From an uncultured Dysosmobacter sp. (GTDB lineage: Bacteria > Bacillota > Clostridia > Oscillospirales > Oscillospiraceae), in NCBI GenBank assembly GCA_934565855.1, contig CAKTIO010000004.1, positions 62,001 through 126,000 of the forward strand: a stretch of 64,000 bases of DNA, read 5' to 3'. Numbering within the stretch: position 1 is the stretch's first letter; each line of letters starts with the position of its first letter. The translations under genes and the position numbers were made by a program. This document shows, one piece after another, positions 1 through 64,000 of the stretch. The notes below the pieces were generated by a model. The model was not told the DNA's origin. It did no database searches and saw only the letters and a program-made list of their open reading frames with translations.

Positions 1-1
1 C

Positions 2-1465
2 GCCGCTGTCTTTGTCAAAGACCTCTCGCGCCTGGGGCGTAACTATATTGAGGTTGGACGGCTGACAGAGGAATTTTTCCCGGATCACGATATCCGTCTG
101 GTGGCCGTTTCGGATAACATCGACACGGCGGAGGGTGAAAATGAGCTTGCCCCGATCCGTAACCTGTTCAACGAGTGGTACGCCCGCGATATCAGCAAGA
201 AACGGCGCATCAGCAACAAGATCAAGGGCAACGCCGGTGAGCCGATGGGTCAGCCGCCCTATGGGTACATCAAAGACCCGAATGATCCGAAGCATTGGAT
301 CGTGGATGACGAGGCAGCCCAGGTCGTGCGCCGCGTTTACAGCATGACTTTGGAGGGCTTCGGAACAGAGCAGATCGCTACCCAGCTTGAAAAGGATGGT
401 GTCCTGACCCCGCGGGCCTACTGGCTCACGAAGGGTATCAAACGCCCCGGCAAGGGCAAACAGCAGCCGCCTACCAAGTGGAACAGCTCCACCATCACCA
501 AAATTCTCTCCCTGCAGGAATACTGTGGTGACATTCTCAATTTCAAAACTTATTCCAAGTCCTACAAAAACAAGAAGCGGATCGACAATGACCGTGAGAA
601 TTGGGTGGTGTTCCAGGACGTCCATGAGGCGATCATCGAGCGTGCTGTGTATGAGCAGGTGCAGCAGAAACGGGGCAAAATCCGCAAGCGCCGCACCAAC
701 AACGGAGAACACAACATGTTTTCCGGCCTGCTGGTCTGCGCCGATTGCGGCAGCAACCTTCACTTTCACTTCAATCAGGGTAATCCGGAGATCAAGTATT
801 TCAACTGCTCCAACTACAAGGGCAACCGCGGCACCTGCACCTCTACCCATTATGTCCGGGTGGACTTCCTGGAGGAAGTGGTGCTGGGAGAGATACGGCG
901 CTTAACGAAATTCGCCAGCCTCTATGAGGACGAATTTGTAAAAGCGGTGATCGGTCATTCCCAGCAGGCGGAGCAGACAGACCGCAAGCTGAAGGAAAAA
1001 GAGCTGAAAACGCTCCTTGCCCGTGACGAAGAATTGGACGGTCTCTTTGAGCGCATCTATGAGGACAATGTTTCCGGCAAACTCTCTGATGACCGCTTCG
1101 CAAAAATGTCCCGGCGGTATGAGGACGAGCAGAAGGAACTTTCGGAGAAAATAAAAAAGCTCCGCTCCGAGATAGAGAAGCAGAGCAGCCGTTCCATGAC
1201 GACGGATATGTTTATCGGTCTTGTTCGCAAGTACACCAGAGCGCGGAAACTGACGCCCCGGATGCTGAACGAACTGATTGAGAAGATCGAAGTGTTCAAT
1301 GCTGAGAAGATCGACGGCGTTTGGGAGCAGCGGCTTCGCATCCACTATAACTGCGTCGGAACGATTGAGATTCCAACGGTACTGCCCCTGCCGATCCCGG
1401 AAGTGTCCGTAAATACAAGAAAAGGCGTAGTCGTCAACTACGCCCCCTGTGAACTCGCTGTATAA
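2..1465 (+). CDS. Large serine recombinase, 5'-truncated by window edge
   Basis: The frame is open from base 2, so the gene begins upstream of the window and the N-terminal part of the resolvase domain, including the catalytic serine, is not visible. What is present starts at the end of the catalytic domain (VKDLSRLGRNY) and runs through a recombinase domain (GEPMGQPPYGY onward). A zinc-ribbon segment follows with CADCG and a second pair of cysteines. Then comes a charged coiled coil and a C-terminal DUF4368-like end. This order is typical of the TnpX/TndX-type recombinases that excise and insert mobilizable elements of Firmicutes. The ATG at base 101 is internal and not a real start. The stop lies 49 bp before the tRNA fragment at 1514, so the gene probably belongs to a second element abutting the fMet-integrated one. 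Confidence 0.93.
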   Translation, partial: AAVFVKDLSRLGRNYIEVGRLTEEFFPDHDIRLVAVSDNIDTAEGENELAPIRNLFNEWYARDISKKRRISNKIKGNAGEPMGQPPYGYIKDPNDPKHWIVDDEAAQVVRRVYSMTLEGFGTEQIATQLEKDGVLTPRAYWLTKGIKRPGKGKQQPPTKWNSSTITKILSLQEYCGDILNFKTYSKSYKNKKRIDNDRENWVVFQDVHEAIIERAVYEQVQQKRGKIRKRRTNNGEHNMFSGLLVCADCGSNLHFHFNQGNPEIKYFNCSNYKGNRGTCTSTHYVRVDFLEEVVLGEIRRLTKFASLYEDEFVKAVIGHSQQAEQTDRKLKEKELKTLLARDEELDGLFERIYEDNVSGKLSDDRFAKMSRRYEDEQKELSEKIKKLRSEIEKQSSRSMTTDMFIGLVRKYTRARKLTPRMLNELIEKIEVFNAEKIDGVWEQRLRIHYNCVGTIEIPTVLPLPIPEVSVNTRKGVVVNYAPCELAV

Positions 1466-1469
1466 AAAG

Positions 1470-1510
1470 CGAGTGTTCTTACAGCCTTTCAAATGCTATA
1501 AGAACACTCG
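1470..1510. terminator. Hairpin after the serine recombinase
   Basis: A perfect 12-bp inverted repeat (1470-1481 with 1499-1510) has a 17-base loop and begins 5 bases after the recombinase stop codon. No clear T-run follows. It may be a terminator or a structure at the end of the mobile element. Confidence 0.55.
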
Positions 1511-1513
1511 CCA

Positions 1514-1558
1514 TGGTTGCGGAGGCAGGACTCGAACCTACGACCTCCGGGTTATGAG
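1514..1558 (-). repeat. tRNA-fMet 3'-half copy (distal attachment site)
   Basis: These 45 bases match the 3' half of the intact initiator tRNA at 10896-10940 at 43 of 45 positions, from the anticodon loop to the CCA end and in the same orientation. Similarity stops at the anticodon loop, where the neighbouring sequence changes abruptly. This is the footprint expected from a tyrosine integrase that recombines in a tRNA 3' half and leaves the displaced end at the far side of the element. The two mismatches (near 1525 and 1540) keep T-arm pairing, which suggests a functional tRNA origin. Confidence 0.85.
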
Positions 1559-1567
1559 GCAGTCTCA

Positions 1568-1609
1568 AGCACAAATCGGAGTTGTTTCGGCTCCAATTTG
1601 TGCTTTTTA
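1568..1609 (+). terminator. Rho-independent terminator-like hairpin
   Basis: A 14-bp stem with one mismatch (1568-1581 with 1591-1604) is followed by a run of five T. It sits 10 bases inside the distal attachment site. The rest of the gap to 1806 holds a pair of GGGTCA repeats and no gene that I can support. Confidence 0.6.
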
Positions 1610-1673
1610 CCGCCATTTGTTCGGCAGATTTTCCGTTGTTTCCGTCCAGACCTGTCCGCTCCAATCCTATTCT

Positions 1674-1690
1674 GGGTCAAAAGTGGGTCA
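1674..1690 (+). repeat. Paired GGGTCA direct repeats near left element end
   Basis: Two GGGTCA hexamers start at 1674 and 1685, 11 bp apart. A matching pair, 12 bp apart and in the same orientation, lies near the other end of the element at 10804-10821. They are candidate arm-type sites for the integrase or its accessory factors. This is inference from position and repetition only. Confidence 0.4.
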
Positions 1691-1806
1691 AGGTCATAGA
1701 TTTTGATTGTGCAGACGATTAAGTGGTTGAACACATTTGGGGGAGCGTCGGATTTAGCAAGTAACGCATTTCATAAAATGCCATGATTTCACTCTGCTGG
1801 GGGCCT

Positions 1807-2823
1807 TTACCGTTTAATCACGCTGACCGGTGTATCTGCATACTGCTCTGTTAGCGCAAAGCGGTCTTGCAGTCCCTCTGTAATGTATACCTCGCCGGAT
1901 GCTGTCACGAACACAGCCTCGAAATCATGGCTCTGCGCCCAGAGGTCAGCCGCTTTTTCCGGCCCCATAACAAACAGCGAGGTGGAAAGCCCGTCACAAA
2001 TAGCGCCTTGATCTCCTACGATGGTAACGGATATCAGTCCGCTGTCAGCCGGGTGGCCGGTAGACGGGTCCATGATATGCCAATAGGTCTGCCCGTCCTG
2101 TTCAAAGTACCGCTCATATCCGCCGGATGTGACCACGGCCTGATCTTCCACAGAGAGTACCATCATGGCATCCTCACCCTGCGGGTCCTTAATACCGATC
2201 TGCCACGGGGAACCATCCGGCTTTGCCCCCACTGTCTGCACATTGCCGCCAAGATTTAGCAGAGCGGACTGCACACCGCGCTCCCGTAGCATTTGTGCCG
2301 CCAACTGACCGGCATAGCCTTTGGCAATGCTGCCAAGGTCAATCTCCATTCCTTCTGGGAGCGCAACAGTACCGGTAGAAGTATCATATTGAATTTTGGT
2401 ATAGTCTACCAGCGGCAGCAGGCTTTGAATGGTTTCCTCATCAGGGACCTGATAATTTCCGGTGGTAAAGCCCCATGCCCTGACGATAGGGTAGACGGAA
2501 ATATCCAGGGCCCCATTCGTGCGGCGGCAAAGCTCCAGTGCCTGTTCCATCAGTTCGGCGGAATTCCCAGATAATTTGCCAGCCCCGGTATGGTTGATGG
2601 TGTAAATATCGCTGTGTTCGTCGGTGACAGATACACGTTCCTCCAGAGAGCTGATCAGGGCCTTGGCTTCGTCTAATAAACTGGCATCACCGTATACTGT
2701 AAAATCCATTGCTGTGTCCATGGCAAAGAACGTGGCGGTTTCCGGCTCCTGAGCGGGAGCGCCGGAGCAGCCAGTCAGCAGAAACGCCGCGGAGAGAAGC
2801 GCGGCAGACAACCAATTTTTCAT
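1807..2823 (-). CDS. apbE: FAD:protein FMN transferase, ApbE-family lipoprotein
   Basis: A 338-residue ApbE protein of normal length. It has a lipoprotein signal with lipobox LTGC (Cys19), so it should act on the outer face of the membrane. Family motifs are present: DLGSIAKGYA (162-171), LNLGGNV (189-195), TSGGYERYF (232-240) and HIMDPSTGHPA (249-259). ApbE enzymes transfer FMN from FAD to a Thr or Ser in target proteins. The start is supported by an AAGGAG site 6-7 bases upstream. No Rnf, Nqr or separate FMN-binding protein is adjacent. The divergent neighbour is a giant surface protein with a DAVSSAT sequence resembling the ApbE target motif. The gene lies inside the putative fMet element. 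Confidence 0.93.
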   Translation of the reverse strand: MKNWLSAALLSAAFLLTGCSGAPAQEPETATFFAMDTAMDFTVYGDASLLDEAKALISSLEERVSVTDEHSDIYTINHTGAGKLSGNSAELMEQALELCRRTNGALDISVYPIVRAWGFTTGNYQVPDEETIQSLLPLVDYTKIQYDTSTGTVALPEGMEIDLGSIAKGYAGQLAAQMLRERGVQSALLNLGGNVQTVGAKPDGSPWQIGIKDPQGEDAMMVLSVEDQAVVTSGGYERYFEQDGQTYWHIMDPSTGHPADSGLISVTIVGDQGAICDGLSTSLFVMGPEKAADLWAQSHDFEAVFVTASGEVYITEGLQDRFALTEQYADTPVSVIKR

Positions 2824-2917
2824 ACAATTCTCCTTGCGTATTATGATGAAATAACGAATCGCGAAAATGTCTATTTTGGGATTGACGGACCGGATAAACC
2901 GTGATAAAATTCACATG

Positions 2918-3001
2918 CTTTAGTTAGACGGCTTTAACTAAAGCTGGAAAGCCATGCAAGAGTGGTTTTGTTTTTTAAAACGCAGTTAGAGCAGACTAAC
3001 T
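2918..3001. promoter_or_regulatory. Two palindromic operator candidates in a divergent promoter region
   Basis: A perfect 9-bp inverted repeat (CTTTAGTTA at 2918-2926 with TAACTAAAG at 2935-2943, 8-bp spacer) is followed by a second inverted repeat (AGTTAG at 2984-2989 with CTAACT at 2996-3001). They share the half-site GTTAG/CTAAC and lie between apbE and the surface-protein gene. The arrangement suggests one regulator acting on both genes. No regulator gene is encoded nearby. Sites of this look occur for MarR-type regulators, but that assignment is inference. Confidence 0.5.
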
Positions 3002-3110
3002 CTACTGCATAAAATACTAGTGGGATTATACCACGGAAAGGAGGGCATTTTCAAGACATACGATGCGGTTTGGTGATTTCTGTATGTCATCTGAAAAATG
3101 AACGTAAATA

Positions 3111-3152
3111 CAGAGGGCGCGCCCTCTGTTCTCTCGCCTGTGGCGAGAGAAC
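3111..3152 (+). promoter_or_regulatory. Tandem hairpins in the 5' leader of the surface-protein gene
   Basis: A perfect 18-bp palindrome (3111-3128) abuts an 11-bp stem with a 3-base loop (3128-3138 with 3142-3152). The ribosome-binding site AAGGAGG (3170-3176) follows 17 bases later. No T-run follows, so these are unlikely to be terminators. They may stabilise the mRNA or bind a protein. Confidence 0.5.
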
Positions 3153-3181
3153 AATAAGGCTCTGAAAACAAGGAGGAATCT

Positions 3182-6100
3182 ATGAAACGGATGAAAAAGC
3201 GGCTGGGCTCGCTGTGCATGGCGGTCGTGATGCTGCTGTCTATGGCGGTCACCCCGGCCATGGCGGCGGATACGCAAGACCCGCCGACGGAAGTGACGAA
3301 CTGCGAAGTGAGCGGATTCATGCCGGAAACGCTGAATCTTAATCTCAATGATGAGACGTGGCTCAATGCAATCACAAAAGTTGTTGTGAACGATGCTCAG
3401 TATGAGAAGGCAGAGCTATCATGGACGAATGATGGAAACATCTGGAACATTGGCAGTGTGACCGGTTCTTATGGAAGCTATCAAGCGCTAAAAATTGTGA
3501 CAAAATTCAGCTTTCCTGCAACCATTATGATTTCCGCCACCGGTTATAAGGATTTGAAGGTTCAGGTTACGAAAGATGCAAGTACCTATCCTTATGTTTA
3601 CACTGCGGCGGCGGAGATTGTCGGCGGTTCTGATTCTGGCGACTCCGGAAACGGTGGCTCTGGCGGCGAAACGCCGGACACCCCGGAGAACGGCACGGTT
3701 GACCTGAACAAGGTCAGTATTGCAAGTAGCTCGGACGGAAATGAATGGCAGATTTCCATTGACAAAACCGGTTATGCAGACAAAATCACTGGAGTTTTGG
3801 TAAATGGTACAGCGTGGGAATCCACTTCTTTTCTCACCAGAGGCAGTCAGTACAAAATTTCCGATGGCAAGCTCGTAATTGCACGGAACAGCTATAGCAT
3901 CGACTATCCCGCAATCGCGAACGGCGATGTTGTCACCCTCACGGCAACGGGCTACGATGACCTGACTTTCAAGTTCGTGCTGGATGGTAACGGCAAAGCT
4001 TCCGTTGAGGCGGTCGGCGGCACGAGCAGCGGCGAAACCCCGGAGCAGCCGGACACCCCGGAAAATGGCACGGTCGATCTGAGCAAGGTCAGCATTGCAA
4101 GTAGTTTTAGCGGCAGCGATTGGGAGGTCTCCATTGCAGAAACTGATTATGTAAGCAAAATCACCGGAGTTTCGGTGAATGGTACAGCGTGGGAATCTAC
4201 TTCTTTTCTCACCAGAGGCAGTCAGTACAAAATTTCCGATGGCAAGCTCGTGATTGCACGGAACAGCTATAGCATCGACTATCCCGCAATCGCGAACGGC
4301 GATGTTGTCACCCTCACGGCAACGGGCTACGATGACCTGACTTTCAAGTTTGTGCTGGACGGTAACGGCAAAGCTTCCGTTGAGGCGGTCGGCGGAACGG
4401 GCGGCGGCGAGACCCCGGAGCAGCCGGACACCCCGGAAAATGGCACGGTTGATTTGAGCAAGGTCAGTATTGCAAGCAGCTCGGACGGAAATGAATGGCA
4501 GATTTCTATTGACGAAAACGGTTATGCAGACAAAATCACCGGAGTTTCGGTGAATGATACTGCTTGGTATACTGCAATCATTGTTTCCAGCGGTGGTCAG
4601 TATAAAATTTCTGATGGTAAGTTGCTGATTGCACGAAACAGCTTTAGCTCCACAAATCCCGCAATCAAGAGCGGTGACGTCATTACCATCACGGCGGACG
4701 GCTACAAGAATCTGACCATGAAGTTTGTGGTGGATGCAGAGGGCAACGCCTCTCTGGTTGCGGATGACGGTCAGGGTGACCCTTATGAACTGCATGTGAA
4801 GATTGAAGGCAGCTTCGAGGCGGCCATCGTCGGGCAGAAGGATTACGACGGCGTTTCCAGCGCCAGCACCGGCGGCGCTTCCAGCAACAAGAACAGCGCG
4901 GTCACGGTTTACGGCGCACTGGTAGCAAAAGACACGGAGCCGACCGACACTGATTGGGAGAAGCTGGAGTCCTATTCTTCAAAAATCAATCTGGTTGGCA
5001 GCAAATGCAAGGTCAACATTGTCCCGGACACGGGAACGCCTGCCGACTCCGACAGCGGCATGGAAGGTGTCTACATGACCATCAGCAGCGACCTGACGCT
5101 GAACGGCACACCCAAGGATGCAGGCAGCTATCTGATCTCCATTCATGTAGAGGACAACCAGGGACGCGCTGCGGACAGCAACTCCCTGCCCTTCCGTATC
5201 TATACCGGCGAAGAAACGCTGGCCGAGCAGATCAAAACCGGAAATTTGAAGCAGTACGCGAACGGTCTGTACGCATGGGACATCATGGAACCGTGGGCGA
5301 TTGCGAACTTCGGCAGCAACGTAGACGGTGAAACCGAAAGCGTCCGCGTGCCGGAGAAGCTGGAGGTCTGGTACGGCTCGCACCAGAGCGGTACTTATGG
5401 CTACCTGGGCTATGACCTGGCTTGGGACAAGGTTCTGGCTGGAGAAATTCCCCAGACGCTGTATATCCCGGCGGGCTGCAATCTGACGCTTGTCAATATG
5501 GAGATTCTCAGCAGCGTGCGCATCGTGGTTGAGAACGGCGGCAAGCTGACGCTAAGCGATTCCGTGGTGCAGGGCATCATCGATGTGGAGAACGGCGGTA
5601 CCTTCTCCATGAACTATGACGCGTACAACCAGGAATTCACCACCGGCGCTTCCGTTTGCGGTCAGATCCGTCTGGCGGATGGCGCAATTCTGGAAAATGC
5701 CGCCATTTACTCCCACGCTAACTATCTCGCCAACGGCGATTTGACCGACCGCACGACCTACGAGCCGGTCGTTACCACCACCGGCAATGTGACCGTCAGG
5801 GGTCAAGTGTTCATCAGTGGTGACGCGGGTGGTCGGGACTACGGTCAGACTGGCCTGCGCGTCAAGGGTACGCTGACGCTGGAGGACAACGCGGTGCTGG
5901 CGGTTTATGGCGGCGAAGGCGATGTGGTCAATACCAAGGGCGGTACGGCAATCGAACTGAACGACGGCACGATCACCGGCAGCGGCAAGGTCATCGCCAT
6001 TGGCGGCAAGGTGCTCTGGGAGAAGGGCGGCGACGCCGTGACCGGCACCGGCACGATCTCCACCAGCGAAGCGTTCCTGCAGGGCGCGACTGCGTCGGAG

Positions 6101-8377
6101 GCGTGGGACGCGGAGCCGGGCAAGGCAATTTCCGGAAACGTGAAACTGACCAGCGCATCGCAGTATGTGCAGGACGGCACGATGAAGGAAACTACCGCGA
6201 ATGACCCGCTGGCAGACCTGTACTGGAAAACCGGTATTGATGCGGTTCCTGACTTGAGCAACTATACGATTACTCCGCAGCCCGGCTTTGTGCTGATGAA
6301 CATTCCGTATAGCGCGTTCTACGCGGCGGAAAAGGGCACTGGCGATACGGCGGCACAGGTGGACGCGGTTTCCTCCGCAACCAAGAGCAAGCCGCTGAGC
6401 AGCCTCGCGGCAAACTCCTATCACAACAACAGCGATGGCTCGGATATTTCCGGCATTACCTATCCGGTGCATGTGTCTGACCTCTCCGCACTGCGCGGCT
6501 ACAAGAAGATCACGGATGCGGATAAACTGACTATCACCGTGACGCTGCGCGGTCAGGAAACTACTACGGAATATGTCGGCAAGGATGCACTGTTTGGCGC
6601 ACCGGACTATGCGTACTATGTGCTTTCTGAAACTCCGGCGTCCTATAAGGAGTTGACGGTGTCGAATGGTACATTGACCTTCGGCAAAGCGACTGCGGCC
6701 GCAACGGCAGCCACCGCAACCGTCACGCTGACAACGAATGGCAGCCATACCTACTATGAGATGAAGGTGGAGGGCCTTGCGGACAATATTGCAACCAAGG
6801 TTTCCGCTGTCACACTGCATACCACCGACAACCAGGTTTACGGCCTGCGCCATGTAGTGGAGATCTGGCGTGGTACGGAGCTGGGTTTCGGTGTTGACAG
6901 CGGCTTGCAGGGCAAGACCATCGACAAGATCACTTATTACCTGAACGACGGCACGATTCAGACGATTGGGATCAATCTCGAAATCCCGAAGAGCACCAAG
7001 AACGTGACCGCGACCGTGGAAAACGCGCTGAACACCGCGCACGAAGCAGTGGTCACGGTAGAAAATCTGCCGGAGGACTTTGATGCAGAGTATACCGTCA
7101 CAAGCGGTAATACTGATCTCAGCGCATACAACTTCACAGTTGCAAACGGAAAGCTGACTTGGAAGGATACGCCTGCATTCGGAGCATATACCCTGACGAT
7201 TACGGACAAGAGCGGCGTTTATGCAGCGATTTCAACCTCCTTTGAGCTGAAAACGGCAGATGTTATCGCAAAATATGATGCTTCCAAGAAGGCGCTGGTC
7301 AAGGCTGCATCTGACATTACAGACGAGCAGTTCGCGGCGTATCTCAAGGCGATCTCTGCGGTGTCTGTGGACGGAAAGTCTTACGCGGCTTCCGGCAGAG
7401 GCGCAGTCACGATCATCAAGGATGGCGGCGTGATCGACCTGACAGCGGCACCGTTCTCCAAGGGCGAGGGCGCAAGCTACAGCTTGACTGTCAAGGCGGC
7501 AGGCTATCAGGATCTGCCCTTCACTGTCGAAGTGCCCAAGCAGAACGGCGGTTCTTCCGGCGGCTCGTCTTCTGGTGGTTCCGGTTCTTCCTCCGGCAGT
7601 AGCTATGCCGTGTCCGCTCCCAGCACCAAGAACGGCGATGTGACCGTTTCTCCCAAGAATGCTTCCAAGGGCAATACCGTGACCGTCACCGTGACCCCGG
7701 ACAAGGGCTATAAGCTGGATACCATCACCGTGAAGGACGCCAGCGGCAACACCCTCAAGCTGACTGACAAGGGCAACGGCCAGTACACCTTCACCATGCC
7801 CGGTTCTAAGGTGACTGTTTCCGCCGAGTTTGTCGAGGAGCAGGCGGCTTCCACCTTTGCGGACGTTCCCGCCGATGCCTATTACGCCGGCGCTGTGGCC
7901 TGGGCCGTGAAGAACGGTATCACCAACGGCAAGGGCAGTGGCCTGTTCGGTTCCAACGATCCCTGCACCCGTGGCCAAATCGTCGCGTTCCTGTGGCGTG
8001 CTGCTGGTTCTCCCGCACCCAAGGACACTGCCACGGTTCCCGCAGATGTCCTTCCCGGCAGCTATTGCTATGACGCTGTGGCGTGGGCGCTGGAAAACGG
8101 CATTACCAACGGCATGGCAGATGGTACGTTTGGTGTCAACAACACCTGCACCCGTGGGCAGAGTGTGACGCTGCTGTACCGTGCGCTGGGTAAAGCACCC
8201 ACCACGGTGAACGGTTTCACCGATGTGGCGGCTGACGCTTTCTGTGCCGATGCTGTGGCGTGGGCCGTGGAGAGCGGCGTGACCAACGGTACGTCCGCAA
8301 CCACGTTTAGCCCCAATAACGGTTGTACCCGCGCCCAAATCGTTACGTTCCTCTATCGCGCCTATCAGGGCAAGTAA
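3182..8377 (+). CDS. Giant SLH-anchored surface protein with tandem repeats
   Basis: A 1,731-residue exported protein. Residues 1-29 are a signal peptide ending AMA. Residues 36-135 and three tandem 125-residue repeats (170-294, 295-419, 420 to about 535) have a pattern (KITGVSVNGTAW ... ATGYDDLTFKF) resembling DUF1533/Shr-like haem-protein-interacting domains. A long beta-rich region follows. Near 1045-1130 there is a Tp47-like segment (MNIPYSAFY ... VDAVSSATKSKP, Thr1067). A Gly/Ser linker lies near 1457-1475, then an InlB-B-like repeat (about 1477-1555) and three SLH modules (about 1557-1731) that would bind cell-wall polymer. The start has AAGGAGG five bases upstream. The ligand is unknown. 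The haem and flavin links are inference from family resemblance and the neighbouring apbE. Confidence 0.9.
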   Translation: MKRMKKRLGSLCMAVVMLLSMAVTPAMAADTQDPPTEVTNCEVSGFMPETLNLNLNDETWLNAITKVVVNDAQYEKAELSWTNDGNIWNIGSVTGSYGSYQALKIVTKFSFPATIMISATGYKDLKVQVTKDASTYPYVYTAAAEIVGGSDSGDSGNGGSGGETPDTPENGTVDLNKVSIASSSDGNEWQISIDKTGYADKITGVLVNGTAWESTSFLTRGSQYKISDGKLVIARNSYSIDYPAIANGDVVTLTATGYDDLTFKFVLDGNGKASVEAVGGTSSGETPEQPDTPENGTVDLSKVSIASSFSGSDWEVSIAETDYVSKITGVSVNGTAWESTSFLTRGSQYKISDGKLVIARNSYSIDYPAIANGDVVTLTATGYDDLTFKFVLDGNGKASVEAVGGTGGGETPEQPDTPENGTVDLSKVSIASSSDGNEWQISIDENGYADKITGVSVNDTAWYTAIIVSSGGQYKISDGKLLIARNSFSSTNPAIKSGDVITITADGYKNLTMKFVVDAEGNASLVADDGQGDPYELHVKIEGSFEAAIVGQKDYDGVSSASTGGASSNKNSAVTVYGALVAKDTEPTDTDWEKLESYSSKINLVGSKCKVNIVPDTGTPADSDSGMEGVYMTISSDLTLNGTPKDAGSYLISIHVEDNQGRAADSNSLPFRIYTGEETLAEQIKTGNLKQYANGLYAWDIMEPWAIANFGSNVDGETESVRVPEKLEVWYGSHQSGTYGYLGYDLAWDKVLAGEIPQTLYIPAGCNLTLVNMEILSSVRIVVENGGKLTLSDSVVQGIIDVENGGTFSMNYDAYNQEFTTGASVCGQIRLADGAILENAAIYSHANYLANGDLTDRTTYEPVVTTTGNVTVRGQVFISGDAGGRDYGQTGLRVKGTLTLEDNAVLAVYGGEGDVVNTKGGTAIELNDGTITGSGKVIAIGGKVLWEKGGDAVTGTGTISTSEAFLQGATASEAWDAEPGKAISGNVKLTSASQYVQDGTMKETTANDPLADLYWKTGIDAVPDLSNYTITPQPGFVLMNIPYSAFYAAEKGTGDTAAQVDAVSSATKSKPLSSLAANSYHNNSDGSDISGITYPVHVSDLSALRGYKKITDADKLTITVTLRGQETTTEYVGKDALFGAPDYAYYVLSETPASYKELTVSNGTLTFGKATAAATAATATVTLTTNGSHTYYEMKVEGLADNIATKVSAVTLHTTDNQVYGLRHVVEIWRGTELGFGVDSGLQGKTIDKITYYLNDGTIQTIGINLEIPKSTKNVTATVENALNTAHEAVVTVENLPEDFDAEYTVTSGNTDLSAYNFTVANGKLTWKDTPAFGAYTLTITDKSGVYAAISTSFELKTADVIAKYDASKKALVKAASDITDEQFAAYLKAISAVSVDGKSYAASGRGAVTIIKDGGVIDLTAAPFSKGEGASYSLTVKAAGYQDLPFTVEVPKQNGGSSGGSSSGGSGSSSGSSYAVSAPSTKNGDVTVSPKNASKGNTVTVTVTPDKGYKLDTITVKDASGNTLKLTDKGNGQYTFTMPGSKVTVSAEFVEEQAASTFADVPADAYYAGAVAWAVKNGITNGKGSGLFGSNDPCTRGQIVAFLWRAAGSPAPKDTATVPADVLPGSYCYDAVAWALENGITNGMADGTFGVNNTCTRGQSVTLLYRALGKAPTTVNGFTDVAADAFCADAVAWAVESGVTNGTSATTFSPNNGCTRAQIVTFLYRAYQGK
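3689..4780 (+). repeat. Three in-gene tandem repeats of about 375 bp
   Basis: Units begin at 3689, 4064 and 4439. The second halves of units 1 and 2 (about 3803-4020 and 4178-4395) are nearly identical at DNA level. The differences I see there are synonymous apart from the edges. The first halves and unit 3 are clearly diverged. This points to recent duplication or gene conversion within the gene. Confidence 0.85.
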
Positions 8378-8396
8378 GGGGGTGCGAACAAAAGTG

Positions 8397-8428
8397 AAAG
8401 GACCAGCGGGTATCCCGCTGGTCCTTTT
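8397..8428 (+). terminator. Terminator of the surface-protein gene
   Basis: A 14-bp perfect stem (8397-8410 with 8414-8427) with a 3-base loop runs into four T, 19 bases after the stop codon. It is palindromic enough to work in both directions. Confidence 0.9.
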
Positions 8429-8451
8429 GGCATCTGTAAAGAAAGGGGACA

Positions 8452-8474
8452 ATATTTTGCACTGCTGGAATCAA
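8452..8474 (-). repeat. Dispersed 23-bp motif, copy A
   Basis: On the minus strand this reads TTGATTCCAGCAGTGCAAAA then TAT. It matches copies B (8913-8935) and C (9398-9420) and is related to the sequence at the pta transcription start (13193-13216). In one minus-strand frame the copies encode a recurring S-(S/G)-A-K-Y peptide, but no real gene is apparent. Confidence 0.6.
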
Positions 8475-8676
8475 AGAAGGATCGGTCAGGGCAAGGAAAC
8501 GGCGAGTTAGCCGCTTTGACAAACGGGCATCGGGCGTTTCGACTACATGTAGAGCACGCCGAGAGTGGTGATACCACCCCTTGCCTCGCACATGCAGAAA
8601 GTACTGAACGCAGAGCGAAAGAACAGCAGCACCGCCAAATTGCAGACGAGGCAGCGCAGCCCAGCGGGGCTGCGGC

Positions 8677-8726
8677 GCCGGAGAAAGCGGACACACGCCG
8701 TAAGGCGTGCGTCCGCTTTCTCCGGC
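8677..8726. repeat. Long imperfect palindrome (hairpin)
   Basis: A 16-bp perfect stem (8677-8692 with 8711-8726) continues, after one mismatch, into a further 6-bp stem (8694-8699 with 8704-8709) closed by a GTAA loop. It is followed on the plus strand by TTTTCT. It could end transcripts reading across the island, or be a mobile palindromic repeat. Confidence 0.65.
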
Positions 8727-8912
8727 TTTTCTCTGCCCAAATGGAAAAGGAAGCGAAACGCTTCACGTAACGGAAAGAGTGAAGCCCCGTGTTTTGGCGT
8801 GTAAGGCGCTGTGTGCGATTTTTCTCAGAGAGCTGAGTGTGTACCCGCTTTCGTGAGTGAAAGCGAACGTGAGGTATTCGTGAGCAGTTTCGCTGAGGAC
8901 AAAAATTCGCAC

Positions 8913-8935
8913 ATATTTTGCGCTGCTGAAATCAA
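8913..8935 (-). repeat. Dispersed 23-bp motif, copy B
   Basis: It matches copy A at most positions, with GCAGCGCAAAATAT on the minus strand. It lies about 460 bp from copy A and 485 bp from copy C. Confidence 0.6.
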
Positions 8936-9397
8936 TGATAAGTTCCCTCATGAATAAGAGAGCCTCCGTCAACTCTCAAAAACATATCGTTGCGATAATA
9001 CATTATACAAGTGTAGATTCTTTGGCTGAAGGAAGGTGGGATTATTTAAGGTAGTGTTTGAGAAGCCTTTGAAGACTGTGCCAGTGACGTACGGAAAGCA
9101 TTGGCATGACTGTGTTTGAAGGTGTTTTTCGCAAGCTTTTGCGGCTTATTTGAGGATTTTATTTATAGCAGGATAAAGGGCTGGCGTCGAAACCGCCGCC
9201 TTGCCCAGTCACTTCTGCCCGCAGTGCGGGCAGTTGACGGGGTTTTCAACGCAGGCGATTGTGGCGCCTTTTGCGGGGCATTTTGGAGCGGCTGGCGTCT
9301 TGGTTCCCGCAAGCGCAGGTGTCCCAAGGATTTTGATGGTGCCTTATGGCTGTTTTTGAAGAAAATCAAGGTAATCAAGTGGTAGTGCAGGGCAAGC

Positions 9398-9420
9398 ATA
9401 TTTTGCGCCGCTGTAGTCAA
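9398..9420 (-). repeat. Dispersed 23-bp motif, copy C
   Basis: The minus strand reads TTGACTACAGCGGCGCAAAA then TAT. Two more degenerate copies follow at 9445-9466 and 9488-9510, so the motif clusters just upstream of the integrase gene. Confidence 0.6.
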
Positions 9421-9626
9421 TGGAAAGGGCTTCTTGACCGTCCCAAAATCGCACCGCTGTAACTAAAGAAGTGCTCTCCGGCAGCGCAAAAATTGCGCCG
9501 CAATAGACAAAGATACAGCGGCGCGGTTCTGAGGTGACAAATGATAACTTTCTGATAACAGTTCCACTTTTCGGTAGCTTTGTTCCCTTAGTTACGGTAT
9601 TGTTCGTTGCGAAAGGGGCTGATACC

Positions 9627-10778
9627 ATGCCGAAAAGACGAGCAAACGGCGAGGGCAATATCCGAAAACGCAAAGACGGACGCTGGGAGGGCCGGTACAC
9701 AGTTGGCCACGATCCCGAAACCGGAAAGGCCATCATCAAGAACGTTCTTGGCAAGACGCAGACAGAAGTCAAGGAAAAACTGAAAAAGGCAATCGAAGAA
9801 AATGTGGGAATCGACTACGGACGGGCCAAGAACTACATGGTGGGTAACTGGTTAGAAGTGTGGTATGAGAACTATGCCAAAGTCAAGATGCGCCCATCCA
9901 CCTACCTGACCTATCATGGCTACATCGAAAACCACATCAAGCCGCAGCTCGGCAAGATTCCGTTGAATGATCTGACAACGCTGCATCTGCAACAGTTCTA
10001 CAAGAAATTGTTGGCAGAAGGGCGGGTAGAGCGAATCGAATCTCAGAAGCAGCCCAAGGGGCTGAGCGCCAAAACAGTGCGCAATATCCATCAAATCATT
10101 TCCTCTGCCCTAAAGTTGGCAGTCGAGCAACGGCTGATCGCCCGCAATCCGGCAGACGGCTGCGCGTTGCCGAAGGCGGAGCGCAAGGAAATGCAGACGC
10201 TTCCTGTTGAGCAGTTGACGTCTTTTCTCCGTGAGGCAAAAGATAGCGGCGTGTTCGCTCTGTACTACATCGACCTGACCACCGGCTTACGGCGCGGCGA
10301 GTTGCTCGGGTTAAAATGGTCGGACATTGATTTGGAAAAAGGAGACCTTCGGGTTCAACGGCAGATCGGGCGTATCGACGGCAAAATCATTGAGATGCCG
10401 CTGAAAACAAAAAATGCCTACCGCACCCTGCCGCTGTCGGCAGATGCGATAGACGTCCTGATGCAACAAAGAAGAAAAACGGGTAACAGCGAATGGGTAT
10501 TCCCATCGCCCACCGGAGGCCCCATGTCGCCGGACAGCGTGTTGCACATGCTGCACCGCGTCCTGAAGCGGGCAGGGCTGCCAAAGGTGCGTTTCCATGA
10601 CCTGCGCCACACCTTCGCAACGCTGGCACTGCAAAATGGTGTGGACATCAAAACCGTATCTGGCATGCTGGGGCATTTTTCAGCGGGCTTTACGCTGGAC
10701 ACTTATGCTCATGTAACAACCTCGGCTAAGCGTGAGGCGGCAAATACAATGGGTAACATTCTCTCTGGTGCGGTATAG
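9627..10778 (+). CDS. Tyrosine site-specific integrase
   Basis: A 383-residue phage/ICE-type integrase. The ATG at 9627 is preferred over an in-frame ATG at 9534, because it has a purine-rich site (GAAAGGGG) just upstream and gives the usual MPKRRANGEGNIRKR start. Domains in order are an AP2-like arm-binding domain (about 8-60), a SAM-like core-binding domain (about 70-170) and the catalytic domain. Visible catalytic residues are Arg222 (TGLRRGE), His324 and Arg327 (FHDLRHT), His350 (MLGHFS) and Tyr360 (DTYAHV), so the enzyme looks intact. The stop lies 118 bp before the initiator tRNA 3' end. That placement is characteristic of an integrase next to its attachment site. Confidence 0.95.
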   Translation: MPKRRANGEGNIRKRKDGRWEGRYTVGHDPETGKAIIKNVLGKTQTEVKEKLKKAIEENVGIDYGRAKNYMVGNWLEVWYENYAKVKMRPSTYLTYHGYIENHIKPQLGKIPLNDLTTLHLQQFYKKLLAEGRVERIESQKQPKGLSAKTVRNIHQIISSALKLAVEQRLIARNPADGCALPKAERKEMQTLPVEQLTSFLREAKDSGVFALYYIDLTTGLRRGELLGLKWSDIDLEKGDLRVQRQIGRIDGKIIEMPLKTKNAYRTLPLSADAIDVLMQQRRKTGNSEWVFPSPTGGPMSPDSVLHMLHRVLKRAGLPKVRFHDLRHTFATLALQNGVDIKTVSGMLGHFSAGFTLDTYAHVTTSAKREAANTMGNILSGAV

Positions 10779-10803
10779 TGCTTTCCGCTATCCGCTCCCG
10801 TTG

Positions 10804-10821
10804 GGGTCAGCGTTTGGGTCA
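10804..10821 (+). repeat. Paired GGGTCA direct repeats near right element end
   Basis: GGGTCA at 10804-10809 and 10816-10821 lies just after the integrase stop. It mirrors the pair at 1674-1690 in orientation. These are candidate arm-type integrase sites. Confidence 0.4.
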
Positions 10822-10862
10822 GGAAAAGCAGCGAGCAAGTTATTGGACGGAAAAGTGCGAAA

Positions 10863-10894
10863 AAAGTCCTGATTTCGCAAGAAATCAGGACTTT
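10863..10894. terminator. Integrase terminator abutting tRNA-fMet
   Basis: A perfect 14-bp stem (10863-10876 with 10881-10894) with a GCAA loop, flanked by A and T runs. It lies between the integrase and the tRNA 3' end and may serve both strands. Confidence 0.85.
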
Positions 10895-10895
10895 C

Positions 10896-10971
<76 letters not shown>

Positions 10972-10980
10972 ATATCAACT

Positions 10981-11067
10981 TGGTGCCGGTGACCGGACTC
11001 GAACCGGTACGGTATTTCTACCAGAGGATTTTAAGTCCGCCGCGTCTGCCGATTTCGCCACACCGGC
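10981..11067 (-). tRNA. tRNA-Leu (UAA)
   Basis: An 87-base class II tRNA with a long variable arm, anticodon loop CTTAAAA (UAA), acceptor stem GCCGGTG/CACCGGC and encoded CCA. It lies 9 bases upstream of tRNA-fMet on the same strand, so the two are probably co-transcribed. Confidence 0.96.
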
Positions 11068-11256
11068 ATTCCGTTCGGCAACATATAGACTACCACATGT
11101 GGTAAGGGTATGTCAAGAGGGAAAATGATATTTTTCAGAAATCATTTACGGTCCGGGGATTGCCCTGCCGCCGTGCCTGTGCTAAAATCATAGCCACCGG
11201 AGGAGAAACCGCCGGGACAGTACAGGATATATCATTAGAACAGGAGATAGTATGGC

Positions 11257-11475
11257 ATGATTTCTTTGATGTTATTCCTCATCGGGATCGTTGTATTTGT
11301 TATTTCGTGCGTGTGCAGGTTTGTCTGGTGGCTGCTGGGACTGTGTGCGTTCTTTGTGGTGGCGGGTGTGCTGGTGACCATCGGCATTACCTCCGCTGTG
11401 GTGCTGGTTCCAGTGTCGCTCATTGCTTCGCTGGTGATCGGCGGCTTTTTCAAGCTGCTTTTTGGCGGACGCTGA
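11257..11475 (+). CDS. Small two-helix membrane protein
   Basis: A 72-residue, very hydrophobic protein with two or three predicted membrane segments (about 3-20, 24-42 and 45-68) and a short basic C-terminal end. AGGAG lies 10 bases before the ATG. It ends 14 bases before the likely start of the methyltransferase gene, so the two are probably one transcript. I do not recognise a family and propose no function. Confidence 0.6.
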   Translation: MISLMLFLIGIVVFVISCVCRFVWWLLGLCAFFVVAGVLVTIGITSAVVLVPVSLIASLVIGGFFKLLFGGR

Positions 11476-11488
11476 CCGGGAAGAGCGT

Positions 11489-12064
11489 ATGATGCAGAGA
11501 AATACGCTGGGCATAATCCACCGTTTTCTGGAGGAACACATCCAGGCGGGTGCGCTGTGCATTGACGCCACCGCCGGAAAGGGCAGGGACACGGCGCTGC
11601 TGTGCCGTCTGGCAGGATCTTCCGGCAGAGTGCTTTCCTTTGATATCCAGCAGGAGGCGGTGGTGCAGACGGAGGAGCTGCTGCGGCAGCAGGGACTGCG
11701 GGCAGAGGTGCATCTAGACAGCCATGTTCACATGGGGCGCTATGCGGAGCCGGAGACGGTGGATGCCATCGTTTTCAATTTTGGTCGCCTGCCCGGCGGT
11801 GATCTGCATATTTTCACACGGGCGGAGACCTCTGTTCCGGCGGTCCGGGCGGGACTGCGCTTGCTGAAGCCCGGCGGCATCATGGCGATCGCCCTGTATT
11901 ACGGCGGTGAAAACGGATATGGAGAAAGGGACGCTCTGCTGGAGCTGACGGCGTCTCTGCCGCAGCGGGAATTTACGGTGCTGAGCTGCCAGTGGGCAAA
12001 CCGGGGCGGTGACCCACCGCTTCCAGTGCTGATCTGGAAGGAAGAAACGGAAAATACAAAATAG
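11489..12064 (+). CDS. mnmM: tRNA wobble-uridine methyltransferase, MnmM/YtqB family
   Basis: A 191-residue class I SAM-dependent methyltransferase. The motif DATAGKGRDT (SAM-binding loop) and the family signature FNFGRLPGGD identify the YtqB group (formerly 'rRNA methylase'). Members of this group finish mnm5s2U at the tRNA wobble position. Length is normal. The start at 11489 (ATGATG) has GGGAAG just upstream. A start at 11462 would overlap the previous gene and lacks a better site. A strong bidirectional terminator follows at 12138. Confidence 0.85.
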   Translation: MMQRNTLGIIHRFLEEHIQAGALCIDATAGKGRDTALLCRLAGSSGRVLSFDIQQEAVVQTEELLRQQGLRAEVHLDSHVHMGRYAEPETVDAIVFNFGRLPGGDLHIFTRAETSVPAVRAGLRLLKPGGIMAIALYYGGENGYGERDALLELTASLPQREFTVLSCQWANRGGDPPLPVLIWKEETENTK

Positions 12065-12137
12065 CATATTTCGGCATAAAAATACAAATTGGATTTTTCT
12101 GCTGACTGCTTTTTCACATGCTGTCATAGAAGCAAAG

Positions 12138-12167
12138 AAAAAAGACGCCCGCAAGGGCGTCTTTTTT
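12138..12167. terminator. Bidirectional terminator between mnmM and pta
   Basis: A perfect 13-bp stem (12138-12150 with 12155-12167) with a GCAA loop, A-rich on one side and T-rich on the other. It serves the two convergent genes. Confidence 0.92.
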
Positions 12168-12184
12168 GGTTCGTGATTAAAAAA

Positions 12185-13165
12185 TCAGTCCTGGCACAGC
12201 CCGGCGGTGATGATTGCCATAGAGTAGACCTCCTGCGCATTGCAGCCGCGGGACAGGTCGTTGATGGGGGCATTCAGACCCTGCAGGATAGGACCGTAAG
12301 CGTCGAAGGAGCCCAGACGCTGTGCGATCTTATAGCCGATGTTGCCGGCATTGATGTCCGGGAAGATGAAGGTGTTGGCATGACCAGCCACCTTGGAATC
12401 GGGGCACTTGGTGTGTGCCACGCGGGGAGAAACGGCTGCATCGAACTGCAGCTCGCCATCGATTGCCAGGTCGGGTGCGGCAGCCTGTGCCTTGTGGCAG
12501 GCATTGCGCATCTTGTCCACGTCCTCGCCCTTGCCGGAGCCCAGGGTGGAGTAGCTCAGGAAAGCCACCTTGGGATCGATGCCGAAGGTTTTGGCGGTGT
12601 TGGCGGTCTCCAGTGCGATCTCCACCAACTCATCCTCGTTGGGCTTGATGTTGATAGCGCAGTCGCCCATAGCCAGAACCTCGCGGTCGCCGGTTGCGGA
12701 GGGACGGACCAGAATGAAGCAGGAAGAGACGATCTTGCTGCCGGGCTTGGTCTTGACCAGCTGCAGAGCGGGACGCACGGTATCAGCGGTGGAGTAGGTA
12801 GCGCCGCCCAGCAGAGCGTCTGCATAGCCCATCTTCACCAGCATGGTGCCGAAGTAGTTTGCCTGGGACAGGGCTGCGCGGCACTGCTCGGCAGTCATCT
12901 TGTTTTTACGCAGCTCCACCATGGTATCGACCATCTTGTCCATATCGGCGAAGTTCTCGGGGTCGATGATCTCTGCGCCGCGGATGTTGAAGCCGATGTC
13001 CTCAGCCACAGCCTGAACCTCTTCCGGCTTGCCCACCAGTACGGGGGTCAGGAAGGTACCGGACAGCAGACGTGCGGAAGCTTCCAGAATGCGGGGATCG
13101 GTACCCTCGGTGAAGACGATCTTGCGGGGATGCGCTTTCAGCTTATGAATCAGAAAATCAAACAT
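12185..13165 (-). CDS. pta: Phosphate acetyltransferase
   Basis: A 326-residue short-form phosphotransacetylase, which interconverts acetyl-CoA and acetyl phosphate in acetate metabolism. It begins MFDFLIHKLKAHPRKIVFTEGTDPR. Family motifs include the LLGGATYSTADTVRPALQ region and the C-terminal NDLSRGCNAQEVY. An AGGAGG-like site precedes the ATG at 13165. A longer in-frame extension to 13219 overlaps the promoter and is rejected. No acetate kinase gene is adjacent. A strong promoter lies at 13211-13239. Confidence 0.96.
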   Translation of the reverse strand: MFDFLIHKLKAHPRKIVFTEGTDPRILEASARLLSGTFLTPVLVGKPEEVQAVAEDIGFNIRGAEIIDPENFADMDKMVDTMVELRKNKMTAEQCRAALSQANYFGTMLVKMGYADALLGGATYSTADTVRPALQLVKTKPGSKIVSSCFILVRPSATGDREVLAMGDCAINIKPNEDELVEIALETANTAKTFGIDPKVAFLSYSTLGSGKGEDVDKMRNACHKAQAAAPDLAIDGELQFDAAVSPRVAHTKCPDSKVAGHANTFIFPDINAGNIGYKIAQRLGSFDAYGPILQGLNAPINDLSRGCNAQEVYSMAIITAGLCQD

Positions 13166-13192
13166 AAATCCATTTCCTCCAATAGAATTTAA

Positions 13193-13216
13193 GTATTTTG
13201 CGCCGCTCCTATTATA
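13193..13216 (-). repeat. Dispersed motif overlapping the pta transcription start
   Basis: The minus strand reads AGCGGCGCAAAATAC immediately downstream of the TATAAT box. It matches the core of the motif copies at 8452, 8913 and 9398. Unlike those, this copy sits outside the element, at a functional promoter. Confidence 0.5.
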
Positions 13217-13239
13217 CACACCGGAAGCACCATGTTCAA
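13211..13239 (-). promoter_or_regulatory. Promoter of pta
   Basis: The -35 is TTGAAC (13234-13239), the spacer is 17 bp and the -10 is TATAAT (13211-13216). The predicted start is about 40 bases before the pta ATG. Confidence 0.85.
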
Positions 13240-13389
13240 CAAAAACTGTAAAAATACATCACAAAAATCCGGGCTCTTTTCTGTATGCCTGCTGACAGAT
13301 TTGTGGAAAACAACGGCAAAAAGCACTGGAAAAGCAGCTGGAAAACGGAATAATTCATATAAAATTCAACATTTTCGCTGGGAAAACGC

Positions 13390-13418
13390 TTGACGCTGTA
13401 TGCAAAAGAAGGTATCAT
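13390..13418 (+). promoter_or_regulatory. Promoter of the M23 peptidase gene
   Basis: The -35 is TTGACG (13390-13395), the spacer is 17 bp and the -10 is TATCAT (13413-13418), 75 bases before the ATG. Confidence 0.7.
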
Positions 13419-13492
13419 AGGGAACGGTAACAAAAAGTAACATTTGTAACCCTTTTGAAAAATTTGACCAGAACTCACCAAAGGAGCTGTGT

Positions 13493-15448
13493 ATGAGCAA
13501 CACGGTGAAACAGAACCCACAACAGGAAAAGCCTGCTTCCCAGCGGCGTCCAAAGAAAAAATGGACGCTGGTGCAGCAGCTGGAACGGATAGAAACTCAG
13601 ATCCGCCTGTGGCAGTATAGAAAACGGCGGCAGGCGTTGCGGACGGATGGAGACACGGCGGAGGCGGCGCAGCCGCTCCGCGGGCAGAAGGCGTCTGTCC
13701 AGCCGGCACAGCCGGAGAAAACGGCGGCAAAGCAGCCGGTCTCCTCCCGGAGATCCGCACTGGAGGCAGCGGAAGCCGCCCCAACAACAAGGACTACCCC
13801 GGAACGAAAAGAACAGTCTGCCCCAGCGGCAGCGAAGCCGCCCCGGCAGCAGTCCCCCGCCGCTTCCGGCGGTTTTTTGCAGTTCAGCAGGCTTTGGCGC
13901 AGAAGGGCAAAGCGGGCGCAGCGGCGCTGGCGGCACATCCGCCGGGAGCAGGCGGCGCACCGCTTTCCGGAGTCGGACCGGCTTCCGGTTCAGCTGGCGC
14001 TGCTGGTGGGTGGCATGGTCCCCATGCTGGGCTGCCGGATCCGGGAATCCGTCTGGGGACGGAAAAAGCGCTCTGCCCACCGGTATGGAGCGGTCCGTGC
14101 CTGGTTTGAGCACCGCCATGTGCATCCCGCCGCCTTTTTGGGCGTTGCCGGAGTGGTGGCGTGCATCGCCCTGTTCTTCTCCTTTTATACCTTCGGCACC
14201 ACAGTGACCTATCAGGGCGAGGTGGTGGCAAAGGTCTCCTCCAAGCTGGCGGCGAAGAACGCGGCAAAGGACCTGGAGAATGTGACCCGCCGCACCTTGG
14301 GCGGACAGTATACGCTGGGCGAGGACTCCCTGCATTACTCCACCGCCCTGATGGCGCGCAGCGATGTGGTGGACGGTGAGACCTTTGAAGAGGAGCTGTC
14401 CAGCGAGATCGGTCTGGTGACCTACGGCTATTCCCTGTATGTGGATGGGGAGATGCTGGGCGCCACGCCTTATAAGGGTGCGCTGGAGGAGCTGCTGCAG
14501 CAGCTGCAAAACAGCGTCAGCGATGAAAACACCATTTCCTGCAGCTTTCAAGAGGATGTTCAGGTAAAAGCCGGGTATGTTCCCACAGAAAAGATCATGA
14601 ACCTGGGCTATCTGGCGGAGATGCTGTATAGCACCAAAACAGAGGAAGTGACCTACACCGTCAAGGGCGGAGATACCTGGTCCGAGATCGCGGAATCTCA
14701 TGGCATGACCTCTGCGGAGCTGCTGGAAAAGAATCCGGGCTACAACATCAATAAGCTTGCCATCGGCGAAGTGCTGACCATGTCCGCCGCTGTGCCATAT
14801 TTGACGCTGACAGTGACCCAGCGGGAGAGCTATGTGACCCAGGTGCCCTATGAGATCGAGTATACCGACAGCGCCAACCTCTATAAGGGCGACTACAAGG
14901 TGTTGTCTGCCGGTAAATTCGGCAGCGCCGATGTGGTGGCAAACGTCACATATGTCAACGGCGAGGAAACGGAGCGCAAGGTGCTGTCCTATGTGACGCT
15001 GGTGAATCCTGTGACGGAGCAGCAGGCGCGCGGTACCAAGGAGCGTCCCACCTGGCTGCCCACCGGCACCTTCCGCTGGCCGGTATCCGGCAATATTACT
15101 TCCCGGTTCGGCTACCGCCGCTCTCCCGGCGGCATTGGCTCCACCAACCATAAGGGCATTGATATTGCCAACCGGAAGGGCACGCCGGTCTGCGCGGCGG
15201 ACGGCGGTACCGTCATCTACGCAGGCTGGATGAGCGGCTACGGCTATCTGGTGCAGATCGATCACGGCAACGGCTATGTGACCTATTACGGACACAACTC
15301 CAGCCTGACGGTCTCTGTGGGGCAGCATGTCTACAAGGGTCAGCAGGTGGCGCGGATGGGTTCCACCGGCAATTCCACCGGAAACCACTGCCACTTTGAG
15401 GTTCGCTATAACGGCGTGCCGAAAAACCCGTTGAATTATCTTCCCTGA
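13493..15448 (+). CDS. Membrane-anchored M23 peptidoglycan endopeptidase with LysM and G5
   Basis: A 651-residue protein. Residues 1-210 are a basic, Ala/Pro-rich cytoplasmic region. A membrane segment lies at about 213-233, LysM (TYTVKGGDTWSEIA) at 386-432, a G5-like domain at about 434-510, and a C-terminal M23 domain at about 540-645. Zinc ligands are visible as His553 and Asp557 (HKGIDI) and the His632-x-His634 pair (HCHFEV), so the enzyme should be active. It probably cleaves peptidoglycan cross-links outside the cell. The start has GGAGCTG about 6 bases upstream. The long cytoplasmic N-terminus is unusual and might link the enzyme to a division or envelope partner. Confidence 0.92.
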   Translation: MSNTVKQNPQQEKPASQRRPKKKWTLVQQLERIETQIRLWQYRKRRQALRTDGDTAEAAQPLRGQKASVQPAQPEKTAAKQPVSSRRSALEAAEAAPTTRTTPERKEQSAPAAAKPPRQQSPAASGGFLQFSRLWRRRAKRAQRRWRHIRREQAAHRFPESDRLPVQLALLVGGMVPMLGCRIRESVWGRKKRSAHRYGAVRAWFEHRHVHPAAFLGVAGVVACIALFFSFYTFGTTVTYQGEVVAKVSSKLAAKNAAKDLENVTRRTLGGQYTLGEDSLHYSTALMARSDVVDGETFEEELSSEIGLVTYGYSLYVDGEMLGATPYKGALEELLQQLQNSVSDENTISCSFQEDVQVKAGYVPTEKIMNLGYLAEMLYSTKTEEVTYTVKGGDTWSEIAESHGMTSAELLEKNPGYNINKLAIGEVLTMSAAVPYLTLTVTQRESYVTQVPYEIEYTDSANLYKGDYKVLSAGKFGSADVVANVTYVNGEETERKVLSYVTLVNPVTEQQARGTKERPTWLPTGTFRWPVSGNITSRFGYRRSPGGIGSTNHKGIDIANRKGTPVCAADGGTVIYAGWMSGYGYLVQIDHGNGYVTYYGHNSSLTVSVGQHVYKGQQVARMGSTGNSTGNHCHFEVRYNGVPKNPLNYLP

Positions 15449-15455
15449 GTGAGGT

Positions 15456-15493
15456 CTCCCCGGAGAACAAAGCTGTTCTCCGGGGAGCTTTTT
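15456..15493 (+). terminator. Terminator after the M23 peptidase
   Basis: A perfect 13-bp stem (15456-15468 with 15475-15487) with a 6-base loop, followed by CTTTTTT. Confidence 0.93.
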
Positions 15494-15657
15494 TGTGGAA
15501 ATTGCGTGGAGTGGTGGCTGCATAAGGCGGCGGGACAGTGAAAAAAATAGAAATCCCGGCAAAAAACTTTACAAGCAAGGTCGTTACCCATTAAAATGTG
15601 TAAATGTCCTTATCAAAGGATCGTGTGTGACGCATAGACAGAGAAGGGAGAACACAG

Positions 15658-17112
15658 ATGAAAGTAAATGGGACCGTGACGGTCATTGTGGCGGCATACC
15701 TGTTGGTAATGCTGTTCATTGGCTGGTATTCCTCCAAGAAAATTTCCTCTAATACGGACTTTATGGTGGCGGGACGCCGCCTGGGTCCGCTGCTGATGGC
15801 AGGTACGCTGGCGGCGACGGAGATCGGCGGCGGCAGTTCCCTGGGCGTGGTGCAGAACGGCATGAGCGGCTACGGCATTTCCTCGTCCTGGTATATCACC
15901 ACGATGGGCTTTGCCTTCGTTATTCTGACGTTTCTGGCGCCCAAATTCCGGGAAGCCACGGTAAAGACCGTGCCGGAGTACTTCCGCCGCCGGTACGGCA
16001 AAAGCGCCGGACTGGTCACAGCCATCATTATGCTGCTGCCGCTGGTGGGATTGACGGCGGGGCAGTTCATTGCCTCCTCCGTGATCCTGTCCACCATGCT
16101 GGGCATCAGCTACCGGGCGGCGGTGGTGATCGTTGCGGTGGTAGTGACCATCTACTCTGTGATGGGCGGACTGTGGAGCGTGACCTTGACAGACTTCGTG
16201 CAGGTTTTTCTCATTATCATTGGTATGCTTATCGCAGTCCCCTTTGCCATCCATCTGGCAGGCGGCTGGGGCAGTGTCACGGCGAATGTTCCGGCGGAGA
16301 CCTTTGATATGCTGTCCGGCTATTCCGTGGGAGGCATCCTGTCCCTGACGGTGATGTATGTCGCCACCTTTACCGTGGGGCAGGAGGCAGTTTCCCGCTA
16401 CTATGCAGCCCGGGATGGAAGGGCGGCGAAGCAGGGGTCCATTTTAGCTGCCATTGTCAATTTTGTGTACGCCTTTGTTCCGGCGGTACTGGGCGTCATT
16501 GTACTGGCGCTGATCAATATGGGGCGCTTTCAGGCGGAGGACTTTGCCGATGTAGGCGCACGGTACGCCCTGCCGGTGCTTGCGATGGAGGCGATGCCCG
16601 CAGTGATCTGCGGACTGCTGTTTGCGGGCATTATCTCCGCCACCATGTCCTCCTCGGATTCGGACCTGCTGGGAGCAGGCTCCATCTTTGCCAACGACAT
16701 TTACCATGCCGTGCTGAAGCCGGACGCCACCAGTGAAGAGGTGATGAAGGTCACCAAGCTGGTGATGGGCATTGTGGGCGTTGCCTCGATGTTCATTGCC
16801 CTGTTCAATACGTCCAGTATTGTAACGCTGCTGATGTTCTGCTTCACTCTGCGGGCGGCAGGCGCGTTCTTTCCCTATGTGCTGGGACACTATTGGAAGG
16901 GGGCGTCTCTGGGCGGCACCATTGCGTCTCTGATCTCCGGCTCCGTGGTGGTGATCTATCTGGATAACTTTGCCGGAAGAACCCTGTTCGGCTTTACCTT
17001 CAGCCAGAGCATTGTCCCCGGTCTGGCGGTGGCACTGGTGTTCTTCCTGGTGTTTTCCAAGCTGTTCCCACCCAAGGTGCGGACCACAGAACTGGCGCCG
17101 GAGGAGGACTGA
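15658..17112 (+). CDS. Sodium:solute symporter (SSS family)
   Basis: A 484-residue membrane carrier with about 13 hydrophobic segments. SSF features include the N-terminal TDFMVAGRRLG, the GGLWSVTLTDFVQ segment and the GQEAVSRYYAARDG loop. These proteins take up organic solutes with sodium. The substrate cannot be told from sequence. GAAGGGAG lies upstream of the ATG. It stands alone between two terminators, so neighbours do not help. Confidence 0.92.
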   Translation: MKVNGTVTVIVAAYLLVMLFIGWYSSKKISSNTDFMVAGRRLGPLLMAGTLAATEIGGGSSLGVVQNGMSGYGISSSWYITTMGFAFVILTFLAPKFREATVKTVPEYFRRRYGKSAGLVTAIIMLLPLVGLTAGQFIASSVILSTMLGISYRAAVVIVAVVVTIYSVMGGLWSVTLTDFVQVFLIIIGMLIAVPFAIHLAGGWGSVTANVPAETFDMLSGYSVGGILSLTVMYVATFTVGQEAVSRYYAARDGRAAKQGSILAAIVNFVYAFVPAVLGVIVLALINMGRFQAEDFADVGARYALPVLAMEAMPAVICGLLFAGIISATMSSSDSDLLGAGSIFANDIYHAVLKPDATSEEVMKVTKLVMGIVGVASMFIALFNTSSIVTLLMFCFTLRAAGAFFPYVLGHYWKGASLGGTIASLISGSVVVIYLDNFAGRTLFGFTFSQSIVPGLAVALVFFLVFSKLFPPKVRTTELAPEED

Positions 17113-17157
17113 GCGGTTTCACTGGCATTTCCCGCGTGTCCGGCGGAGAATAAAATA

Positions 17158-17200
17158 AAAAACGACAGAAAAGCTCTTCGGGCGCTTTTCTGTCGTTTTT
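17158..17200. terminator. Bidirectional terminator
   Basis: A 17-bp stem (17158-17174 with 17184-17200) with A/T runs on both sides, between the convergent symporter and ABC transporter genes. Confidence 0.93.
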
Positions 17201-17207
17201 GGGACGG

Positions 17208-17981
17208 TCAGGAGCCGCACTCCATTGAGATCTGGTTGAATACGGCGAGGATATCGTCGATAGAGGTCTGCCGCTTTTCCTCTCCTGCCTTGTCCAAAAT
17301 GACATGCCCCTGATTCATCATAAGGATGCGGTCGCCGTATTCCACGGCGTGGCGGAGGTTATGGGTGACCATCATGGCAGTCAGGTGCTTTTCCCGCACG
17401 ACCTTGTTGGTCAGCTGCATGATGATCTCCGCTGTTTTGGGGTCCAGCGCGGCGGTATGTTCGTCCAGAATCAGGAATTGCAGGGGTGTCAGCGTTGCCA
17501 TTACCAGCGCCACAGCCTGTCGCTGTCCGCCGGAGAGACTGCCCATCTTGACCTCCAGCTTATCCTCCAGTCCCAGACCCAGTCCGGCAAGCTCCGAGCG
17601 GTAGAAGTCGATGCGCTTTTTGTTTACGCCACGGGTAAGGTTGAAGGGCTTGCCCTTATTGTCCGCCAGAGAGAGGTTTTCCAGCATAGTCAGGTTGGGG
17701 CAGGTTCCCAAAGCGGTGTTCTGATACACCCGCCCCATCGTGGCGTAGCGCTGATAATCCTTCAGGCGGGAGATGCTCTTGCCGCCGATGAGAACGTCGC
17801 CGCCCTCCAGAGGGATGGAGCCGCAGATAATGTTCAGAAGAGAGGTCTTGCCGGAGCCGTTGCTGCCCACAATGGCAACAAACTGTTCATCGGGAACGGT
17901 CAGGGAGAAATGCTCAAACAGCCGGGTCTCCGTCACCGTGCCGGGATTATAAATTTTTGTAATATCTCGTACTTCAAGCAT
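17208..17981 (-). CDS. ABC importer ATPase, TrpXYZ-type system 1
   Basis: A 257-residue nucleotide-binding subunit. Walker A is GSNGSGKT (39-46), the signature is LSGGQ (149-153) and Walker B is FLILDEH (169-175). It overlaps the permease gene by 8 bp and is the last gene of an operon (binding protein, permease, ATPase) controlled by a tryptophan T-box at 20163-20438. This family is predicted in other Firmicutes to import tryptophan (TrpXYZ). The leader supports that role here. Direct proof is lacking. Confidence 0.94.
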   Translation of the reverse strand: MLEVRDITKIYNPGTVTETRLFEHFSLTVPDEQFVAIVGSNGSGKTSLLNIICGSIPLEGGDVLIGGKSISRLKDYQRYATMGRVYQNTALGTCPNLTMLENLSLADNKGKPFNLTRGVNKKRIDFYRSELAGLGLGLEDKLEVKMGSLSGGQRQAVALVMATLTPLQFLILDEHTAALDPKTAEIIMQLTNKVVREKHLTAMMVTHNLRHAVEYGDRILMMNQGHVILDKAGEEKRQTSIDDILAVFNQISMECGS

Positions 17982-18858
17982 GGATGATCTCCTCTCCTTT
18001 CCGTCCGGAAAAGACCAGAACCAGCAGGAACAGTACCGCAGTGACCAGCTTCAGAAGATTGGCAGGCAGTCCCGCGGAGATCGCCACCTGAATGCAGACC
18101 TTATACAGCACACTGCCTGCCATCACGGCGGTGGTTCCCTTGACAAAGCTGACCTTCCGGAACAGGCTGATGCCGATGATCACGGCGGCAAGTCCAAATA
18201 CCACCTGTCCGGTACCCATCGTGGCGGAGAAGCTGCGCTGCTCCTGACAGACGATGGAACCAGCCAGCGCCACCAGCGCGTTGGAGATCATCAGCCCCAG
18301 GATCTTTACATTGCCCATGTCCTTGGCAAGGGAGGTGACCAGCGTGGAATTGTCGCCCACAGCCCGCAGCAGCAGACCGGATTTGGTGCGGAAATACAGG
18401 TCCAGCAGCAGCTTGATGACCAGAATGACCACCAGAGACACCACCAGCTTCCGGTACATCAGGTTCAGCCCGCCCAGCAGCGACATGGTGGGCGGTGCGG
18501 TGAAGATGGTGTTGATCGAGCGCTCCACCGTCAGGTTGGATCCTGCAATCTGCAGATTGATGGAGAACAGGGCGGTCTGGGTGATGATACCTGCCAGCAG
18601 GTTGCGGACGTGCAGCTTAACATGGATCATGCCAGTGGCAAGCCCAGCCAGCGCGCCCACGCCAATGGCAGCCAACAGCGTCAGGTAGGGATCTGTTCCC
18701 CGGACCAGCAGCACCGCGGTGACAGCTGCGCCCAGAGGAAAGCTGCCGTCCACGGACAGGTCGGGAAAGTCCAGAATGGTGTAGGTGATATAAACGCCGA
18801 AAGCGATCAGCGCGTAAATCAGTCCCTGCAGCAGGGTACTGACAGCGAGTTCCAGCAT
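17974..18858 (-). CDS. ABC importer permease, TrpXYZ-type system 1
   Basis: A 294-residue permease with about eight or nine hydrophobic segments, of the branched-chain-like 'uncharacterized transport system' family (LDFPDLSVDGSFPLGAAV near residue 30). It works with the ATPase gene it overlaps and the lipoprotein gene upstream. Tryptophan is the likely substrate, judging from the Trp T-box. A paralogue lies at 21338-22312. Confidence 0.93.
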   Translation of the reverse strand: MLELAVSTLLQGLIYALIAFGVYITYTILDFPDLSVDGSFPLGAAVTAVLLVRGTDPYLTLLAAIGVGALAGLATGMIHVKLHVRNLLAGIITQTALFSINLQIAGSNLTVERSINTIFTAPPTMSLLGGLNLMYRKLVVSLVVILVIKLLLDLYFRTKSGLLLRAVGDNSTLVTSLAKDMGNVKILGLMISNALVALAGSIVCQEQRSFSATMGTGQVVFGLAAVIIGISLFRKVSFVKGTTAVMAGSVLYKVCIQVAISAGLPANLLKLVTAVLFLLVLVFSGRKGEEIIHA

Positions 18859-19000
18859 GGGAAGCTCCTCCTTACAGTTTCATTTACCGGACGGATCTCC
18901 GTTGGACCATCCGGCGGAAGCGTGCCGGGAAAACCGGGAAAATCCGGTACCATCGCGTGTCCTGCGATGATACCGGAGTCCGAACATGGGATGGAGAAAA

Positions 19001-20026
19001 TCAGGCTTCCGCAGACTCAATCGCCTTTTCAGCGATGGCGCTGGGGAGGGTGATATTCATTGCGCTCAGTGCATCGGAGTTCACATAGATGCCGTATTCG
19101 GAGATGGTCTCATAGGCGATGTCATCGCAGGTCTTTTCGCCGCGGAAGATCTGTGCCGCCATCAGACCGGTCTGGATGCCCAGCTGCACATAGTCGATAC
19201 CGGCGGAAGCGACGCAGCCCAGCTTCACCTGCTCGACCTCAGAGCCGTACACCGGGATACCGGCTTCGTTGGTCTTTTCCAGAATAGAGGACAGAACGCC
19301 CACCACGTTGTTGTCGGTCAGGTTGGAGATGCAGTCCACCTTGTCGGCAATCAGGCTGTCTGCCGCCTGCGTCACCTCAGACTGCGCGGTCACGCCGATG
19401 GCATCAATGGTGAAGCCGTAGTCCGCGGACTTCTCCTTGTACTCCTCAATGGCGGAGACGGAGTTGGGTTCAGAGGTGGTGTAGATGATGCCGATGGTCT
19501 TGGCTTCCGGCTGAAGCTGGCGGATCAGGTCCATCTGTGCCTCAACCGGCAGCTTGTCAGAGGTGCCGGTGATGTTTCCGGCAGTGAGGTTGGCAGCTTC
19601 CGGATCGGTCACAGCGGTGAAGACTACGGGAATGTCCTTATCCTCTGCGGCGGAGTAGCAGGCGATGGCAGAGGGGGTGGCGATGCCCACCATCAGCGCG
19701 GCATTCTCTGCGGAGAAGCTCTGGGCGATCTGAGTGTCGATGGAGTCATCAAATCCGGCGTTCTGATAGTCCAGCTGATAGTCGGTGCCCTCTACCAGAC
19801 CAGCCTGCTCCAGACCCTGGAGGAAGCCCTCCCGGCAGTTGTCCAGAGAGGCATGCTCACCGTACTGGGCGATTCCGATGATGGGCAGAGCGCCCTTGGT
19901 GGAGGAATCCGCAGGAGCGGAAGCAGCGGCAGAGCCGGAAGCGGAACCGGAGGAGCCGCAGGCAGCGAGAGAAGCGGTCAGGGACAGAGCCAGAGCGGCG
20001 GTCATCATTTTCTTCAGAGTTTTCAT
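19001..20026 (-). CDS. ABC importer substrate-binding lipoprotein, TrpX type
   Basis: A 341-residue lipoprotein with signal peptide and lipobox LAAC (Cys22), followed by a Ser/Ala-rich linker. The mature part has the ABC_sub_bind fold pattern (IGIAQYGEHASLD, then NITGTSDKLPVEAQ). That family usually sits with the permease and ATPase types found here. It is the first gene after the Trp T-box. The 142-base gap to the permease gene shows no strong terminator. Confidence 0.94.
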   Translation of the reverse strand: MKTLKKMMTAALALSLTASLAACGSSGSASGSAAASAPADSSTKGALPIIGIAQYGEHASLDNCREGFLQGLEQAGLVEGTDYQLDYQNAGFDDSIDTQIAQSFSAENAALMVGIATPSAIACYSAAEDKDIPVVFTAVTDPEAANLTAGNITGTSDKLPVEAQMDLIRQLQPEAKTIGIIYTTSEPNSVSAIEEYKEKSADYGFTIDAIGVTAQSEVTQAADSLIADKVDCISNLTDNNVVGVLSSILEKTNEAGIPVYGSEVEQVKLGCVASAGIDYVQLGIQTGLMAAQIFRGEKTCDDIAYETISEYGIYVNSDALSAMNITLPSAIAEKAIESAEA

Positions 20027-20162
20027 GGTGTGATCTCCTTTTTATCAGTCAAATATAAATTGTTAGATTTTTAAACCGGAAATGTGGATATGAAAGGCTT
20101 CCTGGCGCCATCGTCTGTGCAGCGGCTTCATAAAAATACATCCTTTCCGGACTGAAGTGTAT

Positions 20163-20438
20163 AAAAAAACAGCCCCGTCCCAATCCTTTGGGACAAGACT
20201 GAACATCCTGCGGTACCACCCAAGTTGACGCCGAAGCGCCCGCTCGATCCAAAGACAAGCATCTTTGCCGCGACTGGTAACGGGTGCGGTCCCCGTCAGC
20301 TGCTACTTGCCATGTGGCTTTCGGCTGCCCTCACAAGTCCATTCACCGGAAAGTTCTCTGCTGTGATCCCACCACCCACAGCTCTCTGAAAGGTTGACTC
20401 AGCGGCTACTACTCTTGCTCAACGGTTTTTCTTTAATT
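20163..20438 (-). promoter_or_regulatory. T-box leader, tryptophan specifier
   Basis: The minus-strand leader shows stem I with AGAGAGCTG, a specifier loop GAATGGACTT (TGG codon at 20339-20341, Trp), the T-box sequence TGGGTGGTACCGCA (20209-20222), and a 13-bp terminator stem ending in a T-run (20163-20201). When tRNA-Trp is uncharged it should pair with this RNA and allow transcription of the downstream ABC importer. Confidence 0.93.
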
Positions 20439-20444
20439 GTTTGC

Positions 20445-20473
20445 ATTATATGCGTACGTTGATGAAAAGTCAA
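20445..20473 (-). promoter_or_regulatory. Promoter of the Trp T-box operon
   Basis: The -35 is TTGACT (20468-20473), the spacer is 17 bp and the -10 is TATAAT (20445-20450). Confidence 0.88.
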
Positions 20474-20550
20474 TCAGCATTTTGCACAAAAACGAAAGCA
20501 CCGGGGACTCTCTCCACAGAGTCCCCGGTGCGAAGAAGCGGAAAATCGGG

Positions 20551-21345
20551 TCAGGACAGCAGTACGGAGTCCGTCTCTTCCTGCACACCGGCGACCTCAG
20601 CGAATTTTGCCAGCAGCTGTTCCTTGGTCAGCCGCTTTTTTTCTTCACCCTCAATGTCCAGAATGACACGCCCGTTGTTCATCATGATCAACCGGTTGCC
20701 GTGGGCAATGGCGTCCTTCATGTTGTGAGTGATCATCAGGGCAGTCAGACCGTTGTCCTGCACGATCCGGTCAGACAGTTCCAGCACCTTGGCGGCGGTG
20801 GCGGGGTCCAGCGCGGCGGTGTGTTCGTCCAGCAGAAGCAGCTTGGGCTTTTGCAGAGACGCCATCAGCAGCGTCAGCGCCTGGCGCTGTCCGCCGGACA
20901 GCAGCCCCACGCGGGAGGTCATCCGGTCCTCCAGTCCCAGTCCCAGTGTCTTCAGCTTCTCCCGGTACAGGTCCTTTTCCGCCCGTGTTACGCCCCAACT
21001 CAAGCCGCGCTTTTTGCCCCGGCGGTTGGCAAGCGCCAGATTTTCAATGATCTGCATATTGGGCGCGGTACCCATCATAGGGTCCTGAAACACTCTGCCG
21101 ATGAAGGGGGCGCGCTTGAATTCCGGCAGGGCGGTTACGTCCGTACCGTCAATGAGGATGCTGCCCTCATCCACAGGCCACACGCCTGCCACGGCGTTCA
21201 GCATGGTGGATTTTCCTGCGCCGTTGCCGCCGATCACGGTGACAAAGTCGCCCTGCTTCAAGTGCAGGTTCAGGTCGGACAACGCCCGCTTTTCGTTGAT
21301 GGTGCCAATATTAAAGGTTTTGGAGACATGGTTGATATCAAGCAC
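20551..21345 (-). CDS. ABC importer ATPase, TrpXYZ-type system 2
   Basis: A 264-residue ATPase with Walker A GGNGAGKST, signature LSGGQRQAL and Walker B KLLLLDEHTAALDP. I choose the GTG at 21345, because AAGGAGGG (21354-21361) lies 8 bases upstream and the resulting 8-bp overlap with the permease gene is the same as in system 1. The protein is a clear paralogue of the system 1 ATPase. The operon is preceded by a Phe/Tyr leader peptide rather than a T-box. Confidence 0.93.
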   Translation of the reverse strand: MLDINHVSKTFNIGTINEKRALSDLNLHLKQGDFVTVIGGNGAGKSTMLNAVAGVWPVDEGSILIDGTDVTALPEFKRAPFIGRVFQDPMMGTAPNMQIIENLALANRRGKKRGLSWGVTRAEKDLYREKLKTLGLGLEDRMTSRVGLLSGGQRQALTLLMASLQKPKLLLLDEHTAALDPATAAKVLELSDRIVQDNGLTALMITHNMKDAIAHGNRLIMMNNGRVILDIEGEEKKRLTKEQLLAKFAEVAGVQEETDSVLLS

Positions 21346-22312
21346 GGGAAGCACCCTCCTTCGCATTCTTTTTGGCGATTGCCTTGAAGGAGCTGCGCGC
21401 CTGCTTCTGCAGGTGCGGCACTGCCAGGAAGATGGCGACCACCACGGCGGTGAACAGCTTCAGGTCGTTGGAGGGCAGCCGCATCCACAGAACAATGACG
21501 ACCACGATATAGTAGATGATGCCGCCGATGACCAGGAAGGCGAGGCGGACGGCAAAGTTGGAGCCCTTGCGGAAGAAGGCGTCGCACAGGGTCTCGCCGA
21601 TGATAACGGCAGCCAGACCAATGACGATGGCACCGCGCCCCATGTTGATGTCGGAGAAGCCCTGATACTGTGCAAGCAGACCGCCAGCCAGCGCCACCAG
21701 CGCGTTGGAGATGGCAAGCCCCAGGACCTTCATGGTGTCGATGTTGATGCCCAGCGCACGGCTCATGGCAGGGTTGGACCCGGTGGCGCGGATGGCGCTG
21801 CCCAGCTCCGTGCCGAAGTACCAGTACAGGGCGCCAATGATAAGCGCTGCCAGCACCAGTCCCACCACAATGGCTTTGGAGACCGTTCGGGCGGAGATGA
21901 TCAGTTGGTACTGGTCCGGGTTGACCGCCAGATTGGCGATGCCCTTCCAACCGCCCATGATGTGCAGGTTGATGGAGAACAGAGCGAACTGCGTCAGAAT
22001 TCCTGCAAGAATAGCGGGAATGCCCAGCCGGGTGTGCAGCAGTCCCGTTACCAGCCCGGCAAGCAGTCCGGCAATGAGCGCCGCCAGCAGGGCAGCCCAT
22101 GCCGGCCAGCCGGCAAGGATCAGCACCACAGTGGTGGCGCCTCCGGTGGTCAGCGTACCGTCCACCGTTAGGTCGGCGATATCCAGCAGGCGGAAGGTGA
22201 TGTATACACCCAGCGCCATAATGCCCCAGACAATGCCCTGCGCAACGCCGCCGGGCATATTTTTCAGCAGTCCCACGGGGTTCAGGGAGGCAAAATATGC
22301 AGCAAGATTCAT
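21338..22312 (-). CDS. ABC importer permease, TrpXYZ-type system 2
   Basis: A 324-residue membrane permease paralogous to that of system 1 (shared LDIADLTVDGTLTTGGA and ALVALAGG segments), with about nine hydrophobic segments. It lies between the binding-protein and ATPase genes. From the leader, the likely cargo is phenylalanine and/or tyrosine. That is inference. Confidence 0.93.
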   Translation of the reverse strand: MNLAAYFASLNPVGLLKNMPGGVAQGIVWGIMALGVYITFRLLDIADLTVDGTLTTGGATTVVLILAGWPAWAALLAALIAGLLAGLVTGLLHTRLGIPAILAGILTQFALFSINLHIMGGWKGIANLAVNPDQYQLIISARTVSKAIVVGLVLAALIIGALYWYFGTELGSAIRATGSNPAMSRALGINIDTMKVLGLAISNALVALAGGLLAQYQGFSDINMGRGAIVIGLAAVIIGETLCDAFFRKGSNFAVRLAFLVIGGIIYYIVVVIVLWMRLPSNDLKLFTAVVVAIFLAVPHLQKQARSSFKAIAKKNAKEGASRA

Positions 22313-22459
22313 ACCACAAAACCTTTCTTTCGGAAAGTTCAGTCGTGGGCAGGGGAACGGGTCTCGGAACCCCGTTCCCCCACCCGCGAAAGGCGGGGGA
22401 AATCAGCCCTCGGCGCACTGTCCGAGCAATGCGCCGGAGGACGTGACGTCAAAGAGAAA

Positions 22460-23470
22460 TTACTCGCCGATGGAGGTGTAATCATCGGGAGGCGTAATGT
22501 TCAGCGCTTCACAGTTGGCAGCGTTGTATTCCTTGGTGAAGGAGGGAGCGGACTGGACCTCCATCGTGGAGGGGTCTGCGCCGTTTACCAGGATCTCGTA
22601 TGCCATTTCGCCGGTGGCATAGCCCAGGTCATAGTAGCTGATGGACAGGGTTGCCACGCCGCAGCCGGAGCAGATGCCCTCTTCACCGGCAACAATGGGC
22701 GTTCCGGTGGGCAGAGCCACGTTGTTGATGGCTTCCGCGCAGGAGGCGGCAGTGTTGTCAGTGGGGATATACAGCACGTCGCACTCGTTGCAGGCGGTGC
22801 CGGTGACAGCTGCAACATCGTTGGTGTCGGCGAAGGTGTAGGTCTTTACCGTGTAGCCGTAGTTTTCCAGGAACGGGGTGATGGTGTCTGCCTGATAGGT
22901 GGAGTTGGGCTCGCCGGAGCAGTACAGAATGCCCACGGTCTTTTTATCGGGAAACAGCTCATGCAGCATGTCTGCCTGACCGTCCAGCGGAGCCAGGTCA
23001 GAGGTACCGGAGATGTTGGTGCCGGTAGTGCCGGTCCAGTCCTTCATGCCCAGTGCGGTGGCATAATCCGTGACGGAGGTGCCCAGAATGGGAATGGTGT
23101 TGGTGGCGGACTGTGCAGCCTGCAATGCGGCGGTGGCATTTGCCATGATAAGGTCCACATCATTGGTGACGAACTGGTTGACGATGGTGGAGCAGGTGGC
23201 GGAATCACCGGCGGCGTTGCCCTCTTCAAAGCTGACAGCGTCTCCCAGCTTGTCGGTCAGCGCAGCCTTGAAGCCCTCGGTGGCGGCATCCAGAGCGGGA
23301 TGCTGCACCAGCTGGCAGATGCCCACGGTGTAGCTTTCACCGCCGGCAGAGCCGCCGGCAGCGGAACCTGCAGAGGAAGCGGAGCCGCTGCTGGAGGAGC
23401 TGCTGCCGCAGGCAGCGAGGCTCATTGCCATACATCCGGCAAGAGCCATTGCAAGAAACTTCTTATTCAT
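22460..23470 (-). CDS. ABC importer substrate-binding lipoprotein, system 2
   Basis: A 336-residue lipoprotein with lipobox LAAC (Cys21) and a long Ser/Gly linker. The mature domain (YTVGICQLVQHPALDAATEG, then NISGTSDLAPLDGQ) belongs to the same ABC_sub_bind family as the system 1 protein but is clearly diverged, consistent with a different ligand. AAAGGAG lies upstream of the ATG. Transcription must pass the leader terminator at 23508-23542. Confidence 0.94.
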   Translation of the reverse strand: MNKKFLAMALAGCMAMSLAACGSSSSSSGSASSAGSAAGGSAGGESYTVGICQLVQHPALDAATEGFKAALTDKLGDAVSFEEGNAAGDSATCSTIVNQFVTNDVDLIMANATAALQAAQSATNTIPILGTSVTDYATALGMKDWTGTTGTNISGTSDLAPLDGQADMLHELFPDKKTVGILYCSGEPNSTYQADTITPFLENYGYTVKTYTFADTNDVAAVTGTACNECDVLYIPTDNTAASCAEAINNVALPTGTPIVAGEEGICSGCGVATLSISYYDLGYATGEMAYEILVNGADPSTMEVQSAPSFTKEYNAANCEALNITPPDDYTSIGE

Positions 23471-23507
23471 CGTAAAATCTCCTTTTTATAAATATGTATA
23501 TTTGTAA

Positions 23508-23542
23508 AAAGGCGGCTCCGTCACATGGACGAAGCCGCCTTT
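23508..23542 (-). terminator. Attenuator terminator of ABC system 2
   Basis: A 15-bp stem with one G-U pair (23528-23542 with 23508-23522) and a 5-base loop, followed on the minus strand by a T-run. It begins 11 bases after the leader-peptide stop codon and before the binding-protein gene. Confidence 0.9.
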
Positions 23543-23553
23543 CTGCCAAGCGT

Positions 23554-23676
23554 TCAGCAATCCTGCTTACTTCCCCATGTATATCCTGTGCGCTGTGCGC
23601 GCTGAATACGGTCCGCGTAACGGACCTGAGTAAAGTAATAATAGAAGGTGCCGGAAACCAGAAACTGCTTACCCAT
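23554..23676 (-). CDS. Phe/Tyr leader peptide (40 aa) of ABC system 2
   Basis: A 40-codon frame starts about 30 bases after a strong promoter, with AAGGTGG upstream of the ATG, and ends just before a terminator. Codons 11-15 read FYYYF, with further Phe5, Tyr20 and Tyr32. Placement and codon content fit a ribosome-sensed attenuator that reads through when charged tRNA-Phe or tRNA-Tyr is scarce. A late segment (ACATGG and GAAG within codons 32-36) is complementary to the 5' arm and loop of the terminator, giving a candidate antiterminator. It is not a known leader family that I recognise. Confidence 0.75.
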   Translation of the reverse strand: MGKQFLVSGTFYYYFTQVRYADRIQRAQRTGYTWGSKQDC

Positions 23677-23712
23677 GATACCGGACCACCTTTCTGCAAA
23701 GATTACTTTTAC

Positions 23713-23741
23713 AGCATATAGCTTTAAACTGATAAAGTCAA
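23713..23741 (-). promoter_or_regulatory. Promoter of the ABC system 2 leader
   Basis: The -35 is TTGACT (23736-23741), the spacer is 17 bp and the -10 is TATGCT (23713-23718). Its position excludes a longer 64-residue version of the leader peptide, whose start would lie upstream of the -10. Confidence 0.85.
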
Positions 23742-23897
23742 TCGTCATTTTATACAGAAATCTTTAAGCTTTGTGCTGTAAACGGAGAAAACCGGCAAAA
23801 AAGGTGGGGAAGAGTGCCTGCCGCAGCGGAGGTTTCGGGTCTGGGCAGATTGACAGAACCGGTTTGCAGCAGGCAGCGGCGGAGCAGCGGTTTTTCG

Positions 23898-23926
23898 TTG
23901 ACTTTCGGCGGCGGGGGTGGTATATT
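23898..23926 (+). promoter_or_regulatory. Promoter of pyrG
   Basis: The -35 is TTGACT (23898-23903), the spacer is 17 bp and the -10 is TATATT (23921-23926). It gives a leader of about 235 bases before pyrG. Confidence 0.75.
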
Positions 23927-24010
23927 GTGAAAGTATTTTTTGACGCTTCAAGCAGCGGTTTGCGGCAGTAGCCGCACGGTTGGTTCCAAAAGTGAAATGA
24001 GGTATGAGCG

Positions 24011-24085
24011 ACACCGCGGATCGCAAGCTGAGAGTCCCGAAATATGCAGGGACTTTTAGCCGCAAAATGGTCCGGCGGTGTTTTT
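24011..24085 (+). terminator. Structured terminator in the pyrG leader
   Basis: An inner 12-bp stem (24027-24038 with 24049-24060, two G-U pairs) is enclosed by an outer stem (24011-24020 with 24071-24081, one bulge) that runs directly into TTTTT. It lies between the pyrG promoter and gene, so it should attenuate pyrG. I do not recognise it as a known riboswitch class. B. subtilis pyrG is also attenuated, by a CTP-dependent slippage mechanism, but the initiating sequence is different here. Confidence 0.7.
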
Positions 24086-24167
24086 GTTTTGTGTTTTGCC
24101 GGGGCGTTTTCCGCTGCGGGAAGCGGCTGTGCGGACAGATATTCTATAAAAGGGTAAGGTGAGAGGA

Positions 24168-25772
24168 ATGTCAACAAAGTTTGTGTTTGTCACCGGCGGC
24201 GTGGTTTCTGGACTGGGAAAGGGGATCTGCGCGGCGTCTCTGGGTCGCCTGCTGAAGCAGCGGGGACTGCGGGTGCGCAACCAGAAGTTCGACCCCTATA
24301 TCAATGTGGATCCCGGCACCATGAGTCCCTATCAGCACGGTGAGGTCTTCGTTACCGACGATGGCGCGGAGACCGACCTGGATTTGGGGCATTATGAGCG
24401 CTTCGTGGACGAGGACCTGACCGGAAACTCTTCGGTCTCCTCCGGCAAGATATACTGGGCTGTGCTGAACCGGGAGCGCCGGGGCGACTATCTGGGCGCC
24501 ACCGTGCAGATCATTCCTCACATCACCAATGAGATCAAGAGCCGCATTTACTCAATGGAATCTGAGGATGTGGACGTGGTCATCTCCGAGATTGGCGGCA
24601 CGGTGGGCGACATCGAGTCCCAGCCCTTCCTGGAGGCGATCCGGCAGGTGGCGGCAGAGCGTCCCCAGGGCGATGTGCTGTTCATCCATGTGCCGCTGAT
24701 CGTGCAGATCCCCGGCTCTGGTGAGTTGAAATCCAAGCCTACCCAGCACTCCGTGAAGGAGCTGCTGTCTCTTGGAATTCAGCCGGATATTCTGGTGTGC
24801 CGCTGCGATACGCCCATTACCGACGATATCCGTCGGAAGATTGCCCTGTTCTGCAATGTGGAGCCGGACTGCGTCATTCAGAACGCCACGGCGGAGACGC
24901 TGTATGAGGTGCCGCTGCTGATGGCGAAGGAGGGACTGGACGAGGTGGTCTGCCGTAAGCTGGGGCTGATCACCCACCAGCCGGACCTGCGGGAATGGAG
25001 CGCGATGGTCCGCCGGGAAAAAAATGCCCATAAGCGGGTAAAAATCGCTCTGGTGGGGAAATATACCCAGCTGCACGACGCATATCTCTCTGTGGTGGAG
25101 TCTTTGAATCACGCAGGCACGGCAAACGATGCTCTGGTGGATATCAAGTGGGTGGATTCGGAAACGCTGAACGCCAAGAACGTAAAGGAGACCCTGTCGG
25201 ACTGCGCGGGCGTGCTGGTTCCCGGCGGCTTCGGTGACCGCGGCATTGAGGGCATGATCTGCGCGGTGCAGTATGCCCGGGAAAACGACATTCCCTACTT
25301 CGGTATTTGCCTGGGAATGCAGATGGCGGTCATTGAGTTTGCCCGCCATGTGCTGGGCTATACGGACGCCAACTCCTCGGAGTTCTCCGAGACCAGCCAG
25401 CATCCGGTCATCGCCCTGATGCCGGACCAGGTGAACGTCACGGAAAAGGGCGGCACCATGCGTTTGGGCAGATATCCCTGCGTGCTGGTGGATGGAACCC
25501 GCAGCCGGGAGCTGTACGGCACACCGGAGATCTCGGAGCGGCACCGCCACCGGTTTGAATTCAATAATGAGTACCGGGAGGAGATGCAGGAAAAGGGCAT
25601 GGTGCTGGCAGGCATGTCTCCCAACGGCAGACTGGTGGAGATTGTGGAGCTGCCGGACCATCCGTGGTTTGTGGGCGCGCAGTTCCATCCGGAGTTTAAG
25701 AGCCGTCCCGACCGTCCCCATCCGCTGTTCTACGGCTTTGTCCGCGCGGCGGTGGAAAAGAGCAGCCGGTAA
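24168..25772 (+). CDS. pyrG: CTP synthase
   Basis: A 534-residue enzyme that makes CTP from UTP, ATP and glutamine. The N-terminal synthase domain begins [19 protein letters not shown] (P-loop). The C-terminal glutamine amidotransferase domain has the nucleophile Cys in GICLGMQ and the late His-x-Glu (FHPEF). Length is normal. The ATG at 24168 fits homologues better than the in-frame GTG at 24159. Expression appears controlled by the leader terminator at 24011-24085. Confidence 0.97.
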
Positions 25773-25810
25773 CACGCCGGGAATGCCCCGGCAGAGCAGG
25801 AGGAACGCTT

Positions 25811-26884
25811 ATGAATCATTTCCGACAGATTGCGAAAAAATTGAATGCCTGCGGCTTGGACGGAATGCTGCTGACCGGAGAGGCAAACCGGTTTTATGCC
25901 TCCGGATTCCATTCCGCCGGAACGGACGGTCTGGCGCTGGTGACGAGGGACCGGGCGTGGTATTTCACAGATTCCCGGTATATCGAGGCAGCGGAGCGCC
26001 ATGTGAAGGACGCGGTGATCGAGATGACCGGACGGGGCAGGGGCTACACCGTGCTGACCAACGAGGTCATCGACGCGCAGGGACTGCGCCGACTGGGCTT
26101 TGAGGATGGCTCCATGACGGTGGCGGAGTACGAGATCTACAGGAAGGCGCTGCACTGTGAGCTGGTTCCCGCCTCTGCCATGCTGCTGGAGCTGCGGCAG
26201 GTGAAGGATGCGGAGGAGCTGGAGCAGATGGTGGCGGCGCAGCGGATCGCGGAAAAGGCGCTGGACAACATCCTCAACGAGATCCGTCCAGGGGTAACGG
26301 AAAAGGAGATCGCTGCCCGACTGCAATACCTGATGCTGCATGAGGGCGCGGAGAACATGTCCTTTGATCCCATCGTGGTCTCCGGACCTAACGGTAGCCT
26401 GCCCCACGGCGTTCCCGGAGAGAAGACCATCCAGCAGGGCGAGTTTGTCACAATGGACTTTGGCTGCATTAAAAATGGCTATTGCTCAGACATGACCCGC
26501 ACTGTGGCGGTGGGCTTTGCCACGGAGGAGATGCAGCTGGTGTACCACACGGTGCTGGCGGCGCAGAAGGCAGGCATCGCGGCGGCACACGCCGGAGCCA
26601 CCGGAGAAGCGGTGGATGGTGCGGCGCGGAAGGTCATTGCGGACGCCGGCTACGGTGCCTATTTCGGACACAGCTTTGGACACGGCGTTGGCGTGGAGAT
26701 CCACGAATCCCCCAATGCCTCCCCGGTCAATGAGAAGCCCCTGCCCGCAGGGGCGGTGATCTCCGCGGAGCCGGGTATCTATTTGCCCGGAAGGCTGGGT
26801 GTGCGCATTGAGGATGTCATCGTCCTTCAGGAGGGCGGCTGCCGGAACATTACCCGGGCACCTAAGGAACTGATCGTTTTGTAA
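25811..26884 (+). CDS. M24-family Xaa-Pro aminopeptidase/dipeptidase
   Basis: A 357-residue 'pita-bread' metallopeptidase that trims peptides with proline at position 2. The N-terminal creatinase-like domain covers about 1-125. Metal ligands are visible in the C-terminal domain: Asp in TMDFGC, Asp in SDMTRT, His in GHSFGHGVG, Glu in SAEPGIY and Glu in RIEDV. AGGAGG precedes the ATG. It follows pyrG by 38 bases and may be co-transcribed. A terminator follows. Confidence 0.93.
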   Translation: MNHFRQIAKKLNACGLDGMLLTGEANRFYASGFHSAGTDGLALVTRDRAWYFTDSRYIEAAERHVKDAVIEMTGRGRGYTVLTNEVIDAQGLRRLGFEDGSMTVAEYEIYRKALHCELVPASAMLLELRQVKDAEELEQMVAAQRIAEKALDNILNEIRPGVTEKEIAARLQYLMLHEGAENMSFDPIVVSGPNGSLPHGVPGEKTIQQGEFVTMDFGCIKNGYCSDMTRTVAVGFATEEMQLVYHTVLAAQKAGIAAAHAGATGEAVDGAARKVIADAGYGAYFGHSFGHGVGVEIHESPNASPVNEKPLPAGAVISAEPGIYLPGRLGVRIEDVIVLQEGGCRNITRAPKELIVL

Positions 26885-26897
26885 ACGTTTACTGAAA

Positions 26898-26931
26898 GCC
26901 GGCGGTCCTGATTCTGGACCGCCGGTCTTTT
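26898..26931 (+). terminator. Terminator after the M24 peptidase
   Basis: An 11-bp stem (26898-26908 with 26916-26926) with a 7-base loop, followed by TCTTTT. Confidence 0.85.
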
Positions 26932-26958
26932 GCCGCTGTACTTTTTGTGTAAAAGGGT

Positions 26959-26988
26959 TTGACATTCCCGCTGAAAAGAAGGTATGAT
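26959..26988 (+). promoter_or_regulatory. Promoter of the pyrophosphatase gene
   Basis: The -35 is TTGACA (26959-26964), the spacer is 18 bp and the -10 is TATGAT (26983-26988), 41 bases before the ATG. Confidence 0.75.
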
Positions 26989-27029
26989 GACAGCGGATAT
27001 CAGAAATGAAAACCAGAGGAGCGAAAAAT

Positions 27030-28646
27030 ATGGATACCATTTATGTCACAGGACACCGGAATCCGGACACGGATTCCATTGTTGCCGCAATGGCATACAC
27101 GGCGCTGAGAAACTCCATCGGTGACCGGCAGTATGTGGCGGCGTGCCTGGGGCGGGTCAGCGATGAGACGCAGGCGGTGCTGGACCGTTTCCATTTTCAG
27201 GCGCCGCAGCTGCTGGAAAACGTCCGTACACAGGTATGCGACCTGGACTATGATACGCCGCCTGTGATGAATTCCGCCGTGACCATCAGCCGGGCATGGA
27301 ACACCATTCACAAGTCCTCCAACATCTCTGCCATTCCGGTGACCAATGAAGACGGCACCCTGTTTGGAATGCTGTCCGCCGGAGACATCGCCAACTTTGA
27401 TATGACCTCCGTGCGGGACCCCCATGTCAGCGATATTCCGCTGTATAACCTGCTGTCCGTTATTGAGGGCAAGCTGCTGAACAAGGCGGGACAGGTGGTG
27501 GACAGCGTGTCCGGCGATGTGACCATCGCCCTGCCGGTATCCAGGAAAAATCTGGAGTTTTCCAAAAAGGACAGCATCGTCATCTGTGGTGACCAGCCGG
27601 ATATGATCCGGCGCGCGCTGGAGATCGGCGTTCACTGCGTGATCGTCTGCCAGTCGGAGATCAGCGATGAGCTGCGCACACTGGAGACGGAGACCTGCCT
27701 GATCTCCACGCCCTATGACGCCTACCGCACCATGCGGCTGATCTGCCACGCCCTGCCGGTGTCCCGCATCTGCAAGCAGGACGATCTGGTGAGCTTCCAT
27801 CTGGATGACTATATCGACGATGTGCGGGAGACGGTTCTGAAAAGCCGTTTCCGCAGCTATCCCATTCTGAATGAGGACGAGCAGGTGGTGGGAACACTGT
27901 CTCGCTTCCATCTGCTGCGTCCCCGCCGCAAGCGCGTGGTGCTGGTGGATCACAATGAGGCATCCCAGTCCGTCCGGGGACTGGAGCAGGCGGAGATTCT
28001 GGAGATCATCGATCACCACCGTCTGGCGGATATTCAGACGGGAAATCCCATCTATGTGCGCAATGAGCCGGTGGGCAGCACCACCACCATCGTGGCGGAG
28101 ATGTATCAGGACCGGGGACTGATGCCCTCGGAGAAAATGGCGGGACTGATGGCGGCGGCGATCCTGTCCGACACGGTCATGTTCAAATCTCCTACCTGCA
28201 CCCAACTGGACCGGGATATGGCACAGCGCATGGCGCGGATCGCCAACGTCTCTCTGGAGGAGCTGGGACACATGATCTTCTCCGCCGCCGGAAGCGACAA
28301 CCGCACGGCTGAGGATCTGCTGCGGACGGATTTCAAGGAGTTCCACATTGCCGGACACGATCTGGCGGTGTCGCAGATCACCTGTGTGGACTCCCACCAT
28401 ATGCTGTCCCGACAGGACGAGTTCCTGAAGGTCATGCAGGAGATGAAGGACAGCAAGCATTATGACATGATCCTGCTGATGCTGACGGATGTGCTGCAGG
28501 ACGGTACCCGGCTGCTGTATCTGGGCGATGACCAGACCATTCAGCAGGCGTTTAACTGCAAGCCCTCCAACCACTCCGTATTTTTGCCCCATGTTATGTC
28601 CCGGAAGAAGCAGATCATTCCAGGTCTCTCTGCCCTGTGGGGCTGA
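27030..28646 (+). CDS. ppaC: Manganese-dependent inorganic pyrophosphatase with CBS/DRTGG insert
   Basis: A 538-residue family II pyrophosphatase. The DHH phosphoesterase core shows GHRNPDTDS near the start, VDHNE and the DHH motif IIDHHRLAD. Roughly residues 65-300 are an insert with CBS domains (ISAIPVTNEDGTLFGMLS) and a DRTGG-like domain, which in this subfamily bind adenine nucleotides and regulate activity. The C-terminal DHHA2 domain completes the enzyme. The ATG at 27030 has AGAGGAG upstream. An ATG at 27006 would lie between promoter and RBS, giving an unlikely leader extension. Confidence 0.94.
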   Translation: MDTIYVTGHRNPDTDSIVAAMAYTALRNSIGDRQYVAACLGRVSDETQAVLDRFHFQAPQLLENVRTQVCDLDYDTPPVMNSAVTISRAWNTIHKSSNISAIPVTNEDGTLFGMLSAGDIANFDMTSVRDPHVSDIPLYNLLSVIEGKLLNKAGQVVDSVSGDVTIALPVSRKNLEFSKKDSIVICGDQPDMIRRALEIGVHCVIVCQSEISDELRTLETETCLISTPYDAYRTMRLICHALPVSRICKQDDLVSFHLDDYIDDVRETVLKSRFRSYPILNEDEQVVGTLSRFHLLRPRRKRVVLVDHNEASQSVRGLEQAEILEIIDHHRLADIQTGNPIYVRNEPVGSTTTIVAEMYQDRGLMPSEKMAGLMAAAILSDTVMFKSPTCTQLDRDMAQRMARIANVSLEELGHMIFSAAGSDNRTAEDLLRTDFKEFHIAGHDLAVSQITCVDSHHMLSRQDEFLKVMQEMKDSKHYDMILLMLTDVLQDGTRLLYLGDDQTIQQAFNCKPSNHSVFLPHVMSRKKQIIPGLSALWG

Positions 28647-28672
28647 TGCCGCCGAACGTTTTACCAGACAGA

Positions 28673-28708
28673 AAAAAGGACGCATTGCAGCTGCAATGCG
28701 TCCTTTTT
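28673..28708. terminator. Bidirectional terminator (perfect palindrome)
   Basis: A 36-base perfect palindrome, two 18-base arms with no spacer, has A and T runs outside. It separates the convergent pyrophosphatase and ABC permease genes. Confidence 0.9.
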
Positions 28709-28730
28709 GATGGTTCAGAAGAGCCTGGGC

Positions 28731-29330
28731 TTACCGCAGTACGGCGTACTGCTGATAAAACCGCATGGAAAACCGGATGGACAAAAGCGTGGCAATGACC
28801 GTGACTGCCAGCAGGACGGGAATTAGGATTACAAGGACAGCGTGGGAGAAAATGATGTATCCGGAAATGGCTGCAATGGCAAAGCCTACACCCAGAAAGA
28901 GGATCACCATTACCCGGGCGTTCTCCACGCCGAAGCGGAACATCAGCGGAATGGAGACAGCGATGGCGAGCAGCGCCATCAGGAAGACGCTGAAAAGATC
29001 CAGCAGGGGATTTCCTGTTATCAGAGACTCCCGCTCAATGGTGCAGGCGGACACCAGTGTGATGCAGCAGGCGGAGCCAATGCAAATCCAGCCGAAGACG
29101 TATTTGCTGAGTACCAGTGTCCGGGTGCTGTAGGGCATGGTGCCTGCCAGCTGACTCCAGTGGCAGCGTTCGTCATACGCAATGGAGGAAAAGGGCAGCA
29201 TGGCGCTGTAGACGATGGCATAGGCGCCCATACTGATGTTGGGGATCACGGCAAACAGCGCCAAAATGGGAAGGACGAACTTCAGCTGGCGCCTTAGCAC
29301 CAGAATGTCTTTTTTCAGCAGGGCTTTCAT
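28731..29330 (-). CDS. ABC-2 type membrane permease
   Basis: A 199-residue membrane protein with about six hydrophobic segments and the pattern of ABC-2 permeases paired with YtrB-like ATPases (MKALLKKDILVLRRQLKF at the start). The ATG at 29330 overlaps the ATPase stop by 4 bp, as expected for coupled translation. A much longer upstream frame is a shadow of the ATPase gene. It is the last gene of the GntR-ATPase-permease operon. The exported substrate is unknown. Related YtrA-controlled cassettes respond to cell-wall stress. Confidence 0.88.
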   Translation of the reverse strand: MKALLKKDILVLRRQLKFVLPILALFAVIPNISMGAYAIVYSAMLPFSSIAYDERCHWSQLAGTMPYSTRTLVLSKYVFGWICIGSACCITLVSACTIERESLITGNPLLDLFSVFLMALLAIAVSIPLMFRFGVENARVMVILFLGVGFAIAAISGYIIFSHAVLVILIPVLLAVTVIATLLSIRFSMRFYQQYAVLR

Positions 29331-30199
29331 GATTTTTCTGCTCCTTTCGCCGCAAACAGAACAATCTCCTCCAGAGTGACCGGGTCGGTGGAAAAGGTGG
29401 GCGGGATCAGATCCTTCCGGACCAGCACACGGATGCCGCCAAACTGGGATTCCTGCCGGGCAATGATGGCTTCCGGCTGCAAGCTTTCCAACAGCTCCTC
29501 CGTGCCGGTGATCATGCCGCAGGTGTCCAGCAGGCGGTCCTTTTCCTCGCAGAACAGCAGCTGCCCCTGATGGAGAAAGGCAACGTAGTCGCACAGCTTT
29601 TCCAGATCGCTGGTGATGTGGGAGGAGATGAGAATGGAGTGGTCCGGCTCTCTGGTAAACTCGGAAAAGACCGTCAGTATTTCGTCCCGGATCAGGGGAT
29701 CCAGCCCAGTGGTCGCCTCGTCCAAAATCAGCAGACGGGAATGGTGGCTCATGGCAACGGCAATGGCAAGCTTCATTTTCATGCCCTTGGAGTAGGCTTT
29801 GAAGGGCTTTTCACCGGGCAGTTGAAAGCGGGTGAGAAATGCCTGATACTGCGCGCTGTCCCACTGGGCGTAGGTGTCCGCCATAATACCGCCGACCTCC
29901 TTGGCGGTCAGCACCTCCGGAAAATAGGCTTCGTCCAGAACCACGCCGATGTCCTCCTTGATGGAGAGAAACTCCGGCGAGGTGTTGTCACATCCCAGGA
30001 CCCGGATATCTCCGCTGTCCCTGTGCAGGGTGTTCATGATAAGCCGGATGGCTGTGGTCTTTCCGGCACCGTTTTCTCCTACCAGCCCCAGGATCGTTCC
30101 GCTGGGCAGGGTCAGGTTCAGGTCCTGTAGGGAAAAGGACCCCAGATGGCAGGACACCTGCCGCAGCTCCAGCGCGTTGGATGGCTGAATATGCTCCAT
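29327..30199 (-). CDS. ABC transporter ATPase (YtrB-like)
   Basis: A 290-residue ATPase with Walker A GLVGENGAGKTT, signature YSKGMKMKLA and Walker B LLILDEATTGLDP. The ATG at 30199 is chosen because AAGGAG lies 8 bases upstream and the GntR stop codon ends between them. The C-terminal 70 residues (about 220-290) are typical of the regulatory tail of this group. It works with the permease gene it overlaps. Confidence 0.93.
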   Translation of the reverse strand: MEHIQPSNALELRQVSCHLGSFSLQDLNLTLPSGTILGLVGENGAGKTTAIRLIMNTLHRDSGDIRVLGCDNTSPEFLSIKEDIGVVLDEAYFPEVLTAKEVGGIMADTYAQWDSAQYQAFLTRFQLPGEKPFKAYSKGMKMKLAIAVAMSHHSRLLILDEATTGLDPLIRDEILTVFSEFTREPDHSILISSHITSDLEKLCDYVAFLHQGQLLFCEEKDRLLDTCGMITGTEELLESLQPEAIIARQESQFGGIRVLVRKDLIPPTFSTDPVTLEEIVLFAAKGAEKS

Positions 30200-30201
30200 G
30201 C

Positions 30202-30576
30202 TTACATCTCCTTCCACAGCAGCCGCAGCATTTCCTCCAACTCCGGCTCCGTCACCTGACAGGAGCGGGCAAGGTCCGCGGCGTGCTGTAAATGCTCTTC
30301 CAGTTCTTTTAAATGAGATTCCCGTACCAGCTCCAGATTCTGTTCCGCCACAAAGCTGCCCTTTCCGGCAACAGTGACCAGAAGACCGTCTGCCTCCAGC
30401 TCGTCATAGGCGCGCTTGGTGGTGATGACAGAGATCCGGAGGTCCTTGGCAAGCGCCCGAATCGATGGCAGCGGTTCGCCGGGGCGCAGCTGCCCCGACA
30501 GGATCTGCTGCTTGATCTGGGTGTAGATCTGTTCATAGATCGGCTGACCGCTGGTGTTTCTCAGCAGGATCTGCAT
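30202..30576 (-). CDS. GntR-family repressor, YtrA subgroup
   Basis: A 124-residue regulator. It has an N-terminal winged helix (PIYEQIYTQIKQQILSGQL, then SIRALAKDLRISVITTKRAY) followed by the short C-terminal helical dimer region of YtrA-type proteins, so no large effector domain. It leads the ABC operon and probably represses it from the inverted repeats overlapping the -10 at 30591-30614. Confidence 0.93.
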   Translation of the reverse strand: MQILLRNTSGQPIYEQIYTQIKQQILSGQLRPGEPLPSIRALAKDLRISVITTKRAYDELEADGLLVTVAGKGSFVAEQNLELVRESHLKELEEHLQHAADLARSCQVTEPELEEMLRLLWKEM

Positions 30577-30590
30577 GATACACCTCCTAT

Positions 30591-30631
30591 ACTGTATATA
30601 AACAGTATATACAGTTAAAACGGAATGTCAA
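30591..30631 (-). promoter_or_regulatory. Promoter and operator of the GntR-ABC operon
   Basis: The -35 is TTGACA (30626-30631), the spacer is 16 bp and the -10 is TATACT (30604-30609). An 8-bp inverted repeat (CTGTATAT at 30592-30599 with ATATACAG at 30607-30614) and a nested one (ACTGT at 30591-30595 with ACAGT at 30602-30606) overlap the -10. This is the expected layout for autorepression. Confidence 0.82.
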
Positions 30632-30759
30632 GAGAAATTTCGAGAGAAGGGAAAAAACGGTGTAAAATCCTCCGTTTTTTTCAAATCAGGATAGGAAAAA
30701 CAGGCAGACTGTGCTAAAATAATACGCCAATATGAAAAAGAAAAGCGGGAGGCACAGCA

Positions 30760-31737
30760 GTGAAGACCATCAGCGGAAGTGAAAATCTGATCCTGACCTA
30801 CCGGATCAATGCCAGGGGAGTGACCGTGCTGCGGGCGGCAACCAACCAGAGTGTCCTGACACTGCCGGAGACGGTGGAGGACCTCCCGGTGATCGCGGTG
30901 GGAGATCACGCTTTCACACCCGGCAGGCGGCAGACGGAAGGAGAGCAGCTCTGCTTTACCTGTGGTCCTGTGGGGCAGAAGCCGATGGATAATGCCCAGC
31001 TGGAGGAGGTCGTGCTGCCTGCGACCGTGGAGACGCTGGGGGACTACGCCTTTTATAACTGTTCGCAGCTGAAAAAGCTGCAAATGCACGATACGGTCCG
31101 GGTGTGGGGCGGCGCGTTGTTTATGAACTGTCGGCTGCTGGACACGCTGGAGCTGTGGCTGACAGAGGATGGCAGGGCGTGCGCCCTCAGCCATTTTGCG
31201 GACGAGCTTTCCCGGGAACTGGATGTGACGCTGCACACGGCGGATGGCGGTCTGGCGCGGCTGATCTTTCCGGAATACATCGAGGTACTGGAGGAGAACT
31301 GCCCGGCGCACCACTTTGACTATAATATTCATGGGGCGGGCTATCCCTATCACCACTGCTTCCGCAGCCACGCCTTTTCCCTGCCGGAGTTTGACCCTCT
31401 GTGGGAGGGCTTCCTTCACACAGAGCATGAGGCATCCTGTGCGCTGCGTCTGGCGTGGTGGAGGCTGCGGACGCCGCTGGACCTGAGCGAGGATGCGGAA
31501 GCGGCGTACCGGGCATATCTTGGGCAGCACAGCGGGGAGATGCTGCTGTGGCTGCTTCAGCAGCGGGATTTCCAGGGACTCAGCTGGTTTTTGGGCTGGT
31601 GCCGTCCGGAGCGGGACGCTTTAGAAGCGGCAAGCGCCCGGGCACGGCAGCTGGGCGCGACCGAGGGACAGGCACTGCTGCTGGAGGCGCTGCACCGCTG
31701 TGCGCCCTCTGGCGGAGACGCGCTGTTTGACCTGTGA
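30760..31737 (+). CDS. BspA-type leucine-rich-repeat protein
   Basis: A 325-residue protein starting with GTG (GGGAGG 7 bases upstream). Residues about 10-130 contain two or three LRR_5-like units (LVLPATVETLGDYAFYNCSQLKKLQM pattern), as in BspA-type proteins. There is no signal peptide, so it is likely cytoplasmic, unlike most BspA relatives. The C-terminal half has no family that I recognise. The end overlaps the next reading frame, and the operon continues into a VWA protein and a MoxR ATPase, suggesting it is an adaptor for that machine. Confidence 0.8.
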   Translation: MKTISGSENLILTYRINARGVTVLRAATNQSVLTLPETVEDLPVIAVGDHAFTPGRRQTEGEQLCFTCGPVGQKPMDNAQLEEVVLPATVETLGDYAFYNCSQLKKLQMHDTVRVWGGALFMNCRLLDTLELWLTEDGRACALSHFADELSRELDVTLHTADGGLARLIFPEYIEVLEENCPAHHFDYNIHGAGYPYHHCFRSHAFSLPEFDPLWEGFLHTEHEASCALRLAWWRLRTPLDLSEDAEAAYRAYLGQHSGEMLLWLLQQRDFQGLSWFLGWCRPERDALEAASARARQLGATEGQALLLEALHRCAPSGGDALFDL

Positions 31738-31757
31738 TGCGGGAAGGGAGAAACGCT

Positions 31758-33128
31758 GTGGCGGAGACGAAGAATTTAGAGGAGCTGGGCAGGGAGATTT
31801 TAAAGGCGACCCGCAACGAGCTGTATCTCAGCCTGCCCTATCTGGACACGGCGCTGTGTGCCCTGGCGTTCCAGCCGGGACAGGGGGTCACACTGTCTCT
31901 GGCAACGGATGGGGAAAGCCTGTATTACAGCGGCAGCTACCTGTCGGACCGGTATCTCCGCTCCGCTACCCTGACCAACCGGGCGTATCTGCACATTGTG
32001 CTGCACTGCATGCTGCGGCATCTGGCAAAAAAACGGGGACGGGATGGAGAGCTGTGGGACCTCAGCTGCGATATTGCGGTGGAAAGCATTCTGGACGGTC
32101 TGCCCTATCCATGTCTGGGAACGGGAAACGCTCCCCCGCTGCGGCAGAAATGGTACGGCATTCTCCGCATGGAAATGCCGGTGCTGACAGCGGAGGGCAT
32201 TTACCGCCATTTCCTGCGGGACCCCTTGCCGGAATATGAGCGTGCGCGGCTGCAGCGGGAATTTCTGGCAGACGATCACGGGCTGTGGGAGCCGCAGAGC
32301 CGGGAGGAGCAGGAAAAAAGCCAACGGCAGGATGAAAGGTGGAGAGGGGCGTCCCAGAGGACCCAGACGGGACTGGAAACGGTGCTGGCGGGTGAAGCCA
32401 CCGGCGGTGAAGCTGTATATGAGCAGATCCGGGTCGCCAACCGGGAGGGACGGGATTACCGGGCATTTCTGCGGCGGTTTGCTGTTCCGCGAGAGGTGAT
32501 GGAGATGGACGGAGACGCCTTTGACTACAGCTTTTACACCTATGGATTGCAGCTATATGGAAATCTCCCTCTCATTGAGCCGCTGGAGACCCGGGAGGAA
32601 AAGCGCATTGAGGATTTCGTCATCGCGGTGGATACCTCCATGTCCACCTCTGGAGAGCTGGTGCGGCAGTTTTTAAGCTGCACCTATTCCATCCTTCGCA
32701 GTACGGAGACCTTTACCAGAAAGGTGAATATCCGCATCCTGCAATGCGACGACCAGATCCGCTCCGACCGGGCGATCCATGATCTGGCGGAGCTGAAGGA
32801 ATATATGGAGCATTTTGAGCTGGCGGGCGGCAGCGCCACGGATTTCCGCCCGGTGTTCCGGCATGTGCAGCAGCTGACAGCACAGGGTGCGTTCACACAG
32901 CTGCGGGGACTGATCTATTTTACAGACGGCATGGGGATCTATCCGAAAAAGCGTCCGCCCTATGACACGGCATTTGTTATGATGGAAAAGCCGGGACTGG
33001 CAGTGGAGGTGCCTCCCTGGGCGGTCTGCCTGACGCTGACAGAGCCGGAGCTGGAGGAGGCTGCCCGGGCGCAGCAGATGGATGAGGAGCAGGACGAAAC
33101 GGAGCTGGAAGAGCTTCCGGAGTTGTAA
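31758..33128 (+). CDS. DUF2201-type VWA protein (putative metallopeptidase-like domain)
   Basis: A 456-residue protein if the GTG at 31758 is used (GGAAGGGA upstream). An in-frame GTG/ATG at 31734/31737 overlaps the previous stop and is the alternative. The N-terminal half resembles the DUF2201 metallopeptidase-like domain, but the zinc motif reads HIVLH, so the catalytic glutamate of HExxH is missing. The C-terminal half is a VWA-like domain with a MIDAS-type DTSMSTSGE and TDGMG. Proteins of this kind work with MoxR AAA+ ATPases, one of which is encoded next. Confidence 0.85.
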   Translation: MAETKNLEELGREILKATRNELYLSLPYLDTALCALAFQPGQGVTLSLATDGESLYYSGSYLSDRYLRSATLTNRAYLHIVLHCMLRHLAKKRGRDGELWDLSCDIAVESILDGLPYPCLGTGNAPPLRQKWYGILRMEMPVLTAEGIYRHFLRDPLPEYERARLQREFLADDHGLWEPQSREEQEKSQRQDERWRGASQRTQTGLETVLAGEATGGEAVYEQIRVANREGRDYRAFLRRFAVPREVMEMDGDAFDYSFYTYGLQLYGNLPLIEPLETREEKRIEDFVIAVDTSMSTSGELVRQFLSCTYSILRSTETFTRKVNIRILQCDDQIRSDRAIHDLAELKEYMEHFELAGGSATDFRPVFRHVQQLTAQGAFTQLRGLIYFTDGMGIYPKKRPPYDTAFVMMEKPGLAVEVPPWAVCLTLTEPELEEAARAQQMDEEQDETELEELPEL

Positions 33129-33146
33129 AAACAGGAGAGTAGCGGC

Positions 33147-34676
33147 ATGAATATCAAACAGGCGAAAGAAGAAATTCAAAACACCCTCCGGGCGTATCTG
33201 ACCCGGGATGAGCTGGGAAACTACCTGATCCCCAGCGTCCGGCAGCGCCCTGTGCTGCTGATGGGACCTCCGGGGATCGGAAAGACCCAGATCATGGAGC
33301 AGATCGCTGCGGAGACCGGCGTGGGGCTGGTGTCCTATACCATTACGCACCACACCCGGCAAAGCGCCATCGGTCTGCCTATGCTGCAGCACCGGACCTT
33401 CGGCGGGCAGGAGGTCACGGTGACGGAGTATACCATGAGCGAGATTTTGGGATCGGTATATGAGCTGATGGAGAAAACCGGACTGAAGGAGGGCATCCTG
33501 TTTCTGGACGAAATCAACTGCGTGTCGGAGACACTGGCGCCCATGATGCTGCAATTCCTGCAATGCAAGACCTTCGGCAATCAGGCGCTGCCGGAGGGCT
33601 GGCTGATCGTGGCGGCGGGAAATCCGCCGGAGTACAACAAATCCGTCCGGGATTTTGACATGGTGACGCTGGACCGGGTAAAGCGCATCGATGTGGAGGC
33701 GGATTTTGGCGTCTGGAAGGAATATGCCCGCCGGAAGGGTCTGCACGGCGCGGTGGTGTCGTATCTGGATATCAAGAAGGACCATTTTTACCGGGTGGAA
33801 ACCACGGTGGATGGATTGCAATTTGCCACTGCCCGCGGCTGGGAGGATCTCAGCGAGCTTCTGTTCGCCTATGAAAGGCTGGGACTGAAGGCAGACCGGC
33901 TGGTGGTGGAGCAGTATATCCAGATGCCCCACATTGCCCGGGACTTTGCCAATTATCTGGAGCTGTATAACAAGTACCAGCGGACCTATCATGTGGAGGA
34001 GATTCTTACCGGAGGCTGGCAGCCCACCACCGTGTCGGAGCTGCGGGCGGCGCCCTTTGACGAGCGGCTCAGCGTACTGGGACTGCTGATGAGCCGCCTG
34101 TCGGAGTGTGCGGCAGGGACCCGCCGCCAGGATGCGCTGACGGTAGAGCTTCACAAGTCGCTGCTGGAGGTGCGGGACCGCCTGCAAGCCGGAGCAGCGG
34201 CAGACCAGGTTCTGACAGAGCTGGTGCAGCGGCGGCAGAAGGCACTGCGTCGGACAAAGGAAGCCGGTCAGCTGGACCGGGAGCGCCGGGACCTGGAAAT
34301 GCGGAGCTGGCAGACGCTGGAGGAGTACCGCCAGCGTCTGCAAAGAGAGGAGATTGCCCCGGAGAACGCGATGGACGCGCTGAGGACATGGTTTGCCGGA
34401 CAGGTGGCGCAGCGGAAGACTGCTGGAGAGACCGCCGGAACGGAGTTTGCCAACGCCTTCCGTTTTTTGGAGCAGGCATTGGGTGACTCGCAGGAAATGG
34501 TGCTGTTTGTCACGGAGATCACCGCGGGGTATGATACCTCCTGGTTTGTGGAAACCTTTGGCTGTGAGGCGTATTTCCGCCACAATCAGGAGCTGCTGCT
34601 GGACGATACCCGCCAGCGGCTGCGCCGGCAGATCGCGGCGGCAAGAAAGGCGGAGGAGGAATTGCCCCGGCTATGA
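33147..34676 (+). CDS. MoxR-type AAA+ ATPase
   Basis: A 509-residue ATPase. The AAA_5/MoxR core (about 30-260) shows Walker A GPPGIGKT and Walker B GILFLDEIN, with a sensor segment VAAGNPPEYN. The C-terminal 230 residues are helical and charged. MoxR proteins act as chaperone-like machines with VWA partners. CAGGAGAG precedes the ATG. The last 4 bases overlap the next gene. Confidence 0.92.
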   Translation: MNIKQAKEEIQNTLRAYLTRDELGNYLIPSVRQRPVLLMGPPGIGKTQIMEQIAAETGVGLVSYTITHHTRQSAIGLPMLQHRTFGGQEVTVTEYTMSEILGSVYELMEKTGLKEGILFLDEINCVSETLAPMMLQFLQCKTFGNQALPEGWLIVAAGNPPEYNKSVRDFDMVTLDRVKRIDVEADFGVWKEYARRKGLHGAVVSYLDIKKDHFYRVETTVDGLQFATARGWEDLSELLFAYERLGLKADRLVVEQYIQMPHIARDFANYLELYNKYQRTYHVEEILTGGWQPTTVSELRAAPFDERLSVLGLLMSRLSECAAGTRRQDALTVELHKSLLEVRDRLQAGAAADQVLTELVQRRQKALRRTKEAGQLDRERRDLEMRSWQTLEEYRQRLQREEIAPENAMDALRTWFAGQVAQRKTAGETAGTEFANAFRFLEQALGDSQEMVLFVTEITAGYDTSWFVETFGCEAYFRHNQELLLDDTRQRLRRQIAAARKAEEELPRL

Positions 34677-35461
34677 GAGAAGCGGAAAAAAAGTCCGCGG
34701 CAGAAACGGAGGACCTGCTGAATTTCTGCTGCGAGCTGGGAAGACAGCTGATGCAGAACGGCGCGGAGATGTACCGGGTGGAGGAATCCATCCAGCGGAT
34801 ATTGGACGCTTACCAGTGCAAATGGAGCGAGGTGTTCGCCATCCCCTCCTGCATCATTGTGAATATACAGGAGCAGGAGAACCACACCAAGGCGGTGCGC
34901 GTCAAGGGTGCGGGCAACGACCTGCACAAGCTGAACGAGCTGAACGCCCTCTGCCGGGACATCTGCCGGGAAAAGCCGGTGCTGAAGCAGGCGTGGCAGA
35001 AGCTGCACGCCATCATGGGGGAACCAAAATACTCCCTGCTGCTGAGCTATATGGCTTACGGCTTCGCGGCATTTTTCTTCACGCTGTTTTACGGCGGCGT
35101 CCTGCTGGACGCGGTGGTGGCGTTTGCCTGTGGTCTCATTGTCAAACGGACGGTGTCCTATATGCAGGAGGTCCGCGCCAATATCTTTTTCACCAATTTG
35201 GTGGCAAGCTATCTGCTGGCGGTGCTGCCGCTGGGATTGATTTGGGCAGGGACTCCGGTGAATCTGGACATGGTCATCATCGGCGCCATCATGCTGCTGG
35301 TGCCGGGCATTGCTATTACCAATGTCATGCGGGATGTGCTGGCGGGAGATTTTCTGACAGCGGTGACCCGTTTTGCAGAGGTGCTGATCGTGGCGATGGG
35401 TATTACCATCGGCGTGGCGCTGGCGATTTTCAGCATGCGCTGGCTGACAGGCTGGCTGTAA
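34673..35461 (+). CDS. ThrE-type threonine/serine exporter, large subunit
   Basis: A 262-residue membrane protein of the DUF1212/YjjP group: a soluble N-terminal domain (about 1-115, with CELGRQLMQNGAEMYRVEESI) and about five membrane segments. With the 144-residue protein encoded next it makes the two halves of a ThrE-like exporter. It overlaps the MoxR gene by 4 bp, so it is probably in the same transcript, though a functional link is not evident. Confidence 0.9.
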   Translation: MREAEKKSAAETEDLLNFCCELGRQLMQNGAEMYRVEESIQRILDAYQCKWSEVFAIPSCIIVNIQEQENHTKAVRVKGAGNDLHKLNELNALCRDICREKPVLKQAWQKLHAIMGEPKYSLLLSYMAYGFAAFFFTLFYGGVLLDAVVAFACGLIVKRTVSYMQEVRANIFFTNLVASYLLAVLPLGLIWAGTPVNLDMVIIGAIMLLVPGIAITNVMRDVLAGDFLTAVTRFAEVLIVAMGITIGVALAIFSMRWLTGWL

Positions 35462-35473
35462 GGAGGCGGACGG

Positions 35474-35908
35474 ATGATGCGGTATCTTTTACCCTGCTTT
35501 TATGCGTTTTTGTGCTGTCTTGCCTTCAGCTTTGTGTTTGAGCTGCGGAACTGGCGGTATATTCTGGCGGCAAGCTTTACCGGGGCGGTTTCCTGGGCAG
35601 TGTTTCTTGCCGCAGGCTCCGGGACCATTGCCTATTTCCTTGCCACCATTGCCGTGGCAGGGCTGGCGGAGCTGTTTGCCCGGATCTTCAAGGTCCCGGC
35701 AACGGTGTTTATCATCGTCGGCATCATTCCGATGGTGCCGGGCGGCGGAATGTATTACACGATGGACGCTCTGGTCAGCGGAAATATGCCGCTGTTTGTA
35801 GAAAGGGGAATGCAGACGGCGGCAAGCGCCGGAGCCATTGCCGTGGGCTGTTCGCTGGTAACATCTCTGGCAAGGATTCTCACCTGGCGGAAGCGGGAGA
35901 AAAAGTAA
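35474..35908 (+). CDS. ThrE-type threonine/serine exporter, small subunit
   Basis: A 144-residue protein with four membrane segments, of the DUF3815/YjjB group (VGIIPMVPGGGMYYTM loop). It begins 12 bases after its partner, with AAGGAGG upstream, and should form a split ThrE exporter with it. Confidence 0.9.
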   Translation: MMRYLLPCFYAFLCCLAFSFVFELRNWRYILAASFTGAVSWAVFLAAGSGTIAYFLATIAVAGLAELFARIFKVPATVFIIVGIIPMVPGGGMYYTMDALVSGNMPLFVERGMQTAASAGAIAVGCSLVTSLARILTWRKREKK

Positions 35909-35929
35909 GGTCTCTGTGATATAGATATA

Positions 35930-35964
35930 AAAAAGCAGGAAGCGCATAGCGCTTCCTGCTTTTT
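35930..35964. terminator. Bidirectional terminator
   Basis: A perfect 16-bp stem (35930-35945 with 35949-35964) with a 3-base loop and A/T runs, between the exporter genes and ilvE. Confidence 0.93.
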
Positions 35965-35995
35965 GCTGCAGTGTTGAAAAGCCGCGGGAGAAAAA

Positions 35996-37072
35996 TCAGC
36001 CCTTGCAGACGGGAACGACCCAGTTCTTGGTGTCGGCGATCTTGCCCCACTGAATGCCGGTCAGAGTGTCGTACAGCTTCTGAGTCAGGCTGCCGATCTC
36101 GCCGTTGCAGATGGTGACCTTGTCGCCCTTCCAGTCCAGCTCCTTGACGGGAGAGACAACAGCGGCGGTGCCGGTGCCGAAGACCTCTTCCAGCTTGCCG
36201 TCGTGACCAGCCTTCATGACGTCGGCAATGGCGAGCTTGCCTTCCACGACCTCATAGCCCCAGTCGCGCAGCAGCTCGATGATGCTGCGGCGGGTCACGC
36301 CGGGCAGCACGGTGCCGGTGCAGGCTGCGGTGTAGATCTTTCCGTCGATCTTGAACATGATGTTCATAGCACCGACCTCTTCCACATACTTCTTCTCCAC
36401 GCCGTCCAGCCACAGGACCTGGGAGAAGCCCTTCTCCTCAGCCAGCTCGCCAGCCTTGATGGAGGCAGCGTAGTTGCCGCCGCACTTGGTGAAGCCGGTC
36501 AGACCGGGTGCCGCGCGGATGAATTCATCTTCCACATAGATGCGGACGGGAGCCAAGCCAGCGGCATAGTAAGCGCCGGAGGGAGAGCAGATGATGGCGA
36601 AGCGGTAGTGCTTTGCGGCATGAACGCCAAGACCCACATCGGTGGCGATGGCAAAGGGACGGATGTAGAGGGAAGCGCCCTCGGAATGGGGGACCCAGTC
36701 ACGCTCGACCTCGACCAGAGCCTTGACAGCCTGCACGAAGTCATCGGGATCGATGGCGGGCATGCCCAAACGGTCGGCGGAGTCGTTGAAACGGTTGGCG
36801 TTGCACTCTGGACGGAACAGCTGAATATCACCGTTGGCGGTGCGGTATGCCTTCATGCCCTCAAAGATCTCCTGTGCATAGTGGAACACCGTGGTAGCGG
36901 GGTCCATCTCCCAGGGACCGTAGGGAACAATGCGGGCATCGTGCCAGCCCTCGCCTGCGGTGTAGTCCATCAGGAACATATGGTCGGAGAAGATTTTGCC
37001 GAAGCCCAGCTTGCTTTCATCGGCAGGCTTTGCCTTGGGCGCTGTGGTCTTAGTGATTTTGATATCCAACAT
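35996..37072 (-). CDS. ilvE: Branched-chain amino acid aminotransferase
   Basis: A 358-residue fold-type IV PLP enzyme of the larger BCAT group. It moves amino groups between Leu/Ile/Val and their 2-oxoacids. Typical segments are HYAQEIFEGMKAYR, RPFAIATDVGLGVH, the PLP-lysine region NYAASIKAGELAEEKGFSQV and TGTAAVVSPV. It is preceded by a T-box with a probable leucine specifier. The next genes upstream on the same strand encode a VOR-type 2-oxoacid oxidoreductase that would use its 2-oxoacid products. Confidence 0.95.
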   Translation of the reverse strand: MLDIKITKTTAPKAKPADESKLGFGKIFSDHMFLMDYTAGEGWHDARIVPYGPWEMDPATTVFHYAQEIFEGMKAYRTANGDIQLFRPECNANRFNDSADRLGMPAIDPDDFVQAVKALVEVERDWVPHSEGASLYIRPFAIATDVGLGVHAAKHYRFAIICSPSGAYYAAGLAPVRIYVEDEFIRAAPGLTGFTKCGGNYAASIKAGELAEEKGFSQVLWLDGVEKKYVEEVGAMNIMFKIDGKIYTAACTGTVLPGVTRRSIIELLRDWGYEVVEGKLAIADVMKAGHDGKLEEVFGTGTAAVVSPVKELDWKGDKVTICNGEIGSLTQKLYDTLTGIQWGKIADTKNWVVPVCKG

Positions 37073-37118
37073 GACAGATATCCTCCCTTGGTAATATTTG
37101 AATTGAAGTTGCCAAAAT

Positions 37119-37394
37119 AAAAAGGCTCTCGCGCAATCCTGCTGCTGCAGGAGAGGCGAAAGCCGAACTTCCGTGGTACCACTCTCATTGCCGTAAAAAA
37201 CGACCGCTCGTGTGTCTCTGTATCGGGAGACGCCCGGTGCCGCCTACTGGGGAGACGTAGCCTCCTGTTGGACGGACTGCTCGCGGGGGAGGTCCCGAAA
37301 GGCGTTTCTTGCTGTCTTGCACCATCCGGCAGCTCTCTGAAAGACGACCCTTTCAGGATATGTCCCGTTCATCGCATGAACGATATGATCCATG
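37119..37394 (-). promoter_or_regulatory. T-box leader of ilvE, probable leucine specifier
   Basis: The minus strand shows AGAGAGCTG in stem I, a specifier region GGGACCTCCCC (CTC at 37289-37291, Leu), the T-box GAGTGGTACCACGG (37171-37184) and a terminator stem ending in a T-run (37119-37166). Aligning the specifier with the Trp and Asn leaders of this window, each followed by nine bases ending in AG, supports CTC. ACC (Thr) in another register is less likely for ilvE. Confidence 0.85.
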
Positions 37395-37400
37395 CTTTCA

Positions 37401-37429
37401 TTTATACGCCGGGCAGTCTGGAAAGTCAA
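37401..37429 (-). promoter_or_regulatory. Promoter of the ilvE T-box leader
   Basis: The -35 is TTGACT (37424-37429), the spacer is 17 bp and the -10 is TATAAA (37401-37406). Confidence 0.85.
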
Positions 37430-37528
37430 TCGTTTTTTCAGAAAAATATGACGGAAAAACAGGAGAAAGGGCGGCTTTGGTTTGGAAAGCGGCTGGCATG
37501 GCAGCGCCAGCCGCTTTCTGAAAGATGG

Positions 37529-38068
37529 TCAGTTCTTTACACAGCTCATTCCGGCGTCCAGCGCCCGGAAGTTCAGCTCCTGCAATTTTGCCTTGGGACC
37601 GGTAAACATCTCCTGAATCATTTCGCGGATGGTTTCCGGCTTCAAAGCGCCGGTGGCACCTACATAAGCGCCCAGCATCACCATGTTGCCGACCTTGGGA
37701 TTGCCCACCTGGTCGGCGATCTCCGCGCAGGGAACATAGACGGCTTTCAGGTCGTTCCGGTGAATTTTTTCCGTAACCACAGAGCTGTTGATGAACACCA
37801 GACCGCCTGCTTTGACCATCGGCTCAAATTTTTCCAGAGACGGTGCGTTCATGGCAATCAGCTCGGTGGGATGGGTGAACAGGGGAGAACCCACCGGCTT
37901 GGTGGACAGGACCACATGGCAGTTTGCCGTGCCGCCCCGCATCTCCGGACCGTAGGAGGGCGCCCAGGTGACCTCCAGTCCCTCTGCCATGCCGGCTTCC
38001 ACCAGGTTTTTACCGATGGACATAACGCCCTGACCGCCAAAACCGGAAATGATGATCTCTTTTTTCAT
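37529..38068 (-). CDS. 2-oxoacid:ferredoxin oxidoreductase, gamma subunit
   Basis: A 179-residue gamma subunit (ISGFGGQGVMSIGKNLVEAG at the start, then SYGPEMRGGTANCHVVLS). It joins the alpha, beta and ferredoxin subunits encoded just upstream in a CoA- and TPP-dependent oxidoreductase. It starts 1 base after the beta gene. Last gene of the operon. Confidence 0.94.
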   Translation of the reverse strand: MKKEIIISGFGGQGVMSIGKNLVEAGMAEGLEVTWAPSYGPEMRGGTANCHVVLSTKPVGSPLFTHPTELIAMNAPSLEKFEPMVKAGGLVFINSSVVTEKIHRNDLKAVYVPCAEIADQVGNPKVGNMVMLGAYVGATGALKPETIREMIQEMFTGPKAKLQELNFRALDAGMSCVKN

Positions 38069-38069
38069 G

Positions 38070-38831
38070 TCACTTCACCTCCGCCTTTGCTGCTGCGTCC
38101 ACATCCTTGATGCAGCCCAGAGGATAATAGGGAACCATGTTGTCCAGCAGCCATTCCCGCGCCTTCAGCGGGGTCATGCCCCAGTTGGTGGGACAGGTGG
38201 ACAGCACCTCTACAAAGGTAAAGCCCTCGCCTGCCAACTGCTTCTGAAACGCCTTCTTGATGGCGGCTTTTGCCTTGTTCAGATGAGGAATGTCAGTGAC
38301 GCACACCCGCTCAGCGTATACGCAGCCGTCCAGGGTGGACAGCATCTCCGCCATGCGGATGGGCATGCCCGCCTGCTCTCGGGTGCGTCCCTTGGGGCAG
38401 GTGGTGGCGCGCTGACCAATCAGAGTGGTGGGCGCCATCTGACCGCCGGTCATGCCGTAAATAGCGTTGTTGACAAAAATGGTGGTGAACTTTTCCCCGC
38501 GCATGGCGGCGTGGACGATCTCCGCGCAGCCGATGGATGCCAGGTCACCGTCGCCCTGATAGGTGAAGACGGGGGCGTCTGGGTGGGTGCGCTTGACGCC
38601 AGTGGCAACTGCGGGAGCGCGCCCGTGGGCGGCTTCCAGCATATCGCAGTTAAAATAGTTATAGGCAAAGACGGAGCAACCCACAGGGCAGATGCCAATG
38701 GTGGTGTCCAGAATGCCCAGCTCCTCCATGACCTCGGCGACCAGCTTGTGGATGATACCGTGATTGCAGCCGGGGCAGTAGTGCAGCTCCTTGTCCGTCA
38801 GACCCTTGGATTTCTGATATACGATCGCCAT
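38070..38831 (-). CDS. 2-oxoacid:ferredoxin oxidoreductase, TPP-binding beta subunit
   Basis: A 253-residue beta subunit with the TPP-binding signature YQGDGDLASIGCAEIVHA and the conserved start HYCPGCNHGIIHKLVAE. It carries out the decarboxylation step with the alpha subunit. Genes for alpha, beta and gamma are separated by single bases, so translation is coupled. Confidence 0.95.
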   Translation of the reverse strand: MAIVYQKSKGLTDKELHYCPGCNHGIIHKLVAEVMEELGILDTTIGICPVGCSVFAYNYFNCDMLEAAHGRAPAVATGVKRTHPDAPVFTYQGDGDLASIGCAEIVHAAMRGEKFTTIFVNNAIYGMTGGQMAPTTLIGQRATTCPKGRTREQAGMPIRMAEMLSTLDGCVYAERVCVTDIPHLNKAKAAIKKAFQKQLAGEGFTFVEVLSTCPTNWGMTPLKAREWLLDNMVPYYPLGCIKDVDAAAKAEVK

Positions 38832-38832
38832 A

Positions 38833-39903
38833 TCACTTTGCCTCCTTCAGTGCCGCCTTTGCGGCGTCCACGATTTCCTCCACCGTGGGGATCGCACCGC
38901 CTGCGTGACCGGTGAAGTGGATGGGCTTCTGTCCCTCCACGCTGATGCGGATGTCATCCAGCATCTGACCGGAGGAGCTCATTTCCACATCCAGGAAGAC
39001 CTTGACGTGGTCCTCGCCTGCCAGCTGGTGCAGGGCGTCCTCCGGGAAGGGCCAGAGGGTGATGGGACGGAAGAGTCCGGCGCGGATGCCCTCCTCACGC
39101 AGTGCTTCAATGGCAGTGATGGCGATTCGGGCGGGCGTGCCGTAGGCGGTGATGACCAGCTCGGCGTCCTCGCACTGGCGGGCTTCCCAGCGGACCTCGT
39201 TCTTCTTGATCTCCGCGTATTTGACCTCCAGATGGTTGTTGTGCTCATCGCACTCGTTGGGGTCGATGTAAAGGGAGTTGATGACGTTGGTGTGGTCCCG
39301 TCCGTGCTTGCCGGAGGCAGCCCAGTCCTTAGGGGGGAGGCTCCGTTTGGGAATATCCCGCCACTGAATGGGCTCCATCATCTGACCGATAAGACCGTCC
39401 GCCAGAACCACCACGGGATTGCGGTACTGGTCGGCAATGTCAAACGCCTCCTGTACGAAGTCTACAGCTTCCTGCACATTGGAGGGGGCGAGGACCACTG
39501 TGCGGTAGTCGCCGTTGCCGCCGCCGCGGGTCGCCTGGAAGTAGTCGCCCTGAGCGGGCTGAATGGTACCCAGACCGGGACCGCCGCGCATGCAGTTCAC
39601 AATGACGCAGGGCAGTTCTGCGCCTGCCAAATAGGTGATGCCCTCCTGCTTCAGGCTGATGCCGGGAGAGGAAGAGGAGGTCATGGCGCGCATTCCGGCG
39701 CCTGCCGCGCCGTATACCATGTTGATGGCGGCGACCTCCGACTCGGACTGTACGAAGACCCTGCCGTGTTCCGGCATATGCAGGGACATGTATTCCGGGA
39801 CCTCGCTCTGCGGGGTGATGGGATAACCGAAGAAGCAGTCGCAGCCTGCACGGATGGCGGCTTCGGCGATGGCTTCATTGCCCTTCCATAACTCTTTTTC
39901 CAC
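38833..39903 (-). CDS. vorB: 2-oxoacid:ferredoxin oxidoreductase alpha subunit, VorB type
   Basis: A 356-residue alpha subunit (GNEAIAEAAIRAGCDCFFGYPITPQSEVPEY region split across the N-terminus, then TSSSSPGISLKQEGI). The small separate ferredoxin, the lengths and the gene order ferredoxin-alpha-beta-gamma fit the VOR/KOR group. The neighbouring ilvE favours branched-chain 2-oxoacids as substrate, but 2-oxoglutarate cannot be excluded from sequence. Confidence 0.92.
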   Translation of the reverse strand: MEKELWKGNEAIAEAAIRAGCDCFFGYPITPQSEVPEYMSLHMPEHGRVFVQSESEVAAINMVYGAAGAGMRAMTSSSSPGISLKQEGITYLAGAELPCVIVNCMRGGPGLGTIQPAQGDYFQATRGGGNGDYRTVVLAPSNVQEAVDFVQEAFDIADQYRNPVVVLADGLIGQMMEPIQWRDIPKRSLPPKDWAASGKHGRDHTNVINSLYIDPNECDEHNNHLEVKYAEIKKNEVRWEARQCEDAELVITAYGTPARIAITAIEALREEGIRAGLFRPITLWPFPEDALHQLAGEDHVKVFLDVEMSSSGQMLDDIRISVEGQKPIHFTGHAGGAIPTVEEIVDAAKAALKEAK

Positions 39904-39923
39904 GAAAATGCGACCTCCTTCTG

Positions 39924-40136
39924 TTAAAGCCTTTCAACGGTGATGATGGAATCGGGACAGATTTTTGCGCAACTGGCGCAGGCGATGCACTGGGTAATGT
40001 CCGTCACCGCGGCGGGATGATATCCCTTGCGGTTGATGGTCCCGGTGTCGATGGCGACGATGTGCTTCGGACAGACATATGTGCAAAGCTCACATCCTTT
40101 GCACCGGTCAGAATCAAAGGTTACTTTTGCTGTCAT
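39924..40136 (-). CDS. 2[4Fe-4S] ferredoxin (delta subunit)
   Basis: A 70-residue ferredoxin with two cluster motifs, CKGCELCTYVCP and CIACASCAKICP. It is the electron-transfer subunit of the adjacent oxidoreductase. The ATG at 40136 has AAAGGAG upstream. A 9-residue extension is not supported. Confidence 0.94.
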   Translation of the reverse strand: MTAKVTFDSDRCKGCELCTYVCPKHIVAIDTGTINRKGYHPAAVTDITQCIACASCAKICPDSIITVERL

Positions 40137-40169
40137 AGCGGAGTCTCCTTTCCCCTGTTTCATGGGCGC

Positions 40170-40859
40170 TTACAGTTCCCACGGTTTTTTCATGTGAATG
40201 GTAATGGGATAGATGGATAGGTCCGGCGCATCTGCCTGTCGGGCAATGGAGGAGACCGCCGTGTGGCACAGCACCGGGATGCCGGTCAGCCGGGAGATCT
40301 CACCCGCCAGCCGCGCCCCCTTGCGGATCTCCTCGGCAGTGGTCTCGCCGCACAGGTGCGTGTTGTTGACAATGCCGCCGCAGGTCAATCCGGTCACTGC
40401 CTCAATGCTGCGCAGATAGGAAACGGCATCCTCTGCTCTGCGGACCTCGGGACGATTATAATTGGATACGAAGATCAGCTGGTAGTCCTCCTGTACGATC
40501 TTCGGCTGGAAGCGGGCAAGGACCCGCGCTCCGTCCGGGTCGCCGCCGATGTCCAGCACACCCCGGTAGGTGCGGTCCTCCAAAACGGTGAGCAGCTCTG
40601 CCGGAAGAGCGGGAATATCGGCGTCGGAGCATTCCTGAGAGGAGGAGATCACCCGTACGCCGGCGGCTTGCAGCTCGCCCTTCCGCTCCCGGGAGCGGAA
40701 GTAGGGATTGACGATGTCCAGATCCGCCAGCATGGTTTTTTCTCCGCTGCGGGCAAGATCCAAAGCCAGATTCACCGAAAATTCCGTTTTGCCCGTGCCG
40801 AAGTGTCCGGCAACGATCAGCAGGCGGTGCGGAGAGATCTGGCTGGCTGAGATGATCAA
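40170..40859 (-). CDS. P-loop ATP-binding protein leading the VOR operon
   Basis: A 229-residue protein starting with TTG at 40859, with GAGGAGGG 6 bases upstream. It has Walker A GHFGTGKTE and a MinD/CobQ-like pattern (LALDLARSGEKTMLADLDIVNPYFRSRERKGEL). The rest has LDIGGDPDGARVL and VSNYNRPEV. It is the first gene after the FadR-type operator region and shares the oxidoreductase operon. The function is unknown. It could help assemble or regulate the enzyme complex. Confidence 0.85.
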   Translation of the reverse strand: MIISASQISPHRLLIVAGHFGTGKTEFSVNLALDLARSGEKTMLADLDIVNPYFRSRERKGELQAAGVRVISSSQECSDADIPALPAELLTVLEDRTYRGVLDIGGDPDGARVLARFQPKIVQEDYQLIFVSNYNRPEVRRAEDAVSYLRSIEAVTGLTCGGIVNNTHLCGETTAEEIRKGARLAGEISRLTGIPVLCHTAVSSIARQADAPDLSIYPITIHMKKPWEL

Positions 40860-40916
40860 GGCGGTTCCCTCCTCTGTTGTGGACTGCAAATACAAGTTGT
40901 ATTATCATTCATATGT

Positions 40917-41004
40917 TGTATGATGTCATTGTATACGAAACATCGTATGATGTCAAGGTTATTCTTGTGCTTTTTTCAAAAATGGTTTATGATGTATGAT
41001 GTGA
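40917..41004. promoter_or_regulatory. VOR-operon promoter with GTATGATGT repeat operators
   Basis: The minus-strand promoter is -35 TTGACA (40951-40956), 17-bp spacer and -10 TACAAT (40928-40933). GTATGATGT direct repeats occur at 40918, 40945 and 40994, with a variant at 40985 (GTTTATGATGTA). They overlap the -35 and flank the -10, and lie just upstream of the GntR gene on the other strand. An inverted repeat (ATACGA/TCGTAT, 40933-40948) is nested. These are probable sites for that regulator. Confidence 0.75.
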
Positions 41005-41055
41005 AAAGAAAACCGGCAAATCAGCAGAACGCTTGCAAACAGGGAGGTACCGCCG

Positions 41056-41739
41056 ATGAATGAGAAAAAGAAGATCAAGCTGTCTGAGCAGACGTCGGAC
41101 CGCTTATATGAGATGATCGTGGATGAGCAGAAGTATGAGCCGGGCAGCAAGCTGCCCAATGAGAACGAGCTGTCCGCCCTGCTGGGCGTCAGCCGGACGA
41201 CCCTGCGGGAGGCGATCTCCTTTCTGGTGGCACAGGGGGTTCTGGAGATCCAGCGGGGCAAGGGAACCTTTGTGGCGACGGACCTGCCCGAGGAGGCAAT
41301 GGACCTGACGCTGCTTCAGAATATGCACTCCAAGGTCCGGGCGAAGGATCTGTTTGAAATGCGCCTGATTTTTGAGCCTGCCACTGTGGCGATGGCGTGT
41401 GAGCGCGCCAGCGACGAGGAACTGGACATGATCCAGAAAAAGGCGGCGCGGGTAGAGCGGATCGCCCGGGAGGGCGGCGACTGGGCGCTGGCAGACCAGG
41501 AGTTCCATTTGGCGCTGATCAAGGCGTCCCACAACGTATACATGCGGCGGCTGTATCCCATTATCAACAGCGCGGTAAATGAGATCATGCAGATCTCTCA
41601 GAACCGCCAGCACATGCAGGACGTGGCGTTGTCGGACAATCGGCTCATTCTGGATTTCCTCATGAACCGGGATGCCTCCGGCGCGCGGTATGCAATGGCG
41701 ATCCATATGAAGCACCTGCTGCATACCCTGCAGGGCTGA
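41056..41739 (+). CDS. FadR-subfamily GntR transcriptional regulator
   Basis: A 227-residue regulator. It has an N-terminal winged helix (LSEQTSDRLYEMIVDEQ, then SALLGVSRTTLREAISFL) and a C-terminal FCD domain with metal/ligand residues (Asp and His in ADQEFHLALI and late His). FCD regulators usually sense small organic acids. It is divergent from the VOR operon and its promoter region carries repeated GTATGATGT sites, so it likely controls that operon and itself. Confidence 0.94.
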   Translation: MNEKKKIKLSEQTSDRLYEMIVDEQKYEPGSKLPNENELSALLGVSRTTLREAISFLVAQGVLEIQRGKGTFVATDLPEEAMDLTLLQNMHSKVRAKDLFEMRLIFEPATVAMACERASDEELDMIQKKAARVERIAREGGDWALADQEFHLALIKASHNVYMRRLYPIINSAVNEIMQISQNRQHMQDVALSDNRLILDFLMNRDASGARYAMAIHMKHLLHTLQG

Positions 41740-41911
41740 TTTGTGAAAAGAGCTGTGGAGGGCAGACAAATCCTTCCATATTGCACGAAAGCATGACAAA
41801 TTTGTTATGCAAAATTCATGTGAAAAAGGCGGAATAATTCCACTTCTTTGATGAAACTCACAATTCTTAACGGCATATTCACAAATTGTACACAAATTTA
41901 AACGGACCCTC

Positions 41912-41940
41912 TTAACAAATGCGACAAAAGCGTGTATAAT
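41912..41940 (+). promoter_or_regulatory. Promoter of the 178-residue gene and cstA
   Basis: The -35 is TTAACA (41912-41917), the spacer is 17 bp and the -10 is TATAAT (41935-41940), 48 bases before the first ATG. Confidence 0.8.
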
Positions 41941-41987
41941 CTCTACCATAGTAGTAAAGTAAACGTATCACTGGACAGGAGAAATAC

Positions 41988-42524
41988 ATGGAAAACCATA
42001 TTCTGCTGGATCGGCTGGAGCAGCTGCTGAAAGCCTATTCGCACCATTATGATATCGAACGCCAGATTACGGTGGAGGGTGGCAGCTTTCCGGCGTCGGC
42101 GGTGTATTTCCTGAGAGATGAAAATTATCTCATCAGCCGCAAGCATGTTTTAAGCGCGGTGGAGAACCACGAGTATGTTTACTTTTACTTAGTGGACCGT
42201 TTGGAAGAGGAGGATCTGCGCCATCAGATCGACATTACTCTGAAGGACGGACTGAGCCGGATCCATCCCAGCAAGGAGCATATGTCCTCCTACGTTACGC
42301 TGGTGGTTCTGGCGGATACCATTGCACCGGAGGCAAAGGCGCTGCTGCGCAAAACCCGCTTCCGGAAGAATTTTCGACTGGCACTCCACGGCTGGATGGA
42401 GTATCACATAGCGGCAATGGAGGAATCCACAAACAGCTTCCTTTCCAATCCAGCGGGCAAGGAAGCACGCAAGCTTCTGGAGCTGAATTTCGGCTCTGGA
42501 AAAGGAGTTAAGAAGGGAGAGTAA
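41988..42524 (+). CDS. Uncharacterized protein encoded upstream of cstA
   Basis: A 178-residue soluble protein with no signal or membrane segment and no family I recognise. It is rich in charged helices (MENHILLDRLEQLLKAYSHH) with a central beta-like part (EYVYFYLVDRLEEEDL). ACAGGAG precedes the ATG. It ends 4 bases before the cstA-family gene, so the two are probably co-expressed and might work together. Confidence 0.8.
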   Translation: MENHILLDRLEQLLKAYSHHYDIERQITVEGGSFPASAVYFLRDENYLISRKHVLSAVENHEYVYFYLVDRLEEEDLRHQIDITLKDGLSRIHPSKEHMSSYVTLVVLADTIAPEAKALLRKTRFRKNFRLALHGWMEYHIAAMEESTNSFLSNPAGKEARKLLELNFGSGKGVKKGE

Positions 42525-42528
42525 TTCA

Positions 42529-44247
42529 ATGAATGGTCTGGTACTTCTGATCATCGGCATCGCTGTACTGGCCTGCGGCTACATTTTCTATGGTCGCTGG
42601 CTGTGCAAGCAGTGGGGTGTCGGTGAAAACAATGAAGAGACCCCCGCACACACCATGGAGGATGGTGTGGACTATGTTCCCGCAAAGGCACCCGTTTTGA
42701 TGGGTCATCACTTTTCGTCTATCGCAGGCGCCGGTCCCATTACCGGTCCCATCAGCGCTGCAGGTCTGGGCTTCGGCTGGCTGGCATGCACGCTGTGGAT
42801 CCTGATCGGCGGCATTTTCTTCGGCGGCGTGCATGATTTCGGCGCTCTGTTTGCTTCCGTCCGTCACGGCGGTAAGTCTATCGGTGAGATCATTTCCGCC
42901 AACATGTCCCTGCGCGCCAAACGCCTGTTTATCATCTTCTCTTATCTGACCCTGATTCTGGTTGTGGCAGCCTTCGCTTCCATCGTGGCAAGCACCTTTG
43001 GTGCCACCTTTGATGAGAGCGGCGCATTGGACCTGACTGCTTCCCGGGCAAACGCCCAGGTGGCAATGGTGTCCCTGCTGTTCATCCTGATCGCCATTAT
43101 CTTCGGCTACTGTGTCTACCGCCGCAATGTTCCCATTAGCATTGCTTCCGTGGTGGGTGTGGTCGCCATCGTTGCGATCATCTTCATCGGTCTGAACTTC
43201 CATCCCATTTACCTGTCCACCAATACCTGGATGTGGGTCGTGGGCGCATACATCCTGGTGGCATCTGTCACCCCCGTGTGGATTCTGCTGCAGCCCCGTG
43301 ACTATCTGTCCTCCTTCCTGCTGTATGCAATGCTGGCTCTGGCTGCCATCGCTGTTGTGATGGGTCATCCCTCTATGGACAGCCTGCCCGTGTTCCAGAG
43401 CGCGGACTGCACCACTCCGGTGTTCCCCGTTCTGTTCACCACCATCGCCTGCGGCGCAATTTCCGGCTTCCACTCTCTGGTGGCTTCCGGTACGACCTCC
43501 AAGCAGCTGGATAAGGAAACCGACGCAAAGCCCATCGCTTACGGCGGTATGCTCATCGAGTGCGTGCTGGCAATCATGACCCTGATTGCTGTCGCCTATG
43601 CTTACCAGTGGAACGCGGCCAACCCCGATGCAGCCCTGAAGGGTGCGACCGCCATCTTCGGCGGCGGCATTGCCGGCATGATCGATCCTTCCCGCGGCAC
43701 CGTGTACCATGTGCTGTATACTCTGCTGGTGCTGACCTATTCCACCTTCTGCCTGACCTCTCTGGACACCGCAACTCGTATGGGTCGTTTCATGTTCCAG
43801 GAGTTCTGGATCGACAGCAGCAAGGGTGAGACTCCCGAGAATGTCACCGGTGCGAAGAAGGTCCTGGCAAATCCGTACGTTGCCACCATCATCACCGTGG
43901 TTCTGGGTGTGTTCCTGGGTTTGAACGGCTATGCAAAGATCTGGGCTCTGTTTGGTTCTGCAAACCAGCTGCTGGCTGCTCTGGCTCTGCTGGCTGTGGC
44001 AACCTGGCTGGGCAACGTGGGCAAGAACAACAAGATGTTCCTGATCCCGATGGTCTTCATGCTGTTTGTCACCATCTGCTCTCTGATCATCAACACCAAG
44101 ACGCAGATCGGTCTGATTTCTGCCGGCGGCGCAGACTGGGGTCCCTATGTTCAGGCGATCCTGGGTGTCCTGCTGGTGGTCCTCGCCATCGTGCTGGCTG
44201 TGGAGGGTGCTTCCACCATCAGCAAGCAGAAGAAGGCTGCAAAGTAA
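42529..44247 (+). CDS. CstA-family carbon-starvation transporter
   Basis: A 572-residue membrane protein with about 15 hydrophobic segments and CstA-family features: APVLMGHHFSSIAGAGPITGP near residue 60, the GVHDFGALF segment, and FHSLVASGTTSKQL. Members import peptides or pyruvate under carbon limitation. The upstream 178-residue protein is probably co-translated. Codon use is richer in C-ending codons than neighbours, suggesting high expression. Confidence 0.93.
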   Translation: MNGLVLLIIGIAVLACGYIFYGRWLCKQWGVGENNEETPAHTMEDGVDYVPAKAPVLMGHHFSSIAGAGPITGPISAAGLGFGWLACTLWILIGGIFFGGVHDFGALFASVRHGGKSIGEIISANMSLRAKRLFIIFSYLTLILVVAAFASIVASTFGATFDESGALDLTASRANAQVAMVSLLFILIAIIFGYCVYRRNVPISIASVVGVVAIVAIIFIGLNFHPIYLSTNTWMWVVGAYILVASVTPVWILLQPRDYLSSFLLYAMLALAAIAVVMGHPSMDSLPVFQSADCTTPVFPVLFTTIACGAISGFHSLVASGTTSKQLDKETDAKPIAYGGMLIECVLAIMTLIAVAYAYQWNAANPDAALKGATAIFGGGIAGMIDPSRGTVYHVLYTLLVLTYSTFCLTSLDTATRMGRFMFQEFWIDSSKGETPENVTGAKKVLANPYVATIITVVLGVFLGLNGYAKIWALFGSANQLLAALALLAVATWLGNVGKNNKMFLIPMVFMLFVTICSLIINTKTQIGLISAGGADWGPYVQAILGVLLVVLAIVLAVEGASTISKQKKAAK

Positions 44248-44312
44248 GAAATCCTCTTTTCTGAAAACGAAGCCGAGTACAGCGGAGTTTTGCCAGTCCC
44301 CGTTGCGGCTGA

Positions 44313-44348
44313 AAAAGGCGGCACTGCTATCGCAGCGCCGCCTTTTCT
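44313..44348 (+). terminator. Terminator after cstA
   Basis: A 10-bp outer stem (44313-44322 with 44337-44346) with an inner CTGC/GCAG stem and T-rich 3' side, 65 bases after the stop codon. Confidence 0.8.
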
Positions 44349-44447
44349 CTATCAAAAATCGTCAGCTTTTCCACGAACTTTCTGAAAAAGTGGAAAAAAC
44401 CGCACTGCTGTCAGATGCTGCCGCAGTGTATCGCAAAAAGAAAACAG

Positions 44448-44483
44448 AAAGGACCTGTGGAGAACACTCCACAGGTCCTTTTT
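44448..44483. terminator. Terminator of the aromatic operon (bidirectional)
   Basis: A perfect 14-bp stem (44448-44461 with 44468-44481) with a 6-base loop. It lies 25 bases after the aroQ stop and closes the shikimate operon on the minus strand. Confidence 0.9.
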
Positions 44484-44507
44484 GTTGGTGAGGACAAGAT
44501 GGAATTT

Positions 44508-44948
44508 TTACTGCTTTGCCTGCTGCTGGCAGAGCAGATCCAGCGCTTCCAGATACCCCTGCAGTCCGTGACCGGAGATGGTGGCAACGCAGGCTTCCCG
44601 AATGTAGGAGATGTGCCGGAAGCCTTCCCGGCTGTCCGGGTCGGAAACGTGAACCTCCACCGTGGGAATGGCGACTGCCTTGACCGCGTCCAGCAGGGCA
44701 ACGCTGGTATGGGTGTAAGCGGCGGGGTTGATGATAATGCCGTCTACCTTGTCAAAGTATGCCTGATGGATGGCATCCACCAGTGCACCCTCGTGATTGG
44801 ACTGGAAAAAGGAGACAGTAACACCTAACCGCTCCGCCTCCTGCCGGATCATGGCGACCAGGTCCTGATAGGTGGTCCTGCCATAGATTTCTGGCTGCCG
44901 GATGCCCAGCATATTCATATTCGGACCGTTAATCACCAGAATGTTCAC
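44508..44948 (-). CDS. aroQ: Type II 3-dehydroquinate dehydratase
   Basis: A 146-residue enzyme that converts 3-dehydroquinate to 3-dehydroshikimate. Type II signatures are INGPNMNMLGIRQPEIYG (catalytic Tyr), IINPAAYTHTS and EVHVSDPDSREGFRH (catalytic His). It overlaps the aroEK gene by 20 bp and is the last gene of the operon. Confidence 0.97.
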   Translation of the reverse strand: MNILVINGPNMNMLGIRQPEIYGRTTYQDLVAMIRQEAERLGVTVSFFQSNHEGALVDAIHQAYFDKVDGIIINPAAYTHTSVALLDAVKAVAIPTVEVHVSDPDSREGFRHISYIREACVATISGHGLQGYLEALDLLCQQQAKQ

Positions 44949-46173
44949 AAAAATCCCTCCAGACAGCGGCAGCGGTTTCCGCCACGGTGCCGTTGTTATC
45001 TATTACCGCGTCCCGGAACTGCGCGTAATGCGGGGCGCGGGTTTTCCACAATTCATGCAGGTCTGTGGATTGAGATACCGGACGTCCATCTGTGGGAAGG
45101 GCGTCCAGGTCCCGGGTCAGGTGGTAAATGCGTCCATTTTGATGGAGAGACGGATAATTTCTGGGGTCCATGACCACACCGCCGCCAGTCAGCAGGATTT
45201 TCCCGGAGAGCCTTCCAGCTTCCGCGGTGGCTTCCCGTTCCAATGCCCGGAAGGCGTCCTCGCCGTCCCGGGCGAAGATCTCTGGAATGGTGCAGCCAGC
45301 TTTTTCCACAATGCGCTGGTCAATATCAACGGCTTCCCGTCCAGTGAGCCTTGCCAGTGCTTCACCCACGGTGGACTTTCCACAGCCAGGCATTCCAATC
45401 AGCACCAGATTGGTGGCATCCTGCCGCAGCTTTGCCAGAATCCGCTGGTTTTCCGAATCAGGGATGCTGCGCTGGAAGAAATGCTCCTCTGCGGCGGTGG
45501 CTTGTGCCACCAGCATGGGCAGACCGTCCGAGCAGGGGATGCCCAGCTGCTCCGCCTGCATCAGCAGTGCGGTGCGCTGGGGATTGTAAATCAGGTCCAG
45601 TACGCCGCGGCAGCGGGGAAAGCTGGTCAGGTCCACTACGGCAGCACCGGTGTTGGGGTACATTCCCACCGGAGTGGTGTTGACCACGATCTCTGCGTCA
45701 GCGTGAAGGAAGAGGTTTTCATAATTGTTTTCGCCGGAGCGGGAGATGACCACCACCTCCCTGGCACCCAGCCGCCGCGCCATTGCGCGGGCGGTGAGGG
45801 AAGCGCCGCCGCTGCCTAAGACCACCGTCTTTGTTCCGGAGAAGTCAATCCCGGCGCGGCGTGCCATCCAGACAAAGCCGACGGCATCGGTGTTATAGGC
45901 GTAGAGCTTTCCATCGTTGCGGCGGACGATGGTGTTGACGCTGCCGATCTCCTGTGCCGCTTCGTCGATCACATCGCATAGGGGCATGACGTCCCGCTTG
46001 TAAGGAATGGTGACATTCAGACCGCCAATGGCTTCCTGCTGTAAAAAGGAAGCCAGCTGCTCCGGCTCCAGCTCGATGAGCCGGTAGCTTTCACAGCCCA
46101 GCGCCTGATGGATGGGAACGGACCAGCTGTGTCCCAGCTTCCGTCCCAAAAGACCGTAAATCCGTTCGCTCAT
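44929..46173 (-). CDS. aroEK: Fused shikimate dehydrogenase-shikimate kinase
   Basis: A 414-residue bifunctional protein. Residues 1 to about 250 are shikimate dehydrogenase (GRKLGHSWSVPIH, NVTIPYK, NTDAVGF, and the NADP loop VLGSGGAS). Residues from about 255 are shikimate kinase (Walker A GMPGCGKST, then DIDQRI and LTGGGVV). The two enzymes catalyse consecutive steps, so fusion makes metabolic sense. The order and absence of a stop between them are clear in one open frame. Such fusions are uncommon in Firmicutes, where separate genes are usual. Confidence 0.94.
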   Translation of the reverse strand: MSERIYGLLGRKLGHSWSVPIHQALGCESYRLIELEPEQLASFLQQEAIGGLNVTIPYKRDVMPLCDVIDEAAQEIGSVNTIVRRNDGKLYAYNTDAVGFVWMARRAGIDFSGTKTVVLGSGGASLTARAMARRLGAREVVVISRSGENNYENLFLHADAEIVVNTTPVGMYPNTGAAVVDLTSFPRCRGVLDLIYNPQRTALLMQAEQLGIPCSDGLPMLVAQATAAEEHFFQRSIPDSENQRILAKLRQDATNLVLIGMPGCGKSTVGEALARLTGREAVDIDQRIVEKAGCTIPEIFARDGEDAFRALEREATAEAGRLSGKILLTGGGVVMDPRNYPSLHQNGRIYHLTRDLDALPTDGRPVSQSTDLHELWKTRAPHYAQFRDAVIDNNGTVAETAAAVWRDFCEHSGD

Positions 46174-46176
46174 GGG

Positions 46177-47313
46177 TCAGACCTCTGCGTAGGAGCCAAG
46201 GAACTGGAAATTCTGGCAGCTGCGTTCCATTTCCTCCAGCATGGACAGTACACCGGGCTGCTGTACGGAGGCTTCCAGCTCCAGGAAGAAAATGAACTCG
46301 AAGTTCCGCCCGGTGACGGGGCAGGATTCCAGCTTGGTCATGTTGATGCCCAGAGCTGCCAGCTTGGAGAGAATGTCATACAGTGCGCCGGGCTTATTGT
46401 CGCAGGCAATAATCAGGCTGATGCGGTTGGCGCCCTCATAGATCACCGGCTCCTTGGTGATGCAGATGAAGCGGGTGTAGTTGTTGTCGCTGTCCTGAAT
46501 GTCCGCGTTCAGGCATTCCAGTCCGTACAGCTCTGCGCAGGGATGGGAGGAGATGGCGGCGGCGTGGCGGTTGCCGCTCTCCGCCACCATTTTGGCGGCA
46601 ACCGCGGTATTGGCACAGGGAATGACGTGTACACCGTTAAGACTGTTCAGGAATTTGGAGCACTGTCCGATTGCCTGCTCGTGAGAGTAGATTTCGGTGA
46701 TATCCTCCATTTTGACGCCGGGCAGTGCCAGCAGCTCGTGGCGGATGCACAGCCGGGTGGAACGGACAATGGAGAAGCGCTTCTTTTGCAGCAGGTCGTA
46801 TACGGCGCGGACAGAACCATTGGAGCTGTTTTCAATGGGCAGCACACCAAAGCGGCACAGACCGGATTCCACCGCGGAGAACACTGCCTCGAAGTTTTTC
46901 ACATAGACCAAATTGCCCCGGGGGAAGAGACGGTCGCACGCCACCTGGGAATTGGCACCCTCCACGCCCTGACATGCGACCAGTCCGGTCTGGGGGAAGA
47001 CAGCGCTGCCTGCGGCAAGGGCGGTCCTTACCTGTGCGGCGACCCGGGTAGGCTGGGAGATCAGCTCTGCCTGACGGGTCCGTGCCAGCTCAAACAGGGT
47101 GGAGAACAGGTGGTAGGCATAGCGCTCCTGGTCGCCGGACTGCTCCATGACCTTGGCAAGCACTTCCCGCTCCCGCTGACGGTTCAGAATGGGCAGGTGA
47201 TGCTCGTCTTTATACTTTCCGACTTCTTCGGCAAGAGACATCCGCTGAAGAAACAGCTTCAGCAGTTCATCGTCAACGGCGTCGATCTTTGTCCGGATTT
47301 CAGTTAAGTCCAT
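46177..47313 (-). CDS. pheA: Bifunctional chorismate mutase-prephenate dehydratase
   Basis: A 378-residue P-protein. The AroQ-type chorismate mutase covers about 1-85 (RTKIDAVDDELLKLFLQRM), prephenate dehydratase about 108-285 (PIENSSNGSV, NYTRFICI) and a C-terminal ACT domain about 297-378 that normally binds phenylalanine. The ACT motif reads KLESCP where ESRP is usual, so feedback properties may differ. It sits between aroC and aroEK with short gaps. Confidence 0.95.
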   Translation of the reverse strand: MDLTEIRTKIDAVDDELLKLFLQRMSLAEEVGKYKDEHHLPILNRQREREVLAKVMEQSGDQERYAYHLFSTLFELARTRQAELISQPTRVAAQVRTALAAGSAVFPQTGLVACQGVEGANSQVACDRLFPRGNLVYVKNFEAVFSAVESGLCRFGVLPIENSSNGSVRAVYDLLQKKRFSIVRSTRLCIRHELLALPGVKMEDITEIYSHEQAIGQCSKFLNSLNGVHVIPCANTAVAAKMVAESGNRHAAAISSHPCAELYGLECLNADIQDSDNNYTRFICITKEPVIYEGANRISLIIACDNKPGALYDILSKLAALGINMTKLESCPVTGRNFEFIFFLELEASVQQPGVLSMLEEMERSCQNFQFLGSYAEV

Positions 47314-47339
47314 AAGAGATACCTCCTGATAAGTAGATA

Positions 47340-48431
47340 TTAAAAGTGAAACAGACCGCTGTCCAGCAGCAGGTCCAGCAGGACGCAGGCGGTCACCGCC
47401 TCCACCACGGGAACGGCGCGGTGGCAGATGCAGGGGTCATGCCGCCCGTGAACAGTCAGCTCTGCCGGTTCCATCCGGGACAGGGAAACGGTATGCTGGG
47501 GGCGGCTGATAGAGGGCGTGGGTTTGATGGCGACCCGAAGGGTCAGGGGCATTCCCGTGGTGATACCGCCCAGGATTCCTCCGGCGCGATTTTGGGTGGT
47601 AATGATTTTCCCGTTTTCCACCGTAAAGGGGTCGTTGTTTTGTGATCCGCGAAGGGTGGAGGACTGGAAGCCGGCGCCGAATTCCAGTCCCTTAACGGCA
47701 GGAATGCCGAACAGCGCCTGCGCCAGCCGGTTTTCCACACCGTCAAACATGGGGTTCCCTATACCGGCGGGCAGACCGATGACGGCGCATTCAATGGTGC
47801 CGCCGATGGAATCCCCCTCCTGGGCGGCGTCCAGAATGGCAGACTGCATCCTTGCGCCCGCATCATCGTCCAGCACCGGGAAGGGCTTGGCGGCAACGGC
47901 GGCAAACTGCTCCGCTGTGGGATGCAGGGGGAAGCGCCGGTCCTCCACAGTGCCGACAGAGGAGAGGTGCGCTCCCACAAAAATGCTCCGGCGGGCGAGG
48001 ATCTGCTTGGCAATGCCGCCTGCAATGCACAAGGGAGCGGTCAGGCGTCCGGAAAAGTGACCGCCGCCGCGCATATCTGCGTGTCCAGCCCACTTGACAA
48101 AGGCGGTGTAATCCGCGTGGGAGGGGCGGGGCTTATCCAGCAGCTCCTGATAATCCGAGGAATGCTGGTCGCTGTTTTGTATGATGGCGCAGAGGGGGAA
48201 GCCGCAGGTCCTGCCATCCTCCACACCGCTGAGAAAGACCGGGGTGTCAGTTTCCCTCCGGGGAGTGGAAAGTGGATTTTTCCCGGGCTTGCGCCGGTCC
48301 AGAAAGGCAAGCAGCTCCTGCATGTCAATGGCTTCTCCAGCAGGCAGACCATCTATATTCACGCCGATGGCAGTGCCGTGGGACTGCCCGAATACACTGA
48401 CGCGCAGTGTTTTACCGAATTCAGAGGACAT
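47340..48431 (-). CDS. aroC: Chorismate synthase
   Basis: A 363-residue FMN-dependent enzyme that makes chorismate. Signatures are GQSHGTAIGVNIDGLPAG, the GKNPLSTPRRETD segment, ARRSIFVGAHLSSVG and RHDPCICHRAVPV. It overlaps the aroA gene by 11 bp. Confidence 0.97.
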   Translation of the reverse strand: MSSEFGKTLRVSVFGQSHGTAIGVNIDGLPAGEAIDMQELLAFLDRRKPGKNPLSTPRRETDTPVFLSGVEDGRTCGFPLCAIIQNSDQHSSDYQELLDKPRPSHADYTAFVKWAGHADMRGGGHFSGRLTAPLCIAGGIAKQILARRSIFVGAHLSSVGTVEDRRFPLHPTAEQFAAVAAKPFPVLDDDAGARMQSAILDAAQEGDSIGGTIECAVIGLPAGIGNPMFDGVENRLAQALFGIPAVKGLEFGAGFQSSTLRGSQNNDPFTVENGKIITTQNRAGGILGGITTGMPLTLRVAIKPTPSISRPQHTVSLSRMEPAELTVHGRHDPCICHRAVPVVEAVTACVLLDLLLDSGLFHF

Positions 48432-49650
48432 GGAGGGTCCCTCCCAATCGCTGATATTCCTCCCAGAAGGAGGGGTAGGATTTGCGGACTGCCTCCGCGC
48501 CTAAAATGGTGACAGGAGCGGAGCAGGCGGTGGCGGCGACTGCCGCCGCCATAACGATGCGGTGGTCATTGGCACCGTCCACGGTGCCGCCGGTAAAGGG
48601 CTGCCCCCCCTGTACGATCAGTCCGTCAGACAGCTCCCGGACAGAAACACCCAGCGCTGCCAACAGAGCCGCTGTTGTGGTCAGCCGGTCACTTTCCTTG
48701 ATGCGCAGCCGCGCACCGTTGATGAAGCGGGTCACGCCCTGCCGGGCGGCTGCCATTACCGCCAGCGGCGGCAGCAGGTCCGGACAGCCGGAAAGGTCGA
48801 TGTCCACATCCTCCTCCGGACGTGCCAGCTGCCAGTATAGATCGCTGACGATGCGGTCGCCCTGTGCGGAAAGCGGATGCAGTCCCTCAATGCGTAGCGG
48901 GTTATCCAGAAATGCAGCGGCATACCAGAAGGCGGCTTGGGACCAGTCTGCCTCCACAGCGGCGTGAATGGCACGACAGGGGGCAGGAGTAATGTCAAAG
49001 CTCCTCCGGTCTGGAGAGACACAAACGGAAACTCCGGCGCGGGACAGGGCGTCCAGCGTCATGGTGATGTAGTCATAGGATTCCAGCACCGTGGTGGAGA
49101 CCAGCCGGGAGGGGGCATCCAGCCGGGACAGGGCAAACAGCAGACCTGTGAAGAATTGGCTGGAGACATTTCCCGGAAGACGGTACTCGCCCGGAGCCAG
49201 CGTTCCCTCCACGGTCAGAACACCGTCAGACTGGCGGTAGGCAATTCCCTTTTCCTGAAACAGGTCAAAGTACGGCTTCTGGGGGCGCTGCATCAGGCGT
49301 CCATGTCCCCGGAAGCTGCCGCCTCCGGCAACTGCCAGGGCGATGGGAATGAGAAAGCGCAGGGTGGAGCCGGACTCACCGCAGTCAAACTCCGGCAGAT
49401 GGGGGAAGGAGCGGGACGCGGAGCCGATGCCTTCTACCTGTATGGTGGCGGTATCCGGCTGGCACCACTGTGCGCCCAGCGCCTCTGCACACCGGAGGGT
49501 CGCCTCAATGTCCTGCGACAGGGCGACATTCTGGATGGTGCTGGTTCCATCCGCCAGTGCGGCGGATAAAATCAGCCGGTGGGCAATGGACTTGCTGGGC
49601 GGGGGCGTTACAGCGCCGGAAAGACGGCTGGGAGTAATGCAGAGATTCAT
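48421..49650 (-). CDS. aroA: 3-phosphoshikimate 1-carboxyvinyltransferase (EPSP synthase)
   Basis: A 409-residue enzyme that joins phosphoenolpyruvate to shikimate 3-phosphate. It begins MNLCITPSRLSGAVTPPPSKS. Lys, Ser and Arg of the PSKSIAHR motif and the later RIKESDRL motif are present. The ATG at 49650 lies just after the aroB stop with GGAGGG upstream. An 8-residue extension would overlap aroB and is rejected. Confidence 0.96.
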   Translation of the reverse strand: MNLCITPSRLSGAVTPPPSKSIAHRLILSAALADGTSTIQNVALSQDIEATLRCAEALGAQWCQPDTATIQVEGIGSASRSFPHLPEFDCGESGSTLRFLIPIALAVAGGGSFRGHGRLMQRPQKPYFDLFQEKGIAYRQSDGVLTVEGTLAPGEYRLPGNVSSQFFTGLLFALSRLDAPSRLVSTTVLESYDYITMTLDALSRAGVSVCVSPDRRSFDITPAPCRAIHAAVEADWSQAAFWYAAAFLDNPLRIEGLHPLSAQGDRIVSDLYWQLARPEEDVDIDLSGCPDLLPPLAVMAAARQGVTRFINGARLRIKESDRLTTTAALLAALGVSVRELSDGLIVQGGQPFTGGTVDGANDHRIVMAAAVAATACSAPVTILGAEAVRKSYPSFWEEYQRLGGTLHVL

Positions 49651-49651
49651 G

Positions 49652-50728
49652 TCAGCCCTCCAGTCCTGCGGCAAAAATGGCTTCCAGCTGGTCCACGGGT
49701 ACCTTTTTTATATAGCAGTCGCCGATTTTCCGGGGAATGACCAGCGCGATGTCGTCTCCCCGGCGCTTTTTGTCGGAGAGTGCGGCGCGCGCCAGCTCCG
49801 CGGCGGAGTAGGTGGTGGAGGTGGGAAGGTGGTTGCGCTGCAATACAGCGGCGATCCGCTGGGAGCAGGGAACCTCGCACCAGCCCAGCTTTTCCGCGGC
49901 GCGGGCGATCAGCACCATGCCAATGCCAACGGCGTGTCCGTGAGTAATAGAAAAGTCGGCGCATTTTTCAATGGCGTGTCCGGCGGTATGCCCCAGATTC
50001 AGTGTCCGGCGCAGACCATTGTCCAGCTCATCCTGCTCTACTACGCTGGCTTTGAAGGCGATGCAGCGGGCAATGATGTCTGTCAGGTCCGCCTGAAGAG
50101 AGTCGGTGTCAAACAGGGAGAATAGCTTTTCGTCACACAGTACGCCGGTTTTGATGGCTTCTGCCGCACCATCGGCAAAAACGTGGGGGGAGAGGGTGTG
50201 CAGGCAGTCCGTGTCGCACAGCACGGCGGTGGGTTGAAGAAAGACGCCTGCCAGGTTTTTGCCCGCCTTCAGGTCAATGGCGGTTTTTCCGCCGACGGAG
50301 GAATCCACGTCCGCCAGCAGTGTGGTGGGCATTTGGATATAGCGGATGCCCCGTAAATAGCAGCCGGCAGCAAAGCCTGCCATATCGCCGCACACGCCGC
50401 CGCCCAGGGCGACCACGCAGTCGGAACGGGTCAGATGCTCTGCTGCCAGAAATTCCAGAATATCAGAGAGAGTGTCCAGATTTTTGTGCGCCTCGCCTGC
50501 CGGATAGATGCAGGTGCTGACGGTATAGCCCGCAGCGCGCAGACTGCTGGAAACGGTATCCAGATACAACGGCGCCACGGTGGAGTCCGCAACCACCGCC
50601 AAGTGGCACAAACCAACGGTTTGTGTCACAAGCTCGCCGCAGCGGGAGAGAAGTCCGCTGCCGATGGTAACGCGGTATTCCGGATGAACGTGGACCTCCA
50701 CGGTTTTCAGATTCGGGTTGTTCATCAT
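49652..50728 (-). CDS. aroB: 3-dehydroquinate synthase
   Basis: A 358-residue NAD- and zinc-dependent enzyme that forms 3-dehydroquinate from DAHP. Signatures are PAGEAHKNLDT, ALGGGVCGDMAGFAAG, TLLADVDSSVGGKTAID and NLGHTAGHAIE (zinc His). Normal length. It lies between tyrA and aroA. Confidence 0.97.
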   Translation of the reverse strand: MMNNPNLKTVEVHVHPEYRVTIGSGLLSRCGELVTQTVGLCHLAVVADSTVAPLYLDTVSSSLRAAGYTVSTCIYPAGEAHKNLDTLSDILEFLAAEHLTRSDCVVALGGGVCGDMAGFAAGCYLRGIRYIQMPTTLLADVDSSVGGKTAIDLKAGKNLAGVFLQPTAVLCDTDCLHTLSPHVFADGAAEAIKTGVLCDEKLFSLFDTDSLQADLTDIIARCIAFKASVVEQDELDNGLRRTLNLGHTAGHAIEKCADFSITHGHAVGIGMVLIARAAEKLGWCEVPCSQRIAAVLQRNHLPTSTTYSAAELARAALSDKKRRGDDIALVIPRKIGDCYIKKVPVDQLEAIFAAGLEG

Positions 50729-50767
50729 AAATGGTACATCCTTTTCATGAGGTTGACGGCGGTGCTA

Positions 50768-51604
50768 TCAGTTTCCGCCTGCGGAGGCCTTCTTTTCCCG
50801 ACCGTCCTTCAAAAGCGCGCACAGGGCAGCGGCGTCCTTGCTTTTCAGAGCGTCCAGATATTCCTGCAGATGGGAGATATAGATCTCCAGCTCCTCCGTC
50901 AGGAAATCGGCGTCGTCCAGAAACAGCTCTGTCCACATATTCTCGTCCAGCCGGGCAACGCGGGTCATGTCCCGGAAGCTGCCCGCGGAGAAGCCCCGGC
51001 GGCGCTGTGCCTCGGGAGACTTGATGTAGGCGCTGGAGGCAACGTGCGCCAGCTGAGAGGTGTAGGCAATGATGCGGTCATGTTCCTCCGGAGTGGAGAA
51101 GGTGAGATTGGCGAAGCCAATGTCCAGAAACAGGGCTTTCAGTGTTTCCAGCAGGGGCATATCCGTCTGATCGTCCGGCGTCAGGATCATGGAAGCGCCC
51201 ACATACAGGCTGTCCGTGGAGGAGGTGAATCCGCCCCGCTCCCGTCCTGCCATAGGGTGTCCGCCGATGTAGTGGAAGCCGTGCTTCAGTGCCAGCGGTG
51301 CCAGCGCGCTGACCACCACCCGCTTGACACCGCAGAGATCCACTAAAATGGAGCCCTTTGCCAGCAGGGCGGCGTGTTCCCGGACCCACTCAACGGCTGC
51401 GTCCGGGCGGATGGCGATCATCACCAGGTCACACTGGGGCAGGGTGGTGTCATCCAGCGTACCGTCAATGGCACCGCACATCCGCGCCATCGTCATGGTC
51501 TCATGGTCCAGGTCGCTGCCCCATACGGTGTGGGCGGTCCGTGCCTTGATGCTCTTTGCCATTGAACCGCCGATCAGTCCCAATCCGACAATACCGATAT
51601 TCAT
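50768..51604 (-). CDS. tyrA: Prephenate dehydrogenase
   Basis: A 278-residue enzyme of tyrosine synthesis. The N-terminal NAD loop reads GIVGLGLIGGSMAKS. HPMAGRERGG contains the catalytic His. There is no C-terminal ACT domain, unlike the longer B. subtilis enzyme, so tyrosine feedback may act elsewhere. The ATG at 51604 has AAGGAG upstream. A TTG at 51613 is an alternative. Confidence 0.94.
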   Translation of the reverse strand: MNIGIVGLGLIGGSMAKSIKARTAHTVWGSDLDHETMTMARMCGAIDGTLDDTTLPQCDLVMIAIRPDAAVEWVREHAALLAKGSILVDLCGVKRVVVSALAPLALKHGFHYIGGHPMAGRERGGFTSSTDSLYVGASMILTPDDQTDMPLLETLKALFLDIGFANLTFSTPEEHDRIIAYTSQLAHVASSAYIKSPEAQRRRGFSAGSFRDMTRVARLDENMWTELFLDDADFLTEELEIYISHLQEYLDALKSKDAAALCALLKDGREKKASAGGN

Positions 51605-51629
51605 TGCATCCAACTCCTTCCTGCGTTCC

Positions 51630-52643
51630 TCAGTCGTCCAGACCCTTCATGACCTCGTGCAGCTTCAGAATCTTGTGTGCCACATGGTCGAAGACCTCGG
51701 GGGTCAGGGACTGAGCGCCGTCGCACAGGGCGTGGGCGGGATCGTTGTGGACCTCGATCTGCAAGCCGTCGCAGCCAGTGGCAACAGCGCCGCAGGCAAG
51801 AGGCTCCACCAGCCAGCTTTTTCCGGTGGCATGGCTGGGATCAATGATGATGGGCAGATGGGTCAGCTTGCGCAGCACGGGGATGGCGGCAAGGTCCAGG
51901 GTGTTGCGGGTGTAGCTTTCAAAGGTACGGATGCCGCGTTCACAGAGAATGACGTTCTGGTTGCCGCCTGCCATCACATACTCGGCGCTCATCAGCCATT
52001 CCTCATAGGTGGCGGACATGCCGCGCTTGATCATAACGGGCTTATCCTGCTTGCCAACTGCCTTCAGCAGGTCGAAGTTCTGCATGTTGCGTGCGCCGAT
52101 CTGAATGACGTCCACATTCTTGAACAGGGGCAGCTGGTTGATCTCCATCAACTCGGTGACGATGGGAAGACCGGTCTCCTGCTTGGCGACCTCCAGGATT
52201 TCCAGACCCCGTGCGCCCAGCCCCTGGAAGGAGTAGGGAGAGGTACGGGGCTTGAAGGCGCCGCCCCGCAGCATGGTGGCGCCGCTGGCCTTCACTGCCT
52301 TGGCAATGGCAACCACCTGCTCCTCGGATTCCACGGAGCAGGGACCTGCCATAATGGTCAGGCTTCCGCCGCCGATCTGGGTGTTGCCCACCTGAACAAC
52401 GGTGTCCTCCGGATGGAACTTCCGGTTGGCGTTTTTGTAAGGCTCCTGTACCCGCTTGACATCCTCTACGATGTCCAGCGCGGAGATCAGGTCGATATCC
52501 AGGGAGGAGGTGTCGCCCACCAGACCCAGGATGGTGTTGTTGGAGCCGATGCTGGTGTGGATGATGATGCCCTTCTCCTGAAGCCAGGAGATCAGGCTGT
52601 CCAGTTGGTCGCGGTTGGGATTGTGTTTCAGAATGACGATCAT
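51630..52643 (-). CDS. aroF: DAHP synthase with N-terminal regulatory domain
   Basis: A 337-residue enzyme for the first committed shikimate step, joining phosphoenolpyruvate and erythrose 4-phosphate. Residues 1-70 form a ferredoxin-like/ACT-like domain, which in the Thermotoga-type enzyme mediates feedback by Tyr or Phe. The barrel shows MAGPCSVESEEQ, LRGGAFKPRTSPYSFQG and IDPSHATGK. It is the first gene after the Phe/Tyr leader-peptide attenuator. Confidence 0.95.
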   Translation of the reverse strand: MIVILKHNPNRDQLDSLISWLQEKGIIIHTSIGSNNTILGLVGDTSSLDIDLISALDIVEDVKRVQEPYKNANRKFHPEDTVVQVGNTQIGGGSLTIMAGPCSVESEEQVVAIAKAVKASGATMLRGGAFKPRTSPYSFQGLGARGLEILEVAKQETGLPIVTELMEINQLPLFKNVDVIQIGARNMQNFDLLKAVGKQDKPVMIKRGMSATYEEWLMSAEYVMAGGNQNVILCERGIRTFESYTRNTLDLAAIPVLRKLTHLPIIIDPSHATGKSWLVEPLACGAVATGCDGLQIEVHNDPAHALCDGAQSLTPEVFDHVAHKILKLHEVMKGLDD

Positions 52644-52677
52644 AGTGGGATTCCTCCTAAAATTTTATTGCAGGCAG

Positions 52678-52709
52678 TAAAAAAACCCGCAGCCGGTTTG
52701 GCTGCGGGT
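52678..52709 (-). terminator. Attenuator terminator of the aromatic operon
   Basis: A perfect 10-bp stem (52700-52709 with 52685-52694) with a 5-base loop, followed on the minus strand by seven T. Its 5' arm and loop (52693-52704) are perfectly complementary over 12 bases to 52762-52773 inside the leader-peptide gene. Confidence 0.95.
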
Positions 52710-52744
52710 CATCGGTCCTTTTCAGGTATCTGATAACTCTTTCT

Positions 52745-52843
52745 TCAAGCGCAGACGCTTTCAGCCAAACCGGAATAAGCCTTACCATAAAAGTAGGTAA
52801 AGCTAAAGTAGCGGTATTCAGCTGCGAAAGCGAAAGTCATCAT
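52745..52843 (-). CDS. Phe/Tyr leader peptide (32 aa) of the aromatic operon
   Basis: A 32-codon frame with AGGAGT upstream of ATGATG, about 32 bases after an extended -10 promoter. Ten codons are Phe (4, 6, 13, 15, 18) or Tyr (10, 12, 17, 19, 23). Codons 24-28 contain CCGGTTTGGCTG, the exact complement of the terminator 5' arm. An early segment, CGCTTTCGCAGC (codons 4-8), can pair with GCTGAAAGCG (codons 27-30), apart from a 2-base bulge. These are the four segments of a classical amino-acid attenuator. Stalling at Phe/Tyr codons frees the antiterminator. I do not know this peptide as a described family. Confidence 0.9.
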   Translation of the reverse strand: MMTFAFAAEYRYFSFTYFYGKAYSGLAESVCA

Positions 52844-52881
52844 GAAAGATACTCCTGTAGATCAATTCTTTAGATGTTTAA

Positions 52882-52890
52882 AGCATAACA
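52882..52890 (-). promoter_or_regulatory. Extended -10 promoter of the aromatic operon
   Basis: The minus strand reads TGTTATGCT (TGN plus TATGCT), starting transcription about 32 bases before the leader ATG. No good -35 is visible at normal spacing, as is usual for extended -10 promoters. Confidence 0.65.
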
Positions 52891-52975
52891 CGCGCTTTCA
52901 AAAAAGGGAAGTGACAAAATGACAAAATGGGGCTTTGCATAAAAGAAAAAACTGTGCAGAATCACGAGAAATAGC

Positions 52976-53524
52976 TCAAAGTGCCTCCGGCAGCAGCGTT
53001 GCCATCAGCATTTGATTCGCCGTTAAAATATAGGTGGCGTCCCGGTGCCAGCTGGAGGTGGACTCCACATACTGCCTGTGCAGCTCGGAAATGGCGCTGC
53101 ACAGGTCCTCCCGTGCTTTGGTGCGGCGGATGTTGCGCGCCTTCAGATAGCGGATGAAGTGCTCCCGAAGAGCGTCCTCGTAGCGGCGGTGGGCGGCGAT
53201 GCTGTCCGTATATGTATCGTTGTGGGGAAAGGTGAAGGCATCCGCCAGATAATGGGTCAGCTTGCCCAACGTGTAATACTGCCAGACTGTCCAGCGTTCC
53301 CGGCGCTGCAGGCGCAGGATGTGCTGGTCGATGTAGTGCTGAGAGTTGGAGAAGTTGTGTCCCATGAATTTTTTACCGTGGATGGAACCCTTTAAATAGG
53401 AGAGAGGATTACAGTCCGGCTGGAAGGAACCCAACAGAAAGGCGAGTTCAAAGCGGCGTTTGTGAAATCCGTTATAACTGTCCATCAGGGTGTGAGCTAA
53501 AAGCTTGTGACTTCTTTTTTGCAA
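52976..53524 (-). CDS. Zinc-dependent phospholipase C-like protein
   Basis: A 182-residue all-helical protein of the zinc-dependent phospholipase C/S1-P1 fold. Metal-ligand-like residues appear in LLGSFQPDCNP, GHNFSNSQHY and GKLTHYLADAFTFPHN. There is no signal peptide, so it would act in the cytoplasm, unlike secreted phospholipases C. It stands alone between the aromatic operon and a divergent CoA-transferase gene. The actual substrate is unknown. Confidence 0.85.
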   Translation of the reverse strand: MQKRSHKLLAHTLMDSYNGFHKRRFELAFLLGSFQPDCNPLSYLKGSIHGKKFMGHNFSNSQHYIDQHILRLQRRERWTVWQYYTLGKLTHYLADAFTFPHNDTYTDSIAAHRRYEDALREHFIRYLKARNIRRTKAREDLCSAISELHRQYVESTSSWHRDATYILTANQMLMATLLPEAL

Positions 53525-53712
53525 CGCTGGGATCTCCTTTCTGCTGTGAAAACTGAACCAAGTATAGCATGGTTACAAATGTATCTGCAAGTGCAAAAAA
53601 CAAAAAAATGTGTAAAATCACGGAAAATCTGGAGAGAAATTACGGCAGCTTCGTTGTTTTCCATGAATACCTGCGCTACAATTATAAAAAAACCTGGCAA
53701 GGGGGAAGGATC

Positions 53713-55068
53713 ATGACACAGGCAGCTCCCACCCGGAAGGGGCGGTTTTCCCATTTGGGCGGCTGGCGGCAGCAGTATCAGGCGCTGCGCATGACGCCGG
53801 AGGAGGCGGTACGGCAGATCCGCGATGGAGATACGCTTGCCTGCACCGGCGCAGCCAACTGGCCGGCAGAGATTGACCGGGCGCTTGCCGCCCGCCTGCG
53901 GGAGACCGGAGAGTCGGTCCAAATTGGTTCGCTGTTTGTGCTGCGGCGCTATGCGCTGATGGAACCGGAGCTGCGGCGGCAGGTGCGGTTTTACTCCAAT
54001 TTTTTCTCGGTGGGAGAGAGAAAACTGGCGGCTCAGGGCAACCTGTATTTTTGTCCGACCCACCTGAGCCAGACAGGACCGTGGCTTGCCGCGCAGAAGC
54101 CCCGGGGAGTGGTGCTGAGCTGCGCGCCTCCGGATGAAAGCGGCTGGATGAGCCGTAGCCTGTGGGGTGCGGAGGTCAGCCGGGAGGTGATCCAGCAGGC
54201 AGAGGTGGTGCTGGTGGAGGTGAACCGCCGTCTGCCGACCCTTTGCAGTCATGGAGAGGGACATATGCTGCTGCACGTCTCGGAGGTGGATGGCATTGTG
54301 GAAACGGACGAGCCGCTTGTGGAAACACCGCCGGTGCAGGGGGATGAGACGGACGCCGCCATTGCCGGATATATTGCAGACCTGGTAGAGGATGGCAGCT
54401 GCATGCAGTTTGGATTGGGCGGATTGGCAAATGCCATCGGCGGAAGCCTTGCCTATGCCGGAAAGCGGGATCTGGGCATTCAATCAGAGGTGTTGAGCAG
54501 CTGCGTGATAGACCTGATGCGGCGGGGGGTTATCAACAACAGCCGCAAGCAGCTCTGCCCGGGAAAGACCGTGGGCGCGTATTTTATTGGTGACCGGGCG
54601 CTGTGGGATTTTGCCACCGGAAATCCGGATTTTGAGCATAAGGAGATCGCCTGGGTCAACGATTCCCGGCGCATCGCCCAGAACCGGCAGGTGGTGTCCA
54701 TCAACAACGCAATGGAGATCGACCTGACGGGACAGGTGAATGCGGAGAGCATAGGAGCGCGGCAGTACTCCGGTACTGGCGGACAGCTGGAGTGGATCAT
54801 CGGCGCACAGTGGTCTCCCGGTGGAAAGAGCATTCTTGCCCTGCGCTCCGCCTACCGGGACCGGAGCGGTGTGCTGCATTCCAAGATTCTGCCGCAGCTG
54901 CCGGCGGGCAGCATTGTTACCACGCCGCGGACTTGGGTGCAGTATGTGGTCACGGAGTACGGCGTGGCGAATTTGCAGTATAAAAGCACCTGGGAACGGG
55001 CGCGGGCATTGACTGCCATCGCACATCCGGCATTCCGGGAGGAGCTGCGGCGCAGTTTGCCGGAATAA
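53713..55068 (+). CDS. Acetyl-CoA hydrolase/4-hydroxybutyrate CoA-transferase family protein
   Basis: A 451-residue two-domain CoA-transferase. The C-terminal half has the glycine-rich oxyanion region FGLGGLANAIGGSL, the glutamate region IQSEVLSS, and the conserved end YVVTEYGVANLQYKSTWERA. These enzymes move CoA between acyl groups such as butyrate, 4-hydroxybutyrate and acetate. The precise pair is not evident. The ATG at 53713 has GGGAAGG upstream. A 48-residue upstream extension is not supported. A terminator-like hairpin lies 127 bases downstream. Confidence 0.9.
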   Translation: MTQAAPTRKGRFSHLGGWRQQYQALRMTPEEAVRQIRDGDTLACTGAANWPAEIDRALAARLRETGESVQIGSLFVLRRYALMEPELRRQVRFYSNFFSVGERKLAAQGNLYFCPTHLSQTGPWLAAQKPRGVVLSCAPPDESGWMSRSLWGAEVSREVIQQAEVVLVEVNRRLPTLCSHGEGHMLLHVSEVDGIVETDEPLVETPPVQGDETDAAIAGYIADLVEDGSCMQFGLGGLANAIGGSLAYAGKRDLGIQSEVLSSCVIDLMRRGVINNSRKQLCPGKTVGAYFIGDRALWDFATGNPDFEHKEIAWVNDSRRIAQNRQVVSINNAMEIDLTGQVNAESIGARQYSGTGGQLEWIIGAQWSPGGKSILALRSAYRDRSGVLHSKILPQLPAGSIVTTPRTWVQYVVTEYGVANLQYKSTWERARALTAIAHPAFREELRRSLPE

Positions 55069-55194
55069 GGACGAAAAGTCACAAGGCAGCTGTGGTTTTC
55101 CTGGCAGGACTTGTCAGTTGTTCACAAAAGTGCCGGAAAGCAGGGGAAAAGAGGGAATTCTGTTTGACTTCCTGTAGAAGCCTCCTTAAAATAG

Positions 55195-55240
55195 AAAGCG
55201 CTGGCAAGCGAGCAGAATCGCTCGTTTACCGGCGCTTTTT
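55195..55240 (+). terminator. Hairpin and T-run between the CoA-transferase and lrgA genes
   Basis: A 16-bp stem with one mismatch (55198-55213 with 55220-55235) and a 6-base loop, followed by five T. It is 20 bases before the lrgA start, so it may end the CoA-transferase transcript or attenuate the lrgAB genes. Confidence 0.75.
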
Positions 55241-55260
55241 AAAAATAAGAGGTGGAGATT

Positions 55261-55626
55261 TTGAAAATTTTAGGTCAGATCGGAATTATTTTCGCCGTGT
55301 GCTGGATCAGCCAGTGCATTGAACATGTGCTGCCGATTGCATTCCCTGCCAGCGTGATCGGCTTGATCCTGCTGCTGATCCTGTTGCTGCTGCGGGTGCT
55401 GAAAATTGACCATATCCGGGAGAAGTCAGACTTTCTGCTGGGCAACCTGCCGTTTTTCTTCATTCCCGCTGTGGTCAGCATCATGAATTATGTGGATGTG
55501 ATTGCGAAGAATCTGGTGCCGTTTTTGGTGATCTGTGTAGTATCGCTGGTGCTGACCTACGGAGCGACAGCTTGGGCGGTCCAGCTGACCATGAAGCTGA
55601 TGAAAAAGGGAGGGGAAAAGAAATGA
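55261..55626 (+). CDS. lrgA: LrgA/CidA-family holin-like protein
   Basis: A 121-residue protein with four membrane segments. The TTG at 55261 gives the typical family start (KILGQIGIIFAVCW) with AGGTGG five bases upstream. The in-frame GTG at 55252 is the alternative. LrgA-type proteins work with LrgB in control of murein hydrolases or in small-organic-acid transport. The gene overlaps lrgB by 4 bp. Confidence 0.92.
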   Translation: MKILGQIGIIFAVCWISQCIEHVLPIAFPASVIGLILLLILLLLRVLKIDHIREKSDFLLGNLPFFFIPAVVSIMNYVDVIAKNLVPFLVICVVSLVLTYGATAWAVQLTMKLMKKGGEKK

Positions 55627-56300
55627 TCGAGCTGACATCTTCCATTTACTTCGGTATTTTCGTCTCCGTGCTGGCATATTGGATCGGTGTAAAGATCCAG
55701 AAAAAGACCGGACTGGTGATCTGCAACTCCCTGATCATCGCGGGTCTGCTGGTGATTCTGGTGCTGAAGGTTTTCAATATTCCCTTTGACTCCTATAATC
55801 AGGGCGGTAGCCTGATCAACATGTTTCTGGGACCGGCGACCGCCTGCCTGGCTGTAACGATCTACTCCAAGCTGGACCTGCTGAAAAAATACTGGCTGCC
55901 GGTGCTGGTGGGCTGTGTGGTAGGTGTCTTGACCTCAATGGGCAGCATTCTGGTGATGTGCCGCCTGTTCAGTCTGGACCGTGATATGACCATGTCGTTG
56001 GTGCCGAAGTCTGTTACCACGCCCATTGCCTCTGCGGTGGCGGAGGGACACGGCGGCATTGTTGCCATTGCCATTGCGGCGGTGATCTTTACCGGCATTC
56101 TGGGCAATGTCATTGCGCCGATGCTGATCAAGCTGTTTCATGTAAAGGACCCTATCGCGGTTGGTCTGGGGCTGGGTGCCTGCAGCCATGCGATGGGTAC
56201 GGCGAAGGCACTGGAGCTGGGCGAGACCCAGGGCGCTATGAGCGGTCTGGCAATGGGACTGTGCGGCATTTTCACCACGTTGGTGGCGTTGCTCCTGTGA
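55623..56300 (+). CDS. lrgB: LrgB-family membrane protein
   Basis: A 225-residue membrane protein with six or seven segments and family motifs LVPKSVTTPIASAVAEGHGG and GACSHAMGTAKALELGE. The ATG at 55623 overlaps the lrgA stop. The pair forms a standard lrgAB operon. No LytSR-type regulator is encoded nearby. Confidence 0.94.
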   Translation: MIELTSSIYFGIFVSVLAYWIGVKIQKKTGLVICNSLIIAGLLVILVLKVFNIPFDSYNQGGSLINMFLGPATACLAVTIYSKLDLLKKYWLPVLVGCVVGVLTSMGSILVMCRLFSLDRDMTMSLVPKSVTTPIASAVAEGHGGIVAIAIAAVIFTGILGNVIAPMLIKLFHVKDPIAVGLGLGACSHAMGTAKALELGETQGAMSGLAMGLCGIFTTLVALLL

Positions 56301-56408
56301 TTCCATATTATTAAAGAATGAAACAGGCAGGGAGATGTATGTCTCCTCTTGATAAAGAAAATGACTGTCTGCTGACAGGGCGTGTCTGCCGCAGCAGGAC
56401 GAGTGAAA

Positions 56409-56447
56409 CAGAGGGACCCGGCGCGTATCCAGCGCCGGGTCCCTCTG
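56409..56447. terminator. Bidirectional terminator between lrgB and glnN
   Basis: A perfect 16-bp stem (56409-56424 with 56432-56447) with a 7-base loop, between convergent genes. Confidence 0.9.
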
Positions 56448-56457
56448 CTGTTTGTAT

Positions 56458-58545
56458 TTACATGTAGAACAGGATGTCCTTGTAGGTGGGGAAGGGCCAA
56501 TACTCGGAGGCAGTCATGGTCTCCAGCTCGTCTGCGGCGGCGCGGGCTTTTGCCATAGCGGGAACAATGGTCTCGTGGTTGTAGACCATTGCAGCCTTGG
56601 CGTCGGAGGGAACCTTGCTCAGATCCTCTTCCAGCTCCTCACAGGCGTCAGCCAGCGTATCCGTCAGAGCGGAGATCGCCTTTGCGGTCTTGACCTCGTA
56701 CCGGTTGGAAGCACCGGCGGCAGCCTTGCTGTCGGCACGCTCACACAGATCAGTGGCGTAGCCGGACACGGCGGGCAGAATGTCATGATTGATCATATCC
56801 ACCATGGTGTTTGCCTCAATGCCGATCACGGCGGAGTAGTTCTCCACATGGATCTCATAGCGCGCCTGAATCTCGCCCTTGGTGTAAATGCCGTGCTTGA
56901 CGAACAGGTCTACGTTTTTGTCAGAGATGTAGGAGGGCAGTGCCTCTGCGGTGGAGCGCAGGTTGCTCAATCCGCGCTTTTCCGCCTCCACGACCCAGGA
57001 ATCATCATAGCCGTTGCCGTTGAAGATGATGCGCTGATGGTCGGTCAGCACCTGCTTGATGAGCTTCTGCAGATCTGCCTGGAAGTCGCTGGACTTTTCC
57101 AGAACATCAGCGAACTGCTCCAGTTCCTCTGCCATGATGGTGTTCAGGGCGATGTTGGGTCCGGCGATGGACTGGGAGGAGCCCAGTGCGCGGAACTCAA
57201 ATTTGTTGCCGGTGAACGCCATGGGAGAGGTACGGTTCCGGTCAGTGTTGTCCTGCGGAATGGCGGGCAGAACGTCCACGCCAATCTCCAGGGTCCGCTT
57301 TCCGGCATCCTTGTACTCTGTGCCGTTGATGATGGATTCCACCACGGCATTCAGATCGTCGCCCAAGAAGATGGACAGGATGGCGGGAGGTGCCTCCTGT
57401 GCGCCCAGGCGGTGATCGTTGCCGGAGAAGGCGACGGTGGCACGCAGGAAGTCCTGATATTCATCCACGCCCTTGATAAAGGCGGACAGGAACAGCAGGA
57501 ACTGTGCGTTCTGGCTGGGAGTGGAGCCGGGCTTGAACAGGTTCTTTCCGGTATCTGTGGAAAGGGACCAGTTGTTGTGCTTGCCGGAGCCGTTGATACC
57601 GGCAAAGGGCTTTTCATGCAGCAGGCAGACCAGGTTGTGCTTTTCGGCAACCTTCTTCATCAGCTCCATCACCAGCTGGTTCTGGTCACAGGCGCTGTTG
57701 GCATCGGAGTAAATGGGAGCCATTTCGTGCTGGCAGGGAGCGACCTCGTTGTGGCGGGTCTTGCTGAGAACGCCGACCTTCCACAGCTCATTGTCCAGAT
57801 CCTTCATGAAGGAGGAGACCACGGGGCGGATGGAGCCGAAATAGTGGTCCTCCAGTTCCTGTGCCTTGGGTGGCTTGGCGCCGAACAGGGTGCGTCCTGT
57901 CATTTTCAGGTCTTCCCGCTTGGCGTAGTCATCCTTGGAAATCAGGAAGTACTCCTGCTCCGCGCCTACCTGAGAGGTAACGCGCTTGGACTCGGTGTCG
58001 CCGAACAGCCGCAGAATGCGGATGGCTTGACGGGAAACCACATCCATAGACCGCAGCAGCGGCGTCTTCTTATCCAGTGCCTCGCCGGAGTAGGAGCAGA
58101 AGATGGTGGGGATGCACAGCGTGTCATCCTTGATGAAGGCGAAGGAGGTGGGATCCCATGCAGTGTAGCCGCGGGCCTCAAAGGTGGCGCGCAGACCGCC
58201 GGAGGGGAAGGAGGAGGCGTCCGGTTCGCCCCGGACCAGTTCCTTGCCGGAGAACTCCAGAATCACCTTGCCGCCGCCCACGGGATTGATGAAGCTGTCG
58301 TGCTTCTCGGCGGTCACGCCGGTCATGGGCTGGAACCAATGGGTGTAATGGGTGCAGCCCTTCTCCGTAGCCCACTGCTTCATGGCTTCGGCGATCTCAT
58401 TGGCAATGGAGATGTCCAGAGAGGTGCCGTCCAGAATGCACTTCTTCCACGCCTTGTAAGAGGCGGGAGAGAGACGCTGCTGCATGGTGTCCTCGTTGAA
58501 GACCATGCTGCCGAACAGTTCGGGAAGTTTGGTGGGAGTACTCAT
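56458..58545 (-). CDS. glnN: Type III glutamine synthetase
   Basis: A 695-residue glutamine synthetase of the large GSIII class, which makes glutamine from glutamate, ammonia and ATP. Signatures include KVILEFSGKELVRGEPDASSFPSGG split across about 72-97, CLLHEKPFAGINGSGKHNNWS and FVKHGIYTKGE. Length is normal for the class. It follows asnB by 75 bases on the same strand with no terminator between, so readthrough from the Asn T-box is likely. AGGAGG precedes the ATG. Confidence 0.96.
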   Translation of the reverse strand: MSTPTKLPELFGSMVFNEDTMQQRLSPASYKAWKKCILDGTSLDISIANEIAEAMKQWATEKGCTHYTHWFQPMTGVTAEKHDSFINPVGGGKVILEFSGKELVRGEPDASSFPSGGLRATFEARGYTAWDPTSFAFIKDDTLCIPTIFCSYSGEALDKKTPLLRSMDVVSRQAIRILRLFGDTESKRVTSQVGAEQEYFLISKDDYAKREDLKMTGRTLFGAKPPKAQELEDHYFGSIRPVVSSFMKDLDNELWKVGVLSKTRHNEVAPCQHEMAPIYSDANSACDQNQLVMELMKKVAEKHNLVCLLHEKPFAGINGSGKHNNWSLSTDTGKNLFKPGSTPSQNAQFLLFLSAFIKGVDEYQDFLRATVAFSGNDHRLGAQEAPPAILSIFLGDDLNAVVESIINGTEYKDAGKRTLEIGVDVLPAIPQDNTDRNRTSPMAFTGNKFEFRALGSSQSIAGPNIALNTIMAEELEQFADVLEKSSDFQADLQKLIKQVLTDHQRIIFNGNGYDDSWVVEAEKRGLSNLRSTAEALPSYISDKNVDLFVKHGIYTKGEIQARYEIHVENYSAVIGIEANTMVDMINHDILPAVSGYATDLCERADSKAAAGASNRYEVKTAKAISALTDTLADACEELEEDLSKVPSDAKAAMVYNHETIVPAMAKARAAADELETMTASEYWPFPTYKDILFYM

Positions 58546-58620
58546 AGCTTTATCCTCCTAATATATAGAATCAAAATGAAAGAGAATGCAAATCAGAGAA
58601 TCGCGTTGACAGGAAACGGC

Positions 58621-60201
58621 TTATTTGCCGCTTTCACCGTAGTTGGCAAGCACACGGGCGGAGGGATCGTTGACATCGCAGCCCTCCCACTCCCTGTTGG
58701 GCATCCAGAAATCCTTGATCATCCGCGCCTGACCGGGATAATACTGCTCAAAGATCTCCCGGTACAGCAGACTCTCCTTGGTGAAGGGCGTGCAGTATTC
58801 ATATTTGCGGCGCAGGGTCTCAAATTCCTCGTCAGTGTACTTCTCCTCGGCATATGCCTTCAGATCGTCCACCATCGAGTGTCCCACCGCATCAGAGAAC
58901 GCCGCCTTCTGCCGCCACAGAATGTCATCCGGCAGCAGGTGGTCCTTTTCAAAGGCGTGGCGCAGCAAGTACTTGCCCATGTGGTAGGAGTTGAGCTTCA
59001 GCTTGGGATCGATGCTCATGACGTATTTCACAAAGTCCAGATCTCCAAAGGGAACGCGCCCCTCCAGAGAGTTGACGGAGATGCAGCGGTCTGCCCGCAG
59101 CACATCGTACATATATAGCTCATCCACCCGCTTCTTTGCCTCCTGCTGGAAGGCTTCGGCGGAGGGGGCAAAGTCAGTGTATTTATAGCCGAACAGCTCG
59201 TCGGAGATCTCGCCGGTCATGAGCACCCGGATATCCGTCTGTTCATGAATGGCTTTGCAGCACAGGTACATGCCCATGCTGGCACGGATGGTGGTAATGT
59301 CCCAGGTGCCCAGCATCTGAATAACCTCCGGCAGTGCCTTCAGCACATCCTCCCGGGTCATATAGACCTCAGTGTGTTCCGCCCCGATGAAGTCAGCAAC
59401 CTCACGGGCGTATTTCAGGTCAATGGCATCCTGATCCATGCCGATGGCAAAGGTGCGGATCTTCTTGCCCAGAATCAGAGAGGAGATGGCGCACACCAGA
59501 GAGGAATCCAGTCCGCCGGAGAGTAGGAAGCCCAGAGGAGCGTCCGCGTCCAGTCGCTTATCCACACCGGCGACCAGCTTGTCGCGGATTTTCTTGCAGG
59601 CAGCTTCCAGATCGTCCATGCTGTAGGAGGAGACGGTAGTCAAATCAGCGTAGCGGACGAACTTCCCGTAAGCGTAGTAATGACCGGGAGGGAAGGGACA
59701 GACCTCCTTGCACAGTCCCACCAGGTTTTTGGCTTCACTGGCGAACACGATGCTGCCGGTCCGGTCATATCCGTAAAACAGGGGGCGGATGCCGATGGGG
59801 TCCCGGGCAGCGATAAGGGAGTCTGTGGTGGAATCGTAAATGATCAGGGCAAATTCGGCATCCAGCCGGGAGAACATGCTCAGACCGTATTCGTGGAACA
59901 TGGGCAGCAGGATTTCACAGTCGCTGCCGGAATGAAAGGTATAGCGCTCGCTGAGCTGGCGCTTGAGTGGGCGGAAGCCGTAAATCTCGCCGTTGCAGAC
60001 CACATAGTCGCCGTCCAGCTCAAAGGGCTGCATGCCAGCCTCCGTCAGCCCCATGATGGCAAGACGGTGGAAGCAGAGGTAGCCGGACTTTGTTTCCACG
60101 ATGCGGCTCATGTCCGGACCGCGGGAAATGGTACGGTCAAAATATTCCTGAATTTCTTCCTTGCTCAGATCCTTGCTGGAGAATCCCATAATTGCGCACA
60201 T
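58621..60201 (-). CDS. asnB: Asparagine synthase (glutamine-hydrolysing)
   Basis: A 526-residue enzyme. The N-terminal glutaminase begins MCAIMGF, so Cys2 is the nucleophile after Met removal. This fixes the start at 60201, with GGAGGTG upstream. The C-terminal synthase has the pyrophosphatase loop LLSGGLDSSLV. It makes asparagine from aspartate using glutamine nitrogen. Preceded by a T-box with an Asn specifier and followed by glnN, which supplies glutamine. Confidence 0.96.
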   Translation of the reverse strand: MCAIMGFSSKDLSKEEIQEYFDRTISRGPDMSRIVETKSGYLCFHRLAIMGLTEAGMQPFELDGDYVVCNGEIYGFRPLKRQLSERYTFHSGSDCEILLPMFHEYGLSMFSRLDAEFALIIYDSTTDSLIAARDPIGIRPLFYGYDRTGSIVFASEAKNLVGLCKEVCPFPPGHYYAYGKFVRYADLTTVSSYSMDDLEAACKKIRDKLVAGVDKRLDADAPLGFLLSGGLDSSLVCAISSLILGKKIRTFAIGMDQDAIDLKYAREVADFIGAEHTEVYMTREDVLKALPEVIQMLGTWDITTIRASMGMYLCCKAIHEQTDIRVLMTGEISDELFGYKYTDFAPSAEAFQQEAKKRVDELYMYDVLRADRCISVNSLEGRVPFGDLDFVKYVMSIDPKLKLNSYHMGKYLLRHAFEKDHLLPDDILWRQKAAFSDAVGHSMVDDLKAYAEEKYTDEEFETLRRKYEYCTPFTKESLLYREIFEQYYPGQARMIKDFWMPNREWEGCDVNDPSARVLANYGESGK

Positions 60202-60257
60202 AAATAAAAGCACCTCCGGATTTTTTGCAGTTTTTCCGATGTTCGGAAAAAGGTTAT

Positions 60258-60561
60258 AAAAAACGCAGCTACATCCTAAAACGTTAGGACGAATAGCTGC
60301 TATCCGCGGTGCCACCTAATTTACTGTTAAGAAACAGTCACCTTCAAGGTTCCAACAAACCCGTGTGATGTAACGATCACAACTCGTCGCACTTACTAAC
60401 GATGACCTCGCGTTCAGATTGCAGCTACGGAGTGTTCTTTCCCGCGGACTCTTTGTGCAGGCTTCTCACTGCCGCCTGCTCACTGGAACGGAACTTCCAC
60501 GGTACTTTTCTCCATCAACGCCGTTGTCGATGTTTGAATTGTCTGTCAATCGTTGATTGAT
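60258..60561 (-). promoter_or_regulatory. T-box leader of asnB, asparagine specifier
   Basis: The minus strand shows stem I with a specifier region GAAAGAACACTCC (AAC at 60434-60436, Asn), the T-box AGGTGGCACCGCGG (60304-60317) and a terminator with a stem of about 14 bp that ends in a T-run (60258-60300). It should raise asnB and glnN expression when tRNA-Asn is uncharged. Confidence 0.93.
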
Positions 60562-60567
60562 GTTTGC

Positions 60568-60596
60568 AGTTTACCATGAAGACCGCAGACTGTCAA
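60568..60596 (-). promoter_or_regulatory. Promoter of the Asn T-box leader
   Basis: The -35 is TTGACA (60591-60596), the spacer is 17 bp and the -10 is TAAACT (60568-60573). Confidence 0.85.
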
Positions 60597-60666
60597 CGTC
60601 AAAATTTACAAAAAAGTATGACCTCAGCTTGCAAAATTTCCACAGCGCTATGACAAAAAACAATGG

Positions 60667-60710
60667 AAAAGCCGCTGTACGGAAACAAGTGTCTCCATAC
60701 AGCGGCTTTT
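60667..60710 (-). terminator. Terminator after purB
   Basis: A 13-bp outer stem (60667-60679 with 60698-60710) continues into a partly paired inner region, with A and T runs outside. It lies 35 bases after the purB stop. Confidence 0.88.
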
Positions 60711-60744
60711 TTGAAGGAACAGGTGAAAAAAGCTGCGAAACTGG

Positions 60745-62166
60745 TTACAGATTGATCTCCGGCTTTTCCGTGACCTGCCGCTGGTCCAGCAGGGGGCGCA
60801 GCTGGCGTAGGAAAGCATCCACCTGCTCCGGGCAGCGCCCGATATAGGCGCTGGGCGTCAGGACGGCTTCCATCTCCTCCTCCGTCATATGGAAGGCGGG
60901 CTGGGCGGCAAGACGGCGCAGCAGGTCGCATTTTTCGCCCTCCTTCATCCGGGCGGTGGCTTCCATAGAGCAGGTGCGGATAATCTCATGCAGGTCCTGC
61001 CGGTTGCCGCCCCGCTTGACACCCTCCATCATCAGGTTTTCCGTGGCGATAAAGGGCAGATATTCCCGGACAGTGGCGTCCACCACCTTTTCGTTGACGT
61101 GCAGTCCATCGGTGACGTTTTGCATCAGGCGCAGGATGGCGTCCGCGCAGAGGAAGCCCTCCGGCAGGGAGATGCGGCGGTTGGCGGAGTCGTCCAGTGT
61201 GCGCTCCAGCCACTGAACGGAGGCGGTCATGGCGGCGTTCTGGGCGTCTGCCATCAAATAGCGGCTGAGGGAGCAGATGCGCTCGGACCGCATGGGGTTA
61301 CGCTTATACGCCATAGCGGAGGAGCCGATCTGGTGCTTTTCAAAGGGCTCCTCCAGCTGGCGGTCATGCTGAAGCAGCCGCAGGTCGTTAGCAAAGCGGT
61401 AGCAGCTCTGGGCAATGGAGCTGAGTACGTTCAGCACCCGGCTGTCAAACTTCCGGGGATAGGTCTGTCCGCAGACAGCAAAGCACTGGTCAAAGCCGAA
61501 CTCCGCGGCGATCTTCCGGTTCATCTCGTCAATTTTGGCACCATCGCCCTCGAAGAGGTCCATAAAGCTTGCCTCGGTACCGGTGGTGCCGCGGCAGCCC
61601 AGGAATTTCATGTGGTCCAGCACAAAGTCCAGCTCCTCCAGATCGGACTGCAGGTCCTGCATCCAGAGGGTGGCACGCTTGCCTACCGTCACCAGCTGTG
61701 CCGGCTGGTAGTGGGTGTATCCCAGGGTGGGGATTGCCTTGTAGGCTTCCGCAAAGCGCGCCAGATTGTCCAGTACGGCAAGCAGCTCGCCCCGCAGATA
61801 ACGCAGTCCCTCCCGGTAGATGATCAGATCGGCGTTGTCAGTGACATAGCAGCTGGTAGCGCCCAGGTGAATGATGCCAGCGGCACTGGGAGCGGCTTTT
61901 CCGTAGGTATAGACGTGTGCCATGACATCGTGGCGGACTTCCTTTTCCCGGGCGGCAGCCATGTCATAGTCAATATCCGTAACATGAGCGGCAAGCTCGT
62001 CCACTTGCTGCTGGGTGATGGGCAGCCCCAGCTGCTGCTCGGCGCGGGCAAGTGCCACCCAAAGCCGCCGCCAGGTCTGGATGCGCATATCGGCGGAGAA
62101 CAGGTGCAGCATGAATTCGGAGGCATAACGGGATGCCAGAGGGGATTCGTAACGGTCCTTACTCAT
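60745..62166 (-). CDS. purB: Adenylosuccinate lyase
   Basis: A 473-residue fumarase/aspartase-family enzyme acting twice in purine synthesis (SAICAR and adenylosuccinate cleavage). The family signature GSSAMAYKRNPMRSE and the motif HLGATSCYVTDNAD are present. It lies downstream of purA on the same strand, separated by a terminator. Confidence 0.96.
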   Translation of the reverse strand: MSKDRYESPLASRYASEFMLHLFSADMRIQTWRRLWVALARAEQQLGLPITQQQVDELAAHVTDIDYDMAAAREKEVRHDVMAHVYTYGKAAPSAAGIIHLGATSCYVTDNADLIIYREGLRYLRGELLAVLDNLARFAEAYKAIPTLGYTHYQPAQLVTVGKRATLWMQDLQSDLEELDFVLDHMKFLGCRGTTGTEASFMDLFEGDGAKIDEMNRKIAAEFGFDQCFAVCGQTYPRKFDSRVLNVLSSIAQSCYRFANDLRLLQHDRQLEEPFEKHQIGSSAMAYKRNPMRSERICSLSRYLMADAQNAAMTASVQWLERTLDDSANRRISLPEGFLCADAILRLMQNVTDGLHVNEKVVDATVREYLPFIATENLMMEGVKRGGNRQDLHEIIRTCSMEATARMKEGEKCDLLRRLAAQPAFHMTEEEMEAVLTPSAYIGRCPEQVDAFLRQLRPLLDQRQVTEKPEINL

Positions 62167-62197
62167 CTCAAGGTCAACCTTTCTTATGTAAAAAAGT

Positions 62198-62223
62198 AAG
62201 GAGACGCCAATAGGCGCCTCCTT
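62198..62223 (-). terminator. Terminator between purA and purB
   Basis: An 11-bp stem with one G-U pair (62198-62208 with 62213-62223) and an AATA loop, followed on the minus strand by a T-rich tract. Partial readthrough into purB is possible. Confidence 0.8.
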
Positions 62224-62297
62224 TGGTTTCAGAGAATTTTCGCCGGAGGCGAAAAAAGAGAAATCACGGGTGTGCTGTTACTGCTTTAATGCAGCAC

Positions 62298-63572
62298 TCA
62301 GCGGACGATAATGGACTCGCGCTCGGGTCCCACGGAGACATAGGTGATGTGGCAGCCGATCTGGGCTTCCACATATTCCACATACTTCCGGGCAGCCTCG
62401 GGCAGCTCCTCCCACTTGCGGACGCCGGAGATATCGCACTTCCAGCCGGGCATGGTGGTCATGACAGGCTTGGCATCAGGCAGGACGGAGGGGAAAGGGA
62501 AGTAGTCGATCTGCTGTCCGTTCAGTTCGTAATGGGCGCAGATGGGAATTTCGTCCAGATAACTCAGCACGTCCAGCTTGGTCAGGGCGATGTCAGTAGC
62601 ACCCTGGCACTGAATGCCATAGCGGGTCGCTACAATGTCGATGGGACCCACCCGGCGGGGACGTCCGGTTTTGGCACCGTACTCGCCGCCAGCCTTGCGC
62701 AGCTGCTCGGCTTCGTCGCCGAACCACTCGCAGGTGAAGGGACCCTCGCCCACGCAGGAGGAGTAAGCCTTGACCACGCCCACGATCTTGTCCAGCTTTG
62801 CCTCGGGATAGCCGGAGCCGACGGGGGCATAGGCGGCAATGGGATTGGAGGAGGTGGTCATGGGATAGATGCCGTAGTCCAGATCCCGCAGAGAACCCAG
62901 CTGTGCCTCAAACAGGATGCTCTTGCCCTCCTTGTGTGCCTGACGCAGGAATGCGCCGGTGTCGCAGATAAAGGGCTTGATCTTCTCGCCGAATTCAGCG
63001 ACCCATGCCCGCATGTCATCCATCGTGTAGGGCTTTGCGCCGTAGACCCGCTCCAGCGTCAGGTTCTTCCATTCTAGAATGTCCTTCATGCGGTCCCACA
63101 TCTTTTCGGGGTACAGCAGCTCGCCCGCCATGATGGTTTTCTTCTGGTATTTGTCGGAGTAGAAGGGAGCGATGCCCTGCTTGGTGGAGCCGTACTTCTT
63201 GTCAGCAAGACGGGCTTCCTCCAGACCGTCCAGATCCCGGTGCCAGGGCAGCAGCAGGGAAGCGCGGTCGCTGATCTTCAGACTCTCGGGGGTGATGGAT
63301 ACGCCCTGCGCGGCAACGTCCTGGATTTCCTTCCACAGGTTCTCACAGTCCAGAGCCACGCCATTGCCCAGAATATTGACTACACCGTCGCGGAAAATAC
63401 CGGAGGGCAGCAGGTGCAGGGCAAACTTGCCCTTTTCATTGACGACGGTGTGACCGGCGTTGCCGCCGCCCTGATAGCGGACGACCACGTCATAGTCGCT
63501 GGTCAGCAGATCGACCATACGACCCTTGCCTTCGTCGCCCCAGTTGATGCCTACGATGGCACAATTTGACAT
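62298..63572 (-). CDS. purA: Adenylosuccinate synthetase
   Basis: A 424-residue GTP-dependent enzyme that makes adenylosuccinate from IMP and aspartate. Signatures are GINWGDEGKGRMVDLL (P-loop), QGGGNAGHTVV, RVGPIDIVATRYG and GATDIALTKLDVL. CGGGAGG lies upstream of the ATG. Its product is the substrate of the next gene's product, PurB. Confidence 0.97.
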   Translation of the reverse strand: MSNCAIVGINWGDEGKGRMVDLLTSDYDVVVRYQGGGNAGHTVVNEKGKFALHLLPSGIFRDGVVNILGNGVALDCENLWKEIQDVAAQGVSITPESLKISDRASLLLPWHRDLDGLEEARLADKKYGSTKQGIAPFYSDKYQKKTIMAGELLYPEKMWDRMKDILEWKNLTLERVYGAKPYTMDDMRAWVAEFGEKIKPFICDTGAFLRQAHKEGKSILFEAQLGSLRDLDYGIYPMTTSSNPIAAYAPVGSGYPEAKLDKIVGVVKAYSSCVGEGPFTCEWFGDEAEQLRKAGGEYGAKTGRPRRVGPIDIVATRYGIQCQGATDIALTKLDVLSYLDEIPICAHYELNGQQIDYFPFPSVLPDAKPVMTTMPGWKCDISGVRKWEELPEAARKYVEYVEAQIGCHITYVSVGPERESIIVR

Positions 63573-63650
63573 AATTTAAAAACCTCCCGGTTTGTTATTA
63601 CAAATGGAACAGGTTGACCTATTTTGAAAAATCAGAGCCAAACCTTTGTT

Positions 63651-63656
63651 ATTATA
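63651..63656 (-). promoter_or_regulatory. -10 box of the purA promoter
   Basis: TATAAT on the minus strand, 79 bases before the purA ATG, in an AT-rich region. The -35 at 17 bp is weak (TTACTT-like). The rest of the gap to 63912 shows no gene or clear RNA. Confidence 0.55.
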
Positions 63657-63912
63657 GCGAGTGAAATACTATAAGTAAAGTACAAAGTGATAATATTTAA
63701 CATGAATTTACCTAATAGTGCCGGGAGAGATGGAAGGGATTCCCGGCGGAACGCCGATTCCGCTCTTTGCAAAAGGGTGGAATTATGCTATACTCACCAG
63801 GGAATAAAAAGAATCCTGCCCCGGCACTGCCCGCGGTGGGGAAGCAGGACAGCTCTGCTGGCAGGCAGGGCGGCGAAAGAGAGAAGCAACACAGGAGGGG
63901 GACGCCTTGTTT

Positions 63913-64000
63913 ATGGGAAAAATCGGGTTCGACAATCAAAAATATCTGACCACGCAGTCAGAGCAGATCAAGCGCCGCATTGCGGAGTTCGGCGGGAAGC
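63913..64000 (+). CDS. DUF1846-family protein, 3'-truncated by window edge
   Basis: The first 29 codons of a gene that continues past the window. The ATG at 63913 has AGGAGGGGG about 10 bases upstream. The start MGKIGFDNQKYLTTQSEQIK, then RRIAEFGGK, matches the conserved beginning of the DUF1846 family, large proteins (about 500 residues) of unknown function common in Clostridia and lactic bacteria. The assignment rests on these residues only. Confidence 0.75.
   Translation, partial: MGKIGFDNQKYLTTQSEQIKRRIAEFGGK

Follow-up and report, generated by a model that had tools for sequence, protein, structure and literature searches.

The window, i.e. the whole 64,000-nucleotide stretch of DNA that was analysed, carries on its minus strand an operon of seven genes for aromatic amino acid synthesis, assigned from NCBIfam matches of differing strength:

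52643-51630, minus strand: aroF, DAHP synthase of the B. subtilis type (TIGR01361 and PRK08673, above cut-off)
51613-50768, minus strand: tyrA, prephenate dehydrogenase (best NCBIfam matches, below the equivalog cut-offs)
50728-49652, minus strand: aroB, 3-dehydroquinate synthase (TIGR01357, above cut-off)
49674-48421, minus strand: aroA, EPSP synthase (TIGR01356, marginally above cut-off)
48431-47340, minus strand: aroC, chorismate synthase (PRK05382 and TIGR00033, above cut-off)
47313-46177, minus strand: pheA, chorismate mutase / prephenate dehydratase (best NCBIfam matches, below cut-offs)
46173-44929, minus strand: aroE-aroK fusion, shikimate dehydrogenase / shikimate kinase (one NCBIfam match for each half, below cut-offs)
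44481-44448, minus strand: strong terminator-like site behind the operon (15 pairs)

No intergenic gap exceeds about 40 bases, and some of the genes overlap. From this gene order, the leader in front of aroF likely controls the whole operon aroF-tyrA-aroB-aroA-aroC-pheA-aroEK. A terminator and promoter scan also found weaker terminator-like sites and two promoter-like sites inside the operon (2.5 promoter-like sites were expected, counting both strands), and because of these internal sites control of all seven genes is something that we infer. A zinc-dependent phospholipase C-like gene (52976-53524, minus strand) lies directly 5' of the leader.

A short Phe/Tyr-rich frame precedes aroF

A preliminary description of this DNA had placed a 32-codon frame with ten Phe/Tyr codons between an extended -10 and a strong terminator in front of aroF. 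All of these elements were located on the minus strand, together with the pairing segments of the leader RNA:

52890-52882, minus strand: extended -10 TGTTATGCT, which fits TGNTATNNT and is conserved in close relatives
52856-52852, minus strand: Shine-Dalgarno sequence AGGAG of the leader frame, 8 nt 5' of the first ATG
52843-52745, minus strand: leader peptide frame of 32 codons, 10 of them Phe/Tyr (open reading frame and translation)
52824-52812, minus strand: segment 1 (protector) CAGCTGAATACCG, which pairs with segment 2 in the computed fold
52804-52778, minus strand: inner hairpin AGCTTTACC / GGTAAGGCT, 9 pairs, formed by Ser-Phe-Thr and Gly-Lys-Ala codons
52773-52762, minus strand: segment 2 (antiterminator strand) CCGGTTTGGCTG, within the leader frame
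52710-52684, minus strand: intrinsic terminator hairpin (segments 3 and 4), 11 pairs, 5-nt loop, T tract
52704-52693, minus strand: segment 3 CAGCCAAACCGG, the 5' arm and loop of the terminator
52685-52679, minus strand: T tract of the terminator (from the sequence)

The leader frame translates to MMTFAFAAEYRYFSFTYFYGKAYSGLAESVCA, and its transcript is expected to start near 52875. We compared the window with 18 relatives that we selected as close (19 sequences in all). A match to TGNTATNNT lies no more than 90 nt 5' of the leader ATG in 18 of the 19, the window included (3.5% of shuffles), and in 17 of the 19 it stands 41-50 nt from that ATG. The Shine-Dalgarno sequence is likewise found in 18 of the 19, again including the window (9.8% of shuffles). 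A simple sigma-70 scan called no promoter at the leader, so the promoter call depends on the conserved extended -10. The preliminary description had raised the alternative of a transcription start downstream of 52745; none was found, and the conserved extended -10 is predicted to act upstream of the frame. Sequence and conservation thus point to a translatable short frame with a Shine-Dalgarno sequence 3' of a promoter, as is expected of an attenuator.

We looked for such frames in a scan of species genomes that confirmed 586 aroF relatives, of which the best 80 were kept and, with the window, gave 81 upstream regions. By their labels the best 80 belong to Oscillibacter, Dysosmobacter, further Clostridia and a small number of other phyla; many come from metagenome assemblies, so that these labels may be wrong. 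Defining a Phe/Tyr run as a frame, no more than 300 nt upstream, in which 6 or more of 10 codons are Phe/Tyr, we found one in 60 of the 81 regions, against 1.2% of 1620 shuffles, none of the 81 reverse complements and about 0.5% of 2998 stretches taken from elsewhere in these loci; the remaining 21 regions had no run at this threshold. In 50 leaders the in-frame share of Phe/Tyr over the 54 nt before segment 2 was 0.433 of codons, compared with 0.085 and 0.160 in the other two frames, a comparison in which the in-frame count is favoured because the leaders were chosen for their run. (These 50 are the 59 loci with a terminator described below, less 7 with a duplex p above 0.15 and 2 in which no leader was found.) Phe/Tyr codons are dense from 16 to 6 codons before segment 2, fall to near zero at positions -4 and -3, and return at -2 and -1. 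Trp is nearly absent: the 82 distinct aroF leader cores, each of which has at least 7 Phe/Tyr in 14 codons, contain it twice among 1148 residues. The frame therefore holds a conserved in-frame run of codons for end products of the operon, another property expected of an attenuator.

The frame might instead encode a small protein with a function of its own, the terminator ending the transcript of that protein and aroF having its own promoter. This would fit the long peptide motif AEYRYFSFTYFYGKAYFGLAE that the close relatives have in common. However, the motif dissolves in distant loci, where leaders retain runs such as YYFYF and the complementarity to the terminator persists; the conserved residues after the run coincide with RNA stems; and three leader peptides searched against Pfam and NCBIfam gave no match. 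We consider a small protein highly improbable.

A second conserved leader-like peptide, of the TTRFTSFGYPRYFMAW type and with spaced Phe/Tyr codons, was seen upstream of aroF at five loci (L307, L310, L311, L313 and L325), four of which fall under the 6-in-10 threshold. It could represent a further branch of this system.

The leader RNA has mutually exclusive folds, with terminator and antiterminator conserved by compensation

Segment 2 was claimed in the preliminary description to be the exact complement of the terminator 5' arm and loop. This was verified, CCGGTTTGGCTG (52762-52773) being the exact complement of CAGCCAAACCGG (52693-52704), and none of 300 shuffles gave an equally good duplex (z -5.4). 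The minimum-energy fold of the leader (z -5.5; 0 of 200 shuffles equally good) holds the 1:2 helix, the inner hairpin, which sits between segments 1 and 2, and the terminator. An intrinsic terminator stands ahead of the first gene of the operon, as attenuation demands. The 1:2 helix consists of 11 pairs around a 2-nt bulge; its pair probability without a ribosome is 0.85-0.88, with lower values as long as the terminator 3' arm lacks 6-10 nt. Pairing 1:2 excludes 2:3, and 2:3 excludes 3:4.

A terminator-like hairpin was found in 64 of the 81 aroF upstream regions, at -13 kcal/mol or lower in 59 of them. Of these 59 loci, 38 have a duplex of the 2:3 type that is better than shuffles at p<0.05, and 16 have one that is better at p<0.01, even though the sequences of segments 2 and 3 diverge widely (e.g. 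GGATAATTTGTG with CACAGGTTATCC). We then exchanged upstream regions and terminator arms among 40 more distant loci, re-optimising every duplex on both sides; none of 5000 permutations equalled the true pairing (-742 against -550, sd 17).

In an alignment of the 19 close sequences (A1), two-sided changes occur at 8 pairs of the off state, namely 5 of the 11 terminator pairs, 2 of 1:2 and 1 of the inner hairpin, and at 4 pairs of the on state, 3 of them in 2:3 and 1 in the inner hairpin. Neither number was reached in 500 shuffles, and sliding the partners by 1-3 columns lowered the paired cells from 91% and 94% to 22-59%; one of five measures for the off state, further pair types, was not above shuffles. 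The search for a covarying antiterminator that the preliminary description had suggested was therefore positive, with three two-sided 2:3 pairs in addition to the exchange result, and the alternative pairing is conserved by compensation, as it should be in an attenuator. The earlier sequestering segment of that description can now be placed, at 52824-52812 in the leader fold, but the 1:2 helix that it forms has little covariation support and is the least conserved helix in the 19 close sequences: its outer part is paired in 78% of cells, and 4 of the 8 pairs of this part vary solely by loss of the pair. Compared with synonymous recodings, 31 of the 50 leaders fold better at p<0.05 (mean z -2.0), the window's own leader being borderline (z -1.8, p 0.055). 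Taken together, the conservation of frame, codons and compensated pairing across relatives supports the reading of a Phe/Tyr attenuator.

The stem of the inner hairpin (52804-52778) is nearly invariant in the close sequences, beyond what the switch itself needs, and 94% of its cells are paired across the 19; our guess is that it could be a pause hairpin. An RNA structure conserved to this degree, and beyond the peptide, is also what would be seen if the hairpins bound a metabolite or a protein (i.e. a riboswitch or protein-dependent attenuator) and the short frame were incidental. Against this, Phe/Tyr codons are kept in frame while nucleotides change, alignment gaps 5' of segment 2 in the 19 sequences have lengths divisible by three, and the peptide signature of the inner hairpin is lost, as judged by eye, in more distant leaders. 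Furthermore, no family of Rfam release 15 matches this leader at its gathering score, the best of six weaker matches having an E value of 0.07. Such a binding element appears very unlikely to us.

Modelling a ribosome on the leader

We modelled the folding of the leader with a ribosome masking the RNA, assuming a footprint of 13 nt upstream and 16 nt downstream of the P site. Without a ribosome, the model predicted that 1:2 forms first (0.85), that 2:3 prevails as long as the terminator 3' arm lacks 7-10 nt, and that the terminator together with 1:2 prevails once the arm is complete. With the ribosome at codons 2-20 and 7 nt of the arm absent, the predicted antiterminator probability was at least 0.91. 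When 4 nt were absent it was 0.88-1.00 at codons 2-11 and 0.26-0.85 at codons 12-17, with almost none at codons 18-20. A ribosome at codons 21-32 left almost no antiterminator in the model, and one at the stop codon gave 0.83 with 7 nt absent and 0.09 with 4. With a complete stem the terminator was predicted at 0.62 or more at every ribosome position. As the completed terminator is always the more stable structure in the model, the choice between on and off must be kinetic.

A ribosome stalled early in the run covers segment 1, and one stalled late in the run lies past it. With the assumed footprint, the geometry that attenuation requires (a stall that hides segment 1 and frees segment 2) is thus obtained for the first part of the run, and not for codons 18-20 in the later state.

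The sequence evidence and the model together lead us to propose, with a probability of roughly nine in ten, that ribosome-mediated transcription attenuation takes place in the leader, with charged tRNA-Phe and tRNA-Tyr as the sensed signals and the aroF-tyrA-aroB-aroA-aroC-pheA-aroEK operon as the target. Its predicted function would be as follows. When Phe or Tyr is scarce, the ribosome would stall within the run; a stall in the first part of the run (about codons 10-15) would cover segment 1, and segment 2 would then pair with segment 3 as this emerges, so that no terminator forms and the operon is transcribed. When both amino acids are ample, the ribosome would proceed over segment 2 and the terminator would form. 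It would form as well if the leader were not translated, in this case because 1:2 pairs. The choice between the folds would be set by timing.

Leaders of this kind are widespread in the order of Oscillibacter valericigenes

A covariance model (R1) was run on 295 genomes sampled evenly across the order of Oscillibacter valericigenes and gave matches at E values of 1e-4 or lower in 59 of them. Of the 62 matches 61 were examined (the one omitted belongs to a pair of overlapping matches on opposite strands): 49 precede aroF, 3 precede tyrA and 9 precede neither. At E values up to 2.2e-7 there are 45 matches, 43 at aroF, 2 at tyrA and none elsewhere. Five secondary weak matches in single genomes were fetched, and the two of them that were examined both resemble terminators behind genes.

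A separate sample came from a DAHP synthase search, positive in 95 of 147 genomes, likewise sampled evenly across the order, and giving 121 matches among those listed. Taking the best-scoring 90 of these 121, which biases the sample towards closer relatives, we found a Phe/Tyr run in 57 aroF regions and none in the other 33. A terminator was detected in 47 of the 57 run-positive regions (10 had none) and the duplex was significant in 25 at p<0.05 and in 9 at p<0.01; among the 33 run-negative regions the corresponding numbers were 13, 5 and 3. With 60 of 81 and 57 of 90 regions positive, the search of relatives proposed in the preliminary description found both the short frame and its Phe/Tyr codons conserved.

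Two T-box leaders were observed elsewhere in the window. One (60527-60282, minus strand) lies ahead of an asparagine synthase gene (60315-58621), and T-box and leader-peptide control therefore apparently coexist in one genome. The other (20431-20186, minus strand) lies ahead of genes for an ABC transporter substrate-binding protein (19001-20026) and permease (17974-18858). In addition, an Rfam search of 20 of the 33 run-negative regions gave one T-box, at locus L351, where it stands upstream of the DAHP synthase gene in place of the Phe/Tyr leader peptide.

These cases are the grounds for asking whether a T-box riboswitch, sensing uncharged tRNA directly, acts at the leader itself. We give this next to no probability, since the T-box model RF00230 has no match at the leader, either at the gathering score or at E values up to 10, and an Rfam search of 20 of the 57 run-positive aroF regions returned nothing, T-boxes included.

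Leaders at tyrA are rich in Tyr codons

Four leaders precede tyrA, three found with R1 (L114, L116 and L138) and one among tyrA upstream regions (L235). Tyr makes up 0.62, 0.88, 1.00 and 0.86 of their Phe+Tyr codons respectively, i.e. three are nearly pure Tyr. In the 82 aroF leader cores the mean Tyr share is 0.46 and two cores reach 0.8; the difference is significant (one-sided Mann-Whitney p = 0.001), for four tyrA cases only, which may not be independent. All four have a terminator-like hairpin, and the antiterminator duplex is significant at p<0.05 in one (p 0.29, 0.06, 0.03 and 0.11). One genome (G146) has both kinds of leader, a mixed Phe/Tyr one at aroF (L102) and a nearly pure Tyr one of the same folded shape at tyrA (L116).

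The 6-in-10 threshold was reached in 2 of 50 tyrA upstream regions, L217 (the same leader as L116) and L235; at L218 (the same as L138) a leader is present and was skipped by the frame-length limit of the scan. Leaders at tyrA are rare. We rejected the idea that detached tyrA genes usually have them, as none of the 20 tyrA genes located apart from pheA in their assembly has a Phe/Tyr run; of the 50 regions, 14 have no long open frame immediately upstream, and leaders were found in 3 of these 14.

At pheA, none of 40 upstream regions (mostly from the less similar of the matches listed) had even a 5-in-10 Phe/Tyr run. An open frame of more than 150 codons lies upstream in 39 of these 40, and pheA is therefore mostly inside operons, which makes this a weak test for pheA leaders. 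No Phe-only leader was found.

Similar leaders in a second phylum

In the Lentisphaeria order to which locus L071 belongs, a related DAHP synthase is encoded in 36 of 47 genomes. Upstream sequence longer than 100 nt was present at 28 of 30 loci; a Phe/Tyr run was found at 18 of the 28 and is missing from the four least similar loci (50-53% identity). Trp occurs in 5 of 14 distinct leader cores here; in the Oscillibacter order it occurs in 1 of 51.

A terminator was detected at 5 of these 18 Phe/Tyr leaders, and the duplex was significant in 2. The low number of terminators would be in keeping with the same sensor controlling translation or Rho-dependent termination instead of intrinsic termination. 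We regard this as extremely unlikely for the leader studied here, because aroF is preceded by a terminator in the window as well as in 47 of the 57 run-positive regions of the Oscillibacter order.

At three loci of the Lentisphaeria order (L370, L371 and L380), all without a detected terminator, the leader-like frame ahead of aroF contains Trp codons along with those for Phe and Tyr, as would suit a sensor of all three end products.

The family of attenuators is apparently broader than the preliminary description supposed. Rather tentatively, and at somewhat below even odds, we suggest that it is one old and spreading family of aromatic leader peptides, which would be the chief regulator of aroF in the present order of gut Clostridia, would reach the Lentisphaerota, and would occasionally duplicate to a new target and retune its codons (a Phe/Tyr mixture at aroF, almost exclusively Tyr at detached tyrA genes, and Phe/Tyr with some Trp in the Lentisphaerota).

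Discussion

The trp, pheA and his leaders are the classical amino acid attenuators of proteobacteria. Like the leader as predicted here, they have regulatory codons in a leader peptide, the alternative pairings 1:2, 2:3 and 3:4, and an intrinsic terminator. The present leader differs from them in that segment 2 lies inside the leader frame, in that Phe and Tyr codons are mixed, and in its position before aroF, which opens the common pathway and is followed by six more genes. The Rfam model Trp_leader (RF00513) gives it a score of 13 bits, where 41 are needed.

Firmicutes were said in the preliminary description to rely mostly on T-boxes or TRAP for this kind of control. That view needs qualifying, as ribosome-sensed attenuation has already been reported in the phylum: His leader peptides are predicted in bacilli (PMC2965389), and a leucine-rich attenuator of the Staphylococcus aureus ilv operon is described with experiments (PMC5794164). 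Both represent the same type of attenuation, for other amino acids and other genes. Another leader RNA of a Firmicute, Leu/phe leader RF01743, is tied by its name to Leu and Phe and is listed for Lactococcus lactis only in PMC2864571; its model does not match the leader in the window.

Closer still are two proposals at shikimate genes, with which our leader can be compared by their descriptions. The uORFC-13-1 motif, described from 24 examples upstream of aroF in Acholeplasma and environmental sequences (PMC8632094), likewise combines a short upstream frame with a terminator before aroF, and its Phe codon or codons (at least one) are the proposed sensor; the description gives Acholeplasma and environmental sequences as its only sources. 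A study of five genomes lists, in the legend to its Fig. 6b, two candidate upstream frames with Phe and Tyr at shikimate genes (PMC6429828), as found here. Of the other sources, PMC2494555 and PMC1262725 deal with T-boxes and actinobacterial leaders, and the main text of PMC11109978, which covers 50 genomes, does not mention phenylalanine or DAHP. No description of the Phe/Tyr leader family was found in the titles or abstract openings of the literature listed, subscription papers lying outside its scope. The type of switch is therefore already known, in Firmicutes too, and Phe/Tyr upstream frames at shikimate genes have been proposed before. The preliminary description was not aware of an account of this peptide; no Rfam family matches the leader, and Phe/Tyr or Phe upstream frames were proposed in the two studies of shikimate genes. 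As a family, the Phe/Tyr attenuators are apparently undescribed, a conclusion that is provisional.

The leader is a short gene of a kind that annotation could easily overlook. Its natural series of relatives, in which the codons vary with the target gene, would let codon-specific sensing be tested directly. The candidate also strengthens the case for ribosome-sensed attenuation in Firmicutes alongside T-boxes, and it gives abundant, little studied gut bacteria a concrete candidate for the control of aromatic amino acid synthesis.
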